Positions 1-64,000 of a DNA stretch of 64,000 nt are shown one piece after another. Under the pieces are notes generated by a model. The model was given only the letters and a program-made list of their open reading frames with translations. It did no database searches and was not told the origin of the DNA. This DNA is from an uncultured Maribacter sp. (GTDB lineage Bacteria > Bacteroidota > Bacteroidia > Flavobacteriales > Flavobacteriaceae), in contig CANNFY010000006.1 of assembly GCA_947504045.1 (NCBI GenBank), forward strand, positions 62,001-126,000, read 5' to 3'. Each line of letters opens with the position of its first letter. The stretch's first letter is position 1. The position numbers were made by a program, and so were the translations under genes.

Positions 1-1032
1 TGTGTATAATTCTAGTTTGCCACCTTCTAATTGGTTATATCCTAATAAATATTCTTGTATAATTTGTGCTTGTTCTTGATTAATTGGATCAGAAAGGTAT
101 TTTCTTGTTAGATCTACCACTCCTACATCTTTTAATAAACGAGAAGAAACTCCTTGTTTGCTATAAACCATGTAATCGTATTGTGGTTTAGCTCTATCTG
201 AAAGTTTTAATTGTTTACCGTTTATAAAAACGTACCCGTCTTTTACTTCTAGAGAGTCTCCGGGTGTTCCAACGCATCGTTTTACGTAGTTAGATTTTTT
301 GTCTATAGGTTTTTTAACTCCTTTTTCTCTTTTAAAGAATACACGTACGGTATCTGCTGGCCAGCTAAATACAACAATATTATTTTTTTCAACTTTAGTA
401 AAACCCGGAAGTCTAAAATAAGGAAGTTGGGGTTTATTTAAATAAGATCGTGTGCCAACTACAGGAAGGGTGTCATGTACCATTGGGGCTGCAACAGTTG
501 TCATAGGTGTTCTTGCGCCATAATGAAATTTACTTACAAAAAGAAAATCGCCTACACGTAAAGTTCTTTCTAAAGAGCCTGTTGGAATTACATAAGGTTG
601 TATAAAATAAGTATGCACTAATGTTGCTGCTACAATTGCAAATACAATGGAGCTAACCCATTCTCCTAAAGCGGTTGTGGGTTGTAGGCTACGATTATTA
701 ATATATTTAACATCTAAAGCATAATTTACATAATAGGTATAAAAGCCAAGAGTTAACACAACTAACCAAGATTCTAAAAGGCTGTTTCTACCAAAGCTTC
801 TAATGGTTTCAACCCAAACAACAGGAAACATTAATAAATTAATAATAGGAATAAATAATAAAATTGTCCACCATTTTGGTCTATTTATTATTTGCATTAA
901 TACAATTGCATTGTAAACAGGTATGGCAGCTTCCCAAGCTTTTTTTCCAGCTTTAACATATAGTTTCCAGGTTCCTAAAAAATGAATAAGCTGTACTAGA
1001 AGTATAAAAATAATCCACTGTGTAGTATTCAT
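1..1032 (-). CDS. lepB: signal peptidase I (partial, 3' end outside window)
   Basis: Membrane serine protease that removes Sec signal peptides. The first 344 residues are visible; the C-terminus lies beyond the left edge. The N-terminal ~130 residues form several membrane helices, as in the DUF5684-like domain fused to Bacteroidota signal peptidases. The S26 catalytic region follows: Ser near residue 153 in PTGSLERTLRVGD and the general-base Lys near residue 251 in YVKRCVGTPGD. The start is ATG. It is the last visible gene of a minus-strand run behind dapB, with a 91-base gap that holds a small hairpin. Bacteroidota signal peptidases are often 500 or more residues long, so a large part is probably missing here. 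Identity is secure from the two catalytic motifs. Confidence 0.93.
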   Translation of the reverse strand, partial: MNTTQWIIFILLVQLIHFLGTWKLYVKAGKKAWEAAIPVYNAIVLMQIINRPKWWTILLFIPIINLLMFPVVWVETIRSFGRNSLLESWLVVLTLGFYTYYVNYALDVKYINNRSLQPTTALGEWVSSIVFAIVAATLVHTYFIQPYVIPTGSLERTLRVGDFLFVSKFHYGARTPMTTVAAPMVHDTLPVVGTRSYLNKPQLPYFRLPGFTKVEKNNIVVFSWPADTVRVFFKREKGVKKPIDKKSNYVKRCVGTPGDSLEVKDGYVFINGKQLKLSDRAKPQYDYMVYSKQGVSSRLLKDVGVVDLTRKYLSDPINQEQAQIIQEYLLGYNQLEGGKLELYT

Positions 1033-1058
1033 ATAAATGCTTTTTGTTTTTCTGTAGC

Positions 1059-1075
1059 TAAGTGCAAGGCACTTA
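1059..1075. other. perfect 7-bp inverted repeat between dapB and lepB
   Basis: TAAGTGC and GCACTTA flank a 3-base loop. The T-rich tract follows on the plus strand, but both neighbouring genes run on the minus strand, so it does not look like a normal terminator for them. It could be an RNA processing or stability hairpin. The role is unknown. Confidence 0.4.
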
Positions 1076-1123
1076 ACGTGTTGTTTTTTTGTTAGTATTA
1101 GAAAGTAGTTTTAGTTACAGATG

Positions 1124-1825
1124 TTAACCTAAGTTTAACACATCTCTCATTGTAAAAATACCTTTTTTGCCAATAATCCACTCTGCAGCAATTATAGCAC
1201 CTAAGGCAAACCCCTCTCTATTATGAGCTGTATGTTTAATTTCTATACTATCTATACTACTATCATAAGCAACAGTATGTGTGCCAGGTACAGCCTCTAT
1301 TCTTTTTGCTGTAATTGGTATTTGGTTGGTGTCAGATTCATCTAATTTCCATTTGGTGTAATCGGAGTTATTTATAACTCCTTCTGCTAAAGTTATAGCT
1401 GTTCCGCTAGGTGCATCCAATTTTTGGGTATGATGAATTTCTTCCATAGATACATTGTATTGCTTAAGGTTTTTCATCATTCTGGCTAAATATTCATTAA
1501 GCTCAAAAAATACATTAACCCCTAAACTAAAATTAGAAGCATAAATAAAGGCTCCTTCTTTTTCTTTACATAAAGAAACTGCTTTATCGTAATTTTCTAA
1601 CCAACCAGTAGTTCCACTAATAATAGGAACATTGTTTTTTAAACACTTTGTAATGTTAGTATATGCAGCGCTTGGCATGCTAAAGTCTATTGCAACATCA
1701 AAACTAGAAAAATCTATTTCTGTGGTATCTATATCTATCTTGGCTACAATGGTATGATTTCTTTTTAGAGCAGCTTGCTCAATCATTTTTCCCATTCTTC
1801 CGTATCCAAATAATGCTATTCTCAT
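1124..1825 (-). CDS. dapB: 4-hydroxy-tetrahydrodipicolinate reductase
   Basis: Reduces 4-hydroxy-tetrahydrodipicolinate with NAD(P)H in lysine and meso-diaminopimelate synthesis, in the cytoplasm. The Rossmann nucleotide motif GYGRMGK is at residues 7-13, SGTTGW at 70-75, and the catalytic His-His pair, Lys and DAPSGTA at about 131-143. At 233 residues it is slightly shorter than the 270-residue enterobacterial enzyme, as is usual in Bacteroidota. It lies 3 bases downstream of the DUF5683 gene and probably shares its transcript with parAB and lepB. The product supplies the peptidoglycan cross-linking residue, which fits the envelope theme of the operon. Identity is secure. Confidence 0.95.
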   Translation of the reverse strand: MRIALFGYGRMGKMIEQAALKRNHTIVAKIDIDTTEIDFSSFDVAIDFSMPSAAYTNITKCLKNNVPIISGTTGWLENYDKAVSLCKEKEGAFIYASNFSLGVNVFFELNEYLARMMKNLKQYNVSMEEIHHTQKLDAPSGTAITLAEGVINNSDYTKWKLDESDTNQIPITAKRIEAVPGTHTVAYDSSIDSIEIKHTAHNREGFALGAIIAAEWIIGKKGIFTMRDVLNLG

Positions 1826-1828
1826 AAA

Positions 1829-2485
1829 TTAAAAATTAATTGTTAGTCCCATTCCATAATTAGGATTTGTGCTAATGGGGTCTACATTTAAATAAGGTTT
1901 AAAGTTTACACTAAGATCATCGCTAACATTAAATTGTTGTAAATGAGCATCTACATTAGCGTCTACAATATTTAGTATATAAAGTGCTATTGTTATAACT
2001 AAAGATAAATCTCTTGCTTCTTGAAAATCTTCTTGCTTATCTTCTAGTACAGTTAATGAAAAGTTAGGATTAATACCTTCTCCTGTTGGGTTGTAAAATT
2101 CATCATCTAAAAAACCAGCTTCTCTTCTTTTAAAAGCAACTCTAAATCGTCTGTAAAGATCATTGTTATAGTCATAAGCATAAATGCCTGTGCCAATTGC
2201 AGCGTATACAATGGGTACTTTCCAATAGCGTTTGTTATATATTTGGCCTAGTCCTGGTAGTACTGCAGAATAGAAAGCCGCTTTACTAGGGGCTAATGGA
2301 TTAATATTCCTCTTTTTCTTGATTTTTTTACCATCAATAACAACACCTTTTTTTTTAAGATTAGATTTTACGCTATCTATATTTTTTTGTGTACTTGTAC
2401 TATCTACTTCTTTGTTTTCTTTTTGAGCAAAAGAATAACAAGAAAATAGGATAAGAATAATGGTTGTAATTAGGTATTTATTCAC
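1829..2485 (-). CDS. DUF5683 family exported/membrane protein
   Basis: A 218-residue protein with an N-terminal signal peptide ending near FAQ. A Lys/Ser-rich linker is followed by the conserved segment around PGLGQIYNKRYWK and a hydrophobic helix with YAAIGTGIYAYDY, then a second hydrophobic stretch near residues 160-172. This pattern matches DUF5683, a Bacteroidota family without an established function. The start is GTG; it overlaps the end of parB by 8 bases, so translational coupling is likely. Its place between parB and dapB suggests a housekeeping role in envelope or chromosome biology, but that is inference. Confidence 0.8.
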   Translation of the reverse strand: MNKYLITTIILILFSCYSFAQKENKEVDSTSTQKNIDSVKSNLKKKGVVIDGKKIKKKRNINPLAPSKAAFYSAVLPGLGQIYNKRYWKVPIVYAAIGTGIYAYDYNNDLYRRFRVAFKRREAGFLDDEFYNPTGEGINPNFSLTVLEDKQEDFQEARDLSLVITIALYILNIVDANVDAHLQQFNVSDDLSVNFKPYLNVDPISTNPNYGMGLTINF

Positions 2486-3386
2486 CTAGAATTATTTTTT
2501 TTATTCGTTTAAAATCTTCTTTGGAAGCATACGGAATCGTAATTTTCCCTTTGTTTTCAGAGGTGGTTTTAATATCTACTTTTACATTTAAATGGGTAGA
2601 TAAATTGGTGGCTCCTTTAGTAACGTAGTCGGGTGTTTTTGTTGCTACAGAAGTAGGCTTTGTAGTTTCTGGCTTACTAGATTCATGGTATTCTTTAACC
2701 GCCTTTTCTGTTTCTCTTACCGATAAGTTTTCAGAAACAATTTTTTCGTAAAGTGCTATTTGATCTTTAGTCTTGCTAATATTAACAAGTGTTCTACCGT
2801 GTCCCATAGTTAAAAAACCATCTCTAATACCTGTTTGTATTATTGGGTCTAATTTTAGCAACCTTAAATAGTTAGCAATTGTAGAACGTTTTTTACCAAC
2901 ACGATCACTTAGTTTTTCTTGTGTAAGTTCTATTTCGTCAATAAGACGTTGGTAAGACAAGGCTATTTCAATAGGGTCTAAGTCTTGTCGTTGAATATTT
3001 TCTACCAATGCCATTTCTAATGACTCTTGGTCATTAGCAATTCTAATATAGGCTGGTATTGTTTGAAGGTCAATAAGTTTAGATGCTCTAAATCTTCTTT
3101 CTCCAGAAACTAATTGATATTTGTTAAAATCTAGTTTACGTACGGTTATTGGTTGTATAACGCCTAATTCTTTAATAGATGTAGCTAATTCGCTTAAAGC
3201 TTCATCATTAAAATAGGATCTAGGTTGAAAAGGGTTAACCTCAATACTAGTAAGGTCTAACTCAACAATATTGCCTACAACTTTATCTGCATTTTTATCT
3301 GATGCAGATTGTATATCGTTTTCTGGATCTTTTAGTAAAGCAGATAATCCTCTTCCTAGTGCTTGTTTTTTTGTTGCTTTTGCCAT
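2478..3386 (-). CDS. parB: ParB/RepB/Spo0J chromosome-partition protein
   Basis: Centromere-binding protein that loads at parS sites and spreads as a CTP-dependent clamp. It has 302 residues. The N-terminal ParB nuclease-like/CTPase domain carries GERRFRA at about 95-101 and ENIQRQDLDPIE at about 129-140, followed by a helix-turn-helix region (about 150-200) and a C-terminal dimerisation part. The ATG overlaps the parA stop codon by one base, the standard coupled parAB arrangement. No parS-like palindrome was confidently found in the window. This is a chromosomal type, given the housekeeping neighbours. Confidence 0.95.
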   Translation of the reverse strand: MAKATKKQALGRGLSALLKDPENDIQSASDKNADKVVGNIVELDLTSIEVNPFQPRSYFNDEALSELATSIKELGVIQPITVRKLDFNKYQLVSGERRFRASKLIDLQTIPAYIRIANDQESLEMALVENIQRQDLDPIEIALSYQRLIDEIELTQEKLSDRVGKKRSTIANYLRLLKLDPIIQTGIRDGFLTMGHGRTLVNISKTKDQIALYEKIVSENLSVRETEKAVKEYHESSKPETTKPTSVATKTPDYVTKGATNLSTHLNVKVDIKTTSENKGKITIPYASKEDFKRIKKIILGE

Positions 3387-4159
3387 TACACAATCTCCTT
3401 ATTTTTATTTACCACTTCATTAGCCATGTTTAAATAATTAGTAGCGCCTTTACTACTAGCATCATATTTAATAATACTTTCGCCATAACTTGGAGCTTCA
3501 CTTAAACGTACGTTTCTTTGAATTATAGTTTCAAAAACCATATCGCCAAAATGCTTACGAACTTCTTCTACTACTTGGTTAGATAAACGCAGTCTAGAGT
3601 CATACATAGTTAATAACATGCCTTCTATATCTAAATCTGGATTATGTATTTTTTGAACACTTTTTATAGTGTTTAATAATTTTCCTAATCCTTCTAACGC
3701 AAAATACTCGCATTGTATAGGTATTATAACAGAGTCCGCAGCAGTTAATGCGTTAAGTGTTAACAAGCCTAAAGAAGGAGCACAGTCTATAAGAATATAG
3801 TCGTACTTTTCTTTAAGTTTCGTAATTGCCTTTTTCATCATATACTCCCTTTCCTCTTTGTCCACTAGTTCTATCTCAATAGCAACTAAGTCTATATGCG
3901 AAGGAATTAAGTCTACATTAGGAGAAGTGGTTTCTAGTATAGTCTCATCTACAGTTTTAGTATGTTCTAGTAATTGATAGGTTCCTAGCTCTACACTTTC
4001 TACATCTATACCTAATCCAGAAGTAGCATTAGCTTGAGGGTCAGCATCTATTAATAACACTTTTTTTTCTAGCACACCAAGCGAGGCAGCAAGGTTTACT
4101 GTTGTAGTGGTTTTTCCAACACCACCTTTTTGATTTGCTATAGCAATAATCTTGCCCAT
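3386..4159 (-). CDS. parA: ParA/Soj-type partition ATPase
   Basis: Deviant Walker ATPase that moves ParB-parS complexes along the nucleoid. The chosen ATG gives MGKIIAIANQKGGVGKTTT and a protein of 257 residues; an upstream in-frame extension is possible but would add an unconserved 10-residue tail. The deviant P-loop KGGVGKTT is at residues 11-18, DADPQANAT follows near 40, and DCAPSLGLLTLNAL marks the switch II region. It is coupled to parB through a one-base overlap. Plasmid ParA proteins usually have an N-terminal helix-turn-helix; its absence fits a chromosomal Soj-like protein. Confidence 0.95.
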   Translation of the reverse strand: MGKIIAIANQKGGVGKTTTTVNLAASLGVLEKKVLLIDADPQANATSGLGIDVESVELGTYQLLEHTKTVDETILETTSPNVDLIPSHIDLVAIEIELVDKEEREYMMKKAITKLKEKYDYILIDCAPSLGLLTLNALTAADSVIIPIQCEYFALEGLGKLLNTIKSVQKIHNPDLDIEGMLLTMYDSRLRLSNQVVEEVRKHFGDMVFETIIQRNVRLSEAPSYGESIIKYDASSKGATNYLNMANEVVNKNKEIV

Positions 4160-4263
4160 TATAAAGTAAGTTAGAGTGTAAAAATACAATTATTTGCGGT
4201 GTTCTAGAAACGATTTTGTTAACACAAAGTGAATAAGTACAGGTGTTAGTGTTAAATAGCGTT

Positions 4264-4286
4264 AAACTATTGTAAAATAATAGTTT
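4264..4286. other. 8-bp perfect inverted repeat in the parA/ftsB-like gap
   Basis: AAACTATT and AATAGTTT are separated by 7 bases. The repeat lies in the 178-base spacer upstream of parA and downstream of the FtsB-like gene, and has no T-tract on the minus strand. It could be an operator for parAB or a weak 3'-end hairpin. No -7 box was recognised beside it. Confidence 0.35.
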
Positions 4287-4337
4287 GGCAACAACATTTT
4301 AAAGAGCAGTTTTAAATAAAAAATATTTTTTTAAACT

Positions 4338-4682
4338 TTAATTAGCAGTTTTAAGACTGTCTTCGTATTCTATTAAATAAATTTCTTCTTTTTTCTTTTT
4401 TAAAAAATATTCTTCTCTAGCAAACTTTTCTAATTCTTTAGAGTCAGAAAGCTTATCAATAATAATTTTATCCTTAGCAATTTCTTCTTTTAAAAATTTT
4501 TGCTGTTTTTCTAATTTATTAATTTCTTTTTTTAATTCTAAATGAATTAAAAGTGAGTTTGTATCAAAAAAAACCATCCAGATTACAAATACGGTTAGTA
4601 CTAGTACATAAGTATTAGTAATAATTTTAAACCATTTTTTTTGTCGTAATTCTTGTAATCCCATTTTAGGATAGTTTTTCAT
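4338..4682 (-). CDS. FtsB/DivIC-family septum formation initiator
   Basis: A 114-residue bitopic protein: a short cytoplasmic N-terminus, one membrane helix at about 23-41, then a coiled coil rich in Lys and Glu (about 50-90) and a short acidic tail. This is the architecture of FtsB/DivIC, which joins FtsL and FtsQ in the divisome and helps activate septal peptidoglycan synthesis. Its start overlaps the end of udk by 17 bases, so the two are probably cotranscribed. Small coiled-coil proteins of this family are weakly conserved, so the exact orthologue name is left open. Confidence 0.82.
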   Translation of the reverse strand: MKNYPKMGLQELRQKKWFKIITNTYVLVLTVFVIWMVFFDTNSLLIHLELKKEINKLEKQQKFLKEEIAKDKIIIDKLSDSKELEKFAREEYFLKKKKEEIYLIEYEDSLKTAN

Positions 4683-5274
4683 TTATTATAGTACGTACAA
4701 TATCTATAGCAACTGTATTGTATTTGTTGTTAGGAATAATAATATCTGCATATTCTTTTGTAGGTTCTATAAATTGATCATGCATTGGTTTTAAAGTGTT
4801 TTGGTAACAATCTAGAGTTTCGTCTAAACTCCAACCTCTTTCTGCAGTATCTCTTTTTAATCTACGTATTAAGCGTTCATCAGAATCGGCATGAACATAA
4901 ATTTTAATGTCAAACATTTCTCTAATTTTAGGGTTAGTTAAAATTAGAATTCCTTCTACTAATACCACTTTTCTTGGTTGCGTAGTTACTGTTTCTTTAG
5001 TTCTATTACATTCTAAGAAAGAATACACAGGTTGTTCTATAGATTGTCCGGACTTTAATAACTCCAAATGTTTTACAAGTAGTTCAAAATCTATAGCGGA
5101 CGGATGGTCAAAATTTGTTTTTTTTCTTTCTTCAATAGTTAAATTAGATAGATCATTATAGTAAGAATCTTGAGAAATAAGCCCAACCTCTTCTTTTGGA
5201 AATTGATCCATAATTTGATTAACAACGGTAGTTTTTCCACACCCTGTTCCTCCAGCAATACCAATAATTAACAT
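4666..5274 (-). CDS. udk: uridine kinase
   Basis: Phosphorylates uridine and cytidine in pyrimidine salvage, in the cytoplasm. The ATG at 5274 was preferred over a TTG 9 bases upstream because it gives the usual MLIIGIAGGTGCGKTT start and 202 residues. The P-loop spans residues 8-15; SQDSYY and the following NFDHPSAIDFELL region are typical of the uridine kinase/phosphoribulokinase fold. It overlaps the FtsB-like gene downstream. A possible -7 box (TATTTTTG on the minus strand) sits about 17 bases upstream. Confidence 0.94.
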   Translation of the reverse strand: MLIIGIAGGTGCGKTTVVNQIMDQFPKEEVGLISQDSYYNDLSNLTIEERKKTNFDHPSAIDFELLVKHLELLKSGQSIEQPVYSFLECNRTKETVTTQPRKVVLVEGILILTNPKIREMFDIKIYVHADSDERLIRRLKRDTAERGWSLDETLDCYQNTLKPMHDQFIEPTKEYADIIIPNNKYNTVAIDIVRTIINEKLS

Positions 5275-5290
5275 GTTCAGCAATTTTAAA

Positions 5291-5298
5291 CAAAAATA
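5291..5298 (-). promoter_or_regulatory. possible -7 box for udk
   Basis: Reads TATTTTTG on the minus strand, matching the Bacteroidota TAnnTTTG consensus, and would give a leader of about a dozen bases before the udk ATG. There is no clear -33 partner, and the region is AT-rich enough for chance matches. Confidence 0.35.
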
Positions 5299-5405
5299 AG
5301 TATTTGCTATTTAATGTTGTAAAAAACATAACACTGTTTATTTTAAATACTAAAGTTACGTGTTATTAATATCTTAAATGTGCACTTTTCCGCGTGGCAT
5401 ATATT

Positions 5406-5413
5406 TACCTTTG
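5406..5413 (+). promoter_or_regulatory. -7 promoter box upstream of the MFS gene
   Basis: TACCTTTG exactly matches TAnnTTTG and ends 5 bases before the chosen ATG. A start of transcription 4-6 bases after the box would fall on or beside that ATG, giving a leaderless or nearly leaderless mRNA. No convincing -33 element is seen. Confidence 0.5.
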
Positions 5414-5417
5414 TGTA

Positions 5418-6626
5418 ATGAAAAATGATAATGTAAAACCAAATTTTGAATTTATAGCCTTAATGGCCTCTTTAATGTCTATAACGGCATTAACAATAGA
5501 TGCTATTTTACCAGCTCTTTCTGATATTGGTGTTGCAGTGCACAGTATGGGGGCTCATGAAAATCAAAGATTAATAATAATGATTTTTTTAGGTCTTGGA
5601 GTAGGGCAGTTGTTTTTTGGTCCTTTGTCTGATAGTTATGGAAGAAAACCAATGGTTTATATTGGTTTTTTGGTGTTTTTTATAGCAAGTTTTATTTGTG
5701 TTTTTTCGTCATCTATAGAGTGGATGATTTTTGGTAGAATTTTGCAAGGTATTGGGTTGTCTGCAGGAAGAACCATTAGTATTTCTATTATTAGAGATAC
5801 TTATAAAGGCGATTATATGGCAAAAATAATGTCTTTTGTAACTGCATTTTTTATTTTGGTACCCGTTATTGCTCCTGCTTTAGGAAAAGCAATTTTAGAT
5901 AGTTTAGGTTGGAAAGCAATTTTTTATGTGCAATTATTCTTTAGTTTTGTTGTAGCTATATGGTTTTGGAAAAGACAACCTGAAACTTTAAAACCAGAGT
6001 ATAAAATACCTTTTACAAAATATATTTTTATAGATGGTATTCGGGAATTGTTTACCTATAAAAAAACAATTGCTTTTACCATTATATCTGGTTTAATTAC
6101 AGGTTCTTTTTTAGTGTATTTAAGTGCTGCACAGCAGGTTTTTGAAGAGCAATATTTAATGCCTAACGAGTTTCCTTATATTTTTGCAGGTTTAGCAACT
6201 TCTATAGGTGTTTCTACCTATTTAAATGGAATTTTTGTGGTTAAGTTTGGAATGCAAAAATTGGCTTTTATGGCTTTAATTTTATTTTTTGGTGTTTCTT
6301 TTCTATATGTTATTTTGTTTTGGAATAGTAGTAACCCAAGTGTGTATATTTTAGTGCTTTTTCTTGCATTACAATTTTTTAGTTTAGGTTTTTTATTTGG
6401 CAATTTAAGGTCTGTTGCCATGGAACCTATTGGGCATATTGCAGGAATTGGAGCTGCAATTACAGGTTTTATTTCTACTCTATTGTCTATACCAATAGCA
6501 AGTTTTGTGGTAGATTTTGTTGAAGAAACCGTATGGCCTCTTTTTGGAGGTTTATCTATTTGCGGTTTTGTTTCTCTTATTATATTTATGATGGTAAAAA
6601 GAAGTCAGAGATTGTCTCTTGCTTAG
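5418..6626 (+). CDS. Bcr/CflA-type multidrug efflux MFS transporter
   Basis: A proton-coupled exporter of the major facilitator superfamily with 402 residues and about 12 membrane helices. The motif GQLFFGPLSDSYGRKP after helix 2 is the drug:H+ antiporter loop 2-3 signature, and an IDAILPAL segment in helix 1 is typical of the Bcr/CflA group. The ATG at 5418 is chosen; a GTG 24 bases upstream would add residues that overlap the -7 box. It is monocistronic and faces the acs gene tail to tail across a shared hairpin. The substrate cannot be told from sequence; bicyclomycin and chloramphenicol are exported by characterised relatives. Confidence 0.88.
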   Translation: MKNDNVKPNFEFIALMASLMSITALTIDAILPALSDIGVAVHSMGAHENQRLIIMIFLGLGVGQLFFGPLSDSYGRKPMVYIGFLVFFIASFICVFSSSIEWMIFGRILQGIGLSAGRTISISIIRDTYKGDYMAKIMSFVTAFFILVPVIAPALGKAILDSLGWKAIFYVQLFFSFVVAIWFWKRQPETLKPEYKIPFTKYIFIDGIRELFTYKKTIAFTIISGLITGSFLVYLSAAQQVFEEQYLMPNEFPYIFAGLATSIGVSTYLNGIFVVKFGMQKLAFMALILFFGVSFLYVILFWNSSNPSVYILVLFLALQFFSLGFLFGNLRSVAMEPIGHIAGIGAAITGFISTLLSIPIASFVVDFVEETVWPLFGGLSICGFVSLIIFMMVKRSQRLSLA

Positions 6627-6630
6627 AGAA

Positions 6631-6658
6631 GTGCCCAAACAATACATAGTTTGGACAC
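6631..6658. terminator. bidirectional hairpin between MFS gene and acs
   Basis: GTGCCCAAAC pairs with GTTTGGACAC with one mismatch around an 8-base loop, and outer GAAGT/ACTTC can extend it. It fills the 42-base gap between two convergent genes, as expected for a shared terminator. Confidence 0.7.
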
Positions 6659-6668
6659 CTTTACTTCT

Positions 6669-8576
6669 TTAAAGCGCATTGTCTATAATTTCTTGTACAA
6701 TTTCGGGGTTTAGTAGCGTACTGGTATCTCCGAGATTAGAAGTGTCTTTACTTGCAATTTTTCGTAAAATCCTACGCATAATTTTACCACTTCTAGTTTT
6801 TGGTAAACCTGGTACAAATTGAATTTTGTCTAGTTTAGCAATAGGGCCAATATGTTCTGTTATTTGCTGGTTTATTTCTTTTTTTAAATTGTCTCTATCT
6901 CTACTTTCTCCTGTTTCTTTTAAAATTACATAACCGTAAAGCGCATTTCCTTTTACATCATGCGGAAAACCAACAATGGCAGATTCTGCAATAGCCGGAT
7001 GCTCATTAATAGTATCTTCTATTGGGGCGGTACCAAGATTATGGCCCGATACAATAATTACATCATCAACTCGACCTGTTATTCTATAATAACCAACAGC
7101 ATCTCTATGTGCGCCATCTCCCGTAAAATATTTGTTTTCATAAGCAGAAAAATATGTGTCTCGGTAGCGTTCGTGGTTACCCCAAATTGTTCTAGCAATA
7201 GATGGCCAAGGGAATTTTATACAAAGTCTACCATCTACTTGGTTTCCTTTAATTTCTTTACCGTTTTCATCCATTAAACTAGGTTGTATGCCAATAAAAG
7301 GCAATGTTGCAAATGTTGGTTTTGTTGGTGTTACGTAAGGAATTGGAGAAATCATAATACCACCAGTTTCTGTTTGCCACCATGTGTCTACAATTGGACT
7401 TTGTTTTTTTCCAACATTGTTGTTATACCAATGCCAAGCCTCTTCGTTAATAGGCTCTCCAACGGATCCAAGAACTTTTAAAGAGCTTAGGTCATATTTT
7501 TCTACAAAATCTAGATTTTCTTTAGCTAAAGCTCTAATGGCTGTAGGTGCGGTATAAAATTGCGTTATTTTATGTTTTTCTACTACTTCCCAAAATCTTC
7601 CATAATCAGGATAAGAAGGGACTCCTTCAAACATTACAGTTGTAGCGCCATTTATTAATGGGCCATATACTATATAGGAGTGTCCGGTTATCCAACCAAT
7701 ATCCGCAGTACACCAATAAATATCATTCTCTTTATACTGAAAAATATTTTTAAACGTATATGCACTATAAACCATATAGCCGGCAGTGGTGTGTACCATA
7801 CCTTTTGGTTTTCCTGTGGATCCAGAAGTATATAAAATAAATAAAGGGTCTTCTGCATTTAAAATTTCAGGAACACAATCTCCGTAGGCGTCATCAAGTA
7901 ATGGTTGTAGCCATTTATCTCTGCCTTCTACCATTTGTATGTCTGAGTTAATTCGGTTTACTACTAAAACAGTTTTTACACAAGGAGAATCCTCTAGGGC
8001 TTTGTCTACAATACTTTTTAAATCTATTGTTTTTGTTCCTCTGTAAGAACCGTCAGAAGTAATTACTAATTTACAGTCCGAATCGTTTATTCTGGTAGAT
8101 AGAGCATTAGAAGAAAATCCTGCAAATACAACAGAATGTATAGCTCCTATTCTTGCACATGCCAAAAGAGATACCGCTAGTTCTGGTATCATTGGTAAAT
8201 AAATGCATACTCGGTCTCCTTTATTTACGCCTTGTTCTTTTAGAACGTTAGCCATTTTAGAAACGCGTTCGTGTAATTGCGAATAGGTTATATGTATAGC
8301 TTCTTCTTCTGGGTTATTGGGCTCAAAAAGAATAGCAGTTTTATCTCCACGGGTAGTTAAATGCCTATCAATACAATTTTCGGTAATATTTAATTGAGCG
8401 CCTTCAAACCATTTTACTTCTGGCTTAGTAAAGTCCCATTCTAAAACAGTGTCCCATTTTTTTCTCCAAACAAAATGTTCTTCTGCAATTTCCTCCCAAA
8501 AAGCTTCCGGATTTCTAACCGATTTTCGGTAAACTTGGTAGTATTCTTCTAAGTGTTTTATATGGTAATTACTCAT
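6669..8576 (-). CDS. acs: acetyl-CoA synthetase
   Basis: Activates acetate to acetyl-CoA through acetyl-AMP, in the cytoplasm. It has 635 residues, close to the 650 of E. coli Acs. The adenylation signature YTSGSTGKPKG is at about 249-259, the TWWQTETGG core follows, and the C-terminal PKTRSGKIMRR places the conserved, acetylation-regulated Lys near 598. The motif usually read as SGHR(L/M)GTA is SGHNLGTAP here, a small deviation. It follows the symporter subunits by 89 bases on the same strand, so the three genes form an acetate uptake and activation unit. Confidence 0.95.
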   Translation of the reverse strand: MSNYHIKHLEEYYQVYRKSVRNPEAFWEEIAEEHFVWRKKWDTVLEWDFTKPEVKWFEGAQLNITENCIDRHLTTRGDKTAILFEPNNPEEEAIHITYSQLHERVSKMANVLKEQGVNKGDRVCIYLPMIPELAVSLLACARIGAIHSVVFAGFSSNALSTRINDSDCKLVITSDGSYRGTKTIDLKSIVDKALEDSPCVKTVLVVNRINSDIQMVEGRDKWLQPLLDDAYGDCVPEILNAEDPLFILYTSGSTGKPKGMVHTTAGYMVYSAYTFKNIFQYKENDIYWCTADIGWITGHSYIVYGPLINGATTVMFEGVPSYPDYGRFWEVVEKHKITQFYTAPTAIRALAKENLDFVEKYDLSSLKVLGSVGEPINEEAWHWYNNNVGKKQSPIVDTWWQTETGGIMISPIPYVTPTKPTFATLPFIGIQPSLMDENGKEIKGNQVDGRLCIKFPWPSIARTIWGNHERYRDTYFSAYENKYFTGDGAHRDAVGYYRITGRVDDVIIVSGHNLGTAPIEDTINEHPAIAESAIVGFPHDVKGNALYGYVILKETGESRDRDNLKKEINQQITEHIGPIAKLDKIQFVPGLPKTRSGKIMRRILRKIASKDTSNLGDTSTLLNPEIVQEIIDNAL

Positions 8577-8665
8577 TTTAATTTATGGTTTAATGGGAGA
8601 ATTCTCTAATGTAAAAATTTCTTATAGAAAATTCAAGTTATATGATGTTACAGTTTTTTAATTTT

Positions 8666-10441
8666 TTAGTGTGATGATGCTTCTCCTGCACCACTAGGTA
8701 TTCGGATACTTTCTACAATTTCTTGTACATTTTTTGGTGGTGCAGGTGTAACTCTAGATACTATTATAGATACAATTATATTTATAAACATTGCAAATGT
8801 TCCAAAACCTTCTGGAGAGGTGCCTAGCCACCATTCACTTGCAGGTCTTGGATCCATAACACCTATTAAGCCTGTTTTGTATCTAATCATATAAAATAGC
8901 ATAAGAGATATTCCTACGACCATGCCAGCAATAGCACCTTCTTTATTCATACGTTTGTCAAAAATTCCTAATACAATTGCAGGAAAAAAAGATGCAGCAG
9001 CTAAGCCAAATGCTAGAGCAACCACAGCAGCAACAAACCCAGGTGGATATATTCCGAATATTCCAGCAATTATAATTGCTACTACTATGGCAATGCGTGC
9101 AGCTACTAATTCTCCTTTTTCAGAGATATTTGGTTTTAGTTGTTTTTTAATTAAATCGTGCGAAATAGAGGTAGATATTACGAGTAGTAACCCTGCAGCC
9201 GTAGATAATGCTGCGGCCAAACCACCAGCTGCAACTAGGGCAATAACCCAATTGGGTAAATTTGCAATTTCTGGGTTTGCTAGAACCATAATATCGCGGT
9301 CAACATAAAGTTCATTAGCAGAGTTATTTGCATTTGAAATTAAACGTTCTCCGTTTGCACCTCTTTTATTTGTGTAAATAGGTTTTTTGCTAGATAATGC
9401 ATTACCTGCTACATACTGTATTTTTCCATCTTTATTTTTATCAGACCAAGCAATTAAGCCAGTGTTTTCCCAATTTTTAAACCATTCTGGTATAGAGTTG
9501 TATTCTTTATTACTTACAGTCTCTATTAAATTGGTTCTAGAAAATACTGCAATTGCTGGTGCTGTGGTGTACAAAATTGCAATTAGTAATAGGGCGTAGC
9601 CTGCAGATTTACGAGCGTCTTTTACTTTAGGTACTGTAAAAAAACGAACAATTACATGTGGCAGTCCTGCAGTACCAGCCATTAATGCCATAGTAATAGC
9701 AAAAATATCCCAAGTAGATTTTGTTCCACTAGTGTATTCCTTAAAACCTAATTGGGTGTGTAGCGTATCTAATTTATCTAATAAATATACTCCTTCTTCT
9801 ACTTTGCTCCCCATACCAAATTGTGGAATTGGATTTCCTGTCATTTGTATGGATATAAAAAAAGCAGGAACCATAAAAGCAAAAATTAATACACAGTATT
9901 GTGCTACTTGTGTATAGGTTATTCCTTTCATTCCGCCTAAAAATGCAAATATTAAAACTACTGCCATGCCAATAACTACACCTAGGGTAATATCTACTTG
10001 CAAAAATTGAGAAAAAACAATACCAACTCCTCGCATTTGTCCTGCAACATAAGTGAAGGAAACTATTAAGGCGCATACTATAGCAACGGTTCTTGCAGTA
10101 TTAGAATAGTAGCGATCTCCAATAAAATCGGGTACTGTAAATTTGCCAAATTTGCGTAAGTAAGGCGCTAGGAGTAAGGCTAATAAAACATAACCTCCAG
10201 TCCATCCCATAAGGTATACAGAGCCATCATAACCAGCAAAAGAAATAATGCCAGCCATTGAAATAAATGAGGCGGCACTCATCCAGTCTGCAGCAGTAGC
10301 CATACCGTTTGCTAAAGGAGAAACTCCGCCTCCTGCAACATAAAATTCTTTAGTAGAACCTGCTCGTGCCCAAATTGCAATTCCAAAATAAAGAGAAAAT
10401 GTTATGCCAACTAAAATCCATGTCCATACTTGAACGCTCAT
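8666..10441 (-). CDS. sodium:solute symporter, VC_2705 type large subunit (probable acetate)
   Basis: A 591-residue sodium/solute symporter with about 13 membrane helices. It matches the SSF fold of acetate permease ActP: GGGVSPLANGMATAADWMSAASF near residues 37-60 and ALSTAAGLLLVISTSISHDL in the middle. The long periplasmic insertion around residues 300-390 and the small DUF4212 partner immediately upstream mark the two-subunit VC_2705 subfamily rather than classical ActP. The acs gene downstream makes acetate or another short-chain acid the likely substrate. The gap to the small subunit is 25 bases, consistent with one transcript. Confidence 0.88.
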   Translation of the reverse strand: MSVQVWTWILVGITFSLYFGIAIWARAGSTKEFYVAGGGVSPLANGMATAADWMSAASFISMAGIISFAGYDGSVYLMGWTGGYVLLALLLAPYLRKFGKFTVPDFIGDRYYSNTARTVAIVCALIVSFTYVAGQMRGVGIVFSQFLQVDITLGVVIGMAVVLIFAFLGGMKGITYTQVAQYCVLIFAFMVPAFFISIQMTGNPIPQFGMGSKVEEGVYLLDKLDTLHTQLGFKEYTSGTKSTWDIFAITMALMAGTAGLPHVIVRFFTVPKVKDARKSAGYALLLIAILYTTAPAIAVFSRTNLIETVSNKEYNSIPEWFKNWENTGLIAWSDKNKDGKIQYVAGNALSSKKPIYTNKRGANGERLISNANNSANELYVDRDIMVLANPEIANLPNWVIALVAAGGLAAALSTAAGLLLVISTSISHDLIKKQLKPNISEKGELVAARIAIVVAIIIAGIFGIYPPGFVAAVVALAFGLAAASFFPAIVLGIFDKRMNKEGAIAGMVVGISLMLFYMIRYKTGLIGVMDPRPASEWWLGTSPEGFGTFAMFINIIVSIIVSRVTPAPPKNVQEIVESIRIPSGAGEASSH

Positions 10442-10466
10442 ACTTTTATATTTTTAGTGGAGATTT

Positions 10467-10727
10467 TTATTCGTCGTAACCGTATTTTTTATCTAGCTTG
10501 TTCATTAATCTTACATAGACAAAAATTAAAATAACAAATACATATATAGAGCCTTGTTGGGCAAACCAAAAGCCTAGTTTAAAACCTCCAAGACGAAATT
10601 GATTAAGAGGTTCTTTAAATAATATTCCTGCGCCAAATGAAACTATAAACCAAATAAAAAGTAAAAGAGTTAAATATCTAATATTCTCTTTCCAATAGGC
10701 AGAAGCCTTCTTTTGTTTGTTATTCAT
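10467..10727 (-). CDS. DUF4212 symporter small subunit
   Basis: An 86-residue protein with two membrane helices (about 16-37 and 50-70) separated by a short loop containing LNQFRLGGFKLGFWFAQQGS. This is the pattern of the putative sodium:solute symporter small subunit family (DUF4212), which accompanies VC_2705-type symporters. It is the first gene of the acetate module. A -7 box lies 8-16 bases upstream of the ATG, leaving almost no leader. Its exact contribution to transport is not established. Confidence 0.88.
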   Translation of the reverse strand: MNNKQKKASAYWKENIRYLTLLLFIWFIVSFGAGILFKEPLNQFRLGGFKLGFWFAQQGSIYVFVILIFVYVRLMNKLDKKYGYDE

Positions 10728-10735
10728 GAATAAAG

Positions 10736-10743
10736 CAAATTTA
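10736..10743 (-). promoter_or_regulatory. -7 promoter box of the acetate operon
   Basis: Reads TAAATTTG on the minus strand, an exact TAnnTTTG match ending 8 bases before the DUF4212 ATG. The expected transcription start would be only a few bases before the start codon. No clear -33 element is present, so an activator may be needed. Confidence 0.45.
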
Positions 10744-10825
10744 AATTATGCATATTGCTTAATGTGTAACAATTTAAGGATTGATTTGCTTATATGGTAA
10801 ATATTAACTAAAAATAACAGCTAAA

Positions 10826-10871
10826 TATCATAAAATGATAGAATAGTGTTATTGCGGATAAAAAATAACAC
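10826..10871 (-). terminator. weak hairpins at the end of anmK
   Basis: Two small inverted repeats lie at the 3' end of anmK: GTGTTATT/AATAACAC overlapping the stop codon region, then TATCAT/ATGATA. They are AT-rich with only short T-tracts, so termination is plausible but not certain. Confidence 0.35.
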
Positions 10872-11928
10872 CAGAACAGGAGTCTTTTTTAGCTCCTGTA
10901 ACAGAGCTAAGAACATTGGTTTTATTCTGAAATTTTAAAACTCCCATTAAAGCAAAAATTAGCGCTTCTTTAAACTCTATAACGGTTTTAGAAGGTACAA
11001 CTATTGTAGCTATGTTTTGTAATTCTTTTTTTAGAATTTCAATTAAAAAAGTATTTAATGCACCACCTCCAGTAATTAAAAGTGTAGCTTTTTTATTTAC
11101 AGTGTTTTGTTTTATTTGGATAGTTATTTGTTGGCATATATGTATTACAGCTGTATGTAGTAAATTTGGAACTGTATCAGCTGTTTTATCTACTATCGGA
11201 ATAACTTCATTCAAAAACCATTCGTAGCCAATAGATTTTGGATAGGGTAGTTTGTAAAACTCTAAAGCATTTAATTTTTCTAATAATTTTAAATTTAATT
11301 TTCCGGAGCGCCCTAATTCCCCATTTTTATCGTACGGAATATCAATTTTTTGTGCTATGTAATTTAGTATCATATTAGCAAGGCCAATATCATAAGCAAT
11401 TCTGTTTTCTCCTTTTTGGAAAGATATATTACTAATGCCGCCAAGGTTTAAGCAAAAATCATATTCTTTAAAAAATAGCATATCACCTATAGGAACTAGT
11501 GGAGCCCCCTGTCCGCCAAGAGAAACATCATTAGTTCTGTAATCGTTAATTACAGTTTGGTTACAGGCGTTTGCAATATGTTGTCCGCTACCAATTTGAT
11601 AGGTAATTCCTTTTTTTGGTTGATGGTGTGTGGTATGTCCATGACTAGCAATAAAATCAACGTTTAAGTTATTTTCATCAATAAATTTTTTTGTTTGTAT
11701 TCCTAACCAGGTACCGTATGTATTGTTTAATTCTAATAGATTTAAAGCAGATAAATGAATGGCATTTTTAAGATTGTTTTTCATTTCTGGTGTATAGTCT
11801 ACACTTTTTGTTTCTGCAATTGTATATTCATATACTCCGTCTATATCTGAAATTTTACAGTAAGCCAAATCTAACCCGTCTAAAGATGTGCCAGACATTA
11901 AACCAATAACATTATATTCTTTTTTCAT
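10849..11928 (-). CDS. anmK: anhydro-N-acetylmuramic acid kinase
   Basis: Phosphorylates and hydrolyses 1,6-anhydro-MurNAc to MurNAc-6-phosphate in the cytoplasm, the step before MurQ in peptidoglycan recycling. It has 359 residues, close to the family length. The ATP-binding N-terminus carries MSGTSLDGLD at 11-20; GLANMILNYIA and the TGGGALNTFL stretch mark the sugar-kinase fold. It lies 6 bases after nagZ, the last gene of the nagB-GHL10-ampG-nagZ-anmK operon. Neighbourhood and sequence agree, so identity is secure. Confidence 0.95.
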   Translation of the reverse strand: MKKEYNVIGLMSGTSLDGLDLAYCKISDIDGVYEYTIAETKSVDYTPEMKNNLKNAIHLSALNLLELNNTYGTWLGIQTKKFIDENNLNVDFIASHGHTTHHQPKKGITYQIGSGQHIANACNQTVINDYRTNDVSLGGQGAPLVPIGDMLFFKEYDFCLNLGGISNISFQKGENRIAYDIGLANMILNYIAQKIDIPYDKNGELGRSGKLNLKLLEKLNALEFYKLPYPKSIGYEWFLNEVIPIVDKTADTVPNLLHTAVIHICQQITIQIKQNTVNKKATLLITGGGALNTFLIEILKKELQNIATIVVPSKTVIEFKEALIFALMGVLKFQNKTNVLSSVTGAKKDSCSGVIFYPQ

Positions 11929-11934
11929 AATAAT

Positions 11935-13521
11935 CTATGTAATAGATACGGGTAATTTTCCTTTTGCTTCTAGTTTTTCTAAAAAATGATACGCTGCTAC
12001 TTCTTTAAATTCCTTAAAATCTTGATATGCAATAATTACTTTATTGGCTTTTTTAAAATTTATAAGATTAAGAATATACGGATTGCCAAATAGGTATACA
12101 ATTACTTTTTTGTTTTGTAACAGCTCAGCAATAAAATTCCAATAATCTTCAGGAATATCAAACTTGTTTTGAGGTTTTACTTTTGGTACTTCTATACTTA
12201 AGAGGATGTTTTTTTCTGTTGTAATTTTTGTTTTTATTTCTGAAATAGATGCGTTATTAAGAGTGTAAAAGTTAAACTCTTTTGTTTTTTGTATGGTATT
12301 GAAAAAAGTAGTGTCTTTGTTAAAATTTATTCCAATTCCTGTAAAAGAATTTTTATTAAAATAAGTGTTTGAGTTTTCTATTTGAGTGATGCTTTTTTTA
12401 GCAATTTCTGTAAGTAACGTAGTTTGTTTACAAGCAATTACTTCTTTAATTTTGGGTGGATTTAAAGCTTTTTCTTTTAGTTGCCATATTCTTTTAAAAC
12501 TTTCTTCAATAGCAGTTGTATCAGCATTTTTTAGAATAGTTTCTATCCCTTCTTTGGTGTTTTCTGCAAAACATAAAATGTCATTTCCAGCATCAAAAGC
12601 TAGACCTTCTAATTCTCCTTTTATAGGATAGTTTTTAGAAACGGCATGCATGTTTAAAGCATCGGAAATTACCACTCCTTTAAACCCCATTTTTTTTCGT
12701 AATACACCTTTAATAATATCTTTAGATATGCTAGAAGATATTTTACTTCCGTTTGCTAAGTTAGGAACAGATAAATGTCCTATCATTACCGAGTCTACAC
12801 CAGATTCAATAGCTTTTTTAAACGGATATAATTCATTCTCCCATAAAATAGTTTTAGATTTTTCTATTAAAGGCAGTGTTAAATGCGAATCTTTATTTGT
12901 GTCTCCATGCCCAGGAAAATGCTTAATACTTGTTAATACTCCAGCTTCTTGGGTTCCTTTTATAAAGGCAATTGCTTTTTTGGTAACTTCTTCTTTATCC
13001 TCGCCATAAGAGCGATAGCCAATTACAGGATTGTTAGGATTGTTATTTATGTCTACTACAGGTGCTAAATTCCAATGGATACCTGCTGCCCTACAATCTA
13101 AAGCTATATTTTTTCCAACCTGTTCTATTAAATCTAAATTATCTTCTATGGCGCCTAAGCAAATAGCATAAGGGTATTGTGCTGTATTTTCTATACGCAT
13201 TGCTAATCCCCATTCAGCATCAATACTTATTAAAAGAGGATGTTTAGAAGCTTTTTGGTATCTGTTAATTAAATATTTAAGAGTGTTTAAGCTATTGGTA
13301 TTATAAATAATTTTTTTTTTGCCTTCAAAATTTGTGGCAGCACTTGCTCTACTATGAAAAAAGCATAATCCGCCAATATTGTGTTTTTTTATCAAGTTTT
13401 CTAAAACACAAATTTCTTCTTCGGTGTCATTTATAAAAGCTGCAGGCATAAAAAATTGTCCAACTTTTTCTTTACTAGTTAGTGTTTTTGTTGCGGTAGA
13501 ATAGGAAGGTATTTTAGGCAT
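11935..13521 (-). CDS. nagZ: NagZ-type beta-N-acetylhexosaminidase (GH3), cytoplasmic
   Basis: Cleaves GlcNAc from GlcNAc-anhydroMurNAc (peptides) imported by AmpG. It has 528 residues without a signal peptide. The GH3 N-acetylglucosaminidase signature KHFPGHGDT is at 200-208 with the His/Asp acid-base dyad, DSH at 211-213, and the nucleophile Asp287 in SDALNM. About 180 C-terminal residues make it longer than the 341-residue E. coli enzyme and resemble the extra domain of Bacillus NagZ. It overlaps ampG by 8 bases, giving tight coupling between import and cleavage. A secreted paralogue fused to a beta-lactamase-fold domain is encoded at 51547-54456. Confidence 0.93.
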   Translation of the reverse strand: MPKIPSYSTATKTLTSKEKVGQFFMPAAFINDTEEEICVLENLIKKHNIGGLCFFHSRASAATNFEGKKKIIYNTNSLNTLKYLINRYQKASKHPLLISIDAEWGLAMRIENTAQYPYAICLGAIEDNLDLIEQVGKNIALDCRAAGIHWNLAPVVDINNNPNNPVIGYRSYGEDKEEVTKKAIAFIKGTQEAGVLTSIKHFPGHGDTNKDSHLTLPLIEKSKTILWENELYPFKKAIESGVDSVMIGHLSVPNLANGSKISSSISKDIIKGVLRKKMGFKGVVISDALNMHAVSKNYPIKGELEGLAFDAGNDILCFAENTKEGIETILKNADTTAIEESFKRIWQLKEKALNPPKIKEVIACKQTTLLTEIAKKSITQIENSNTYFNKNSFTGIGINFNKDTTFFNTIQKTKEFNFYTLNNASISEIKTKITTEKNILLSIEVPKVKPQNKFDIPEDYWNFIAELLQNKKVIVYLFGNPYILNLINFKKANKVIIAYQDFKEFKEVAAYHFLEKLEAKGKLPVSIT

Positions 13522-14788
13522 TGTCTGTATTTTGTTTTTTACCGTATTCTGCAGGGTATTTAATATATTTTAATAGAATTAAAGAAGGAAGTGCAGCAAC
13601 AACTACCCAAATAAAAAAACCGCTGTAGCCTAGCCACTCTTGCATATAACCACTGATCATACCTGGTAGCATCATACCTAAAGCCATAAATCCTGTTGCT
13701 ATAGCGTAATGCGATGTTTTAGATTTACCTTCGGCAATATAAATTAGGTACATAAGAAAAGCGGCAAAACCAAAACCATAACCAAATTTTTCAAAAACAA
13801 CAGTTGCTGTTACAGCAATAATATTGGTTGTTTTTGTTACTGCTAATATTGCATAAAAAATATTAGGAACATTAAGGGATAGTACCATAGGTAACATCCA
13901 TTTTTTTAGTCCGTCTCTAGATATTAATATACCGCCTAATATTCCGCCAATAGATAGCATTATTACGCCAGCAGTACCAAATAAAGTACCTAATTTTTCG
14001 GTTGAGAAAGCAAGGCCTCCTTTACTAATTTCATCTAACATAAAAGGAGCAGCCATTTTTACTAATTGCGATTCTCCTAAACGATAGGTAAGAATAAATG
14101 CTAGAGCAATTCCTATGTTAGGTTTATTAAAAAAAGAACTTAAAATTGTACCGAAACTTTGTGGTTGATCCTTGTTAGTGGTATTCTCATTTTCATATTT
14201 AGGAGCAGTAAAAAAGTTGCCTATTGTTAGGGCAAGCATTAAGCCTGCTGCGGCAATCATAGTAATGCTCCATGCTTTGTTGCTATCGCCGTATTTAGTT
14301 TCTAAAAACCCTGCTAGTATAACAATTAAGCCTTCTCCGGTAACCATTGCTAGTCTATAAAAAGTACTACGCATACCTACAAAAAAAGATTGTTTTTTTT
14401 CTGAAAGTCCTAGCATGTAATAACCATCAGAAGCTATATCATTAGTAGCAGATGCAAACGCGGCCATCCAAAAACAGGCAAGAGTAGTAGTAAAAAATAA
14501 ATTGGTAGGCAGTGTTAATCCTACACCTAAAAGTGCAAGAGTAATAAGGAATTGCATGCCTAAAAACCATTTGCGTTTTGTACTTTTTAAATCTACAAAA
14601 GGGCTCCATAATGGTTTTAAAACCCAAGGTAAATATAGCCAGCTTGTGTATAATCCAATATCGGCATTACTAACACCTAATTTTTTATACATAATTACAG
14701 ATACTGTAACTACCATTACATAAGGGAGACCTTGAGTAAAATATAAAATTGGAACCCATGCCCAAGCACCTTTATCTTTTTTTATCAT
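13514..14788 (-). CDS. ampG: AmpG-family muropeptide permease
   Basis: Inner-membrane MFS transporter that imports GlcNAc-anhydroMurNAc and its peptides. It has 424 residues and about 12 membrane helices. The N-terminus WVPILYFTQGLPY followed by LYLPWVLKPLWSP is characteristic of the AmpG group, as is SDGYYML in helix 4. The ATG overlaps the GHL10 stop codon (ATGA), and its own end overlaps nagZ by 8 bases. The gene order places transport between periplasmic glycan cleavage and cytoplasmic NagZ/AnmK. Substrate range (with or without peptide) cannot be read from sequence. Confidence 0.92.
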   Translation of the reverse strand: MIKKDKGAWAWVPILYFTQGLPYVMVVTVSVIMYKKLGVSNADIGLYTSWLYLPWVLKPLWSPFVDLKSTKRKWFLGMQFLITLALLGVGLTLPTNLFFTTTLACFWMAAFASATNDIASDGYYMLGLSEKKQSFFVGMRSTFYRLAMVTGEGLIVILAGFLETKYGDSNKAWSITMIAAAGLMLALTIGNFFTAPKYENENTTNKDQPQSFGTILSSFFNKPNIGIALAFILTYRLGESQLVKMAAPFMLDEISKGGLAFSTEKLGTLFGTAGVIMLSIGGILGGILISRDGLKKWMLPMVLSLNVPNIFYAILAVTKTTNIIAVTATVVFEKFGYGFGFAAFLMYLIYIAEGKSKTSHYAIATGFMALGMMLPGMISGYMQEWLGYSGFFIWVVVAALPSLILLKYIKYPAEYGKKQNTDNA

Positions 14789-16290
14789 GGTCTTAAATTT
14801 AATACTATTGGTTCAGTTTCTTGCCCATAATAATCAATAAAACTAACCGCTATTTGTTTTTTTCTTTTAAATTCTTTTATAGGAATTATAAATTGATGCT
14901 TGTTGTTAATGTGGGTTTTGGAGCGTAATTTAGTAATAGGGTAGCTTTCTTTTAGTTTTTTGCCACTACTATAGCATAAGGCGTACCTAATATTATGAGG
15001 TGTATTTATAGAAAATTGGATAGAGTCGGATGTTGTTTTTACATCTTTAATTTTAACCTTCTTTATGGTTTCTTTTTTTAAAGGAGAAATAGGGTTTAAT
15101 GCCGGGTTTTGGTAATATTTTTTTTGAATGTATTTTACAACATCCGGATTCTTTTGCATTAAAGATTTGGCACTAAAAAAAGCATTTCCATCCATTTCTT
15201 TAGTATTTCTAGTAAGATTTAATTGATTAGGTAGTTCTTTTTTACTGTCCCAAGCCTTGTCGCTATTGTTTCTAATTTTATAAGCGCCATTTCCAATATA
15301 AATGTTACTATTACTTTTATTTTTTGCCCACCAATGTACTATTTTATGATGCGATGCTACTGGTAAATTCATACTCCAATATACTTGTGGAATAACATAG
15401 TCTACCCAACCATTTTGCATCCATAACAATGGGTCAGCATATAAATCCTCATAAGTGGTAACTCCTGCCTTTGTATCGGAGCCTTTTGGGTCTGTAGAAT
15501 TATTTTTCCAAACCCCAAATGGACTTACGCCAAACTGTACCCAAGGTTTTTCTTTTTTAATGGTTTGATGTGCTTTTTTTATTAAAGAATCTATATTACT
15601 CCTTCGCCAGTCTTCTTTACTTTGGTTGGGTAGTTTGTAAAACTCAAAACAAGATTGATCTTCAAATACAGCATCTTTAATTTTATACGGATAAAAATAA
15701 TCATCAAAATGTATAGCATCAATGTCATAATTTCGAACTAATTCTTTCATTATAAAGGTTAGTTTTTCTCTAACTTCTGGCAATCCAGGGTTGTAATAGT
15801 ATTTTTTACCATACTTTATCATCCACTCCGGATGGCTATTAAAGTCGTGTGTAGGACTTAGAATTTCTGTCTTTAAATCGAAGGTTGCTCTGTAGGGGTT
15901 TAACCAAGCATGAAATTCCATTCCACGATTGTGAGCTTCAGAAATCATCCAGTCTAACATTTTAAAATTATGATCAGTTGGTGTTCCTTCTTTACCGGTT
16001 AAATATCTAGACCACGGTGCGTAGTTAGATTTATAAAAGGAATCTCCTGCAGCTCTAATTTGCACTATAACAGCATTAAAGTTTAGTTCTTTATAAAAGT
16101 CTAGAATTTTTATGTAGTCTTCCTTTTGTTTTTGTATAGAATCTAGGCCGTTTTTTGGCCAGTCTATATTTGCTACTGTAGCAATCCAAACACCTCTAAA
16201 CTCGTGTTTTGGTTGTGGTATTGTTTTAAAAACGGAGCAAGAGTTTAAAGAAAAAATAAAAAGTATTAGAACAAGTAATTTTTTAAACAT
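14785..16290 (-). CDS. GHL10/DUF187 family glycosyl hydrolase lipoprotein (DigH-like)
   Basis: A 501-residue lipoprotein (lipobox SLNSC, acylated Cys18). The glycosyl-hydrolase-like family 10 barrel starts at EFRGVWIATVANIDWP and continues through GMEFHAWLNPYR, AIHFDDYFYPY and DYVIPQVYWS. Asp/Glu residues in HFDDYFYP fit the active site. A C-terminal beta-sandwich-like region (about 400-501) follows. E. coli YddW/DigH of this family cleaves denuded peptidoglycan strands; that function is inferred here from the location between nagB and ampG. Its ATG directly follows a hairpin plus T-tract that could act as an attenuator. Alternative: hydrolase of another polysaccharide. Confidence 0.85.
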   Translation of the reverse strand: MFKKLLVLILFIFSLNSCSVFKTIPQPKHEFRGVWIATVANIDWPKNGLDSIQKQKEDYIKILDFYKELNFNAVIVQIRAAGDSFYKSNYAPWSRYLTGKEGTPTDHNFKMLDWMISEAHNRGMEFHAWLNPYRATFDLKTEILSPTHDFNSHPEWMIKYGKKYYYNPGLPEVREKLTFIMKELVRNYDIDAIHFDDYFYPYKIKDAVFEDQSCFEFYKLPNQSKEDWRRSNIDSLIKKAHQTIKKEKPWVQFGVSPFGVWKNNSTDPKGSDTKAGVTTYEDLYADPLLWMQNGWVDYVIPQVYWSMNLPVASHHKIVHWWAKNKSNSNIYIGNGAYKIRNNSDKAWDSKKELPNQLNLTRNTKEMDGNAFFSAKSLMQKNPDVVKYIQKKYYQNPALNPISPLKKETIKKVKIKDVKTTSDSIQFSINTPHNIRYALCYSSGKKLKESYPITKLRSKTHINNKHQFIIPIKEFKRKKQIAVSFIDYYGQETEPIVLNLRP

Positions 16291-16324
16291 AAAAAAGGCC
16301 TATTTTAAATAAAAATAGACCTTT
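16291..16324 (-). terminator. hairpin with T-tract between nagB and the GHL10 gene (possible attenuator)
   Basis: On the minus strand AAAGG-CTATTTT type arms of 13 bases, with one mismatch, enclose a 5-base loop and are followed by six T residues, then by the ATG of the GHL10 gene. This has the form of an intrinsic terminator inside an operon, so it may reduce ampG-nagZ-anmK expression relative to nagB. Confidence 0.65.
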
Positions 16325-16343
16325 AAGAATTATAAAAAAATAT

Positions 16344-18275
16344 TTAATCAAATTTATGTCTTACAAAAGCTTCCATAGCTGCGTAATCCGATAACCCGAG
16401 TGCTCTGTATCGAGCGGCAGTATCTTTATTACGCTCTTCGGCTCTCATCCAAAACTCTCTAGAATCGTCTCCTTGAAACATTACACCATCTTTTTGCGAT
16501 TGGTGGCAGAATATTGCATAACGTTTTTTAAGTACTTGTCCTGGGCTCATTGGAACAGCCATTTCTATTTCATTAATATCCCATTCGTGCCAAGCGCCTC
16601 TATAAAGCCATAACCAACAATCTTTCATAAATTCTTCGGATTGCATTTGTTTCATAGCTTCAAAAACAGCATCAAGACAAACTTTATGTGTGCCATGTGG
16701 GTCTGCTAAATCTCCTGCAGCAAAAATTTGATGCGGTTTAATTTCTCTAATATAATCTTTCATTATCAGAACATCAACCTCAGATAAGTTGTCTTTTTTT
16801 ATTGTTCCTGTTTCATAAAAAGGAAGGTCCAGAAAACGTACATTGGCATCATCAAGGCCTACATATCTTGTAGCGGCGTAAGACTCACTACGTCTTATGT
16901 TTCCTTTTAATTTTCTAACCTCTAGCGTATCAAAACTACTTTCGTTTTTACTTTTAATAGAGTCTATAAGTTTTTGAGCTTCATCAGAAGAGCTAATACG
17001 TTTTGCTATTTCTGCATATCTAATAGCATCGGTATCTGAAACAGCAATGTTTCCAGAAGTTTGGTAGGCAACATGTACTTCATGTCCTTGTTCTACTAAT
17101 CTATCAAAAGTACCTCCCATAGAAATAACGTCATCGTCTGGGTGAGGACTAAAAATAATAACACGTTTTTTTGCAGGTAAAGCTCTTTCAGGTCTACTTG
17201 TGTCATCTGCATTTGGTTTTCCTCCAGGCCACCCTGTAATAGTATGTTGTAGTCTGTTAAACATTTTTATGTTTAAATCGTATGAATCTTGCGCAGATAG
17301 TAAGCCAGACATACCATTGTCATTATAATCTTTATCTGTTAAGCTTAAAATAGATTTGTTGTTTTCGTTACAAAGCCAAACAATTGCTTTTGCCGTTAAA
17401 CTTTCTGTCCATTCTAAAGACTCATCAACTAACCATGGAGTTTTATTTCTGGTTAATTCGGCACCTGCAGCAGAATCAAGTACAAATGTGCAGTTTTTAT
17501 GTTGTTGTAAATATGTAGCAGGTACATGAGAGGATATTTCTCCTTCTACCGTTTTTTTAATAATCTCGGCTTTATTTTGTCCCCAACCAAGTAAAACAAG
17601 TCTTTTGGCGTTCATTACAGTAGAAATTCCCATTGTAATGGCTTTTTTAGGAACATTATCTATTCCTAAAAAGGCAGGAGCAGCATCTACTCTTGTAATA
17701 TGGTCTAGTGTTATAACTCTAGTACCAGAATTATAATGTGAGCCAGGTTCGTTAAAACCAACATGACCAGTTCTACCAATACCTAATAATTGAAAGTCTA
17801 ATCCGCCAAACTTTTTAATTGCTTGCTCATAGGCTAAGCAATAATCGATAACAAATTCTGGAGCAATAGTTCCGTCAGGAATATGAATATTTTCACTAGG
17901 AATATCAATATGATTAAATAAATGTTCGTGCATAAAGAACCAATAACTCTGTCGGTTATCTTTTTCCATTGGTAAATACTCGTCCAAATTAAATGTAACT
18001 ACATTAGAAAAGCTTAACCCTTCTTCTTTATGCATTCTTACAAGTTCTTCATATACTCTAATAGGGGAGGAGCCAGTAGCTAAACCTAATACACAATTTT
18101 TCTTTGCATCTTGTTTTTTGCGTATTAAAGCTGCTATTTCATGCGCAACTTTAATTGATGCTTCGTTCGAATCTTCGAAAATTACATTGTGTATTTTTTC
18201 AAAACGAGTTTCTTCAAAATGACCTACTGGTTTATAACCAATATCAATTCCAGTCTTTTTTTCTTTTTGTGCCAT
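16344..18275 (-). CDS. nagB: glucosamine-6-phosphate deaminase fused to PIG-L/LmbE deacetylase-like domain
   Basis: NagB converts GlcN-6-P to fructose-6-P and ammonia. From the chosen ATG the protein has 643 residues. Residues about 20-300 are the NagB domain: TGSSP near 68, catalytic Asp98 in NLDEY, and GIGRTGHVGFNEP at 165-177. E. coli has Asp141 where this protein has Thr169. Residues about 370-600 form a PIG-L/LmbE domain with HPDDD (His378) and HGTH (His527, His530) as likely metal ligands. Long NagB proteins of this type are known in Bacteroidota. An in-frame ATG at 18293 is also possible; one at 18335 lies upstream of the -7 box and is rejected. First gene of the salvage operon. Confidence 0.92.
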   Translation of the reverse strand: MAQKEKKTGIDIGYKPVGHFEETRFEKIHNVIFEDSNEASIKVAHEIAALIRKKQDAKKNCVLGLATGSSPIRVYEELVRMHKEEGLSFSNVVTFNLDEYLPMEKDNRQSYWFFMHEHLFNHIDIPSENIHIPDGTIAPEFVIDYCLAYEQAIKKFGGLDFQLLGIGRTGHVGFNEPGSHYNSGTRVITLDHITRVDAAPAFLGIDNVPKKAITMGISTVMNAKRLVLLGWGQNKAEIIKKTVEGEISSHVPATYLQQHKNCTFVLDSAAGAELTRNKTPWLVDESLEWTESLTAKAIVWLCNENNKSILSLTDKDYNDNGMSGLLSAQDSYDLNIKMFNRLQHTITGWPGGKPNADDTSRPERALPAKKRVIIFSPHPDDDVISMGGTFDRLVEQGHEVHVAYQTSGNIAVSDTDAIRYAEIAKRISSSDEAQKLIDSIKSKNESSFDTLEVRKLKGNIRRSESYAATRYVGLDDANVRFLDLPFYETGTIKKDNLSEVDVLIMKDYIREIKPHQIFAAGDLADPHGTHKVCLDAVFEAMKQMQSEEFMKDCWLWLYRGAWHEWDINEIEMAVPMSPGQVLKKRYAIFCHQSQKDGVMFQGDDSREFWMRAEERNKDTAARYRALGLSDYAAMEAFVRHKFD

Positions 18276-18322
18276 AATTAATGTTTCTAACATAAGGTTT
18301 AAACTAAATTTTAAGAACACAG

Positions 18323-18330
18323 CAAATGTA
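18323..18330 (-). promoter_or_regulatory. -7 promoter box of the nagB operon
   Basis: Reads TACATTTG on the minus strand, an exact TAnnTTTG match. Transcription would begin near 18317, excluding the ATG at 18335 and leaving a 24-42 base leader to the two downstream ATGs. The -33 position is occupied by a TAAAACGG box instead of TTTG. Confidence 0.65.
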
Positions 18331-18331
18331 G

Positions 18332-18345
18332 GCATAAAAACAGCA
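18332..18345 (-). promoter_or_regulatory. degenerate operator-like box A at the nagB promoter
   Basis: GCATAAAAACAGCA differs in two positions from GCATAAAACGGCA-type boxes nearby, allowing for one extra A. It abuts the nagB -7 box and would block RNA polymerase if bound. It is the weakest member of the set. Confidence 0.35.
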
Positions 18346-18348
18346 TAT

Positions 18349-18362
18349 TTGCCGTTTTATGC
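18349..18362 (-). promoter_or_regulatory. operator box B (GCATAAAACGGCAA, minus strand)
   Basis: Identical over 14 bases to box C, 22 bases away, about two helical turns. Its TAAAACGG core ends 21 bases before the nagB -7 box, covering the -33 region. It is the probable binding site for the divergent DeoR-family regulator. Confidence 0.7.
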
Positions 18363-18370
18363 TTTTTATT

Positions 18371-18384
18371 TTGCCGTTTTATGC
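18371..18384 (-). promoter_or_regulatory. operator box C (GCATAAAACGGCAA, minus strand)
   Basis: A perfect 14-base copy of box B in the same orientation. The repeated element and helical spacing argue for cooperative binding of one regulator on one face of the DNA. Confidence 0.7.
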
Positions 18385-18407
18385 AATTTTTATTAATGTG
18401 GTAATAT

Positions 18408-18415
18408 TAAAACGG
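18408..18415 (+). promoter_or_regulatory. operator half-box D (TAAAACGG, plus strand)
   Basis: Core-only copy of the box, pointing toward the regulator gene and exactly 10 bases upstream of box E. It mirrors box C on the other side of the control region. Confidence 0.55.
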
Positions 18416-18416
18416 A

Positions 18417-18427
18417 ATAAAACGGCA
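18417..18427 (+). promoter_or_regulatory. operator box E (ATAAAACGGCA, plus strand)
   Basis: Eleven-base match to boxes B and C in the opposite orientation. Its TAAAACGG core ends 19 bases before the regulator gene's -7 box, so it occupies the -33 position just as box B does at nagB. This fits autoregulation. Confidence 0.65.
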
Positions 18428-18444
18428 TTTTTGTTAATATTGAT

Positions 18445-18452
18445 TATCTTTG
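18445..18452 (+). promoter_or_regulatory. -7 promoter box of the regulator-murQ operon
   Basis: TATCTTTG, an exact TAnnTTTG match, 31 bases before the ATG of the DeoR-family gene. No TTTG -33 element at the right distance; box E is there instead. Confidence 0.65.
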
Positions 18453-18483
18453 GGTATTAAATTAAATTATTAGCAATACGTGC

Positions 18484-19233
18484 ATGTTAAAAGAAGAAAG
18501 ACAGCAAACTATTTTAAGGGTAGTAGAGCTTCATAATAGAATATTATTGACAGATATTGCAGAAACCTTAGATGTTTCTATAGATACTATTCGACGTGAT
18601 GTAAAAGAATTAGATGCAGATAATAAGCTTAAAAAGGTTCATGGTGGAGCAATATCGTTAGGGTTTACCACCAATAGTGTAAAAAATAAAAATATATATA
18701 AATTAGAGCAGAAGACAATTATTGCAGAAAAAGCCGCAGCCTTACTTAAAGATGGTTCTGTAATATTTGTAGATGGTGGTACTACTTGTAACGAGTTGGC
18801 AAGATTAATTCCTAATAACTTAGATTTAACTTGTTTTACCCATAGTATACCTGTTGCTATGGAACTACTTACAAAATCTAATGTAACCGTAATTTTAATT
18901 GGCGGGCAAGTTTCTAAAGAATCGCAAATTTCTATTGGAGCCAATGCTATTCATAATCTTTCAGAAATAAAAGTTGATTACAGCTTTATTGGTACGGGTT
19001 ATGTAGATTCTTATTATGGACTTACAGAGTTTGATTGGGATATTGTTCAAGTAAAAAAAGCAATTATAAAATGTTCTAAGAAAACCGTATTGTTATCCAT
19101 TTCAGAAAAACTAAATTCGCAGCATCGGTATAAAAGTTGTGATATTAATGCTATTAATACCATGATTACCGAATTGGAACCGGAAAATGAGTTGCTTAAC
19201 TCTTTTAGAAATCACGACATTAGAATTTTATAA
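18484..19233 (+). CDS. DeoR/GlpR-family transcriptional regulator of amino-sugar salvage
   Basis: A 249-residue cytoplasmic DNA-binding protein. The N-terminal winged helix-turn-helix (about 5-57) contains LTDIAETLDVSIDTIRRDVKELD, followed by the family signature KKVHGGA. The C-terminal DeoR sensor domain carries FVDGGTTCNELA and KVDYSFIGTGYVD and normally binds a sugar phosphate. It is divergent from nagB and 5 bases upstream of murQ. The repeated TAAAACGG boxes at both promoters are its probable sites. A sugar-6-phosphate such as GlcNAc-6-P or MurNAc-6-P is the likely effector, but that is inference; repression and activation cannot be distinguished here. Confidence 0.9.
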   Translation: MLKEERQQTILRVVELHNRILLTDIAETLDVSIDTIRRDVKELDADNKLKKVHGGAISLGFTTNSVKNKNIYKLEQKTIIAEKAAALLKDGSVIFVDGGTTCNELARLIPNNLDLTCFTHSIPVAMELLTKSNVTVILIGGQVSKESQISIGANAIHNLSEIKVDYSFIGTGYVDSYYGLTEFDWDIVQVKKAIIKCSKKTVLLSISEKLNSQHRYKSCDINAINTMITELEPENELLNSFRNHDIRIL

Positions 19234-19238
19234 ATACT

Positions 19239-20048
19239 ATGAGTTATATTAAAATAACAGAAGCGTCTTCTAATCATGATAATTTAGAACAATTAGACAC
19301 GGCATCTATCCTTAAAAAAATGAATGAGGAAGATAAAAAAGTGGCAGATGCTGTGGCAGAAGTAATTCCGCAAATAACAAAATTAGTAGATGGTTTAGAA
19401 GAAAGGTTTTATAAAGAAGGAAGACTCTTTTACATTGGGGCAGGCACAAGTGGCAGATTAGGAATTTTAGACGCTTCTGAAATTCCGCCAACCTTTGGAA
19501 TGCCACATGAAAGAGTAATTGGTTTAATTGCCGGTGGAGATACCGCAATACGAAAAGCAGTGGAAAATGCAGAAGATGCAACCAACCAGGCATGGAAAGA
19601 TTTAGAAGCGCATAATATAACTAAAATAGACGTTGTTGTAGGAATAGCGGCATCTGGCACAACACCTTATGTGTTAGGAGGTATAAAAGCAGCTAAAGAA
19701 AAAGGGTTGTTAACTGCAGGTATAACTAATAACCCAGGCTCTCCTTTAGCGCAATTAGCTGAAATTCCAATAGAAATAAATGTAGGACCAGAGTTTGTAA
19801 CTGGTAGTACAAGAATGAAAAGCGGAACCTCGCAAAAGTTAGCTTTAAATATGATTTCTACAGCTTTAATGATACGTATAGGTAGAGTTAAAGGAAATAA
19901 AATGGTAAACATGCAACTTACTAATGATAAGTTGGTAGATAGAGGTACTCGTTATATAATGGAGGCTTTAGATATTTCGTATAAAAAAGCAGAGGAATTA
20001 TTAAAACAATATGGCTCTGTTAAATTAGCAATTGAGGCTAAAAAATAA
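19239..20048 (+). CDS. murQ: N-acetylmuramic acid 6-phosphate etherase
   Basis: Splits the lactyl ether of MurNAc-6-P to give GlcNAc-6-P and D-lactate in the cytoplasm. It has 269 residues, slightly shorter than E. coli MurQ. The SIS domain carries GAGTSGRLG at 68-75 and the catalytic Glu81 in DASEIPPTFG; GIAASGTTPYV and EFVTGSTRMKSGT are further family signatures. It is cotranscribed with the DeoR-family gene (5-base gap) and converges on the cytochrome c gene with only 2 bases between. It completes the route from AnmK toward NagB. Confidence 0.95.
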   Translation: MSYIKITEASSNHDNLEQLDTASILKKMNEEDKKVADAVAEVIPQITKLVDGLEERFYKEGRLFYIGAGTSGRLGILDASEIPPTFGMPHERVIGLIAGGDTAIRKAVENAEDATNQAWKDLEAHNITKIDVVVGIAASGTTPYVLGGIKAAKEKGLLTAGITNNPGSPLAQLAEIPIEINVGPEFVTGSTRMKSGTSQKLALNMISTALMIRIGRVKGNKMVNMQLTNDKLVDRGTRYIMEALDISYKKAEELLKQYGSVKLAIEAKK

Positions 20049-20050
20049 GG

Positions 20051-20458
20051 TTACTTTATAAGAGAAGATACTTCCTCCGGAGTAACCATTTTGTTGCTAG
20101 TGTTCCCCCACGTATTTAATATGTAGTTCATAACATCTGCTACTTCTTCAGGTTCTAACCCTTGGCTTGGCATGGTGTTGTTATAGGCTTTTCCATTTAC
20201 AATAATTTCTCCTTGTAAACCATATACTATAGCTTTTATGCTTTCTGTTCTATTATTTAATAAGTAATCTGATTTTGCTAATGGAGGAAAAACGCTTGCA
20301 AAACCTTTTCCTTTTTTTCGATGACAAGTAACACAAAAGTCGGAGTAAATTTCTTCCCCTTTTAATATACTTTCTTGTAAGTTTGGCTCTGGTTCTTGTT
20401 GCGAAAAAGAAAATGAAAAGCCAATAAAAAATAAAAAAATGCTTGTTAATATTTTCAT
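20051..20458 (-). CDS. secreted cytochrome c
   Basis: A 135-residue periplasmic monohaem cytochrome c. The signal peptide (about 1-20, ending SFSQ) is followed by haem site CVTCH at 42-46 and the probable Met96 axial ligand in NNTMPSQ; the C-terminal helix AD-VMNYILNTWG closes the fold. It starts 2 bases after the stop of the PQQ-type dehydrogenase gene, so it is probably that enzyme's electron acceptor. An inverted repeat GGTTACT/AGTAACC (20050-20086) spans the convergent junction with murQ and may act as a shared terminator. Confidence 0.9.
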   Translation of the reverse strand: MKILTSIFLFFIGFSFSFSQQEPEPNLQESILKGEEIYSDFCVTCHRKKGKGFASVFPPLAKSDYLLNNRTESIKAIVYGLQGEIIVNGKAYNNTMPSQGLEPEEVADVMNYILNTWGNTSNKMVTPEEVSSLIK

Positions 20459-20460
20459 TA

Positions 20461-21579
20461 CTACTTTGGGTTTAGTTTGTAAATACCTTTGCCTTCTACA
20501 GCAACATAAATATAACCATCTGGTGCTTGTTTTACCGCTCTTACTCTTCCTAAGTTAGATAGAATTTTTTCTCTATAAATTACATTGTTGTTTTTTAAAA
20601 CTAGCCTTTCTAGATACTGGTATTTTAAAGAGCCTACTAAAAGGTTGCCTTTCCATTCTGGGTATTTGTCCGAAGTTACAAAAGTCATTCCGCTAGGGGC
20701 AATAGAAGGAGTCCAATAATATAAGGGTTGTTCCATACCTTTCATTTTGGTTTTGTTACTTATTTTGGTGCCACTATAATTAAGTCCGTAGGTAATTATT
20801 GGCCAGCCATAATTGCCTCCTTTTTTTATTATATTTATTTCATCGCCGCCTTTTGGGCCATGCTCGTGACTCCAGATTTCTTTTGTGTTTGGGTGTATGG
20901 TTAGTCCTTGTGGGTTTCTGTGCCCGTAACTGTAAATTGCGGTTTTCGCATTTTTTTCATCTACAAAAGGATTGTCTTTCGGAATTGTACCATCGTCATG
21001 TAATCTATATATTTTACCACCATCACGGTATAGGTCTTGCGGGTTTATATCTCTTTCTCCTCTTTCGCCTATAGAAAAGTATAAATAACCCTCTTTGTCA
21101 AATACTATTCTAGAACCAAAATGTTGTCCTTTAGTAGTGTTAGGAGTAGCTTTGTAAAGCACTTCTTTTTCAATAAGAGAAGTGTCTTTTAATTTGGCTC
21201 TAAGTATAGCAGTATGGCCACCTTTTTCTTCTCCTTTAGAAGAGGAATAAGAGAAATATATCCAACCATTTTCTTTGTAATTTGGGTGTAGGGCAACATC
21301 TAATAAACCACCTTGACCTCTATTATAAACTGTAGGAACATTAGCAATTTTTTGTTTTTTATTATCTCTAAATAGAATTAACTCTCCTTTTTTATCTGTA
21401 ATTAAAAGGTTTCCATTAGGCATAAATGCAACCCCCCATGGAATATCTATCTCATCGACCAATAGCATAGCAGTAAAAAGCTTGCTTTTTGGTTCAGATA
21501 CCTTGTTTGTTATTGGTTGGCCAATCGATAAATTGTGCATTACAACGAATAACCAAAAATAAAAGACACTTTTTTTCAT
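20461..21579 (-). CDS. PQQ-dependent sugar dehydrogenase (soluble, YliI/Asd type)
   Basis: Periplasmic six-bladed beta-propeller dehydrogenase oxidising aldose sugars with PQQ. It has 372 residues with a signal peptide ending near SIGQ. Diagnostic segments are WGVAFMPNGNLLITDKKG, GQGGLLDVALHP, SYGHRNPQGL and EHGPKGGDEIN, which include Ca2+/PQQ-contacting residues in the family. It forms a two-gene unit with the cytochrome c downstream. The actual substrate and the source of PQQ are not shown here; no pqq synthesis genes are present in the window. Confidence 0.9.
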   Translation of the reverse strand: MKKSVFYFWLFVVMHNLSIGQPITNKVSEPKSKLFTAMLLVDEIDIPWGVAFMPNGNLLITDKKGELILFRDNKKQKIANVPTVYNRGQGGLLDVALHPNYKENGWIYFSYSSSKGEEKGGHTAILRAKLKDTSLIEKEVLYKATPNTTKGQHFGSRIVFDKEGYLYFSIGERGERDINPQDLYRDGGKIYRLHDDGTIPKDNPFVDEKNAKTAIYSYGHRNPQGLTIHPNTKEIWSHEHGPKGGDEINIIKKGGNYGWPIITYGLNYSGTKISNKTKMKGMEQPLYYWTPSIAPSGMTFVTSDKYPEWKGNLLVGSLKYQYLERLVLKNNNVIYREKILSNLGRVRAVKQAPDGYIYVAVEGKGIYKLNPK

Positions 21580-21722
21580 GACTTTACGTTAGAATAATAT
21601 TAAATAAGGCAATAAAATTTTTGTTTAAAATAAATAGAAAAATATAAGTTTAAATAATTACACTAAAAAAACATTTTGGTTCCCCAAATCAAAAAATTGT
21701 TTTTTTTAATACGACTTAACCT

Positions 21723-24700
21723 ATGCTACCAAAAAAAACAAAGTATACTTTGTATGCTGTTCTGTTGGTTATTGTTTCTGCAATTTATTCTTCTGCAGTT
21801 GCAAACACAACAGTTTTTGAAGTGCTTAAAGATATAAGTATTTCAGAACAAGATGCCGCACCAAAAACAGAGTTTACCAGAACTGAAAATACAAATACTT
21901 TTAATACTAAAAGTAAAAATGTTACTGCAACTAGTATGGTTGCTCCTATGTTTACCACAATAGTACAAGGGGCAGATAGTGAAGTTACTTGTAATGATAA
22001 TGGATTTACAGTAGCTCGTTTTAATCTCTGTGGAGATTTTGATGATAGAGTGTTAAGTTTATCTGGGGGGCCGTATACAACAGTACAATGGCAAGAATTT
22101 ACTTGTGCTCCCGATGTAAATGAAGATTGTCCGGATACAACAATATCTTGTTATTCAACGGTTTCTATGGGGCAAACATATACTTTAGATGCAAGTTCTA
22201 TTTCTTCTACAACAGGAGCGGAATATAGAGTAATAGCAGATGGGCAGCCCTATTATATAAAAGTTAAGAAAAGTAGTATTACACAAACCTATGTTAAACA
22301 AGATTACATTTGTGGTGTAGATGGAAGAATACAAATAACAAACCTATCTAGTGCTTATGAGTTTAGTATAGATAGTGGTAGTGGTTTTGGTCCATGGCAA
22401 GGTCCTATTTTTGATAATTTATTGCCTGGTACTTATGTTGTAAAAGCAAGATTACAGAATACTCCAAATACTTGTGAATATCCGTACGAACCTATTACAA
22501 TAGATCAGTTAGATATGGATATTGATGTTACATTTGTAGATGCACAATGTAGCGGAGAAACAGGAAGTGTTACTGTAACTCCTACCGCAGGTATTGGTCC
22601 GTATAAGTATACTTTAATTAATGATAGTGGAGTAGCACAAGAGTTTACAGCTTTTATAGCAGATAACCCTTATACTTTTTCAGCTGTTGGTTTTGGCACC
22701 TATACGGTACAAGTAGAAACACAACAGTGTACAGGGGATCCATTAAACGGTATAGACCCTCCAAGACAAACATTAGATACTTCAGGAAACCCTATTGTAA
22801 TAGGTGATGGCTTAGTTGCTTTAGATGCCTCTACGGAGGTAAATAGTAGTTTTGGTTGTTCTACAATAACAAGTGTAGATATTACAGTTAATACTTCTGG
22901 TGGAGCACCACCATATACGTTTATTGTAAATGGTTCAGGACCTACTAGTCCTTCTTATACAGGAACTACAACACATACGGTTACCTCACCAGGTAGTTAC
23001 GATTTTTTAATTACAGATAGTAATGGTTGTACTATTACTGCATCCTCAAATGTGGAATCTTTATTACCGCCAGATGTAAATGCTACTGGAATAGATGGAA
23101 CCTGTTCTAATGGAGGAGCAAAGATTAATTTTAATGTTACAGATGCACGTGGATATAATTTATCGTATAGAGTAGATCCTGGTGATCCTTGGGTAGCTTC
23201 TAATCAAATAACTGTTACTGCTGACCCTAGCGGAACTTTATATGATCAAATAGAAGTACGTTACCAACAAGGTGGATTTGAGTGTACTATGCCATTAAAT
23301 GATGTTACCGTAAGTAGTGTTGGTGTAATATCTGGTACTGCAACAAAAATTTCAGATAGAACTTGTGATGGTTCTGGTGGTACAATTGGAGGCCAAATAG
23401 ATTTTGGTCCTGCTAGTGGTGGTTCAGGAAGCGGCTATACATTTAGTATTGATGGTACAAACTTTACAACAACTACTTCATATACAAATTTAGTAGCAGG
23501 TACATATACACCCATGATTGAAGATGGGGGTGGTTGTAGATTAGAATTAACACCAATTACTATTTTAGAAGTAGACCCACCGACCGATATAGATTTTGTA
23601 GCTACAAATAGTAATTGTGCAGCAAATACAGTAGACTTGCAGTTGGTTCCTACTTTAGGAACGGGAGGAGCTACAATTGCTAATTTTTCGATTATTAGTC
23701 CATTTGTAAATGATAATGGAGCTAGTGATACTTTTGTTGCTTTAGATGCTACACAGTCTTATATTTTTCAAATAAGAGATAGTAATGGTTGTACCTATAC
23801 AGAAGGGTATAGCCCAGTTTTAACCAGTTCTATTAGAGCAAGAGTTAAATCCGGAGGAGATTTAAGAGTATGTAATGGAGCAACAGATGGTACAGGAACT
23901 TTCTTAATAGATGGTTTTGGTACAAACTACACTTATAATATAAACGGAGGAACAGAAAGCGCTCCTCAAAATAATGGCGAGGTAGATTTACCACTTTCTG
24001 GTCAAGGAACTTATACTATTACCGTAACAGATGTAGATACAGGTTGTACAGATACAGCTTCTTTTGATATTCAAGAAGCGGCTCCTTTAACTTTAACAGG
24101 AGCAGTAACCGATATGAGTTGTGCTAATGGTAATGTTGGTAGGGTTAGAGCAACAGCTACAGGTGGCTGGGAAGCATATAGTTATACATTAACTCCTCCT
24201 AGTGGACCAGTACAAGGACCAAAATCTGGAAGAACTTTTAATAATTTAACAGAAGCAGGCACGTATGAGTTACTTGTAGAAGATACAGAAGGTTGTACAG
24301 CAACATTTAGTTTTACATTAACACCATTAGATGCTCCTACAATAAGTTTAGATACTACAGCTTCAGATTTTTGCTACGTAGCAGGAACTGGCGCAACCGC
24401 TGTAGTAAGTTCTACCGCAGGTACGGCACCAATTGGAACACATGAATATAGAATAAATGGAGGAACACTTCAGGCTTCTTCTACTTTTTCAGGTTTAACA
24501 CCAGGAAATTATACTATAGAGGTGGTAGATGATAATAATTGTACGGATAGTGTTAATATAACCATAGAAGCCCAATTAAGAGTAAATACTAGTTTGGTTA
24601 CAGAAATACCTTGTGGTACAAGTGATGGTAGAATTCGAGTAAATATAAATGGTGGTTATACGCCAGGTTCTCAATATGAAGTGAGTATTGATGATGGGGT

Positions 24701-27700
24701 TAATTTTGGAGCTCCTATTACATTTACGTCTAATAATTTTAATTACGATACTAGTGTTGCAGGTACCTATGTATTTAGAGTAACGGATAATCAAGGTTGT
24801 GTGGCAGAATCTGCGCCACTTATTGTAAATCCACCAGCAGGTATAGATCCGGCAACAACAGATACTAGAGATGTTACTTGTGGACAAACAGCAAATGGTT
24901 CGGTTACTATTACGCCAGATGCAACTAGTGGAGTTCCACCATATGAAATTAGCTTTGATGGAGGTGCATTTAGTTCGCAAACGGTGTATTCTAATTTAGC
25001 AGTAGGAACCTATCCTTTTACTGTTAGAGATGCCAGAGGTTGTATTGTAGATCAAACGGTAGATATATTTTTAGATACAACGCCAACACCAGATACAGAT
25101 GTAGATGAAATACCTGCAATCTGTTCAGCAAGTGTTTTAAGTGGAGGTATACGTATAAATAGTGTTACAAACGGAGCTGAAAATTTTAGTTTTATCATAG
25201 AAGATAATACAGGAACTGAAGTTGCACGCCAAGATAATGTAACAAGAGCAGGAGCTACTTCTTTAGATATTTATGATGTAGATTTAGTGCCAGGAAGTTA
25301 TACTGTAATTACTATAGATGCTAACGGGTGTACAGATATAGATACGGTTACCATAACAAGTAACGAAGTGGTAATAACACCAATACCACCACCAGCACCT
25401 ATAGATTGTAATGATGCGTCTTTTACTTATGCGGTAAGTGTAAGTGGAGGAACAGGGTCTTATGAAATAAAATTAGATCATCAGCCTTCTTTTTACCCTT
25501 TAAATAATAACCCATCTACAAATGATCACACATTTGATAATACTACAGATGGTATTACTTATGGTGTTGCGTATACGGTACAGGTAATAGATACGGGTTC
25601 TAATTGTATTTATGAGCAAGAAATTCCACCAGTAGATGGTTTTTCATTACTAGAGGTAACTGCTACATCTACGCCTGGAGCATGTGATGTAAATAGAAAT
25701 GGTGAGATAGCTTATGAAGTTACAGGGTATACTGTAGGAAATAATTTACGAATAGAGTTACTTAATAATGCAGATAATACTTCTATAGTGTTACATAGTT
25801 CTGTTACAACAACAGCTGCTACATTCAGTGATACTTATGCAGAACTACCAGGAGATTATCAGGTTTTAGTTACTAATTTATCAGATACCTGTACAGATGC
25901 TGCTGGAGTAGTAATAAATCAAAATTTACCATCAATAGATATATTAACACAAGAGCCAGCAAACTGTAATGCTTTAGGGCAAATTACAGTGCAAGGTAGA
26001 GGTGGTAATGGAGGGCCTTATACATATGCTTTTGTTAATCAAGGGGATCCAGAACCTGCAGCAGGAGCTTATTCTACAGAAACTACTTTTGTTGCCCCAG
26101 ATGGTAATTATGATGTGTATGTAAAAGATGCAAGTGGTTGTACTTCTTTTGATATTGCTACGGTAATATTATTAGAACCAAATTTACCAACGCCAACATT
26201 TGATGTAGTTAACCAATGTAATACAAGTGCAACATCTTTTGATATTCTTGTACGTATGCCTAATACGGTAGATACACCAAGATATACTTTGGGAGGTGTA
26301 GAAGCGTTTCCTGTAATTAATGGTTCTTTTTGGGAGCATACTTATACTGTTAGTAGTCCTGGTGATTATGTAGTAGATGTAGTAGATGCTAATGGTTGTA
26401 CAGGGCAAGGTACTGCTACTGTGTATGATTTTTTAGCAGCATCAGGAGAGTTTTCTAACGAGTCTACTTGTAATAATGCAGATGGCGAAATAACAATTAC
26501 TACTACAGGAGGTAGTGGCGATTTTAGCTTTGACATAACTGGAGTAGATTATACAGGGGCAGCATATACGGCGCCACAACAAATAAATGACCCAATATTT
26601 ACTGGGTTATTACCTGGCACTTATGAAGTGCTAGTTACAGATAGACAGGGGGCATTATGCGACTTTACAGTAACAGATATTAACCTTAATAGAGCATCGT
26701 TACCAACAATTACTTCAGAAATACCAACAAATATTAGTTGTCATAATTCAGATGATGGTACTTTAGAAATTGTAGTAGATCCAGCGGATCCATTGTTTCC
26801 ATTTACTTCTGAAGATTTACCAATAGAATATATACTTACAAATGTAGATACCTCATTAGAGGTGACAAGAAATAATACAGGGTCATTTACAGGGTTAGAA
26901 GCAGGTAGATACCAGGTAGAAGTACTTACAGCAAGAGATTGTAGTGTATTATCTGCTATTCATGAAATTATTAATCCAGCGGATTTTGCAATATCTGCTA
27001 CTGCGCCAGATTTTGCATGTGAGCCAGGGGCAAATAGGTTTAGTTCTACTATTCTTACAGTATCAGTAGATCAGCCAGGAACCGTAGGTAGCGGATATAA
27101 TTATAGTATTGAAGGTTTTTCTAATTACCAAACTAGTAATACTTTCGAAATAGTAGATAATGGTAGTACACAAACTATTACAGTGTATGCTATAGATGGT
27201 AATGGTTGCCAAACAACAGCTACTCCAGTAGTTATTAATCCGCCAAATGATGTGGTTCCTTCCATAATAGAAGAAGATCCATTAAACTGTGCAAATCCAG
27301 AACGTGTAAGAATACAAGTGGTTACAGATCCTGTAGGGCCGGTTAATTTTACAGTAAGTACAACTTCAGCTGTTCCAGTAGCAGATGTTACTAATGCTTC
27401 AGGAGATGATTATGTAGATATTTATTTGCCAGTTGCAGGAGATTATATTTTTGAAGTTTTAGATAATAATGGTGGATGTACGTATCCAATGCCAGTACAT
27501 ACAGTAGCAGAGCCTATTACCCCTACAGTAGTAATAGCTGAAGCTAAGCCTATAAGTTGCTTTACTCCTGGAAATGATGGAGAATTATCAATAACAGTAA
27601 CCGATTATGTTGGTTTATATGATTATAGAGTTTTTAGTGGAGATGATCCATCAAAAACAACAGTTATTACTTCTGGTACAGGTTTAGATACAGCTAGTAA

Positions 27701-30278
27701 TCCTTCTATTATAACAGGTTTGTCAGGTGGTAACTATTTTGTAGAAGTTACATCTACAGGAACTCCTTTTTGTGATTCGGATAGTAATATTGCTACAATA
27801 CGTACACCTAACGGAAATTTAGAAGTAACAGCTAATGAAATTGGAAATACTAGTTGTAGTAACGATACAGGTAGGATAGAAGCTATAGGTACCGGAGGTT
27901 GGGATACTTCTGCTTATGAATATAGGTTGTTAGAAAGTACAGATGGTGGAACTACATACTCTAATGAAATTGCAGCATTTTCTAATGTTAATGAATTTGA
28001 AAACTTGCCTAGTGGCGATTATAGAGTGGAAATAAGAGATGTTGAAGGTTGTATTAACGATTTTGATATTTCTTTAGCAGCAGTTCCTCAAATAAATGCA
28101 GGTATTAGAGAGCCATTAGCATTGCAATGTCCTGCTGGTAATAATGCGGTTTTAGAAGCCTATGATCCAACAAGTGGAGATGCTACAACAGCAACTGCAG
28201 GAGCAACAGGTGGTTTTGCAGGAGCAGGATATAATTATAGATTATTGTATTTAAATAGTAACGATAATACTGATGTAGCTTCTTATAGCGGATTACAAAA
28301 CTCACCTACCTTTGTAGGAGCAAGTGGCGGATATATTAGTGCTGGTTGGTATGCAATAGAAGTTTCTTCTAGTTTTAATTGTTTATTTGTAACAGTGCCA
28401 TATTATGTGGATCCACCGCCACCAGTAGAGCCTAGTTTAGTACAAACTCGTGTGCCTGGCTGTGGTGGAGCAGGTGAAATGCGCTTAGATATAGAAAATT
28501 ATGACCCTAGCTTTGTATATGAATATTTACGAATAGAAAATGGTTCTGTTGTAGGTGTTTATACAGATATGGTTGGTTCTTCTGTAACAGTTTCTGGTAA
28601 TGCAGGTATTTCTTATCAGTTTGATGTAAGGAAGAAAAATGCCTCAAATACTTGTGCTGCTGTTAGGTCTAATGGTATTACTATGACAGATGCTTCGGTA
28701 CTAACACTTTTACCAAATTCTCCAGTAGATCCTATTTCATGTGCTTCAGAGCTAGATGGTAGAATAGAGTCTTTTGCAAATGGAGGAGTAGGTAACAATA
28801 TGTTTACGCTTTATATAGGCCAGCCTATAGATGGTTTTAATGCAGGAACTGCTACTATTTATAGAGGCCCACAACCAGATGGTACTTTTGAAGGTTTACC
28901 AGAAGGAGCAGATTATTGGGTAGGGGTTACTAGTGGTTTAACTTGTGAAGCTGTAGATGGTCCTTTTGAAATTATTCGACCAGAACCTATTGTGTTTACC
29001 GCAGATCCAGTTTCTGTAAGTTGTTTTGGAGAAGAAGATGGAGGAATAAGTATAGAAGTGCAATCTGGAGGGGAAGGATTGTTACAATTCGCTATTGGAC
29101 CTAATTTTAATGAGTTTTTTAGCGATCCTGCAACACCTAGAGCATATGTTTTTGATGAGTTAGCTGCTGGAGAGTATGAAATTCTTATTAAGGATGATAA
29201 TGGTTGTTTTGAAAAAGACTTTATTACAGTTGGTGAGCCAGATGTTTTAGAAGTTACAAATATTGTTACTACACCAGAACTATGTATTGGTGCTAATGAT
29301 GGAACTTTATCTTTTAATATTACTGGAGGTACCCAATTTAATGATGTGTTAATACATCCTACACCTTATTATGAATATAAGTTTGAAAAAATAAGTCCGG
29401 TAGATGAAACAGGAACAGGAGTTTTTGCTCCATATGATGGGCAGACAATAGAAAACTTAGAAGGAGGAGCTTCTTATGCATTGTATATAAGAGATGTAAA
29501 TGGGTGTGAAACAACAGAAGTAATATCTATTACAATTGGGGTAGATTTAACTGCTGAACCAATTGTAGAATATGGTTGTGAAGGAATATTTCCTAACAGT
29601 ACCACTACTGTACAAATGCAAGAAACTAGTTTACTGCCAGATTTATTATTTGCGCTAGATCCAATAGATCCAACAGATCCGGTAACAGCTATGGCAGGAA
29701 CAGATTATGTATTTGGTAATTTAACTCCTGGTGATCATATAGTTTATATATATCATGAAAATGGATGTACTAATACGGTAGAGTTTACTATTGATGCATA
29801 TGATCCATTAACACTTAATGCAATAAAAACTGGGCCAAACGAATTAACAGCTAGTGCCGAAGGCGGTTATGGAGGATATGAATTTTTCTTTCAAGGAGAA
29901 TCTTATGGTGCAGAAACTGTTTATACCACAAACGAAAGTACTGTGGTTGAGGTTAGGGTAGTGGATAGTAACGGATGTTCTGCTACAGTAACAGTGCCTT
30001 TTGAGTTTACAGGTATGTTAGATATTCCTAATGCATTTACTCCGGATGGTGATGGGTTAAATGATTATTGGTCACCGAATAATAGAGAGTTTTTCCCTAA
30101 TATAGAGGTTAAAATTTATGATAGATATGGTCGTGTAGTAGCTATACTAGATAATGTTACACATTGGGATGGTAATTATGAAGGTTCTCCAGTTCCTACA
30201 GGCGATTATTGGTATGTGGTAAATGCTAATGATAAAAGTAAAATACAATTTGTTGGGCATTTTACTTTGTATAGATAA
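21723..30278 (+). CDS. giant SprB-like repeat adhesin with T9SS type B sorting domain
   Basis: A 2,851-residue secreted surface protein. An N-terminal signal peptide (about 1-28) and a non-repeat head of about 150 residues precede some 25 repeats of 80-110 residues. The repeats share an opening Cys, a GG(x)PY.Y.I core, a G.Y.v.V.D..GC ending and a following P-rich link, as in SprB-type repeats of gliding flavobacteria. The last ~85 residues (IPNAFTPDGDGLNDYW ... VKIYDRYGR ... GDYWYVV) form the gliding-motility C-terminal/type B sorting domain. It is monocistronic and ends at a strong hairpin. No PorP/SprF-like partner follows, unlike sprB. Function as motility or surface adhesin is inferred. 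Confidence 0.92.
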   Translation: MLPKKTKYTLYAVLLVIVSAIYSSAVANTTVFEVLKDISISEQDAAPKTEFTRTENTNTFNTKSKNVTATSMVAPMFTTIVQGADSEVTCNDNGFTVARFNLCGDFDDRVLSLSGGPYTTVQWQEFTCAPDVNEDCPDTTISCYSTVSMGQTYTLDASSISSTTGAEYRVIADGQPYYIKVKKSSITQTYVKQDYICGVDGRIQITNLSSAYEFSIDSGSGFGPWQGPIFDNLLPGTYVVKARLQNTPNTCEYPYEPITIDQLDMDIDVTFVDAQCSGETGSVTVTPTAGIGPYKYTLINDSGVAQEFTAFIADNPYTFSAVGFGTYTVQVETQQCTGDPLNGIDPPRQTLDTSGNPIVIGDGLVALDASTEVNSSFGCSTITSVDITVNTSGGAPPYTFIVNGSGPTSPSYTGTTTHTVTSPGSYDFLITDSNGCTITASSNVESLLPPDVNATGIDGTCSNGGAKINFNVTDARGYNLSYRVDPGDPWVASNQITVTADPSGTLYDQIEVRYQQGGFECTMPLNDVTVSSVGVISGTATKISDRTCDGSGGTIGGQIDFGPASGGSGSGYTFSIDGTNFTTTTSYTNLVAGTYTPMIEDGGGCRLELTPITILEVDPPTDIDFVATNSNCAANTVDLQLVPTLGTGGATIANFSIISPFVNDNGASDTFVALDATQSYIFQIRDSNGCTYTEGYSPVLTSSIRARVKSGGDLRVCNGATDGTGTFLIDGFGTNYTYNINGGTESAPQNNGEVDLPLSGQGTYTITVTDVDTGCTDTASFDIQEAAPLTLTGAVTDMSCANGNVGRVRATATGGWEAYSYTLTPPSGPVQGPKSGRTFNNLTEAGTYELLVEDTEGCTATFSFTLTPLDAPTISLDTTASDFCYVAGTGATAVVSSTAGTAPIGTHEYRINGGTLQASSTFSGLTPGNYTIEVVDDNNCTDSVNITIEAQLRVNTSLVTEIPCGTSDGRIRVNINGGYTPGSQYEVSIDDGVNFGAPITFTSNNFNYDTSVAGTYVFRVTDNQGCVAESAPLIVNPPAGIDPATTDTRDVTCGQTANGSVTITPDATSGVPPYEISFDGGAFSSQTVYSNLAVGTYPFTVRDARGCIVDQTVDIFLDTTPTPDTDVDEIPAICSASVLSGGIRINSVTNGAENFSFIIEDNTGTEVARQDNVTRAGATSLDIYDVDLVPGSYTVITIDANGCTDIDTVTITSNEVVITPIPPPAPIDCNDASFTYAVSVSGGTGSYEIKLDHQPSFYPLNNNPSTNDHTFDNTTDGITYGVAYTVQVIDTGSNCIYEQEIPPVDGFSLLEVTATSTPGACDVNRNGEIAYEVTGYTVGNNLRIELLNNADNTSIVLHSSVTTTAATFSDTYAELPGDYQVLVTNLSDTCTDAAGVVINQNLPSIDILTQEPANCNALGQITVQGRGGNGGPYTYAFVNQGDPEPAAGAYSTETTFVAPDGNYDVYVKDASGCTSFDIATVILLEPNLPTPTFDVVNQCNTSATSFDILVRMPNTVDTPRYTLGGVEAFPVINGSFWEHTYTVSSPGDYVVDVVDANGCTGQGTATVYDFLAASGEFSNESTCNNADGEITITTTGGSGDFSFDITGVDYTGAAYTAPQQINDPIFTGLLPGTYEVLVTDRQGALCDFTVTDINLNRASLPTITSEIPTNISCHNSDDGTLEIVVDPADPLFPFTSEDLPIEYILTNVDTSLEVTRNNTGSFTGLEAGRYQVEVLTARDCSVLSAIHEIINPADFAISATAPDFACEPGANRFSSTILTVSVDQPGTVGSGYNYSIEGFSNYQTSNTFEIVDNGSTQTITVYAIDGNGCQTTATPVVINPPNDVVPSIIEEDPLNCANPERVRIQVVTDPVGPVNFTVSTTSAVPVADVTNASGDDYVDIYLPVAGDYIFEVLDNNGGCTYPMPVHTVAEPITPTVVIAEAKPISCFTPGNDGELSITVTDYVGLYDYRVFSGDDPSKTTVITSGTGLDTASNPSIITGLSGGNYFVEVTSTGTPFCDSDSNIATIRTPNGNLEVTANEIGNTSCSNDTGRIEAIGTGGWDTSAYEYRLLESTDGGTTYSNEIAAFSNVNEFENLPSGDYRVEIRDVEGCINDFDISLAAVPQINAGIREPLALQCPAGNNAVLEAYDPTSGDATTATAGATGGFAGAGYNYRLLYLNSNDNTDVASYSGLQNSPTFVGASGGYISAGWYAIEVSSSFNCLFVTVPYYVDPPPPVEPSLVQTRVPGCGGAGEMRLDIENYDPSFVYEYLRIENGSVVGVYTDMVGSSVTVSGNAGISYQFDVRKKNASNTCAAVRSNGITMTDASVLTLLPNSPVDPISCASELDGRIESFANGGVGNNMFTLYIGQPIDGFNAGTATIYRGPQPDGTFEGLPEGADYWVGVTSGLTCEAVDGPFEIIRPEPIVFTADPVSVSCFGEEDGGISIEVQSGGEGLLQFAIGPNFNEFFSDPATPRAYVFDELAAGEYEILIKDDNGCFEKDFITVGEPDVLEVTNIVTTPELCIGANDGTLSFNITGGTQFNDVLIHPTPYYEYKFEKISPVDETGTGVFAPYDGQTIENLEGGASYALYIRDVNGCETTEVISITIGVDLTAEPIVEYGCEGIFPNSTTTVQMQETSLLPDLLFALDPIDPTDPVTAMAGTDYVFGNLTPGDHIVYIYHENGCTNTVEFTIDAYDPLTLNAIKTGPNELTASAEGGYGGYEFFFQGESYGAETVYTTNESTVVEVRVVDSNGCSATVTVPFEFTGMLDIPNAFTPDGDGLNDYWSPNNREFFPNIEVKIYDRYGRVVAILDNVTHWDGNYEGSPVPTGDYWYVVNANDKSKIQFVGHFTLYR

Positions 30279-30290
30279 TTAATTGATTTT

Positions 30291-30318
30291 TAAGATTCGA
30301 GGTAAGCCTCGAATCTTA
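30291..30318. terminator. strong bidirectional terminator hairpin
   Basis: Twelve-base perfect arms TAAGATTCGAGG/CCTCGAATCTTA with a 4-base loop, placed between the adhesin stop and the convergent methyltransferase gene. T-rich sequence precedes it and A/T-rich sequence follows, so it can serve both strands. Confidence 0.85.
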
Positions 30319-30335
30319 AATCTTGTTAATGCTCC

Positions 30336-31520
30336 TTAATTGTGTTTACTGCAAATTAATACCGTTAAGTCATTATTCATAGTTGTTGTAAAAAAAAGAT
30401 AGGTGTCTCCACCATCTTTAATTTTAAACTTTTTTCGTAGATTAGAAACACTTTCAGGAAAGTTGCGAGTTGTAATATTTGCTTTAGAAATATTTACTTC
30501 TTTTATGGCTTTTTTATTAAAGGGAATTCCTTTTTCAATTTTAAATATTCGCCCAGGAAAGTTAAGAACTTCTTGTTTACTAGTATATAAATGAGAATTT
30601 ACGTGTAGTTTACTTAAATTAAGTTTTTCTCCTAAAATTTTAAATGCTCCAGATTTTAATATAGCTGCATTAGGTTCATAAAGAAATTGTTGCGGTAGAT
30701 TGTATGTTGTTGTGGCTTCTTTTTCGTCATTAAAATTAAAACTAAAGGTGTCTGTTTTTTGTTTTCCAATATTTATGGTTTTAATTTCTATAGAACCAGT
30801 GTACTCTTTTTCTAATATCCAAATAAGCTCTTTTACATCATTTTCTAACGAAACTACATGTATTTCTTTAACCTGTTTTAGTTCCGAAATTCCTATAGAA
30901 AAATCTAAAAGAGGAGATGTTTTTACAGCAATATTATTAGAGTGTTTAAATAGCAGATTTAAATTTTCGGGAACATTAGGAAGACAATCTGAAAGTAAAA
31001 AAACTTTACCTTTTACCTCATTTCTTCGAGAAGGGTCTATGTAAATCCAATCATAAAAAGAATTGTTTTCTTCTAAATATTTTAATCCATCAATAGAAAA
31101 ACTTTTAATGTTTTTAGCGTCTAATTCTTTAAAATTATGCGCAGCAATTTTAGCCAGGTTTTCATTTATTTCGCAATGAGTAACTTCTGTTATTTTTTTA
31201 CTAAAATAGTAACTATCTATACCAAAGCCACCAGTAAGATCTATAACGGAATTTTGGTTTAAAATAGAAGCTTTGTATTCAGCAGTTTTTTCGGATGAGG
31301 TTTGCTCTATATTTAATTTATTTGGGTAGTAAATATTTGGAGTATTAAACCATATAGGAAGCTTTTTTTGGCACTTTTTTTTGGCTTCAATTTGTTCTGC
31401 TAATTCTTTGGAGCTAACCTCAATAAAAGGAGACTTTTTTAATAATACTGACATGGTGTCAGTATTAGTATTTTTATTTATAAATTCCTGAACACCAGTA
31501 TTTAATATGTTTTTATTCAA
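30336..31520 (-). CDS. class I SAM methyltransferase with THUMP-like domain
   Basis: A 394-residue cytoplasmic protein. The Rossmann motif VIDLTGGFGID (about 92-102) and acidic CEINENLAKIAAHNF bind S-adenosylmethionine; YIDPSRR follows near residue 160. The C-terminal part (about 290-390) resembles the THUMP-like domain common in Bacteroidota members of this group, with KANITTRNFP and KDGGDTYLFF near the end. The start is TTG, giving the expected MNKNILNTGVQEFI N-terminus. It is the last gene of a DUF4159/AI-2E/methyltransferase unit, 7 bases after the permease gene. RNA is the likely substrate, unproven. Confidence 0.82.
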   Translation of the reverse strand: MNKNILNTGVQEFINKNTNTDTMSVLLKKSPFIEVSSKELAEQIEAKKKCQKKLPIWFNTPNIYYPNKLNIEQTSSEKTAEYKASILNQNSVIDLTGGFGIDSYYFSKKITEVTHCEINENLAKIAAHNFKELDAKNIKSFSIDGLKYLEENNSFYDWIYIDPSRRNEVKGKVFLLSDCLPNVPENLNLLFKHSNNIAVKTSPLLDFSIGISELKQVKEIHVVSLENDVKELIWILEKEYTGSIEIKTINIGKQKTDTFSFNFNDEKEATTTYNLPQQFLYEPNAAILKSGAFKILGEKLNLSKLHVNSHLYTSKQEVLNFPGRIFKIEKGIPFNKKAIKEVNISKANITTRNFPESVSNLRKKFKIKDGGDTYLFFTTTMNNDLTVLICSKHN

Positions 31521-31527
31521 AGTTATG

Positions 31528-32628
31528 CTATAAATTTTGGGTTAAAGATTTTACAAGCTTGTTTTCAGATAAAAATTCTTTTAAAATAACTTTTATAGCA
31601 GTGTATCCGGGTACAGCAACAATCATTCCTACTACGCCAAAAAGTAATCCGGCAATTATAATTACTAAGAAGATTTCTAGAGGGTGCGATTTAACACTAT
31701 TAGAAAAAATAAACGGTTGAGAAAAGAAATTATCTACCAGTTGCCCTATTAATAATCCTATTAAAACATAACCGGATTTTGGTAGTATTACCTCGCTGAA
31801 ATCGGCACCCAAATTACTGGTCATTGTTAAGCCAATCATTAATACTCCACCAATTAAAGGACCCACGTATGGGATAATGTTAAATAGAGAGCAAAGGAAT
31901 GCAATTACAATGGCATTTTCTATGCCAATTATTACTAATACAATGGTGTAGATTATAAACAAAATAAATATTTGTAAAAGTAAACCTAGAAAATATCTAG
32001 AAAGTAAATTGTTTATTTTTTCGATAGAATTAATTGTTCTGTTCTCATTCTTATTTGGAACAAACATTAATAATCCGTTTTGAAATAATTTACTGTCTTT
32101 TAAAAAGAAAAATGAAATAAATAATACCGAAAATAAACCAATACTAAGAGAGCTTAAAATGTTTAAAAAAGAGTTTAAGAAATCTGGTATAAAACCAATA
32201 TTTAGTCCTTCTAAAATATTCTTTTCAATTTCTGCATCTTCTATAGCATCACTTACTTCAGAGGTAGAAAAGCCTAAATAATTTGTTATTTCTTTGTAAA
32301 GGGTGTTTACATTTTCTTGTAACTTATCAATATCTAATAAGGATAGATTTTTCCCTTGCTCAGATAATAATGGAACAAACAATGCAACTATACCAACTAA
32401 AATACCCACCATTAAAAGCATAGATGCAATTACGGCTAATGTATTAGGAAATTTTAGTTTACGTCTTAAAAACAATACAATGGGTCTTCCTATAAGTGCA
32501 ATTACAGCAGCAATAGCTAAATAAGCAATAACAGATTGTATTTGGTATAAAAAGTATGCGAGTAATACTATAGCAGTAACAATGCCTATTGCTTGTAAAA
32601 TACCATTTGCTATAATTTTAGATTTCAT
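31528..32628 (-). CDS. AI-2E family (PerM/YdiK-like) transporter
   Basis: A 366-residue inner-membrane protein with about eight helices. The N-terminal helix pair, a soluble middle portion (about 90-160), and a C-terminal bundle with PYVGPLIGGVLMIGLT are typical of the AI-2E transporter family, once named for autoinducer-2 export and now linked to sodium/proton exchange and other exports. It lies 4 bases after the DUF4159 gene and 7 before the methyltransferase. The substrate is not predictable here. Confidence 0.88.
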   Translation of the reverse strand: MKSKIIANGILQAIGIVTAIVLLAYFLYQIQSVIAYLAIAAVIALIGRPIVLFLRRKLKFPNTLAVIASMLLMVGILVGIVALFVPLLSEQGKNLSLLDIDKLQENVNTLYKEITNYLGFSTSEVSDAIEDAEIEKNILEGLNIGFIPDFLNSFLNILSSLSIGLFSVLFISFFFLKDSKLFQNGLLMFVPNKNENRTINSIEKINNLLSRYFLGLLLQIFILFIIYTIVLVIIGIENAIVIAFLCSLFNIIPYVGPLIGGVLMIGLTMTSNLGADFSEVILPKSGYVLIGLLIGQLVDNFFSQPFIFSNSVKSHPLEIFLVIIIAGLLFGVVGMIVAVPGYTAIKVILKEFLSENKLVKSLTQNL

Positions 32629-32632
32629 TTTA

Positions 32633-33283
32633 CTAGTTTTTAAATGCGTAGTTTATAATATTGGCTCCCATTTTTAATGCTTTTTCTCGTACCTCTACGG
32701 GGTCATTATGTACAGATGGGTCTTCCCAGCCATCTCCTAAGTCAGATTCAAATGTAAATAATAATACAAGTCTTCCTTCATGAAAAAAACCAAATGCTTG
32801 CGGCCTTTTGTTATTGTGTTCATGAATTTTGGGTAGGCCTTCTTTAAAGGTAAATTTGTTTTTAAATATTTCATGGTTTTTTCCTATCTCTTCTAATTCT
32901 TTATTCGGAAATATTTTTACTAATTCCTTTCTTAAATAAGGTTCCATGCCATAGTTATCATCAATATGTAAAAAGCCTCCAGATAGAAGATAGTTTTTTA
33001 AGTTTTGGGCTTCTTTTTCGCTAAATAAAACATTTCCGTGCCCAGTCATATGAACATATGGGTATTGAAAAATAGAAGAGCTGCCAGCTTCTGCAATTTG
33101 TGGTTTTTCTTTTATTGTAGTATTTAAGTTTTTATTGCAAAAAGATATTAAATTAGGAAGTGCAGTAGGGTTACTATACCAATCTCCACCACCATTATAT
33201 TTTAAAGTGGCAATTTCTTGCGACCAAGAAAAAATTGGACAAATTAAAATTAAAGTTAAAAGCTTTTTTATGGGGTGTTTCAT
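32633..33283 (-). CDS. DUF4159 domain protein, exported
   Basis: A 216-residue protein with an N-terminal signal peptide (about 1-21). The body matches DUF4159: LKYNGGGDWYSNPTALPNL, MTGHGNVLFSEKEAQNL, GGFLHIDDNYGMEPYLRKE and a C-terminal MGANIINYAFKN. The fold resembles class I glutamine amidotransferase-like domains, but no function is established. It is the first gene of its operon, with a -7 box and a perfect inverted repeat between promoter and ATG. The DNA arrangement suggests specific regulation. Confidence 0.85.
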   Translation of the reverse strand: MKHPIKKLLTLILICPIFSWSQEIATLKYNGGGDWYSNPTALPNLISFCNKNLNTTIKEKPQIAEAGSSSIFQYPYVHMTGHGNVLFSEKEAQNLKNYLLSGGFLHIDDNYGMEPYLRKELVKIFPNKELEEIGKNHEIFKNKFTFKEGLPKIHEHNNKRPQAFGFFHEGRLVLLFTFESDLGDGWEDPSVHNDPVEVREKALKMGANIINYAFKN

Positions 33284-33306
33284 AAATATCTCGTAATTAG
33301 ATATTT
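33284..33306. promoter_or_regulatory. perfect inverted repeat between the DUF4159 promoter and its start codon
   Basis: AAATATCT and AGATATTT enclose 7 bases. The repeat begins directly after the -7 box and ends at the ATG, so it covers the transcription start and the whole leader. It may be an operator or a 5'-UTR hairpin hiding the start codon. Confidence 0.55.
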
Positions 33307-33314
33307 CAAATGTA
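33307..33314 (-). promoter_or_regulatory. -7 promoter box of the DUF4159 operon
   Basis: Reads TACATTTG on the minus strand, an exact TAnnTTTG match 24 bases before the ATG. No good -33 element is visible. Confidence 0.55.
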
Positions 33315-33379
33315 ACAATTATGAAGTTTAAATAATATGGCCAAGAGATTAAACTACACCAATTTACCTTTTTTATATT

Positions 33380-34087
33380 TTAGTTTTGATTAATTATAGC
33401 AAGAGTAGTGCAAGCAACAATTGCAGCAGTTTCTGTTCTAAGTCTGTTTTTTCCTAAAGATACAGGTGAAAACCCACTTGTAAATGCGGCATTAATTTCT
33501 GGAGACGAAAAGTCTCCTTCTGGCCCTATAAGTATTGTGGTGTTTTTATTTGCAGCCGCTTTTTTAGATAGGTCTATTTTTTCGGTTTCTTCGCAATGTG
33601 CTATAAATAATTGACCGCTATGTTCTTTTTGTATAAAATCTTTATAGGTAGTTAAGGGGTTAAGTTTTGGTAAAAAAGTTTGTAACGATTGTTTCATGGC
33701 AGATTGTACAACTTTCTCCATGCGTTCTTGTTTTATAACTTTTCTTTCTGAATTTTGACATACTATTGGAGTAATTTCGTTTATACCAATTTCAGTTGCC
33801 TTTTCTAGAAACCACTCAAAGCGGTCGTTATTTTTTGTAGGCGCAACAGCTAAATGAATCCAAAATGTATTAGGCGTATTTTCTTTAAGGTTTAAAATGG
33901 TAGCGGTACATTTTTTTGGGTTTGCTACTGTTATTTTAGAAGTTAATAAAAGTCCTTTTCCGTTTGTTATGGTCAGAATATCGTTTTCTTTTTTTCTAAG
34001 TACTCTTACAATGTGTTTGCTCTCCTCTTCATTAAAGGTGAAGTTTTTTGTAGTGCTGTCTAAATTCGGATTATAAAATAATTGCAT
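33380..34087 (-). CDS. rsmE: 16S rRNA m3U1498 methyltransferase RsmE
   Basis: SPOUT-class methyltransferase that modifies U1498 of 16S rRNA in the assembled 30S subunit. It has 235 residues: an N-terminal PUA-like part (HIVRVLRKKENDILTITNGKG) and a C-terminal trefoil-knot domain with ILIGPEGDFS and SLGKNRLRTETAAI, the SAM-binding knot signature. The usual GPEGG is GPEGD here. It is the third gene of the tsaD-tfoX-rsmE run, with 19 bases between it and the TfoX-like gene. Identity is secure. Confidence 0.94.
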   Translation of the reverse strand: MQLFYNPNLDSTTKNFTFNEEESKHIVRVLRKKENDILTITNGKGLLLTSKITVANPKKCTATILNLKENTPNTFWIHLAVAPTKNNDRFEWFLEKATEIGINEITPIVCQNSERKVIKQERMEKVVQSAMKQSLQTFLPKLNPLTTYKDFIQKEHSGQLFIAHCEETEKIDLSKKAAANKNTTILIGPEGDFSSPEINAAFTSGFSPVSLGKNRLRTETAAIVACTTLAIINQN

Positions 34088-34106
34088 TGCTATATTTTAG
34101 AATAAA

Positions 34107-34454
34107 TTATAAACTTTTAAGTTTGTTTTGAGCATGTTCTAACCCTAATTCTATCCAATTTTGTAATTCTTCTTCAGTGGTAAAACCTTCGGGTAATACG
34201 TAAACAAATTCTTTCATTGGTTTTTTGGTAAAATCCATAGGTTTTACATGGTCTAATTTTAAAAAAGCATCTATTTTTTTAGAAATTATCCGTACCATTA
34301 AATTATTTTTAATAATGCCAACGGTCATTTTACCATGAAATAAATATGCTATTCCACCAAACATTTTTTTCTTAGAAAAATTAGAAGATATTTTTTTAGG
34401 AAACATGGTTAGTGATGCATCTATTCTATTTTCTAATTCTTGTTGGAAGGTCAT
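34107..34454 (-). CDS. TfoX/Sxy N-terminal domain protein
   Basis: A 115-residue cytoplasmic protein matching the TfoX N-terminal domain: KKMFGGIAYLFHGKMTVGIIKNN in the middle and a Met/Lys-rich FVYVLPEGFTTEEELQNWIELGL region at the end. Gammaproteobacterial Sxy/TfoX controls competence with CRP, but free-standing N-terminal domains in Bacteroidota have no assigned role. It is sandwiched between tsaD (11-base gap) and rsmE, suggesting a housekeeping job in translation. Confidence 0.82.
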   Translation of the reverse strand: MTFQQELENRIDASLTMFPKKISSNFSKKKMFGGIAYLFHGKMTVGIIKNNLMVRIISKKIDAFLKLDHVKPMDFTKKPMKEFVYVLPEGFTTEEELQNWIELGLEHAQNKLKSL

Positions 34455-34465
34455 ATGTTCCTTTT

Positions 34466-35488
34466 TTAAAAAGTATACCTAGCTTTTGCGGTAATATCTT
34501 GTTTAGAAAACAAAGCTTCTTGGTATTTTAAATAGCCTACAATACCAATCATTGCAGCATTGTCTGTACAATACTCAAATTTAGGAATATAGGTTATCCA
34601 TTGGTTGGTCTTTTCTTTGTCTTTAAGAACTTTTCGTATGCCAGAATTAGCAGATACACCACCGCCAATTGCAATTTGCTTAATTCCGGTTTTCTTAACT
34701 GCATTTTTAAGTTTCAGTACTAATATTTTTATTATAGTGTATTGTATAGATGCGCAAATATCTTCTAAGTTATTAGAAATAAAATTTGGGTCTTTTTCCA
34801 CTTCTTTTTTAATAAAATATAAAATACTGGTTTTTAAACCGCTAAAACTAAAATCTAACTCGCCAACTTTTGGAATAGGGAACTCGTATTTTTTAGGATT
34901 TCCTTCTGCAGCATGTTTGTCAATTAAAGGTCCACCAGGATAGGGTAGTCCTAATAATTTTGCACTTTTATCAAATGCTTCCCCAACAGCATCATCAAGT
35001 GTTTGTCCTAAGACTTCCATTTTAAAATAATCTTTAACTAAAACAATTTGGGTATGACCACCACTAATAGTTAATCCAATAAATGGAAAAGTAGGTTTTG
35101 TATTGTCTTTGTCGGCTATAAAATGAGCAAGCAGATGCGCTTGCATATGGTTAACTTCAATTAAAGGGATGTTTAAACCTAATGCTAAAGACTTTGCAAA
35201 GGAGGTGCCAACCAATAAAGAACCCATTAATCCTGGTCCACGAGTAAAAGCTATGGCAGATAACTGTTTTTTATCGATATTTGCTTTAGCTAAAGCTTGG
35301 TGTACTACCGGAACAATATTTTGTTGGTGTGCACGAGATGCAAGTTCTGGAACAACACCCCCATATTCTTTATGAATTTTTTGGGTTGCTACTACATTAC
35401 TTAAGACTTCATCGTTGCATAAAACTGCAGCAGAGGTATCATCACAAGAAGATTCTATTGCAAGAATGTAAATAGTTTTAGTTTGCAC
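34466..35488 (-). CDS. tsaD: tRNA N6-adenosine threonylcarbamoyltransferase TsaD
   Basis: Transfers the threonylcarbamoyl group to A37 of ANN-decoding tRNAs with TsaB/TsaE. It has 340 residues, the family length. ILAIESSCDDTSAAV opens the protein, the Fe-binding His114 and His118 lie in NHMQAHLLAHF, and GGVSANSGIRK closes the nucleotide site. The start is GTG at 35488; no in-frame ATG exists upstream. A full promoter (-33 TTTG at 35539-35542, -7 TACCTTTG at 35515-35522) leaves a leader of about 20 bases. It is divergent from tamB. Confidence 0.95.
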   Translation of the reverse strand: MQTKTIYILAIESSCDDTSAAVLCNDEVLSNVVATQKIHKEYGGVVPELASRAHQQNIVPVVHQALAKANIDKKQLSAIAFTRGPGLMGSLLVGTSFAKSLALGLNIPLIEVNHMQAHLLAHFIADKDNTKPTFPFIGLTISGGHTQIVLVKDYFKMEVLGQTLDDAVGEAFDKSAKLLGLPYPGGPLIDKHAAEGNPKKYEFPIPKVGELDFSFSGLKTSILYFIKKEVEKDPNFISNNLEDICASIQYTIIKILVLKLKNAVKKTGIKQIAIGGGVSANSGIRKVLKDKEKTNQWITYIPKFEYCTDNAAMIGIVGYLKYQEALFSKQDITAKARYTF

Positions 35489-35514
35489 AGGGTTTGGAAT
35501 AAAAATTGAAAATA

Positions 35515-35522
35515 CAAAGGTA
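35515..35522 (-). promoter_or_regulatory. -7 promoter box of tsaD
   Basis: TACCTTTG on the minus strand, with a TTTG at 35539-35542 as -33 partner and a 16-base spacer, slightly short of the usual 17-23. This is the best complete Bacteroidota promoter seen in the window. Confidence 0.65.
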
Positions 35523-35533
35523 AAACATATAAG

Positions 35534-38500
35534 ATTATCAAAAAACTAAGAAAAATACTATTACGAATACTAATTGTACTTTTAGTTACATGTGTTTTGG
35601 GTACAATAATCTTGGCTTTACCATCTGTACAGACTCGTTTTGCAGAATATGCAACTAAAACTATTAATAAAAAATATGGTACTAATATAAATATTGATCG
35701 CTTAGGAATTTCTTTAATTTCGTGGAAAACCTCTTTAAACGGAGTGTATGTAGAAGATTATAAAAAAGATACTCTTTTTTATGTTACAAATTTAAATACA
35801 TCAATATTAAGTGTTCAAAATCTTGTAAACGGAAAATTTGAGTTTGGTACCGTAGAAATTGATAGTCTTAATTTTAAATTAAAAACTTATAAGGATCAGA
35901 CAGATACAAACTTAGACGTTTTTATAAAAAAATTAGACAGAAATAAAGAAAAAGACCCCAATACACCATCATTTTATTTGTCTTCTTCAGAAGTAGAAAT
36001 TGCAAATAGTAATTTTAAGCTAATTAATGAGAATTTTGAAAATGAAGAACTTTTAAATTTTAAAAAAATAAATATTGCTTCGTCAGATTTTAGTATAGAA
36101 GGTCCTAATGTGGCTACAGCAATACACGACATGTCTTTTGAAAGTGGAAGAGGAATTGATGTGTATAAACTAGAAACAGATTTTAAGTACACAAAGCAAC
36201 AAATGCGTTTTGATTCTTTAAATTTAAAAACAGAGGCTTCTAATTTAATAGGAGAGTTAGTTTTTAACTACGAAAGAAAAGATTTTGCAGATTTTTTAAA
36301 CAAAGTAAAAGTAGACGCTGTTTTTACAGATTCTAAGCTTTCTTTAGATGAAATAAATAAGCTTTATAATGAGTTTGGAGCAGGTAAAGTAGCAACTTTT
36401 TCTACTTCTGTTAATGGGGTACTAAACAATTTAAATACCGAAGAATTATTTTTAGCAACAAATAATACAGGAATAAGAGGGGATTTTAATTTTAAAAATC
36501 TTTTTTCAAGAAAAGACCCTTTTAAAATGACTGCTAAAATTAAAAACATTACCTCTAGTTATTATGAAATGCGTGCATTAATGCCAAACATTTTAGGAAA
36601 AACCCTTCCAACATCATTTCAAAAATTAGGGCAGTTTACAGTACGTGGAACAACAACAGTTGAAAAATCTTTAATAGAAGCAAAAGTTAACTTTAACACG
36701 AATATTGGAAGCTCTTATGCCGATGTAGTATTGTCTAATATAAATAATATAGATAATGCTACTTACAAAGGGTTTGTTTCTTTAATTGATTTTGATTTAG
36801 GTGGCTTTATAGAAAATGAAACTGTTGGTAAAGCAAATTTAGATTTTAATATAGAAGGAAAAGGCTTTGTAAAAGAGAACTTAAATACAGAAGTTATAGG
36901 AGATGTTTATTCTATTAAGTTTAATAACTACACGTATAAAGATTTAAAAGTTTCAGGAGTTTTAAAAGATGAACTTTTTGATGGTTCTTTAGTAAGTGAT
37001 GATGAAAATTTAAAGTTTAATTTTAAAGGATTAGCAGATTTTGGAGAAGGAAGAAACAATTTTAACTTTATAGCAGCTGTAAAGTACGCAAACCTAAAAA
37101 AGCTAAACTTTATAAACGACAGCATTTCTATTTTTAAAGGAAATGTAAATATGGATATTACGGGTAATACCCTTGATAATTTAGTTGGTGATATAAAGTT
37201 TTCAAAAACTAATTTTCAAAATAAAAACGACACCTATTATTTTGAAGATTTTAAAATATCATCGAGCTTTAAGAATGATACTATACGTACTATTGAAATA
37301 AATTCGCCAGATATAATTACGGGTTATTTAAGAGGAAATTTTAAAGTAAAAGAACTGGGCAAAGTAGTACAAAATTCTTTAGGTAGTATTTATACCAATT
37401 ATAAGCCTTTTAAGGTATCTAAAGGGCAAAGGTTAGTTTTTAATTTTAAAATATATAACAAAATTGTAGACGTTTTTTTCCCAGAAGTAAAATTTGATCC
37501 AAATACATTTATAAGAGGAAGAATAAATGCAGACGATGGCGATTTAAAATTAAACTTTAAATCGCCAAGTATTGTAGCTTATGGTAATGAAGCTGATGGT
37601 ATAGAGGTAAAAATAGATAATAAAAACCCACTTTATAATACGTTTGTTTCTGTAGGCGATTTATCTAACCCGTATTATGATGTTAAAGATTTTAATTTAA
37701 TAAACACTACATTAAAAGATACCTTGTTTTTTAGGGCAGAATTTAAAGGAGGAAGCGAGTATAACGACAGTTATAATTTAAACTTCTATCATACTTTTAA
37801 TAAAGAAAACAAATCTGTAATAGGGCTAAAAACATCAGATATAAGCTTTAAGGGTAATACATGGGTTTTAAATAAATCTGGAGATGATAAAAACAAAGTA
37901 ATCTTAAATAGAACTTTAGATAGCATTACAATTAAAGAAATTGTAATGAATAATAATAAAGAAGAACAAATACGTTTAAAAGGGCAATTAGCAGATTCTA
38001 CGTATAAAGACTTAGAGCTGCAATTTAAAATAGTATCCTTAGATAAAATTACCCCAGCTATAGATAGTTTAAAGTTAAATGGTCAAGTAAATGGAATTTT
38101 AAATATTTTACAGAAAGACGATATTTATTTACCATCTTCCAATTTAACTATTGCAGACTTTAGTATAAATAAAATAACATTAGGGGATCTTACATTAGGT
38201 ATAGTAGGAAATAAAGATTTAACAGATTTTTCGGTAAACTCTCAGCTTACAGAAAACGGAATAGAAAAATTAGGCATAGTAGGTAATGTTTTAAATTCTG
38301 GTAAAATGCCAGAAGCTAACCTATTAGTAAATTTTAGCGACTTTAAACTAAATCCTTTTAGTCCTTTGGGAGAAGGAGTTATAGGTAATATTAGAGGAGA
38401 TTTAAATGGTAGTGCACGTATTACAGGGCCCGCAAATAACCCAGAAATTAATGGACTACTTTCTTTAGATAACGCAGGAATTAGTATTCCCTATTTAAAT

Positions 38501-40003
38501 GTAGATTATTCTTTTGCACCAAACTCTAAAGTGCGTTTGTACGAACAAACATTTAATTTTGAGAATATAAACGTAACAGATGTTAAAGCAGAAACTAATG
38601 CAACTATAGACGGTACTATATCGCATAGGTATTTTGATAATTGGGTTTTAGATTTAGATGTTGATACAAACAATAATCGTTTTTTAATTTTAGATACAGA
38701 GTTTGATGAAGACCAGCTTTTTTATGGCGCCGGATATTTAAATGGTACCGGAAGAATTTATGGGCCAACAACAGCCTTAAATATTGATGTTATAGGAGCC
38801 ACGGCAAAAGGAACCTCTTTAAAAATACCGTTAAGTGATGTGGCAAGTATAGGAGACTATTCGTTTATTAATTTCGTAAGTAAAAATAAAACCGATGATG
38901 CTAAAGGGCAAAGAGTTTTAAAAGATTATCAAGGCTTAGAATTAAAATTTGATTTAGATATAACTCCAGATGCAGAAGTAGAAATTGTAACGGATCAAAA
39001 AACAAAAAGTTCTTTAAAAGGAACAGGTGCGGGTACTATTCTTATGCAAATTAACACAAGAGGTAAATTTGAAATGTTTGGAGATTTTGTAGTGGTTACA
39101 GGGCAGTACCATTATAAATTTGGAGGTATTATAGACAAAACATTTACAGTAAAGCCTGGAGGAACAATTAACTGGGAAAGGGATCCTTTAGCAGCACAAT
39201 TAAATATGGAAGCTGTTTATTCTTTAACAGCTAACCCAGCACCTTTATTAGATAATGCAAGTACTGCTACAAGAAGAATACCAACCAATGTGGTAATAAA
39301 ATTATCTGAAGAATTAGAAAATCCTAAAATAGATTTTGAAATAGAATTTCCTAGTACAAACTCTATAGTACAATCAGAGTTAGAGTATAGGCTACAAGAT
39401 CCAACTGTAGAAGAAAAAAATGCATTGTTTTTATTGGCGCAAGGATCTTTTGTAAATGATCAATCCGGAATAAACCAACAAGCGGTAACAGGCAATTTAT
39501 TACAATCGGCTTCTGGTTTACTTAATCAGGTGTTAAGTGGAGATAGTGATAAGTTTAATCTTGGATTATCTTATGAACAGGGTATAATAGATAAAAGTGC
39601 CGATATAGAAACCGACGATAGAATAGGTTTAACGGTATCTACTAAAATTAGCGATCGTGTATTAATTAATGGAAAATTTGGAGTTCCTGTAGGTAGTTCT
39701 AGCGAAACTGTTGTTGCCGGAGATGTAGAAATTCAATTATTACTTAACGAGGATGGCACTTTAAGTGCAAAGTTTTTTAATCGCGAAAATGAAATTCAAG
39801 AATTTTTAGCAGATCAACAAGGGTATACACAAGGAGTAGGTTTAACGTATGAAGTAGATTTTAATAATTTTAGAGAACTTCTAAGAATAATTTTAAAGAA
39901 AGATAAAATTAAAGAAGAAAAAGAAGTTCCAATTTCAACTATGGGAAAAGATAGTTTGATAAATTTTTATCAAAAAGTTCCAAAATCACCAAGCTTACGT
40001 TAA
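35534..40003 (+). CDS. tamB: TamB-family translocation/assembly protein (non-ATG start)
   Basis: A very long AsmA/TamB protein thought to form a hydrophobic groove moving lipids between inner and outer membranes. From the proposed ATT at 35534 it has 1,489 residues: IIKKLRKILLRILIVLLV forms the expected N-terminal membrane anchor, then some 1,300 residues of beta-taco repeats. The DUF490/TamB C-terminus includes GDFVVVTGQYHYKFGG and EQGIIDKSADIETDDRIG. No ATG, GTG or CTG lies in frame upstream; the TTG at 35597 would cut the anchor in half. So the start is ATT or another non-canonical codon, or the base call is wrong. No TamA homologue is adjacent. Confidence 0.88.
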   Translation: MIKKLRKILLRILIVLLVTCVLGTIILALPSVQTRFAEYATKTINKKYGTNINIDRLGISLISWKTSLNGVYVEDYKKDTLFYVTNLNTSILSVQNLVNGKFEFGTVEIDSLNFKLKTYKDQTDTNLDVFIKKLDRNKEKDPNTPSFYLSSSEVEIANSNFKLINENFENEELLNFKKINIASSDFSIEGPNVATAIHDMSFESGRGIDVYKLETDFKYTKQQMRFDSLNLKTEASNLIGELVFNYERKDFADFLNKVKVDAVFTDSKLSLDEINKLYNEFGAGKVATFSTSVNGVLNNLNTEELFLATNNTGIRGDFNFKNLFSRKDPFKMTAKIKNITSSYYEMRALMPNILGKTLPTSFQKLGQFTVRGTTTVEKSLIEAKVNFNTNIGSSYADVVLSNINNIDNATYKGFVSLIDFDLGGFIENETVGKANLDFNIEGKGFVKENLNTEVIGDVYSIKFNNYTYKDLKVSGVLKDELFDGSLVSDDENLKFNFKGLADFGEGRNNFNFIAAVKYANLKKLNFINDSISIFKGNVNMDITGNTLDNLVGDIKFSKTNFQNKNDTYYFEDFKISSSFKNDTIRTIEINSPDIITGYLRGNFKVKELGKVVQNSLGSIYTNYKPFKVSKGQRLVFNFKIYNKIVDVFFPEVKFDPNTFIRGRINADDGDLKLNFKSPSIVAYGNEADGIEVKIDNKNPLYNTFVSVGDLSNPYYDVKDFNLINTTLKDTLFFRAEFKGGSEYNDSYNLNFYHTFNKENKSVIGLKTSDISFKGNTWVLNKSGDDKNKVILNRTLDSITIKEIVMNNNKEEQIRLKGQLADSTYKDLELQFKIVSLDKITPAIDSLKLNGQVNGILNILQKDDIYLPSSNLTIADFSINKITLGDLTLGIVGNKDLTDFSVNSQLTENGIEKLGIVGNVLNSGKMPEANLLVNFSDFKLNPFSPLGEGVIGNIRGDLNGSARITGPANNPEINGLLSLDNAGISIPYLNVDYSFAPNSKVRLYEQTFNFENINVTDVKAETNATIDGTISHRYFDNWVLDLDVDTNNNRFLILDTEFDEDQLFYGAGYLNGTGRIYGPTTALNIDVIGATAKGTSLKIPLSDVASIGDYSFINFVSKNKTDDAKGQRVLKDYQGLELKFDLDITPDAEVEIVTDQKTKSSLKGTGAGTILMQINTRGKFEMFGDFVVVTGQYHYKFGGIIDKTFTVKPGGTINWERDPLAAQLNMEAVYSLTANPAPLLDNASTATRRIPTNVVIKLSEELENPKIDFEIEFPSTNSIVQSELEYRLQDPTVEEKNALFLLAQGSFVNDQSGINQQAVTGNLLQSASGLLNQVLSGDSDKFNLGLSYEQGIIDKSADIETDDRIGLTVSTKISDRVLINGKFGVPVGSSSETVVAGDVEIQLLLNEDGTLSAKFFNRENEIQEFLADQQGYTQGVGLTYEVDFNNFRELLRIILKKDKIKEEKEVPISTMGKDSLINFYQKVPKSPSLR

Positions 40004-40118
40004 TTATATTATAATTTTTCAGTACTATTTATTAACAAAAAAATATTTTTTCAACACGAAAACGTTGTAGCCCGTATCCTCTTGAAAATTAATGCCTAGA
40101 AGCTTTAATTTATTAGAT

Positions 40119-40126
40119 TAAGTTTG
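40119..40126 (+). promoter_or_regulatory. -7 promoter box of pfkA-gapA
   Basis: TAAGTTTG, an exact TAnnTTTG match 27 bases before the chosen pfkA ATG. No -33 partner was recognised. Confidence 0.5.
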
Positions 40127-40153
40127 TTAATTTCGTTTGTATATATGATTATA

Positions 40154-41140
40154 ATGAGCAAAAAAATTCAAAAAATAGGCGTTTTAACTTCCGGAGGAGA
40201 TTCTCCAGGAATGAATGCTGCAATACGATCCGTAGTTCGTACTTGTGCATATCACAAAATTAATTGCGTAGGAATATATAGAGGGTATCAAGGTATGATA
40301 GAAGGAGACTTTGAACCTATGAATGCTCGTAGTGTAAATAACATAATAAATAAAGGAGGAACAGTTCTTAAAAGTGCACGTTGTATGGACTTTAGAACAA
40401 AAGAAGGAAGGTCAAAAGCATACCAACAGTTAAAAGAAGAAGGTATTGATGCTTTTGTGGTAATTGGAGGTGATGGTAGTTTTACCGGAGCAATGGTTTT
40501 TAATCAAGAATACGATTTTCCAGTAATAGGAATACCTGGTACTATTGATAATGATATTTTTGGAACCACGTACACTTTAGGTTTTGATACTGCTTTAAAT
40601 ACAGTAGTAGAAGTTATAGATAAAATTAGAGATACAGCAAGTTCTCATAACCGATTATTTTTTGTAGAAGTAATGGGAAGAGATGTTGGTCATATTGCTT
40701 TAAATGCAGGAGTAGGAGCAGGAGCAGAAGAAATTTTAATTCCTGAAGAAAATTTAGGATTAGATCGTTTAGTAGAATCTTTAAAAAGAAGTAAAGAGTC
40801 CGGAAAATCATCAAGTATAGTTATAGTTGCCGAAGGAGATAAAATAGGAAAAAATGTTTTTGAACTTAAAGAGTATGTAGAAAAGCATTTACCTATATAT
40901 GATGTGCGTGTATCTGTATTAGGACATATGCAAAGAGGAGGCTCGCCATCTTGTTACGATAGAGTATTAGCAAGTAGAATGGGAGTAAAGGCTGTAGAAG
41001 CATTGTTAGATGGAAAAACAAGTTTAATGGTTGGTATTCAAGACAATCAACTAATTCTTACGCCTTTAGAAATGGCAATAAAAGGGCACACCAAAATAGA
41101 TAACGAACTCATAAGAGTTTCAGATATAATGACAACATAA
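40154..41140 (+). CDS. pfkA: ATP-dependent 6-phosphofructokinase
   Basis: Commits fructose-6-P to glycolysis. The ATG at 40154 gives MSKKIQKIGVLTSGGDSPG and 328 residues; upstream in-frame TTG and ATG codons would add unconserved residues starting inside the promoter. ATP site GGDSPGMNA at 14-22, GGDGS at 106-110 and the catalytic TIDND at 131-135 are intact. The Gly in GGDGS fits an ATP-dependent rather than pyrophosphate-dependent enzyme. It is 24 bases upstream of gapA, so both glycolytic genes are probably one transcript. Confidence 0.95.
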   Translation: MSKKIQKIGVLTSGGDSPGMNAAIRSVVRTCAYHKINCVGIYRGYQGMIEGDFEPMNARSVNNIINKGGTVLKSARCMDFRTKEGRSKAYQQLKEEGIDAFVVIGGDGSFTGAMVFNQEYDFPVIGIPGTIDNDIFGTTYTLGFDTALNTVVEVIDKIRDTASSHNRLFFVEVMGRDVGHIALNAGVGAGAEEILIPEENLGLDRLVESLKRSKESGKSSSIVIVAEGDKIGKNVFELKEYVEKHLPIYDVRVSVLGHMQRGGSPSCYDRVLASRMGVKAVEALLDGKTSLMVGIQDNQLILTPLEMAIKGHTKIDNELIRVSDIMTT

Positions 41141-41149
41141 ATTAATTAA

Positions 41150-42166
<1,017 letters not shown>

Positions 42167-42183
42167 TAATATTAATTTGTTTT

Positions 42184-42228
42184 AATCCTGAAAATAAGGC
42201 AAATGTTTTATTTTCAGGATTATTTTTT
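42184..42228 (+). terminator. intrinsic terminator after gapA
   Basis: Fourteen-base perfect arms AATCCTGAAAATAA/TTATTTTCAGGATT with a 10-base loop followed by ATTTTTT. This is a textbook rho-independent terminator for the pfkA-gapA transcript. Confidence 0.9.
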
Positions 42229-42242
42229 AAAACCTAAAAAGT

Positions 42243-43094
42243 ATGATTTTAATTGTTGATAGTGGGGCTACCAAATCGGATTGGATAGCTTTAAATGAAA
42301 AAGGAGAAAAACTTTTCTTTACACAAACATTAGGACTAAGTCCGGAAGTTTTAACAAGAGACGTTATAGAAGATAGGTTAGCAAATAATTTTGAGCTTTC
42401 AAAAAATAGAGACAATGTTACCCATTTGTTTTTTTATGGAGCAGGTTGCGGAACCCTTCGCATGCAAAACTTTTTGAAAGAAATATTTTCAGATTTTTTT
42501 CCTAAGGCAAAAGCAAATGTACAAGAAGATACCTATGCAGCTATTTACGCTACAACTAAAATAGGAACGCAAGGTATAGTTTGTATTTTAGGAACAGGTT
42601 CTAATTGTAGTTATTTTGATGGGCATCAATTGTTTCAGAAAGTTACATCTTTAGGATATATACCTATGGATGATGGTAGTGGAAACTTTTTTGGAAGAAA
42701 ATTAATAAGAGATTATTATTTTCATAAAATGCCAGCAGATTTAGGAATTAAGTTCAATAAAGAGTATAATTTAGAGGCAGATGTTATTAAAGAAAACTTA
42801 TACAAACAACCTAACCCTAATACATATTTAGCAACTTTTGCTCGTTTTTTAATAGAAAATAAAGAGCATCCGTATTGCAAAGGTGTAATAGATAAAGGTT
42901 TGCAACAGTTTGTAAATAATTACATAATGCAATTTGAGTTAGCTACTAAAGTTCCAATTAGCTTTGTAGGGAGTATTGCTTATTTCTTGCGCGACGAGCT
43001 TAAAACTATCTTAGAAAGAAACGATTTAATTGTTGGTGTTATTCGTCAAAAACCAATTGACGGTTTAGTAGAGTTTCATAGAAATACAATTTAA
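42243..43094 (+). CDS. BadF/BadG/BcrA/BcrD-family sugar kinase (GlcNAc/MurNAc kinase-like)
   Basis: A 283-residue cytoplasmic ATPase of the actin/hexokinase fold. ATP-phosphate motif VDSGATKSDW at about 5-14, the second phosphate loop ILGTGSNCSYFDG near 116, and DDGSGNFFGRKL near 140 are the family signatures. Characterised relatives phosphorylate N-acetylglucosamine, glucosamine or N-acetylmuramic acid (MurK), so a role in amino-sugar salvage is likely. It starts only 14 bases after the gapA terminator and has no obvious -7 box. It converges on the ridA gene. Confidence 0.82.
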   Translation: MILIVDSGATKSDWIALNEKGEKLFFTQTLGLSPEVLTRDVIEDRLANNFELSKNRDNVTHLFFYGAGCGTLRMQNFLKEIFSDFFPKAKANVQEDTYAAIYATTKIGTQGIVCILGTGSNCSYFDGHQLFQKVTSLGYIPMDDGSGNFFGRKLIRDYYFHKMPADLGIKFNKEYNLEADVIKENLYKQPNPNTYLATFARFLIENKEHPYCKGVIDKGLQQFVNNYIMQFELATKVPISFVGSIAYFLRDELKTILERNDLIVGVIRQKPIDGLVEFHRNTI

Positions 43095-43104
43095 TAAGTA
43101 GCGT

Positions 43105-43485
43105 TTACTTTATAGCAATCATAGAAATTTCTACATTAACAAATTTTGGTAAATTTGCCACTTCAACAGTTTCTCTTGCAGGAGCTGTTTTTTGGTTAAA
43201 ATAAGTTCCGTAAACCTCATTTACATCTGCAAATTGGTTCATATCACTTAAAAAAATAGAGGACTTTACAACATTTTCAAAAGTCATATTAGCTTCTTCT
43301 AATATAAATTTTAAATTTTCCATAGATTGTTTGGTCTCTTCTTTTATGTTTCCTTCTACTAACTCTCCTGTAGCAACATTTATAGGTATTTGCCCAGAAA
43401 TATATAAAGTATCTCCGCTTAATATAGCTTGGTTGTATGGTCCAATAGGAGCTGGTGCTTTTGGTGTATTTATTATTTTCTTCAT
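43105..43485 (-). CDS. ridA: RidA/YjgF-family reactive intermediate deaminase
   Basis: Hydrolyses reactive enamine/imine intermediates from PLP enzymes. The ATG at 43485 gives MKKIINTPKAPAPIGPYNQA and 126 residues, the family length; a longer upstream reading would overlap the LptD-like gene. SGQIP near residue 35, the substrate-binding Arg in APARETVEVANLPK and the C-terminal VEISMIAIK are typical. It lies 20 bases after the LptD-like gene on the same strand and 10 bases from the convergent BadF kinase. Confidence 0.92.
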   Translation of the reverse strand: MKKIINTPKAPAPIGPYNQAILSGDTLYISGQIPINVATGELVEGNIKEETKQSMENLKFILEEANMTFENVVKSSIFLSDMNQFADVNEVYGTYFNQKTAPARETVEVANLPKFVNVEISMIAIK

Positions 43486-43505
43486 GGAGTTGTTGTAATT
43501 AGCTA

Positions 43506-46208
43506 TTAGTTTTGACTTCTGTTTTCCCATTTAAGGTCCTTTAAAATAGAGCTTTTTATTCCTATAAAAAAGTACCATCTTTTATATGTACCAAATGGAG
43601 TCCAATTAAATCGCATGGTAAAGCTTTTTAAATCTCTTTCAAAACGTAATTGAGTTAAGGTAAATCCTTGATTTTTAAAATCGTAACCAGAAGAGCCGCC
43701 CACTTTCCATCTTGGTGATAATTCAATATCTCCAGAAAACATTAAAGAGTGGCTGCTAAATTCGTTTTGTCTTGCACTATTTGCGTATGATGCGGAGTAA
43801 GCAAGTCTAAAATTCCAAGGTATTTTAGTGGCAAAAATAGGGTTGTCAACATCCCCATTTTTATTATCTTCATCCTCTCTATTGTTTCTTGGATTGTTAA
43901 AATCGTCTCCTACACCAAAAAGGTCATCTGTTCTACCGCCACTTGAAGCAACATAATCAAAAGGGTCTGTTTCTTCCTCTTCTTTTTTGTCTTTATCGTC
44001 TTTTTTACCAAAAGTTTTACTGTCTATAGAGTAAGAGGCGTTAAAATTTGCTCTAGTTAATCGAAATAAACTTCCGCCGTTATCAATATTAAAAGTATTT
44101 ATTCGGGTTCCGGTATTATCAATAGCATAAGGGTCTAAACCAGCAGAAAAGTTAATAGACATTTTGTTGTCTAATATGCTTGTACCTCCATTAACACTTA
44201 AAGGGCTCAGCCTTAAAGAGTCCGATTCAAAATTATAACCTGTAGAAATATTAAAATTACTTAGAATAGGTATTTTTTTAGCTTCTGTGGCTGTAGAATC
44301 TTTATCTCTTACTTTTGCTTCAAGGGTATTGGCAAGTGAGAAACTTAAACTATTAGATTGTCCTAAACTTGGGCTTCCAAATTGAGAGGTTTCAAATCTA
44401 GTGTACTGAACCACACCATCAGGACCAACATATTCGTCGTAAAATTGCTCAAAAGAAGGTGCGTAGCCATAGCTTAAAGATGGTCTCATAACGTGGCGTA
44501 TGGCTTGTACTTTTTTGTCTTCACCTAAATTAAAAGTACCATAAAGTGTTGTTCCAATACTGGCGCTTAAATTATAACCATTAAAACGATCAAAGCCACT
44601 TATGGTATCTGTTACAATTTCTTCTGCATCAAAATCGTAGCTTCTGTCTATTGTTTTTAGAGTCCAAATATCTTCGTAACTACCACCAAGGGTTACACTA
44701 AAAAATTTAGCAACTTTAAAGTTTGTGCTTATTGGTATACTATGTTGTGCTCCAATTTTTGCATCCTCAAACATTTGACTTTTAAAAAAGTCTTCATCAT
44801 TAGTTGTAATAGTGTTTCTTGCACTAAGGTTATACTGGAAATTTACATTTTGAATAATCCCTTTTTTTATACCATCTCTTTTAGCAAATGGGTAAATACG
44901 CTCCATGCTTGCTTGTAAAGTTGGTAATGTCATGTTAATTTCTTCTGTATTTGTATTTTGACTGTGTGTTGCCGATAAACTCATGTTTACAGAAGGATAT
45001 TCTGGAAATGTTTTAGAGTAAGAAATAGAAGAAGAAAGGGTATTGTTTTGGGTGTTTGGTATATTTTGTTGTTGTAAAGACTCTCTGTAATATTGACTAC
45101 TACCAAGGTTTACTGAGGCGGAAAACCTAGAATTAGCACTTGCCTTAGTGTCTTGAGAATGTGAAATTTGTATATTGTAATTTGAGCTTCTAGAGTAGTC
45201 GCTAAATCCTTTTTGGCTTGTTACTTGGTTTTCATACCTAATGTTAATGTTACCCCGATATTTGTACCTTTTGGCATAGACGGATTGTGTATTTACACCG
45301 TAGCTTCCGTTAGTGTAAAAACTACCACTAACTAATAAATCTGCTACATCGCCTATAGGTATGTAATACCCTAAATCTTGCAAAAAATAACCTGTATCTG
45401 GATCACTACCAAAAGTAGGCATCATTACACCTGCGGCTCTACCTACTGATAATGGAAAATATGCAAAAGGTAATGCAATAGGTGTGGGTACATCTGCAAT
45501 GTATAAGTTACTTAACCCTGCAATAACCTTCTTTTTAGGAACAAACTTTGCTTTTCTAACACGTATATAATAATCTGGGTTAATAGTGTCTGATGATGTG
45601 GTAAGCTTACCTTCGCTAAGAAAATACACCGAATCGTTTTCTTTTTTTGTAATATCAGCATATACCTTCATAGCATCACTACCTAAAGATCCAGCAGCAG
45701 CTTGTTGTTCTGTTCTAGAGTTCCAAATTAATGCTTTTTGGGTATCAAAATTAAACCGAATAGAATCTGGAATTACTTCATTTGACCCTTGTTTAAAATA
45801 TGGTAGTTGCGTATAATTTCCTAAAGAATCTTTTAAACGACCAGCGTAAACTTCATTCTTAATATAATCCATTATAATTATACCTGCTTTAAGTTCGGTA
45901 TCTTGGTAATGAATTTCAGCTTCGTTATACAGGTATATTTTTTGTTCTTTTTGACTTAGTTTAACGTAATCCTTTGCTTTGTACGTTATTTTATCTAATA
46001 AAATAGAAGGTTTTTTTAGACTGTCTTTGAGTATAGAATCTCGTTCAATACTGTCTTTTTGAACAGGTAATTTAAAAAGCGGTGCAGTAATAGAATCTGT
46101 AGCTGCTTCTATAGGTAAAATAATAATTTTGTCTTCTTGTGCGCGCAAGTAAAACATGCTTGCTAATAGCAAGAAAATGAAAAGTAAATAATGTTTATTT
46201 GATTGCAA
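43506..46208 (-). CDS. lptD: LptD-like outer-membrane LPS assembly protein
   Basis: A 900-residue outer-membrane protein inserting LPS with LptE in the better-known systems. A signal peptide (about 1-23, ending LRAQ) and a Ser/Lys-rich linker precede an OstA/jellyroll region (ITYKAKDYVKLSQKEQKIYLYNEAEIHYQD). From about residue 230 comes a large beta-barrel with many alternating aromatic strands (SYGYAPSFEQFYDEYVG). An acidic insertion near 740-800 (KKDDKDKKEEEETDPF) is unusual. The start is TTG; no better codon exists. It is divergent from the amidase gene. The family match is clear, but Bacteroidota LptD proteins are poorly characterised. Confidence 0.88.
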   Translation of the reverse strand: MQSNKHYLLFIFLLLASMFYLRAQEDKIIILPIEAATDSITAPLFKLPVQKDSIERDSILKDSLKKPSILLDKITYKAKDYVKLSQKEQKIYLYNEAEIHYQDTELKAGIIIMDYIKNEVYAGRLKDSLGNYTQLPYFKQGSNEVIPDSIRFNFDTQKALIWNSRTEQQAAAGSLGSDAMKVYADITKKENDSVYFLSEGKLTTSSDTINPDYYIRVRKAKFVPKKKVIAGLSNLYIADVPTPIALPFAYFPLSVGRAAGVMMPTFGSDPDTGYFLQDLGYYIPIGDVADLLVSGSFYTNGSYGVNTQSVYAKRYKYRGNINIRYENQVTSQKGFSDYSRSSNYNIQISHSQDTKASANSRFSASVNLGSSQYYRESLQQQNIPNTQNNTLSSSISYSKTFPEYPSVNMSLSATHSQNTNTEEINMTLPTLQASMERIYPFAKRDGIKKGIIQNVNFQYNLSARNTITTNDEDFFKSQMFEDAKIGAQHSIPISTNFKVAKFFSVTLGGSYEDIWTLKTIDRSYDFDAEEIVTDTISGFDRFNGYNLSASIGTTLYGTFNLGEDKKVQAIRHVMRPSLSYGYAPSFEQFYDEYVGPDGVVQYTRFETSQFGSPSLGQSNSLSFSLANTLEAKVRDKDSTATEAKKIPILSNFNISTGYNFESDSLRLSPLSVNGGTSILDNKMSINFSAGLDPYAIDNTGTRINTFNIDNGGSLFRLTRANFNASYSIDSKTFGKKDDKDKKEEEETDPFDYVASSGGRTDDLFGVGDDFNNPRNNREDEDNKNGDVDNPIFATKIPWNFRLAYSASYANSARQNEFSSHSLMFSGDIELSPRWKVGGSSGYDFKNQGFTLTQLRFERDLKSFTMRFNWTPFGTYKRWYFFIGIKSSILKDLKWENRSQN

Positions 46209-46257
46209 GGCTATATATCCTATTTTTGTATAAAGGTTTGGCTCGACTTTAGGAGTT

Positions 46258-46265
46258 CAAACATA
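46258..46265 (-). promoter_or_regulatory. -7 promoter box of the LptD-like gene
   Basis: TATGTTTG on the minus strand, an exact TAnnTTTG match, about 50 bases upstream of the TTG start. No clear -33 partner. Confidence 0.45.
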
Positions 46266-46342
46266 CATATATTTTTTGTTCCTTTTGTATGGTATTACAA
46301 TAAATTTAACCTTATTAAAGAAACGTAAATTAGAATACAAAT

Positions 46343-47707
46343 ATGAAATTAAAATTATTTTTACTGTTATCTATATTTTTTTTAGGATCTTGTTTTTCTT
46401 CTTATGCTTTATTTAATGGGGGTTTGCAAGATAATGACCCTTTTGTAATTGTATTAGATGCTGGGCATGGAGGGCATGATCCAGGAAATTTAGGAAATGG
46501 TTACTTAGAAAAAAATATTGCATTAAATATTGTTTTAAAAGTAGGAGCTATACTAGAACAACATAAAGATATTAAAGTAGTATATACCAGAAAAGATGAT
46601 ACGTTTATAGATTTATTTGTTCGTGGAGAGATAGCAAATAAAGCAAATGCAGACCTTTTTGTTTCGGTGCATTGCGATTCTCATACTTCTGATGCTCATG
46701 GTGCAGGAACCTTTGTTTTAGGGCTGCATGCTAATAAGCAAAATTTTGAAATAGCAAAAAAGGAAAACTCTGTAATTTATCTAGAAGATAATTACGAAAG
46801 TAGATATGCTAATTATGATATTAATTCTCCAGAATCTGTAATTGGATTAACTATAATGCAAGAAGAGTTTTTAGATCAAAGTATTGCTTTGGCTAAAATT
46901 ATGCAAGACTATTTTTCTGTAAAACTAAAAAGAAACGACCGTAAGGTAAAGCAGGCTGGTTTTATTGTACTTCATCAAACTTTTATGCCAAGTGTTTTGG
47001 TAGAAACTGGTTTTTTAACAAATAAAGAAGAGGGAGCTTATTTAAACTCTAAGCAAGGGCAAGCAAAAATGGGTACAGCAATAGCTTCTTCTATATTAGA
47101 ATATAAAAATACGGTTAGCTCTAACGTTCTAGCAAATAAAACAAACGTTTATACTCCTAAAGAAACTATAACTAAGCCGAATACCGAAGTAAAAAAAGAA
47201 ATTGAAAAGAAAAAAGAAGCTCCAATTGTAAAAGAAGTTGAAAAGAAAAAACAGGTTGTTAAAGAAGAAACTATTACAAAAAAAGATACGAAAATAGTAG
47301 CATCTAAAGAGGTTATAAAGTCATCTTCAGGTATAAAAACAAAAAGAGAAGAAGTAGAAGAAAAAACTCTTCCTGTAGTAAAAAAAGAAACTCCGATAGT
47401 TAAACAGGAAGCTCCAAAACCTATAGAAGTAAAAAAAGAGTATAATATAGTTTTTAAAGTACAACTTTTGGCAAGCGGAAAAAATATTGTTTTAGATGCG
47501 GATAATTTTAATGGATTAAACAATTTGTCTAAAGAACCTGTTCGAAATTTATATAGATATATGTATGGCAAAACAGAATCTTATCAAAAAGCTAAGCTTT
47601 TAAAAGAAAATGCCAACTTAAAAGGGTATACAAGTTCTTATATAGTATCGTATAAAGACGGAGTGCGTATTCCGGTAGAAGAAGCATTAAAATACATATC
47701 TGAATAA
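46343..47707 (+). CDS. N-acetylmuramoyl-L-alanine amidase (AmiC-like) with C-terminal SPOR-like domain
   Basis: Zinc amidase cutting the MurNAc-peptide bond in the periplasm. It has 454 residues and a signal peptide or lipobox (FLGSC, Cys17). The amidase_3 domain (about 34-255) carries zinc ligands His42 (DAGHGG), Glu56 (YLEKNIALN) and the His of SVHCD, with catalytic Glu in VLVETGFLTN. A Lys/Glu-rich linker (about 265-355) joins a C-terminal SPOR-like segment from KEYNIVFKVQLLAS, which would direct it to division-site denuded glycan. Denuded strands are what the GHL10 lipoprotein and AnmK act on. Confidence 0.92.
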   Translation: MKLKLFLLLSIFFLGSCFSSYALFNGGLQDNDPFVIVLDAGHGGHDPGNLGNGYLEKNIALNIVLKVGAILEQHKDIKVVYTRKDDTFIDLFVRGEIANKANADLFVSVHCDSHTSDAHGAGTFVLGLHANKQNFEIAKKENSVIYLEDNYESRYANYDINSPESVIGLTIMQEEFLDQSIALAKIMQDYFSVKLKRNDRKVKQAGFIVLHQTFMPSVLVETGFLTNKEEGAYLNSKQGQAKMGTAIASSILEYKNTVSSNVLANKTNVYTPKETITKPNTEVKKEIEKKKEAPIVKEVEKKKQVVKEETITKKDTKIVASKEVIKSSSGIKTKREEVEEKTLPVVKKETPIVKQEAPKPIEVKKEYNIVFKVQLLASGKNIVLDADNFNGLNNLSKEPVRNLYRYMYGKTESYQKAKLLKENANLKGYTSSYIVSYKDGVRIPVEEALKYISE

Positions 47708-47735
47708 AAATAGCCTACATCAAAAAAAATATTTC

Positions 47736-47743
47736 TAATTTTG
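47736..47743 (+). promoter_or_regulatory. -7 promoter box upstream of the MlaD-like gene
   Basis: TAATTTTG, an exact TAnnTTTG match 24 bases before the TTG start. No -33 element was recognised. Confidence 0.4.
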
Positions 47744-47766
47744 TTAGGAACCCAAAACATATTTAT

Positions 47767-48729
47767 TTGAAACTATCTAGAGAAATTAAAACAGGAATAA
47801 TTGTTATAGGAGGAATACTATTATTTATAATGGGATTTAGTTATTTAAAATCTACACCGCTTTTTGATAGTAATAATAAGTTATATGCTGTTTACCCACA
47901 TGTAGGTGGTTTGCAACCAGGAACTCCAGTATCTATAAATGGTTTATCTGTAGGTACAGTTAGTGATATTCAATTTAAAGATGGTTATGGTAATTTAATT
48001 GTAACCTTTACTGTTAGTAAAGATTTTGCTTTTTCAAAAAATAGTAGAGCAGAACTTTATGACACAGGAATAATAGGAGGTAAAGGACTTCAGATTATTC
48101 CAATTTTTGATAATGCAGAAATTGCCAAATCTGGCGACACTTTAAAAACAGAAACTAGACCAGGTTTAACAGAACTAGCACAACAAAAGTTAACACCATT
48201 ATTTAAAAAATTTGAATCTGCTGTTACCGATGCCGATTCTGTTTTATTAAACGTTAATAACGTTTTAGATACAAAAACTAAAAAAGATTTACAGACAGCT
48301 ATTACAGGTTTAAGTGATCTTATGGCTAGTTTAAACGGTAGTGCATCTGTTTTAAATAACATTCTAAAAAATAACGAAGAAAAGTTAAATAAATCGTTAA
48401 CTAATTTTGAAGCGCTTACGTCTAATTTAACAAGTATTACAGACTCTATAAATAATGCCGGTTTAGGAAGAACACTTTCTAATTTAGAATCTACAGTAGC
48501 TAATCTAGATAAGCTAATGGCGAAAATAGATAATGGCGATGGTACATTAGGGAAATTAATGAACGACGAAGAGTTGTATACTAACCTTAGTAGTGCATCT
48601 AAAGAATTAGATTTACTATTACAAGACTTTAGGTTAAACCCTAAACGATACGTAAATGTATCGGTATTTGGGAAAAAACAAAAAGAGTACACACTACCGG
48701 AGGGGGATCCTGCGGAAAATATAGAATAA
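47767..48729 (+). CDS. MCE/MlaD-family lipid transport protein
   Basis: Periplasmic lipid-binding subunit anchored by one N-terminal membrane helix (about 9-27), forming a hexameric ring in known systems. It has 320 residues. The MCE domain (about 37-115) shows YPHVGGLQPGTPVSINGLSVGTV, followed by a long coiled-coil/helical region rich in Asn and Leu. The start is TTG at 47767, giving the expected MKLSREIKTGIIVIGG. It follows the amidase gene by 59 bases. No MlaE/MlaF partners are present in the window. Confidence 0.9.
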   Translation: MKLSREIKTGIIVIGGILLFIMGFSYLKSTPLFDSNNKLYAVYPHVGGLQPGTPVSINGLSVGTVSDIQFKDGYGNLIVTFTVSKDFAFSKNSRAELYDTGIIGGKGLQIIPIFDNAEIAKSGDTLKTETRPGLTELAQQKLTPLFKKFESAVTDADSVLLNVNNVLDTKTKKDLQTAITGLSDLMASLNGSASVLNNILKNNEEKLNKSLTNFEALTSNLTSITDSINNAGLGRTLSNLESTVANLDKLMAKIDNGDGTLGKLMNDEELYTNLSSASKELDLLLQDFRLNPKRYVNVSVFGKKQKEYTLPEGDPAENIE

Positions 48730-48735
48730 TATTTT

Positions 48736-50064
48736 ATGGATTACCTTTCAAATATTTTGTTCGCTATTATTTTAATTGCGGGAATCGGTTTTTTTATTAA
48801 AAATGTTTTGCGTTTATCTAGAAATATAAAGCTAGGTAAAGATGTTGTTGTAAATGATAATAAACCCCAGCGCTTGAAAAATATGGCCAAAATTGCCCTT
48901 GGGCAAACTAAAATGGTAGTAAGGCCTATTGCAGGGTTTCTTCATATTATTGTTTACGTAGGTTTTATAATAATTAATTTAGAAGTTTTAGAGATAATTA
49001 TTGATGGTTTATTTGGAACGCACAGAATATTTGCATTCTTAGGAAATAGCTATAATTTTTTAATAGGCTCTTTTGAAATTCTTGCTGTATTAGTAATAGT
49101 AGCAGTTGTTATTTTTTGGATTAGAAGAAATATTATAAGAATAAAACGCTTTATTAAACCAGAAATGAATGGTTGGCCAAAGAACGATGGTAACTTAATA
49201 CTTTATATAGAGTTTGTGTTAATGGCTTTGTTCTTAACTATGAATGCTGCGGATTATCAACTTCAATTACTAGATGCTCCACATTATACAAAAGCCGGAG
49301 CATTTCCTGCTAGTCAGTTTATTGCATCTTTGTTTTCTAATATGTCAATGTCATCATTAATTATAGTAGAAAGAACCGCTTGGTGGTTGCATATTGTAGG
49401 TATATTATTCTTTTTAAATTATTTATATTACTCTAAACATTTACATATTTTATTAGCATTTCCTAATACATATTACGGTAGTGTAGAGCCAAAAGGTAAA
49501 TTGAATAATTTAGAAGCAATAACAAAAGAAGTTAAATTAATGATGGATCCTAGTGCGGACCCTTATGCTGCTCCAGAAGAAAATCCTGAAGAAGATACTC
49601 CAGAAAAATTTGGCGCTAGTGATGTGCAAGATCTAAATTGGGTACAATTATTAAATGCATATACCTGTACAGAATGTGGTAGATGTACTTCTTCTTGTCC
49701 TGCTAATTTAACCGGAAAAAAACTATCTCCACGTAAAATTATGATGGATACCCGCGACCGTTTAGAAGAAGTGGGTAAAAATATAGATGCTAATAAAGGA
49801 GTATTTGTGGATGATGGCAAACAACTATTAGGCGATTATATTACTAAAGAAGAATTATGGGCGTGTACTACATGTAACGCTTGTGTAGAAGAATGCCCAG
49901 TAAGTATTAGTCCATTATCAATTATTCAAGACATGCGTCGTTATTTAGTAATGGAACAAAGTGCTGCTCCAGTAGAATTAAATAATATGATGTCTAACAT
50001 AGAAAACAATGGTGCGCCATGGCCTTATAACCAAATGGATAGGTTAAATTGGGTGGAAGAATAA
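48736..50064 (+). CDS. membrane Fe-S oxidoreductase subunit (HdrE/C-like, two 4Fe-4S sites)
   Basis: A 442-residue protein. The first ~260 residues contain about five membrane helices of the nitrate-reductase-gamma/HdrE kind. Then two ferredoxin motifs: CTECGRCTSSCP from about residue 311 and CTTCNACVEECP from about 377. The CCG domains that complete an HdrD/GlpC/FadF-like enzyme are encoded in the next gene, so the two products probably form one complex passing electrons to or from menaquinone. Acyl-CoA dehydrogenase/ETF-linked oxidation, as for Bacillus FadF, is one candidate role. It lies 6 bases after the MlaD-like gene. Confidence 0.85.
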   Translation: MDYLSNILFAIILIAGIGFFIKNVLRLSRNIKLGKDVVVNDNKPQRLKNMAKIALGQTKMVVRPIAGFLHIIVYVGFIIINLEVLEIIIDGLFGTHRIFAFLGNSYNFLIGSFEILAVLVIVAVVIFWIRRNIIRIKRFIKPEMNGWPKNDGNLILYIEFVLMALFLTMNAADYQLQLLDAPHYTKAGAFPASQFIASLFSNMSMSSLIIVERTAWWLHIVGILFFLNYLYYSKHLHILLAFPNTYYGSVEPKGKLNNLEAITKEVKLMMDPSADPYAAPEENPEEDTPEKFGASDVQDLNWVQLLNAYTCTECGRCTSSCPANLTGKKLSPRKIMMDTRDRLEEVGKNIDANKGVFVDDGKQLLGDYITKEELWACTTCNACVEECPVSISPLSIIQDMRRYLVMEQSAAPVELNNMMSNIENNGAPWPYNQMDRLNWVEE

Positions 50065-50156
50065 TAACCAAAAAGTTTAAGTGTAAAGTATTTTCTGTAA
50101 CTATGATAAATATATACTAAAGGCAACTTAAGTATTTATATAAAACATTTATTTTT

Positions 50157-50951
50157 ATGAGTAATGATAAACTAAAGGTTCCAACAATGGAGCAATGTAT
50201 GGCAGAAGGAAGACAACCAGAAATATTGTTTTGGGTTGGCTCTGCTGGTAGTTTTGATGATAGAGCAAAGAAGATATCTAGAGCTTTTGTAAAAATATTA
50301 AATAAAGCCAATGTAGATTTTGCTGTTTTAGGAACAGAAGAAAGCTGTACAGGTGATGTTGCAAAAAGAGCAGGAAATGAGTTTCTTTTTCAAATGCAAG
50401 CTTTAATGAATATTGAAATTTTAAATGGCTATGAAATTAAAAAAATAGTTACTTGTGATCCACATTCTTTTAACTGTTTAAAAAATGAATATCCAGGCTT
50501 AGGCGGTACTTATGAAGTAATACACCATACACAATTTATTCAAAATTTAATGGCTTCTGGAAAACTAAATGTAACAGGTAGTTTATATAAAGGAAAACGT
50601 ATTACTTTTCATGACCCTTGTTATTTAGGAAGAGCAAATAATGAGTATAATGCACCAAGAGAAGTGCTACAAAAAACAACAGCAGAAATAGTTGAAATGA
50701 AAAGGCATAAGCGTACTGCTTTATGTTGTGGAGCTGGTGGAGCACAAATGTTTAAAGAGCCAGAAAAAGGAGATAAAGATGTTAATGTTTTAAGAACAGA
50801 AGATGCTCTTAGTACAGCTCCAAATATTATAGCAACAGGCTGTCCATATTGTATAACTATGATGACAGATGGTGTTAAAAACAAAGAAAAAGAAGATACG
50901 GTTAAAGTAATGGATATTGCAGAGATAATAGCAGCTGCAATAGAACAATAA
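50157..50951 (+). CDS. cysteine-rich CCG-domain Fe-S protein (HdrB/D-like)
   Basis: A 264-residue cytoplasmic protein with two cysteine-rich CCG-type domains: the first around EESCTGDVAKRAGNEFLFQ and KKIVTCDPHSFNCLKNEYP, the second around TFHDPCYLGRANNEY and ALCCGAGGAQMF, with a final CPYC. Such domains bind a noncubane 4Fe-4S cluster at the catalytic site of heterodisulfide reductases and related enzymes. It follows the membrane Fe-S subunit by 92 bases; together they look like one split HdrD-like protein. The substrate is unknown. Confidence 0.86.
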   Translation: MSNDKLKVPTMEQCMAEGRQPEILFWVGSAGSFDDRAKKISRAFVKILNKANVDFAVLGTEESCTGDVAKRAGNEFLFQMQALMNIEILNGYEIKKIVTCDPHSFNCLKNEYPGLGGTYEVIHHTQFIQNLMASGKLNVTGSLYKGKRITFHDPCYLGRANNEYNAPREVLQKTTAEIVEMKRHKRTALCCGAGGAQMFKEPEKGDKDVNVLRTEDALSTAPNIIATGCPYCITMMTDGVKNKEKEDTVKVMDIAEIIAAAIEQ

Positions 50952-50960
50952 TAGAAAAAA

Positions 50961-51443
50961 ATGTTAGTAGACTTTAAAGAATTACCAAATTCATCTAGAA
51001 TTTGGATTTACCAATGTAATAGAACTTTTACCGAGCAAGAATTAATAGATATAAATAAAGAATTTAAAGCTTTTATAACAGATTGGACGGCACATGGGAG
51101 TGATTTAAAAGCTGGGTTTGAAATAAAATATAATAGATTTATAATTTTAGCTTTAGATCAATCGTTAAATGCGGCTTCAGGTTGTTCTATAGATGCTTCT
51201 GTGCATTTTATAATGCAATTAGAAAAAAAATACAATGTTCTTTTATTAGATAAAATGAATGTTTCCTATAAACAAGGGGAGCATATAGCTTATAAACCGC
51301 TTATTGATTTTAAAAAGATGGCAAAGGATAAAGCTGTTTCTTTAAAAACTATTGTATTTAATAATTTAGTAGCAAATAAAGGAGAATATTTGGAACATTG
51401 GGAAGTTCCTGCTTCAGAAAGTTGGCATAGTAGGTTTATGTAA
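50961..51443 (+). CDS. conserved hypothetical protein (often mislabelled ABC transporter ATPase)
   Basis: A 160-residue soluble protein with no signal peptide or membrane segment. Conserved-looking features are SRIWIYQCNRTFTEQE at the start, DWTAHGSDLKAGFEIKYNRFIILALDQ in the middle, ASGCSIDASVHFI with a likely important Cys, and a C-terminal LEHWEVPASESWHSRF. I recall close relatives named ABC transporter ATPase in Bacteroidota genomes. However, there is no Walker A, LSGGQ or Walker B motif, so that name is not supported. It begins 9 bases after the Fe-S gene and ends at a hairpin. Function unknown. Confidence 0.8.
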   Translation: MLVDFKELPNSSRIWIYQCNRTFTEQELIDINKEFKAFITDWTAHGSDLKAGFEIKYNRFIILALDQSLNAASGCSIDASVHFIMQLEKKYNVLLLDKMNVSYKQGEHIAYKPLIDFKKMAKDKAVSLKTIVFNNLVANKGEYLEHWEVPASESWHSRFM

Positions 51444-51450
51444 TTTTTTT

Positions 51451-51475
51451 GGTACAGAACTTGTATCATTTTTTT
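51451..51475 (+). terminator. hairpin with T-tract after the 160-residue hypothetical gene
   Basis: GGTACA/TGTATC arms with one G-T pair, a 5-base loop and seven T residues following. A short but well-formed rho-independent terminator closing the mlaD-Fe-S operon. Confidence 0.6.
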
Positions 51476-51546
51476 CGGTTGGTTTATAAAAGAATAATAT
51501 GCAATAATGTAAATTCTTTTTAGTTATCCTCATACATAAATTATAT

Positions 51547-54456
51547 ATGCGTTTTAATTTAATTTTCTTTCTTTTTCTTTTTACTTTCTTAAAATCGCTA
51601 GGGCAATCTAATCCTTTAGTGTCTAAAGATAGTATGGCGCAACAAAGGTGGGTTAACCTTACGTACGAAAAAATGACGCTAGAAGAAAAACTAGGGCAAC
51701 TTTTTATGGTTAGTATAGCCTCTAACCAGAATAAAGCTAGTATCGAAAAAATTGAATCTTTAATTAAAAACCAAAAAATTGGTGGGGTAATATTTTCAAA
51801 AGGTGGCCCTGTAACACAAGCAAAACTTACGAATAAACTTCAATCCTATTCAGATTTACCATTATTAGTTGGTATGGATGCAGAGTGGGGCTTAGCAATG
51901 CGTTTAGATTCTACCTATGCATTTCCTTGGAATATGACATTAGGAGCAATTAAAGAGGATGCTATTGTTGAAAAAGTAGGAAAACAAATTGGAAAGCATG
52001 CAAAACGTATGGGAGTTCATATTAATTTTGCACCAGATATAGATATAAATACCAATCCTAAAAATCCTATAATAGGAAATCGTTCTTTTGGAGAGGATAA
52101 ATATAATGTTGCAAAAAAGGGAATTGCATTTATGCAAGGTATGGAAAGTGCCGGAGTTTTATCTAATGGTAAACATTTTCCTGGGCATGGAGATACCTCT
52201 GTAGATTCTCATTTAGCATTACCAACAATAAGTTTTTCCAAAGAAAGGTTAGATAGCGTAGAGCTTTATCCATATAAACAGCTTATAAAAGCAGGTTTAA
52301 GTAGTGTAATGGTAGCGCATTTAAATGTTCCTAGTTTAGAAATAAAAGAAAATTTACCTTCCTCCTTATCAGAACAAATTATAACAGGTATTCTTAAAGA
52401 AAAATTAAAATTTAAAGGATTAGTATTTACAGATGCTTTAAATATGAAAGGAGTTTCTGCTCAAGGAAAAAATGGAGATGTAGAATTGGCTGCTTTTATG
52501 GCAGGAAACGATATTTTGTTAATGCCTACAGAAGTGGAAAAAGCCAAAGAAAAATTAATAAAAGCATTTAATAAAGGCAAAATTTCTGAAAACAGATTAG
52601 CATACTCTGTTAAGAAAATTTTATTAGCAAAATACAAAGTAGGTTTACATAAATATAAACCTATAGAAATTAAAAGTTTAACTAAAGATTTAAACTCTTT
52701 AGAAGACGATTTAATTTATGAGGAAGCAATAGAAAATGCAATTACGGTAGTTAAAAACAAGTTTTATTTAATGGGAATTAAAAAACTTGAAAATAAAAAA
52801 ATTGCTTATGTAAAGTTTGGAGATGCAGACCATAAACCTTTTTTAAACGAGCTTAATAAGTATGCAAAAGTCACCTATATACAGGCTTCTGATGCTACAA
52901 GTTTAAAAAGTAAATTAAAACCATTCAACCTAGTAATAATTGGACATCATAGAAGTAATGAAAGTCCATGGAAAGCATATTCCTTTAGTAAAACAGAAAA
53001 AAATATTTTACAAGAAATAGCTAAAGAAAGAGGCTCTAATGTAATATTAAGTTTGTTTACAAAACCTTATACACTTCTTAATCAAAATTTAAGTTATTTA
53101 GATGGTATTGTTATAGGATATCAAAATAGTAAAATAGCGCAAGAAAAAACCGCGCAAGTTATTTTTGGAGCAATTGCTGCAAAAGGTAAATTACCTGTTT
53201 CTGCAAACGAAAAATTACCAGTAAATACCGGAATAGAGTTACAGTCTTTAAAAAGATTAGGATATAGTTTTCCAGAAAGAGTAGGGTTAAGCTCTTCTAA
53301 ATTAGCAGAAGTAGATAAATTAGTTAAAAATGGTTTAGACTCTTTAATGTTTCCTGGTGCACAAGTGTTAATTGCAAGAAAAGGAAAAGTTGTATTTAAT
53401 AAAGGGTATGGTAAACCAACCTATAAGTCTAAAGACAGTATAACTCCAGATCATATATATGATCTAGCTTCTGTAACAAAAATACTGGCAACATTACCAA
53501 TGGTAATGAAAATGGAAGAAGAAGGAGAAATTAAGTTAAATAATACATTTCAAGAACTTATTCCAGAATATGCCGATACCGAAATTAAAAATGTAACAGT
53601 TTTAAAAGCGCTTTCTCATTACGGAAGACTACCAGCATGGATAGCTTTTTATGTTAGTACTTTAGATAAAAAAAGAAAGCCATCTAAAGAGTTTTATAGA
53701 GAGCAAAAAACACCTGGTTTTTCTATTAAAGTAGCCGATAATTTATTTTTAACAGATGCTTACAAAGATTCTATTTATAATAGAATAGGAAGACAAGATT
53801 TAAAATCTAACAGATACCGTTATAGCGATGTTTCCTACTATGTTATGAAAAAATATATTGAAGACACCTATAATAAACGCTTAGACAAATTGGCTTCAGA
53901 TTTTTTATATAAACCTATAGGAGCTTTTCAAACAGGATATAACCCATTACAAAATCACTCAAAAAAACAAATAGTACCATCAGAAGAAGATACGTACTAC
54001 AGGTATCAGACCGTGCAAGGTTATGTGCACGATATGGGTGCTGCTATGCAAGGTGGAGTAGGTGGGCATGCAGGTTTATTTAGCAATGCAAATGATGTAG
54101 CCAAAATTATGCAAATGTATTTGCAAGGTGGCTATTATGGCGGCGATAGATTTTTAAACTCTAGAACGGTAAAAAAATTTAACACCTGTTATTTTTGTGA
54201 TAAAAATGTTAGAAGAGGAGTAGGTTTTGATAAACCGCAATTAGAAAAAAGTGGTCCAACCTGTGGTTGTGTGTCTCGTAAGAGTTTCGGACATAGTGGC
54301 TTTACAGGAACATATACTTGGGCAGATCCCGATGAAGAAATTGTGTATGTTTTTCTTTCAAACAGAACATATCCGTCCGCATCAAATACGCTTTTAGTTA
54401 AATCTGGGTTAAGAACAAGAATTCAGAAGGCAATTTATGATGCTATTATAAATTAA
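51547..54456 (+). CDS. secreted GH3 NagZ-like domain fused to beta-lactamase-fold serine hydrolase
   Basis: A 969-residue exported protein (signal peptide about 1-20, ending SLGQ). Residues about 35-370 are a GH3 N-acetylglucosaminidase domain with KHFPGHGDT at 209-217, SH at 221-222 and nucleophile Asp296 in TDALNM; a GH3 C-terminal domain follows to about 575. The rest is a serine beta-lactamase/DD-peptidase fold with SVTK (Ser642), YSD at about 759 and HSG at about 916, so both active sites look complete. The fusion could remove GlcNAc and trim or hydrolyse peptides on the same glycan. The chromosomal neighbour is bshA, 16 bases downstream. Confidence 0.9.
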   Translation: MRFNLIFFLFLFTFLKSLGQSNPLVSKDSMAQQRWVNLTYEKMTLEEKLGQLFMVSIASNQNKASIEKIESLIKNQKIGGVIFSKGGPVTQAKLTNKLQSYSDLPLLVGMDAEWGLAMRLDSTYAFPWNMTLGAIKEDAIVEKVGKQIGKHAKRMGVHINFAPDIDINTNPKNPIIGNRSFGEDKYNVAKKGIAFMQGMESAGVLSNGKHFPGHGDTSVDSHLALPTISFSKERLDSVELYPYKQLIKAGLSSVMVAHLNVPSLEIKENLPSSLSEQIITGILKEKLKFKGLVFTDALNMKGVSAQGKNGDVELAAFMAGNDILLMPTEVEKAKEKLIKAFNKGKISENRLAYSVKKILLAKYKVGLHKYKPIEIKSLTKDLNSLEDDLIYEEAIENAITVVKNKFYLMGIKKLENKKIAYVKFGDADHKPFLNELNKYAKVTYIQASDATSLKSKLKPFNLVIIGHHRSNESPWKAYSFSKTEKNILQEIAKERGSNVILSLFTKPYTLLNQNLSYLDGIVIGYQNSKIAQEKTAQVIFGAIAAKGKLPVSANEKLPVNTGIELQSLKRLGYSFPERVGLSSSKLAEVDKLVKNGLDSLMFPGAQVLIARKGKVVFNKGYGKPTYKSKDSITPDHIYDLASVTKILATLPMVMKMEEEGEIKLNNTFQELIPEYADTEIKNVTVLKALSHYGRLPAWIAFYVSTLDKKRKPSKEFYREQKTPGFSIKVADNLFLTDAYKDSIYNRIGRQDLKSNRYRYSDVSYYVMKKYIEDTYNKRLDKLASDFLYKPIGAFQTGYNPLQNHSKKQIVPSEEDTYYRYQTVQGYVHDMGAAMQGGVGGHAGLFSNANDVAKIMQMYLQGGYYGGDRFLNSRTVKKFNTCYFCDKNVRRGVGFDKPQLEKSGPTCGCVSRKSFGHSGFTGTYTWADPDEEIVYVFLSNRTYPSASNTLLVKSGLRTRIQKAIYDAIIN

Positions 54457-54472
54457 TAGGTAGCTTTGTAAA

Positions 54473-55612
54473 ATGAAAATAGCAATAGTATGTTACCCAA
54501 CCTTTGGAGGTAGTGGTGTTGTAGCAACAGAATTAGGAATAGCACTAGCCAATAGAGGTCATGAAATTCATTTTGTAACTTATAGGCAGCCAGTTAGGCT
54601 AGAGCTTTTAAGTAATAATATTCATTTTCATGAAGTTAATGTTCCAGAATACCCATTGTTTAAATACCAGCCTTATGAGCTAGCATTATCTAGTAAGCTA
54701 GTAGATACTGTAAAATTATATGGTATAGAGCTTTTACATGTACATTATGCAATACCACATGCATATGCAGGGTATATGGCAAAAAAAATACTAGAAGAAG
54801 AAGGGTTATGTTTACCAATGATTACCACTTTGCACGGAACAGATATTACTTTGGTAGGAAAACACCCTTTTTATAAACCCGCAGTTACATTTAGTATTAA
54901 TAAATCTGATGTAGTAACTTCAGTATCTGAAAACCTTAAAAAAAGTACCTTAGAGCTTTTTAATATAAAAGGAGAAATAGAAGTAGTTCCTAATTTTATA
55001 GATAAAACAAAATATAAACCTTCTTTTACAGATTGCCAACGTACTACTATGGCAGAAGAGGGAGAAAAAATAATTACACATATAAGTAATTTTAGAAAGG
55101 TTAAACGTATTCCAGACGTAATACATGTGTTTAATAAAATACAAAAAGAAGTGCCTTCTAAATTAATAATGGTAGGCGAGGGGCCAGAGCGTATTAAAGC
55201 GGAAGCTTTATGTGATGAATACGGAATTAATGATAAAGTTATCTTTTTAGGTAATAGTAACGAAATAGATAAAATACTTTGCTTTTCGGACCTATTTTTG
55301 TTGCCTTCAGAAACCGAAAGTTTTGGTTTGGCGGCTTTAGAGGCAATGATGAATAAAGTTCCTGTAATATCTAGTAATACAGGAGGAATACCAGAAGTTA
55401 ACAGACATGGTGTTACTGGTTTTTTAAGTGATGTAGGAAATGTTTCTGAAATGGCAGAAAATGCTATTTCTTTATTAAGTGATGAGGATGCGTTAAATAC
55501 TTTTAAGCAAAATGCAGTAAATGTAGCTGGAGAATTTGATATTTTAAAAATACTACCTTTATACGAAGCTATTTACCAAAGAGCATATGATACTAGATGT
55601 GAAAAAAAATAA
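54473..55612 (+). CDS. bshA: N-acetyl-alpha-D-glucosaminyl L-malate synthase
   Basis: Joins UDP-GlcNAc and L-malate in the first step of bacillithiol synthesis, in the cytoplasm. It has 379 residues, a GT4-type glycosyltransferase. The N-terminus AIVCYPTFGGSGVVATELG and the middle TLHGTDITLVG, followed by C-terminal LLPSETESFGLAALEAM, match BshA, including the E(x7)E motif binding UDP-sugar. The deacetylase BshB and ligase BshC are not in the window. It follows the GH3 fusion by 16 bases and overlaps the PrcB-like gene. Confidence 0.92.
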   Translation: MKIAIVCYPTFGGSGVVATELGIALANRGHEIHFVTYRQPVRLELLSNNIHFHEVNVPEYPLFKYQPYELALSSKLVDTVKLYGIELLHVHYAIPHAYAGYMAKKILEEEGLCLPMITTLHGTDITLVGKHPFYKPAVTFSINKSDVVTSVSENLKKSTLELFNIKGEIEVVPNFIDKTKYKPSFTDCQRTTMAEEGEKIITHISNFRKVKRIPDVIHVFNKIQKEVPSKLIMVGEGPERIKAEALCDEYGINDKVIFLGNSNEIDKILCFSDLFLLPSETESFGLAALEAMMNKVPVISSNTGGIPEVNRHGVTGFLSDVGNVSEMAENAISLLSDEDALNTFKQNAVNVAGEFDILKILPLYEAIYQRAYDTRCEKK

Positions 55613-56063
55613 TATTTTATTAAAGAAATTAGTATTAATTCTTTTAATATTTGGAATGGCTTGTAAAGGGCAAAAAAAAGTATCAGAAAAAAATATGACA
55701 ACCTCTAATGGGGCAATTGTTCTGTTGTTAGAGGAAAATTATAGCGGACTAAACACTTCTGAAAATATAATTATTAAAAATCAAAAAAGCTTAAATAATT
55801 TTTTTTCAAAAATTAATAGAACAAGAAAGCCCGGAATTCCAGTACCTGTTGTAGATTTTAAAAAAGAAACGTTAGTTGTTTTATGTTCAGGTGAGCTAGA
55901 AAGTTCAAAAACAATAGATGTAGAATTAGTATTAGAAACAGAGGAAGAAATACAGCTAAAAACGGTTTATAAAAAAAACAAAACCGAATTAAAAGCAATT
56001 ATAAGTCCGTTTAAAATATATAAAATACCCGTATCAAATAAAAAAATATCTTTTAAACAGTAG
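55587..56063 (+). CDS. PrcB-like lipoprotein
   Basis: A protein of up to 158 residues with an N-terminal hydrophobic helix and a lipobox at LIFGMAC, predicting outer- or inner-membrane lipidation. The body (about 55-150), with VPVVDFKKETLVVLCSGE and a C-terminal FKIYKIPVS, fits the PrcB C-terminal domain family. In oral spirochaetes PrcB is part of a protease complex, but the role here is unknown. It overlaps bshA by 26 bases from this ATG. A GTG 12 bases downstream would give a more typical MKKNNILLKK lipoprotein start and may be the real one. Confidence 0.68.
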   Translation: MILDVKKNNILLKKLVLILLIFGMACKGQKKVSEKNMTTSNGAIVLLLEENYSGLNTSENIIIKNQKSLNNFFSKINRTRKPGIPVPVVDFKKETLVVLCSGELESSKTIDVELVLETEEEIQLKTVYKKNKTELKAIISPFKIYKIPVSNKKISFKQ

Positions 56064-56186
56064 TTGTTTATCTAGTAAAATTACCGTTTATCTTTCTAAC
56101 GAATATCTCTGCTGTTAGCAGTATAATTTTTACCTAAAATTCTGTTTTTCATAATTTTACGGACTATAAGTTCCAAAATCTTAATT

Positions 56187-57365
56187 ATGAAAAATAATAA
56201 ACACTATTTATTAATTGTTACACTTCTTTTAAGTATAACAATGTTTGCACAAGAAGAATTACAATTAACAAAAAAAGATAGCATTGTAAAAAGTTCATGG
56301 ATGCTAGGTCTAGGGTACAATTTTGTTGACGATTCTGGTGATGTTGCTAATGGGCTTTTTAATTTTAAAGAAGAGTGGAATAGCACACCGTACCCTAATA
56401 GACTAAGTTTAGGGCGTTATTTTAAAAGTGGTGTTGGTGTAGAGGCAATTGCATCTTACAATAAATATAAAGAAGGTAAAGTAATTGATGGTGTAATAGT
56501 AACAGACGAAACGGATTATTTAGGCTTTGATGCTCGTTTAACATACGATTTAAATAAATTAATAGGACAAACAGCTTGGTTTGATCCATATATAGGTGCA
56601 GGTTTAGGATATACCGATGCTAATAATGTTGGAAGAGGAACTTATAATGCTATTGTTGGTTTTAGAACATGGTTTTCAGATAGAATTGGTTTAGATTTTA
56701 GTTCTTCTGGTAAATGGGCAATGGGTAATGAAGGAACAAACCATTTGCAACATTCTGTAGGAGTTGTATACCAATTTGGTATAGAAAAAGGCTTGTCTAA
56801 AAAAGGAGAAGAAAAACTAGCTTTAATACAAGCACAAGAAAAAGAAAAACAACGTGTAAACGATTCTATTGCTAATACTAATAGAATAAAAGAAGAAATG
56901 TTGTTGGCAGAAAAATTAGCAAAGGAAAAAGAGGCTGCAAGATTAGCTGCTCTTGAAAAAGAAAAAATAGAACAGGCTAAAAGAGAGCGTATAGCTAAAT
57001 TACAAGGTAAAATAAAGGATTATGGTTTGGTGTATTTTAGTTTAAATTCTTCTTATATTAATAGAAACTCTAGAAAAGTATTAGAATCTTTAGCTACTTT
57101 ATTAAAAGAAACACCAGATTTAAATTTAACAATAGCATCGCATACAGATTCTCGTGGATCTTCTGCTTATAATAAAACACTTTCTCAAAGACGTGTAGAA
57201 AACACTAAAGCGTATTTGACTACTTTAGGAATAGAGCCTTCTAGACTTACTACAAAAGCTTATGGTGAAGAAAAATTATTAAACGAGTGTGGTGATGGTG
57301 TTTATTGTCCAGAAAGTAAGCACAAAGTAAATAGACGTTCTGAATTTCTTGTTTTAGAGTTTTAA
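56187..57365 (+). CDS. OmpA-family outer-membrane protein
   Basis: A 392-residue envelope protein. Signal peptide about 1-22 (ending MFAQ), an eight-strand-type outer-membrane barrel (about 35-195, strands such as WMLGLGYNFVDDSGDV and QHSVGVVYQFG), an Ala/Lys/Glu-rich coiled coil (about 205-275), and a C-terminal OmpA peptidoglycan-binding domain (about 285-392) with TIASHTDSRGSSAYNKTLSQRR. The Asp and Arg that bind meso-diaminopimelate are present. A Cys-containing insertion (CGDGVYC) lies near residue 370. It is monocistronic and ends at a hairpin shared with the convergent GNAT gene. Confidence 0.92.
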   Translation: MKNNKHYLLIVTLLLSITMFAQEELQLTKKDSIVKSSWMLGLGYNFVDDSGDVANGLFNFKEEWNSTPYPNRLSLGRYFKSGVGVEAIASYNKYKEGKVIDGVIVTDETDYLGFDARLTYDLNKLIGQTAWFDPYIGAGLGYTDANNVGRGTYNAIVGFRTWFSDRIGLDFSSSGKWAMGNEGTNHLQHSVGVVYQFGIEKGLSKKGEEKLALIQAQEKEKQRVNDSIANTNRIKEEMLLAEKLAKEKEAARLAALEKEKIEQAKRERIAKLQGKIKDYGLVYFSLNSSYINRNSRKVLESLATLLKETPDLNLTIASHTDSRGSSAYNKTLSQRRVENTKAYLTTLGIEPSRLTTKAYGEEKLLNECGDGVYCPESKHKVNRRSEFLVLEF

Positions 57366-57378
57366 ATAATAGAATTTC

Positions 57379-57402
57379 AAAGAAAGTAGTTAAGCTTTCT
57401 TT
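57379..57402. terminator. bidirectional hairpin between OmpA gene and GNAT gene
   Basis: AAAGAAAG/CTTTCTTT perfect 8-base arms with an 8-base loop; the stop codon of the convergent GNAT gene lies in the loop. Likely shared terminator. Confidence 0.6.
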
Positions 57403-58397
57403 ACTAAAAGGTAGTTTTTTATCTTATTAAAATAGTTCCTTAGAGGATGTTCTCTAAGGAACTGTTTTGTTTTAAGAAAATATATGTTTTTATATGCAGT
57501 TAATGTTGCTTTAAAAGAACTTGTGTCATATACAATATGATGCTCAAAATGATAAGTAGTATTACACCATGTTTTTTTATAAGGAAAGTATCCTTTTGAA
57601 AAATCAAACGTATTTATTTTATTACTAAAGCACCACTCTAATTGTTTCATAAGCATAATGGTTCCAACATTATATTTAGAATATAAAGTGTCATATACCG
57701 TTGAGTCTCCAAAAAGTATATTGTTAGAGTTATAATTTACAGAAATACCAATAGGTGTAGCATCTTTGTAAACAACAAAAATACAAGCTTGTTTTTTACC
57801 AATTAAGTTATAAATTATATCTTTTGTGAAGTTAAAATTTTTAGGAATTAACTTTCTGTTTTTAAGTCCTTTTTTCTTAAAACTTTTTATAGAAAGGTCA
57901 TAAAAACAATCCATTATATAATCATATTTTTCTTTGGTTATTTCGCCAAAGTACATGTTATATTTAATATTGAATTTTTTTTCTAATTTTTTAGAATACC
58001 CTTTTATTTGCGATTTTTTTTTAGAATTAAATCTTGATGATAAATAAGAGTTAAAAGAATCTATCTTATCTAAATCTATTAAATAGCCAATATATTCTCT
58101 AACGGGTACAATTTTTAAATTTGTAGAGGTTGTATTTGTGTTTATTTTAAAATAATCAGGAACATCAAATATTAATATAGTTTTTCCTTTTAATTCTTCA
58201 GAAGACGAAGCTCTATTTATTTTGTAATAATTTTGAAGAGTAAAAGTACTTGTAGTATTATAATATGTTTCACTATTTTTTTTCTTTAAAAAACTAGGGC
58301 CTAATAAATAATTAAATTCAGTAACATTTTCAGGGGTTGTAAAATGATTAATCCATTTTTCTTTAAAAATATAAGAATTATATGGGTGGTTTTTCAC
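57390..58397 (-). CDS. GNAT/CelD-BioF2-like acyltransferase (paralogue 1)
   Basis: A 335-residue soluble protein. The C-terminal half carries the Acetyltransf_6/CelD-like signature: ACIFVVYKDATPIGISVNY, then FDFSKGYFPYKKTWCN. Its middle KKKSQIKGYSKKLEKKFNI region and general order match the gene immediately upstream, so this is a tandem paralogue (about 75 residues shorter). The start is GTG. FemAB-like and CelD-like proteins attach acyl or aminoacyl groups to sugars or peptides. With a FemAB-like gene, an ATP-grasp ligase and HAD phosphatases in the same operon, a surface-polymer modification is likely; the substrate is unknown. Confidence 0.78.
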   Translation of the reverse strand: MKNHPYNSYIFKEKWINHFTTPENVTEFNYLLGPSFLKKKNSETYYNTTSTFTLQNYYKINRASSSEELKGKTILIFDVPDYFKINTNTTSTNLKIVPVREYIGYLIDLDKIDSFNSYLSSRFNSKKKSQIKGYSKKLEKKFNIKYNMYFGEITKEKYDYIMDCFYDLSIKSFKKKGLKNRKLIPKNFNFTKDIIYNLIGKKQACIFVVYKDATPIGISVNYNSNNILFGDSTVYDTLYSKYNVGTIMLMKQLEWCFSNKINTFDFSKGYFPYKKTWCNTTYHFEHHIVYDTSSFKATLTAYKNIYFLKTKQFLREHPLRNYFNKIKNYLLVKKA

Positions 58398-58408
58398 TTT
58401 ACGTTTAA

Positions 58409-59644
58409 TTAGATGTTAATGTTTATTTCTGCACTTTTATTTTGGCCTTTAATTAGATATTTGTTAGGCTCGTTTTTTGTGCTATATACAGAAATAGCGT
58501 TTATGTTTTCAAGAGTAAGATAAAGAAAATCATAAATAGCAGGAATCAAAATTTGATTTTGCGTATTACTTATGTTTATAAGTGTGTTATCTTCTTTTGA
58601 AGAATTATTTTCTAGTAAAATAAGCTCATAATTTACTTCTTTTTTCTCTTGTCTGTTTTTTAATTTATAAGTTATTTCATGCAACTTATCATTTACTTTA
58701 TGCTCTCTAAGAAATTGTTTTAGGTCTAACTTATATTTTAGAGTTTTAGCTACACAAGTAGCTATTAATGATTTTGGGTTGTAATATATATGATATTCAA
58801 AATCATATTCTAAATCTGCCCATCTTGTTTTATAATCAAAGTAACCCTTAGAAAAATCTAGCGTTTTATACCCTTTTGTAATTCCCCATTCAATTAAGTT
58901 CATTATGTTAACAGACCCTAAATGAAATTTTGAATAATCAATATCAAAAACAGTTATGGCGTCATAAATTATAGAATCAGAAACATAATTTAAAGTTATG
59001 GCAATGGGTTTTTCATCATTATAAATTACAAATAAACAGGCTTTTTTTTCTAAAATTAGTTGGTAAGCTACTTCAAAATAAAAATTCCATTCTTTTGTGT
59101 CTAAATTGTTGTTTACGGTTTGTTTATCTTCAAATCTTTTCTCTAGTAATTTTCTAAAATAATCAAAAATATAGTCGTATTCATTTTTTTCTATTTCTCC
59201 AAAATAGGACTTAGTTGATATGTTAAAACAACTTTCTAATCTTTTTTTATACTTTTTAAGCTTATACCTACTACTTTTTTTAAACTTAGTAAGTAAATAG
59301 GAATTTAGATCTTTATGTTCTGAAAGATGAATTAAAAAGCCAGGATATTGCCTAGAGGAAATTACTTTTAAAGAATTTTGTACGTCTATATTATAATATT
59401 TTGGAACATCATAAATTAAAAATACATTGTTGTTGTTAGGAGTGGTATTTTGTTTGTTTACAGTATAATAAATTCCTTTAGTATGTGTTTTTCCAACATT
59501 GCTATATATGGTAGCTATTCCTTTTTTACTTTTTACAAAATTGATATAATTAAAGTCAGGAAAATGATAAACCTTTTTTTGAGGATTAAAATGTTTAACC
59601 CAAGTATCTTTAAATGTATCTGTTAAAAAAGGGTTACTTTTCAT
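58409..59644 (-). CDS. GNAT/CelD-BioF2-like acyltransferase (paralogue 2, with C-terminal extension)
   Basis: A 411-residue soluble protein related along its length to the next gene: LTKFKKSSRYKLKKYKKRLE, YFGEIEKNEYDYIFDYF, ACLFVIYNDEKPIAITLNY and DFSKGYFDYKTRWADLEYDFEYH. The last ~80 residues (KKEVNYELILLENNSS onward) have no counterpart in paralogue 1 and may add a separate beta-rich domain. It lies 17 bases after the FemAB-like gene and 11 bases before paralogue 1, clearly one operon. No catalytic mechanism can be assigned; GNAT-fold membership rests on the DFSKG motif and overall layout. Confidence 0.76.
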   Translation of the reverse strand: MKSNPFLTDTFKDTWVKHFNPQKKVYHFPDFNYINFVKSKKGIATIYSNVGKTHTKGIYYTVNKQNTTPNNNNVFLIYDVPKYYNIDVQNSLKVISSRQYPGFLIHLSEHKDLNSYLLTKFKKSSRYKLKKYKKRLESCFNISTKSYFGEIEKNEYDYIFDYFRKLLEKRFEDKQTVNNNLDTKEWNFYFEVAYQLILEKKACLFVIYNDEKPIAITLNYVSDSIIYDAITVFDIDYSKFHLGSVNIMNLIEWGITKGYKTLDFSKGYFDYKTRWADLEYDFEYHIYYNPKSLIATCVAKTLKYKLDLKQFLREHKVNDKLHEITYKLKNRQEKKEVNYELILLENNSSKEDNTLINISNTQNQILIPAIYDFLYLTLENINAISVYSTKNEPNKYLIKGQNKSAEININI

Positions 59645-59661
59645 AGCAAATTAATTGTTAT

Positions 59662-60699
59662 TTACAGTATTTCTGATCTATACCTAGGAAAGTATTCATT
59701 AGTATTTATAGAAGTTTTATTAGCGTTTGTTTTAAATACCAATTGATTATAAATTTCTGAATTAACAATATATTTCCAAAGGGTAAAATCTTTAGTGGTT
59801 TCAGAAAAACCAGATTTAAAATAAAAGAGAGTGTCATTTTTACTATTAACTCCTCCGCCAAGATTGTAAAAATTATACCCTTGCATTGTAGAAGCTATCC
59901 TCATTTCGTCTATAAGTAATTTAATAGCATTTAATTGTAAGCAACTATTTTTGGTTCCAGATAAATGGTATTGTACTATATTATTTTTTTTAACAAACAT
60001 AGCTCCTGCTATAAAAGCATTAGTTTCGGTACATTTTGCTAATAAGATTTCAGTTTTAAAAGAGTTAGATTTTATAAAATCAAAAAAATATTCTTCGTTA
60101 AAAAAGTAGTTGTTTTTGGCATGAACCCTAACCATGTTTTCATGGTATATATTTATAAACTCTTTTATTTCTTCTTTACTTTTAGCAGTCTGGACTGTAC
60201 ATAATTTTCTAGATTTATTTATATAGGTTTTGTATCTACTTTTGTACTGTGCTTTTTGCAGATCTAACTCTTGTGAGGTATCTATAAATACAATTTTACC
60301 AGAGTTACATATTTCTCCCAAGTGGTTTAAAATCTTTTTTTGGTGTTGTATAAATGGATTAAGTCTAGAAAATATAGAAATAATATTGTGTTGCTCTAAT
60401 AATTTATTAAACTCCTTTCTAAAATTTGTATTATCAAAATTATTAGGAATATTTAAAGATAAAGGGCCTGCATAGCCATATACAGAAGTTGCATCTGAAT
60501 ATGGTGTGTCTTTAATTTTGCGTACTAATAAAGGTATAGCAATTAGGATACTATTTTCTACATACTTTATTATTATCGGAGATTCATCTTCTTTTTTTGA
60601 TAACTCATGATAATCGAAAGTATGATAAAAATCGGAATTTTCGCATTGCGTAACCAGTGCATCCCATTCTTTCTTATATGTAATAATCTCTATTGACAA
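59662..60699 (-). CDS. FemAB-like / GNAT-fold transferase
   Basis: A 345-residue soluble protein similar to peptidoglycan-bridge FemA/B-type and other GNAT-fold aminoacyl/acyl transferases. The N-terminal half resembles the first GNAT subdomain (FYHTFDYHELS, DATSVYGYAGPLSL). The second contains KYKTYINKSRK, VRVHAKNNYFF and FYNLGGGVNSKNDTLFYFKSGFS, the family signature. The start is TTG. True FemAB proteins use aminoacyl-tRNA, but many Bacteroidota relatives sit in surface-polysaccharide clusters and their donors are unknown. It is the third kind of GNAT-like protein in this cluster. Confidence 0.82.
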   Translation of the reverse strand: MSIEIITYKKEWDALVTQCENSDFYHTFDYHELSKKEDESPIIIKYVENSILIAIPLLVRKIKDTPYSDATSVYGYAGPLSLNIPNNFDNTNFRKEFNKLLEQHNIISIFSRLNPFIQHQKKILNHLGEICNSGKIVFIDTSQELDLQKAQYKSRYKTYINKSRKLCTVQTAKSKEEIKEFINIYHENMVRVHAKNNYFFNEEYFFDFIKSNSFKTEILLAKCTETNAFIAGAMFVKKNNIVQYHLSGTKNSCLQLNAIKLLIDEMRIASTMQGYNFYNLGGGVNSKNDTLFYFKSGFSETTKDFTLWKYIVNSEIYNQLVFKTNANKTSINTNEYFPRYRSEIL

Positions 60700-60743
60700 T
60701 TAATTTATTTTAAGTAATTAATAAATGAATTAAAAGAGTTTTT

Positions 60744-61400
60744 TTATACTACGTTTAACTCTTTAATGGATAGTATAAAATTATCAGGTAAATGGGGGGA
60801 TTTTAAATATTTGAAAGAGTTAGAATGAATATTTAAACCATTATCTATTAGAGCTATAGTTTTCCACCCTAACGTATTTGGAGCTATAAAATCTTTTTTT
60901 AGGTTGTCTCCTAGGTAATAATACGTTTTGGCAGGTAAATTATCTTGTATAAATTTAAAATTGTTTTCACTAGGCTTTTCTGTACCTATGTTTTCAGAAA
61001 TGCATATGCAATCTATAAATTGCTTTATTTTTAAGGCTTCAATTTTATTGGTTTGAGCAATATTTCTACCATCTGTAATAATTCCAATTTTGGCACCTTT
61101 GTTAATTATGGCTTTAAAAACATTTAAAACTCCATCAAATAAAGTAATGTTTGGTTTATGATTTCTGTAGCTTTCAATTAATTCTGTTTTTGATATGGAA
61201 TGTTTTTCTGAAATAATATCAAAAACATTTTCTTTATTCCTATATAAAGAAAACATAAAGCTATAAAGTTGTTTCCAATTACTTGGGTCTACCTTTTTGG
61301 CTATAAAAATATAAGCAGATTTTAGATAGTCAATTTCGTTATATAGTGTGTCATCTAAATCAAACACAACTACGGTGTTTTTATCAACCTTTATATCCAT
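60744..61400 (-). CDS. HAD-superfamily phosphatase
   Basis: A 218-residue hydrolase. The nucleophile motif VFDLDDTLYNE is near residues 13-22, motif II is IGIITDGRN, the catalytic Lys is in GTEKPS, and motif IV is YLGDNLKKDF, so all four HAD motifs are intact. The alpha-helical cap places it with the HAD-IA group (phosphoglycolate phosphatase-like). It overlaps the ATP-grasp gene by 17 bases, suggesting translational coupling: its job may be to dephosphorylate the product or substrate of that ligase. The substrate is unknown. Confidence 0.9.
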   Translation of the reverse strand: MDIKVDKNTVVVFDLDDTLYNEIDYLKSAYIFIAKKVDPSNWKQLYSFMFSLYRNKENVFDIISEKHSISKTELIESYRNHKPNITLFDGVLNVFKAIINKGAKIGIITDGRNIAQTNKIEALKIKQFIDCICISENIGTEKPSENNFKFIQDNLPAKTYYYLGDNLKKDFIAPNTLGWKTIALIDNGLNIHSNSFKYLKSPHLPDNFILSIKELNVV

Positions 61401-62352
61401 GTACTAAAATTTCGTCATCATATCTCAACATCATTAACTGATCTTCCCAACAGTTAAATTTATCTTCAATTTTTATATCTTGAAAATATTCTTGAATTAT
61501 CCATTTTGGAAAGTTTGCACCAGCTAAATAGGATAATGGGTATCCTCCACCAAATCTTGGGTTTATTTCAATACCATAAATGCTACCATTAGTTTTGTGT
61601 AAGAAAAACTGAGCAGTTAAGCAACCAACAGCGCCATCTATATGATTTAGTCTTTCTTTAATATAGGAAACTAGTTCGTTATTTGCAGTTACTCCTTTAT
61701 TAACTTCGCCATCTCTTACTTCAACTCTTTTTCTAGGCACAATACATTTTAGAGTATTTTTTTTGTCATAATATAAATCACATGTAAACTCGTCATGTAG
61801 TTTGTGGTCTACGTATTCAAGAAACATTAATTTATCGTTTTCAAAATGATAATCTGTAAAGTCTTCTTTTGTATTAATTAAATACGTGTCCACACTTCTG
61901 CTACCATCATAAGGCTTAATAAATAATGGTAATTTATAATCTGTTTTACTATATTCTTCTGCTATATTTATTTTTTTAGATTTAAAAAAGTTATGAATAG
62001 ATCTTTTATCTCTACATTTTTGAATAAATGAAGCGGAAGAAATAAGAACTGTAATATTGTTCTTTATAAATTTATCTTCTTCTTTTGCAAGTAAAAGTAA
62101 TTCTGTATCTATAGTAGGTATAATAAGCTTTATGTGGTGCTCTTTACATTTAGCAATTAAGTGTTCAATATAATTATCCTCAGATAATCTTGGAACTAAA
62201 AAAAAACTATCAGCAACATGGCATGCTGCAGATTCATTTGGGTTAGCATCTGCTGCAAAAACTTTAGCAGTTGGGTATAAATATTTTAATTCTTTTTGAA
62301 ATGCTCTAACTAAAGATACTCGTCTTCCTGCAGATGTTACTAGAATGTTCAT
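61384..62352 (-). CDS. ATP-grasp ligase, carbamoyl-phosphate-synthase-like
   Basis: A 322-residue ATP-grasp enzyme. The N-terminus ILVTSAGRRVSLVRAF and VFAADANPNESAACHVAD form the pre-ATP-grasp Rossmann part. The ATP-grasp core carries LPLFIKPYDGSRSVDTYL and the metal-site YGIEINPRFGGGYPLSY. Such enzymes join a carboxylate to an amine or thiol through an acyl-phosphate. In surface-polysaccharide or peptide-modifying clusters they attach amino acids or small acids. The 17-base overlap with the HAD gene and the FemAB/GNAT genes downstream make a shared pathway very likely. Confidence 0.88.
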   Translation of the reverse strand: MNILVTSAGRRVSLVRAFQKELKYLYPTAKVFAADANPNESAACHVADSFFLVPRLSEDNYIEHLIAKCKEHHIKLIIPTIDTELLLLAKEEDKFIKNNITVLISSASFIQKCRDKRSIHNFFKSKKINIAEEYSKTDYKLPLFIKPYDGSRSVDTYLINTKEDFTDYHFENDKLMFLEYVDHKLHDEFTCDLYYDKKNTLKCIVPRKRVEVRDGEVNKGVTANNELVSYIKERLNHIDGAVGCLTAQFFLHKTNGSIYGIEINPRFGGGYPLSYLAGANFPKWIIQEYFQDIKIEDKFNCWEDQLMMLRYDDEILVHGYKG

Positions 62353-62423
62353 TTATTAGTTTTAATGACTAAATTACTATTTAAGATACTATATAACATT
62401 ACTATCTTTTAAAATATTGTTTT

Positions 62424-64000
62424 TTATATAAGTTCTTTATTAAAAAACGAATCTCTTATGTATTTATTAAATTTAATATAATAATAAACACTATTTACAA
62501 TAGGGGTTAGTAACCAAGCTAATAATTTCTTTTTTTTACTGTATAGCATTGGTTTTAATTTAACAATATATCTAAGAGTTTTTTCTGGGTATAAAAAGAA
62601 ATTTTTTAATAATTGCCCTTTAGACATTCCTATTTTTTCTGTTTTGTAAACAATACCTACCTCTGTGTTGCCTATATTTTGGAAAAAACCTTGTGTTACA
62701 TCATTTACAAATTTTAAGTCTTTATTTCTAGAGAATAAACCATTTCTAATTGTAAAGTCTGTCATGTTTTTTTGAACAATGGCATCTTCATACGTAATAG
62801 GTTTTAGTTTTTCTAAAAATAATTTATATATAGAAAACATATAATCTTGAGTAGATGAAAAATAATTGTCATAAACATATTTTTCATTTTCTTGATGATA
62901 CTCAATAGTATAGTTATTTTCTTTAGAGGTATACCCTAGTGTACTACCATGTGGAGCAGAAAGTAATTGCTCATATAATTGAGAGTTAGCCATTAATAAA
63001 GTGTCTGAGTAAGACTCATTTGGGTATATAGAAAAGTTTAGTCCAAACCTTTTTGTTTGATCCGTAATATCATATACTTTTTTTAAACCTAAATAATAAC
63101 CTGTAACACTTACGGTTTTGTTAAAATATTCGTTAAGCCATTGTTGCATACTGCCTCCCCAACCAACATCTACAACCGTTATTCCTTCTTTTTCAATATC
63201 TACGTTAAAAGAGTTAAAATAAGCATTAAAATATTCTTTTTGAGCAACTCTATTTTCTTCGTAATATTTTTTAAAACAAGTGCTACCTCTTAAAACAGTC
63301 ATAGATTCAGAAGCTACAAATTGTTTTATAATTTCATTTTCATCTAGCTTAGTCTCTTCTACAATTTCCGCTATTTTAGAATTGGAAAAAAGAAAGTTTT
63401 GTAAAAACATTCGTAAAGACATGTTGCCATACTTTTCTTCTAAGTATTTAAATTTTTCTTGTTCTAATTCTTTTAATGCAAATTGCATTGCAGATTGCCT
63501 TGATATTTTAAAGTAATGGGTGTTTATTTTTTGGGTTTCAAAAAGAGAGTTGTTTGCTTGGTAATAATCAAACATTTTTTTTAAAAAATGCCCTTCTCTA
63601 GCTAAGAAAAATATATTCTTTATTTGTTTTTTACTAGCTTCTTTATATAACCTTTCAATAAAAATAGTAAAGAAAATTATGTATTGACTATACGGAAAAT
63701 CGCTTTTTTTACATGTTTTTTCAATATCTTTTAGAACAAGATTAAAATCATTTTTATCATTTCCAATAGCATTAAGCTTGTTTCTTCGCTTGTGTTTACT
63801 GTGTTTTAGGTAAACACTTTTAATATTATATTTAGAGGAATTTAAAACATCACTTTTTTTATTATCTCCTATCATTAATACAGATTCTGGAGCACAATTA
63901 GTTTTATCTAGTACATATTTATATATAGAACCGTTTTCTTTACTATGCCCTACAGCACAAGAAATAAAAACATCATCAAAAATATCATCAATAGAATGAT
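62424..64000 (-). CDS. large HAD-superfamily protein, COG5610-like (partial, N-terminus outside window)
   Basis: At least 524 residues are encoded; the reading frame stays open to the right edge, so the ATG at 63875 is internal and the true start lies beyond. The visible N-terminal part has HAD features: ISCAVGHSKENGSIY, then VLMIGDNKKSDV, the motif III/IV region. A second HAD-like motif, FFLAREGHFLKKMF, follows near 63590. A large alpha-helical domain contains TVVDVGWGGSMQQWLNEYF. This two-part organisation resembles COG5610 predicted hydrolases found in glycan biosynthesis clusters. It is upstream of the ATP-grasp gene by 71 bases. Confidence 0.78.
   Translation of the reverse strand, partial: HSIDDIFDDVFISCAVGHSKENGSIYKYVLDKTNCAPESVLMIGDNKKSDVLNSSKYNIKSVYLKHSKHKRRNKLNAIGNDKNDFNLVLKDIEKTCKKSDFPYSQYIIFFTIFIERLYKEASKKQIKNIFFLAREGHFLKKMFDYYQANNSLFETQKINTHYFKISRQSAMQFALKELEQEKFKYLEEKYGNMSLRMFLQNFLFSNSKIAEIVEETKLDENEIIKQFVASESMTVLRGSTCFKKYYEENRVAQKEYFNAYFNSFNVDIEKEGITVVDVGWGGSMQQWLNEYFNKTVSVTGYYLGLKKVYDITDQTKRFGLNFSIYPNESYSDTLLMANSQLYEQLLSAPHGSTLGYTSKENNYTIEYHQENEKYVYDNYFSSTQDYMFSIYKLFLEKLKPITYEDAIVQKNMTDFTIRNGLFSRNKDLKFVNDVTQGFFQNIGNTEVGIVYKTEKIGMSKGQLLKNFFLYPEKTLRYIVKLKPMLYSKKKKLLAWLLTPIVNSVYYYIKFNKYIRDSFFNKELI

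What the first reader, a model, noticed from the sequence alone, without database searches (positions are those of the whole stretch)
18323..18452. Symmetric four- to five-box control region between nagB and the DeoR-family regulator
Two identical 14-base boxes (18349-18362, 18371-18384) point toward nagB and two related boxes (18408-18415, 18417-18427) point toward the regulator. The box nearest each promoter ends 21 and 19 bases before an exact TAnnTTTG -7 element, so it replaces the -33 element on both sides. This predicts one regulator controlling both operons from the -33 position, as an activator substituting for -33 contacts or a repressor blocking them. Seen directly in the sequence; the regulator-site pairing is inferred from divergence.
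Basis: partly seen in the sequence, partly recalled or inferred. Interest (0 to 1): 0.7.

Follow-up and report, generated by a model that had tools for sequence, protein, structure and literature searches.

The report
Divergent operator of cell-wall-recycling genes
Between two back-to-back operons for recycling cell-wall sugars in a flavobacterium lies a conserved set of repeated sites that very probably bind the regulator encoded next to them; this is a new example of a known kind of gene switch, with an unusual fixed rotational spacing across the two promoters.

Summary
Two identical GCATAAAACGGCA boxes face nagB and one double box faces the DeoR-type regulator, each upstream of a TAnnTTTG element. 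79 of 80 related loci keep the gene pair, and the boxes are conserved as direct repeats of GCA with a 10-bp period. Elsewhere in this genome, 27 of 29 examined near matches lie in coding sequence. The same nagB gene without a regulator beside it lacks the box (24 of 24 readable loci; 5 of 5 with it have it). Regulator homologues beside SusC-like genes carry the same architecture (11 of 12). So these are almost certainly the regulator's operators, of the direct-repeat type reported for other DeoR-family regulators. The inference from 'replacing the -33 element' is weak: about three quarters of candidate promoters here lack a -33 TTG. I favour a self-regulating repressor released by an amino-sugar phosphate. 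Unexpectedly, the distance between left and right operators changes almost only by 0-1 bp or whole helical turns, while leader lengths in the same sequences drift freely. This suggests one phase-locked complex across both promoters.

The parts
18349..18362 (-). Operator box 1 for the nagB promoter: GCATAAAACGGCAA on the minus strand (two GCA half-sites, 10-bp period); about -31 to -44 of the predicted nagB start
   Evidence: 18 or 19 bases from TAnnTTTG in 88 of 98 measured rows
18371..18384 (-). Operator box 2, identical copy 22 bp (two turns) further from nagB
   Evidence: 22 or 23 bp in 68 of 70 rows measured
18407..18427 (+). Double operator for the regulator promoter: TTAAAACGGAATAAAACGGCA, two tandem half-sites 10 bp apart
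   Evidence: 15-17 bases from TAnnTTTG in 86 of 98 measured rows
18323..18330 (-). -7 element TACATTTG of nagB; predicted start about 18318
   Evidence: TAnnTTTG at -12 to -5 in Flavobacterium psychrophilum, PMC9723704 passages; start not mapped
18445..18452 (+). -7 element TATCTTTG of the regulator; predicted start about 18457
   Evidence: as above
18322..18334 (+). GCA-N7-GCA (GCAAATGTAGGCA) lying across the nagB -7 element; possible weak extra operator
   Evidence: TGCnTAnnTTTGC on the nagB strand in 34 of 75 rows versus TGCnTA in 3 of 80 regulator promoters
18484..19233 (+). DeoR-family regulator (HTH_DeoR plus DeoRC)
19239..20048 (+). murQ, N-acetylmuramic acid 6-phosphate etherase, 5 bp after the regulator
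16344..18275 (-). nagB-like deaminase fused to a PIG-L deacetylase domain; likely start 18275, not the upstream ATG at 18335
   Evidence: 29 of 79 relatives align from residue 1 and 61 of 79 from residue 12 or before
14785..16290 (-). GHL10 glycosyl-hydrolase-like protein, probably same operon
13514..14788 (-). AmpG-like muropeptide transporter (below the curated NCBIfam cut-offs)
11935..13521 (-). GH3 (NagZ-like) hexosaminidase (below the NCBIfam cut-off for NagZ)
10849..11928 (-). anmK, anhydro-N-acetylmuramic acid kinase

Best explanation
The region is the operator of the DeoR-family regulator encoded at 18484-19233. The regulator binds GCA-N7-GCA direct-repeat sites: two before nagB and one before its own gene. 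From there it controls both the nagB-GHL10-ampG-nagZ-anmK operon and the regulator-murQ operon, i.e. recycling of peptidoglycan amino sugars. Shown: the sites, their conservation, their linkage to the regulator, their near-fixed distance to TAnnTTTG. Inferred: binding itself; that it is a repressor that covers the -33 regions and is released by MurNAc-6-P, GlcNAc-6-P or GlcN-6-P; that proteins on the left and right sites touch, which would explain the conserved helical phase between them.
For: 79 of 80 related loci keep nagB divergent from the regulator with the boxes. In the window's genome, box plus TAnnTTTG occurs at both promoters here and at one other place, inside an open reading frame. 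Among 60 genomes (the window's own included) a strict box-plus-promoter pattern occurs in 5, each time at this locus. nagB with the regulator beside it: best box 13/13 in 5 of 5; without: 8-11/13 in 24 of 24 readable loci (L188 dropped because its gene starts at the contig end). Regulator homologues elsewhere have GCA-N7-GCA upstream in 11 of 12. Direct repeats with a 10-11 bp period are what was reported for DeoR-family RhaR regulators, one of them shown to bind its site and to be released by L-rhamnulose (PMC3870299 passages). Helical phase: nearest-pair differences of 2-8 bp in 0 of 73 pairs for the left-right distance versus 24 of 72 and 16 of 73 for the two leaders.
Against: No binding, transcription-start or expression data. 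Repressor is a family prior (recalled), not a result: the NCBIfam matches also include an L-fucose operon activator, below its cut-off. The distance from box to -7 is kept nearly fixed, which an occluding repressor does not need and an activator does. The sequences compared are related, so counts are not independent; 22 of 120 rows could not be measured by the script, ten of them not by hand either. Two of the 29 examined matches elsewhere in the genome are not in an open reading frame (L108, L109) and 11 of 41 matches were not examined.
Confidence: 0.66

Rival explanations
1. The regulator is an activator that sits over the -33 region of both promoters and recruits RNA polymerase in place of a -33 contact.
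For: Box to -7 distance is nearly constant: left 18 or 19 in 88 of 98, right 15 or 16 in 84 of 98 rows. No TTG at -33 in either promoter.
Against: 86 of 112 candidate promoters in this genome lack the -33 TTG anyway. The commonest left and right distances differ by 3 bp, which turns the sites about a third of a turn relative to the polymerase. In a few relatives the measured gap to -7 is a whole turn shorter (8-9 in 5 of 98), awkward for an activator centred near -37. Most characterised DeoR-family members are repressors (recalled).
Confidence: 0.2
2. The boxes belong to another, unlinked regulator that happens to control this gene pair.
For: No direct binding evidence for the linked regulator.
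Against: The box is present with the regulator beside nagB and absent without it; regulator homologues at other loci have the same kind of site; no other promoter with box plus TAnnTTTG was found in the genome.
Confidence: 0.05
3. The boxes are mainly phased A-tracts that bend the DNA, and the helical phasing reflects bending rather than protein-protein contact.
For: Boxes hold runs of 4-6 A at about 10-bp steps.
Against: The GCA letters and the C are as conserved as the A-run or more (95-100%); the sites follow the regulator.
Confidence: 0.08

Closest known systems
DeoR-family RhaR regulons (several phyla; PMC3870299, passages read)
   Same: DeoR-family regulator of a sugar pathway; operator made of two imperfect direct repeats with 10-11 bp period; divergent operons in Rhizobium; local regulon
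   Different: Different sequence (GCA-N7-GCA), different pathway (peptidoglycan amino sugars), two sites on one side and one on the other, phase kept across the gap
MurR of Escherichia coli (recalled)
   Same: Regulator beside murQ that controls MurNAc-6-P use
   Different: MurR is RpiR/SIS family; this one is DeoR family
NanR (ROK) of Bacteroides thetaiotaomicron, sialic acid and GlcNAc regulon (PMC3878776, passages read)
   Same: Regulator of amino-sugar use in the same phylum
   Different: Other protein family; the main text has 0 occurrences of DeoR, MurNAc, peptidoglycan or nagB
GppX control of the ampG operon of Tannerella forsythia (PMC5388701, passages read)
   Same: Control of muropeptide uptake genes in Bacteroidota
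   Different: Hybrid two-component activator, not a DeoR protein

Membership tests
DeoR-family transcriptional regulators | N-terminal HTH_DeoR and C-terminal DeoRC sensor domain | tested here: met
   Pfam HTH_DeoR E 7.1e-13, DeoRC E 6.3e-41; all ten NCBIfam matches are below their cut-offs, so no named subfamily
DeoR-family operators with direct repeats | Two direct repeats, 10-11 bp period | tested here: met
   GCA-N7-GCA in window and relatives; period as in PMC3870299
DeoR-family operators with direct repeats | Binding by the cognate regulator, released by a sugar or sugar phosphate | not testable with these tools
   Needs purified protein
MurR/RpiR regulators of murQ | HTH_6 plus SIS domain (recalled) | tested here: not met
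   No such domain among the regulator's Pfam matches
Bacteroidota primary sigma promoter | TAnnTTTG -7 element | tested here: met
   Exact on both sides; starts not mapped
Bacteroidota primary sigma promoter | -33 TTG about 20 bases upstream | tested here: not met
   Absent in both; but present in only 26 of 112 candidate promoters of the genome

The most novel reading that the evidence does not exclude
The divergent promoters share one helically phase-locked nucleoprotein complex: regulator molecules on the two left sites and the right site touch each other across gaps of about 32, 43 or 65 bp, so that evolution allows the gap to change only by whole turns, and the complex also keeps a fixed register to RNA polymerase at both promoters. 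Such a switch would set both operons together and in a fixed ratio.
Probability: 0.35. Interest if true: 0.55.

Novelty: new member of a known kind. Interest (0 to 1): 0.42.

Why it matters
It assigns a DNA motif, a target set and a likely kind of signal to an unstudied regulator whose relatives occur in 79 of 397 sampled genomes of the family at E <= 1e-70, paralogs included, for a pathway (cell-wall sugar recycling) whose control in Flavobacteriaceae did not appear in the listings of my library searches. The phase-locked spacing gives a sharp, cheap test of cooperative regulation across a divergent promoter in Bacteroidota.

Tried and rejected
Exact search for TAAAACGG or its complement upstream of the regulator was negative in most relatives; the degenerate half-site view showed conservation, so the 8-mer test alone would have misled.

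A regulon beyond this locus in the same genome: 41 matches with up to one mismatch, 30 of them given loci. 11 of 41 were not examined; one of these is the right-hand box here and one is in the window at 35417.

A -33 control on the relatives' loci gave only 39 promoters and no TTG excess (5 of 39 at gaps 18-22 versus 6 of 39 at gaps 8-12); repeated on 800 kb of the own genome with 112 promoters (the script stopped with an index error in its last loop, after the counts used here).

One search gave left-right spacings of 22-23 in four rows, 35 in one and 165 in one. From the printed sequences these look like the script choosing a neighbouring half-site, a shifted A-run or a wrong box; re-measured with other anchors. 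One search covered only gaps 17-20 on the left; (gaps 5-34 left, 5-29 right) is the wide one.

In one search the row L188 is not usable: its gene starts at the contig end and the script read a wrong stretch; I dropped it (24 of 24 instead of 25 of 25; Fisher p 8e-6; one search had used 25).

Literature on this regulator or motif; nothing on this regulon was listed. The session's structure tools were not used.

Full report
WHAT IS THERE. The window lies in a draft genome of 3.46 Mb in 42 contigs, evidently a flavobacterium: the nearest regulator in the named collection is 95% identical, from Aurantibacter crassamenti. Left of the region, on the minus strand, lie a NagB-PIG-L fusion (16344-18275), a GHL10 protein, an AmpG-like transporter, a GH3 hexosaminidase and AnmK; right of it, on the plus strand, a DeoR-family regulator (18484-19233) and MurQ. 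Gene gaps or overlaps of -8 to 53 bp suggest one operon on each side. Together they make a peptidoglycan amino-sugar recycling set. The ORF list starts nagB at 18335, but that is upstream of its own -7 element; 18275 is the likely start (29 of 79 relatives align from its first residue and 61 of 79 from residue 12 or before).

THE SITES. The coordinates in the finding are right. The sites are best read as GCA half-sites with a 10-bp period: GCATAAAACGGCA twice on the left, 22 bp apart, and CGGAATAAAACGGCA on the right. Using the -12 to -5 position of TAnnTTTG (PMC9723704, passages), the left sites lie at about -32 to -44 and -54 to -66 of nagB and the right one at about -49 to -30 of the regulator. 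By count alone the motif in the window is only mildly above chance; its conservation is not.

CONSERVATION. Of 250 relatives of the regulator found in the GTDB collection the best 80 were kept. 79 of these have nagB divergent beside it; the one without starts at the contig end. murQ follows in 79 (the exception, L020, ends soon after the regulator), and GHL10, ampG, nagZ and anmK are found in 66, 66, 67 and 67 of 80 (contig ends not corrected). In the 63 left promoters with gap 18, the letters GCA, C and GCA of box 1 are 95-100% conserved, while the 18 bases from box to -7 run from 40 to 86%, 16 of 18 at 71% or less (75 of 80 rows aligned on the left, with gaps 17-20 allowed; dropped: L052, L068, L070, L076, L081). 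On the right all 80 rows aligned.

LINK TO THE REGULATOR. Three tests. First, box plus TAnnTTTG at 14-19 bases gives three matches in the own genome: the two promoters here and one inside an open reading frame. A stricter pattern in 60 genomes gives matches in 5, the own genome included, each at this locus. By eight of these 60 are listed as carrying the regulator at E <= 1e-60 (G000, G182, G396, G399, G400, G411, G418, G426), so 5 of 8 carriers and 0 of the 52 others; three carriers are missed because their boxes differ from the exact pattern. Second, the same nagB-PIG-L gene in 30 loci (of 52 matches; 22 matches got no locus): 5 with the regulator beside it have a 13/13 box; of 25 without, 24 could be read and have best scores of 8-11 (Fisher p 8e-6, relatedness ignored; L183 among the 24 has a 39%-identical DeoR protein nearby; loci reach only about 1.5 kb beyond the gene). 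Third, twelve homologues of 51-65% identity that do not sit beside nagB: for eleven a divergent ORF was found, and its translation looks like a SusC/TonB-dependent receptor (my reading of the sequence, no domain search); for L163 none was found. GCA-N7-GCA pairs occur upstream in 11 of 12, against 0.04-0.28 on average in resampled sequence; in 8 of 12 at most 1% of resamples reach the count, in L288, L290 and L297 4.5-15% do, and L164 has none. More distant homologues (42-47% identity) show similar sites in several but not all cases (by eye).

THE -33 ARGUMENT. In 800 kb of the own genome, 112 of 330 ORFs with at least 70 bp upstream have TAnnTTTG at a suitable place (26 for the reversed pattern). 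TTG peaks 20 bases upstream (10% versus mostly 1-4%), so a -33 element exists, but only 26 of 112 have TTG within 17-22 bases, against 12 of 112 at control distances (p 0.02). A smaller set showed no excess. Lack of -33 TTG is thus ordinary and says little about activation. The sites do overlap the place where a -33 element would be.

PHASE. From the first left TGC to the end of the right GCA, the distance is 77-79 in 39, 87-88 in 31, 110 in 2 and 67 in 1 of 73 measured rows of 80. On the regulator tree this needs 8 changes between classes and 20 of exact value (quick tree; starred branches force at least 2 for each of the two large classes). Forty further loci with non-identical regulators were added, 120 rows in all; 98 could be measured with a wide range of gaps allowed: 93 fall at 77-79, 87-88 or 110, and the other five are 54, 55, 65, 67 and 68, i.e. 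10-12 or 23 bp short. Between nearest pairs the distance differs by 2-8 bp in 0 of 73 pairs (41 equal, 19 by 1, 13 by 10 or more); the nagB leader differs by 2-8 in 24 of 72 and the regulator leader in 16 of 73 (Fisher among changed pairs 2e-6 and 1e-4). Restricted to the 93 rows, 1 of 69 pairs differs by 2-8 (by two bp) against 23 and 17 for the leaders. Limits: pairs are not independent; picking a neighbouring half-site makes 10-bp steps by itself, though it cannot make the 2-8 bp class vanish; 22 of 120 rows were not measured. Of these, twelve can be read by hand: L066, L068, L070, L073, L076, L081 and L282 77, L279 78, L158 86, L052 87, L274 88 (or 78), L243 89. The other ten (L122, L280, L281, L285, L286, L287, L289, L292, L293, L299) lack recognisable sites on one side and could break the rule. 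In L280, L287 and L289 the left sites seem turned round.

MECHANISM. Most likely the regulator binds as a multimer over both -33 regions, represses both operons including its own, and lets go when an amino-sugar phosphate accumulates; MurNAc-6-P, GlcNAc-6-P and GlcN-6-P are all possible from the genes, and none was tested. For repression: family habit (recalled), sites over the -33 regions, a possible extra site across the nagB -7 element (TGCnTAnnTTTGC in 34 of 75 rows). For activation: the near-fixed distance to -7. I put repressor first, activator second.

KNOWN OR NEW. The kind is known: DeoR-family regulators with direct repeats of 10-11 bp (PMC3870299, passages). This regulon and motif were not listed in searches of the open-access library; subscription papers and RegPrecise itself were not searchable. 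Hence a new member of a known kind, with phase-locking as the point worth testing.

Noticed in passing
16344-18275: NagB is fused to a PIG-L deacetylase domain, and the genome (99.7% complete) has no NagA match above the TIGR00221 cut-off (best 24 bits against 225.65; 7 of the 14 control genomes are also below it). The PIG-L half may do the missing GlcNAc-6-P deacetylation. No paper held all three terms searched.
   Followed up: partly
L161-L164, L288, L290, L291, L294-L298, upstream of the regulator: Homologues of this regulator (51-65% identity) in other Flavobacteriaceae: 11 of 12 stand divergent to SusC-like receptor genes and 11 of 12 have GCA-N7-GCA sites upstream, so the subfamily seems to serve several sugar loci with one kind of site.
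   Followed up: partly
18322-18334: GCA-N7-GCA across the nagB -7 element, seen as TGCnTAnnTTTGC in 34 of 75 rows; could be an extra operator or an extended -7.
   Followed up: partly
L280, L287, L289, region between nagB and the regulator: Left boxes appear in the opposite orientation to the usual one (by eye).
   Followed up: no
8666-10441: A symporter gene (SSS type by my reading) on the same strand lies 407 bp beyond anmK and a match to it is found near in 43 of 80 related loci; whether it belongs to the regulon was not tested.
   Followed up: no
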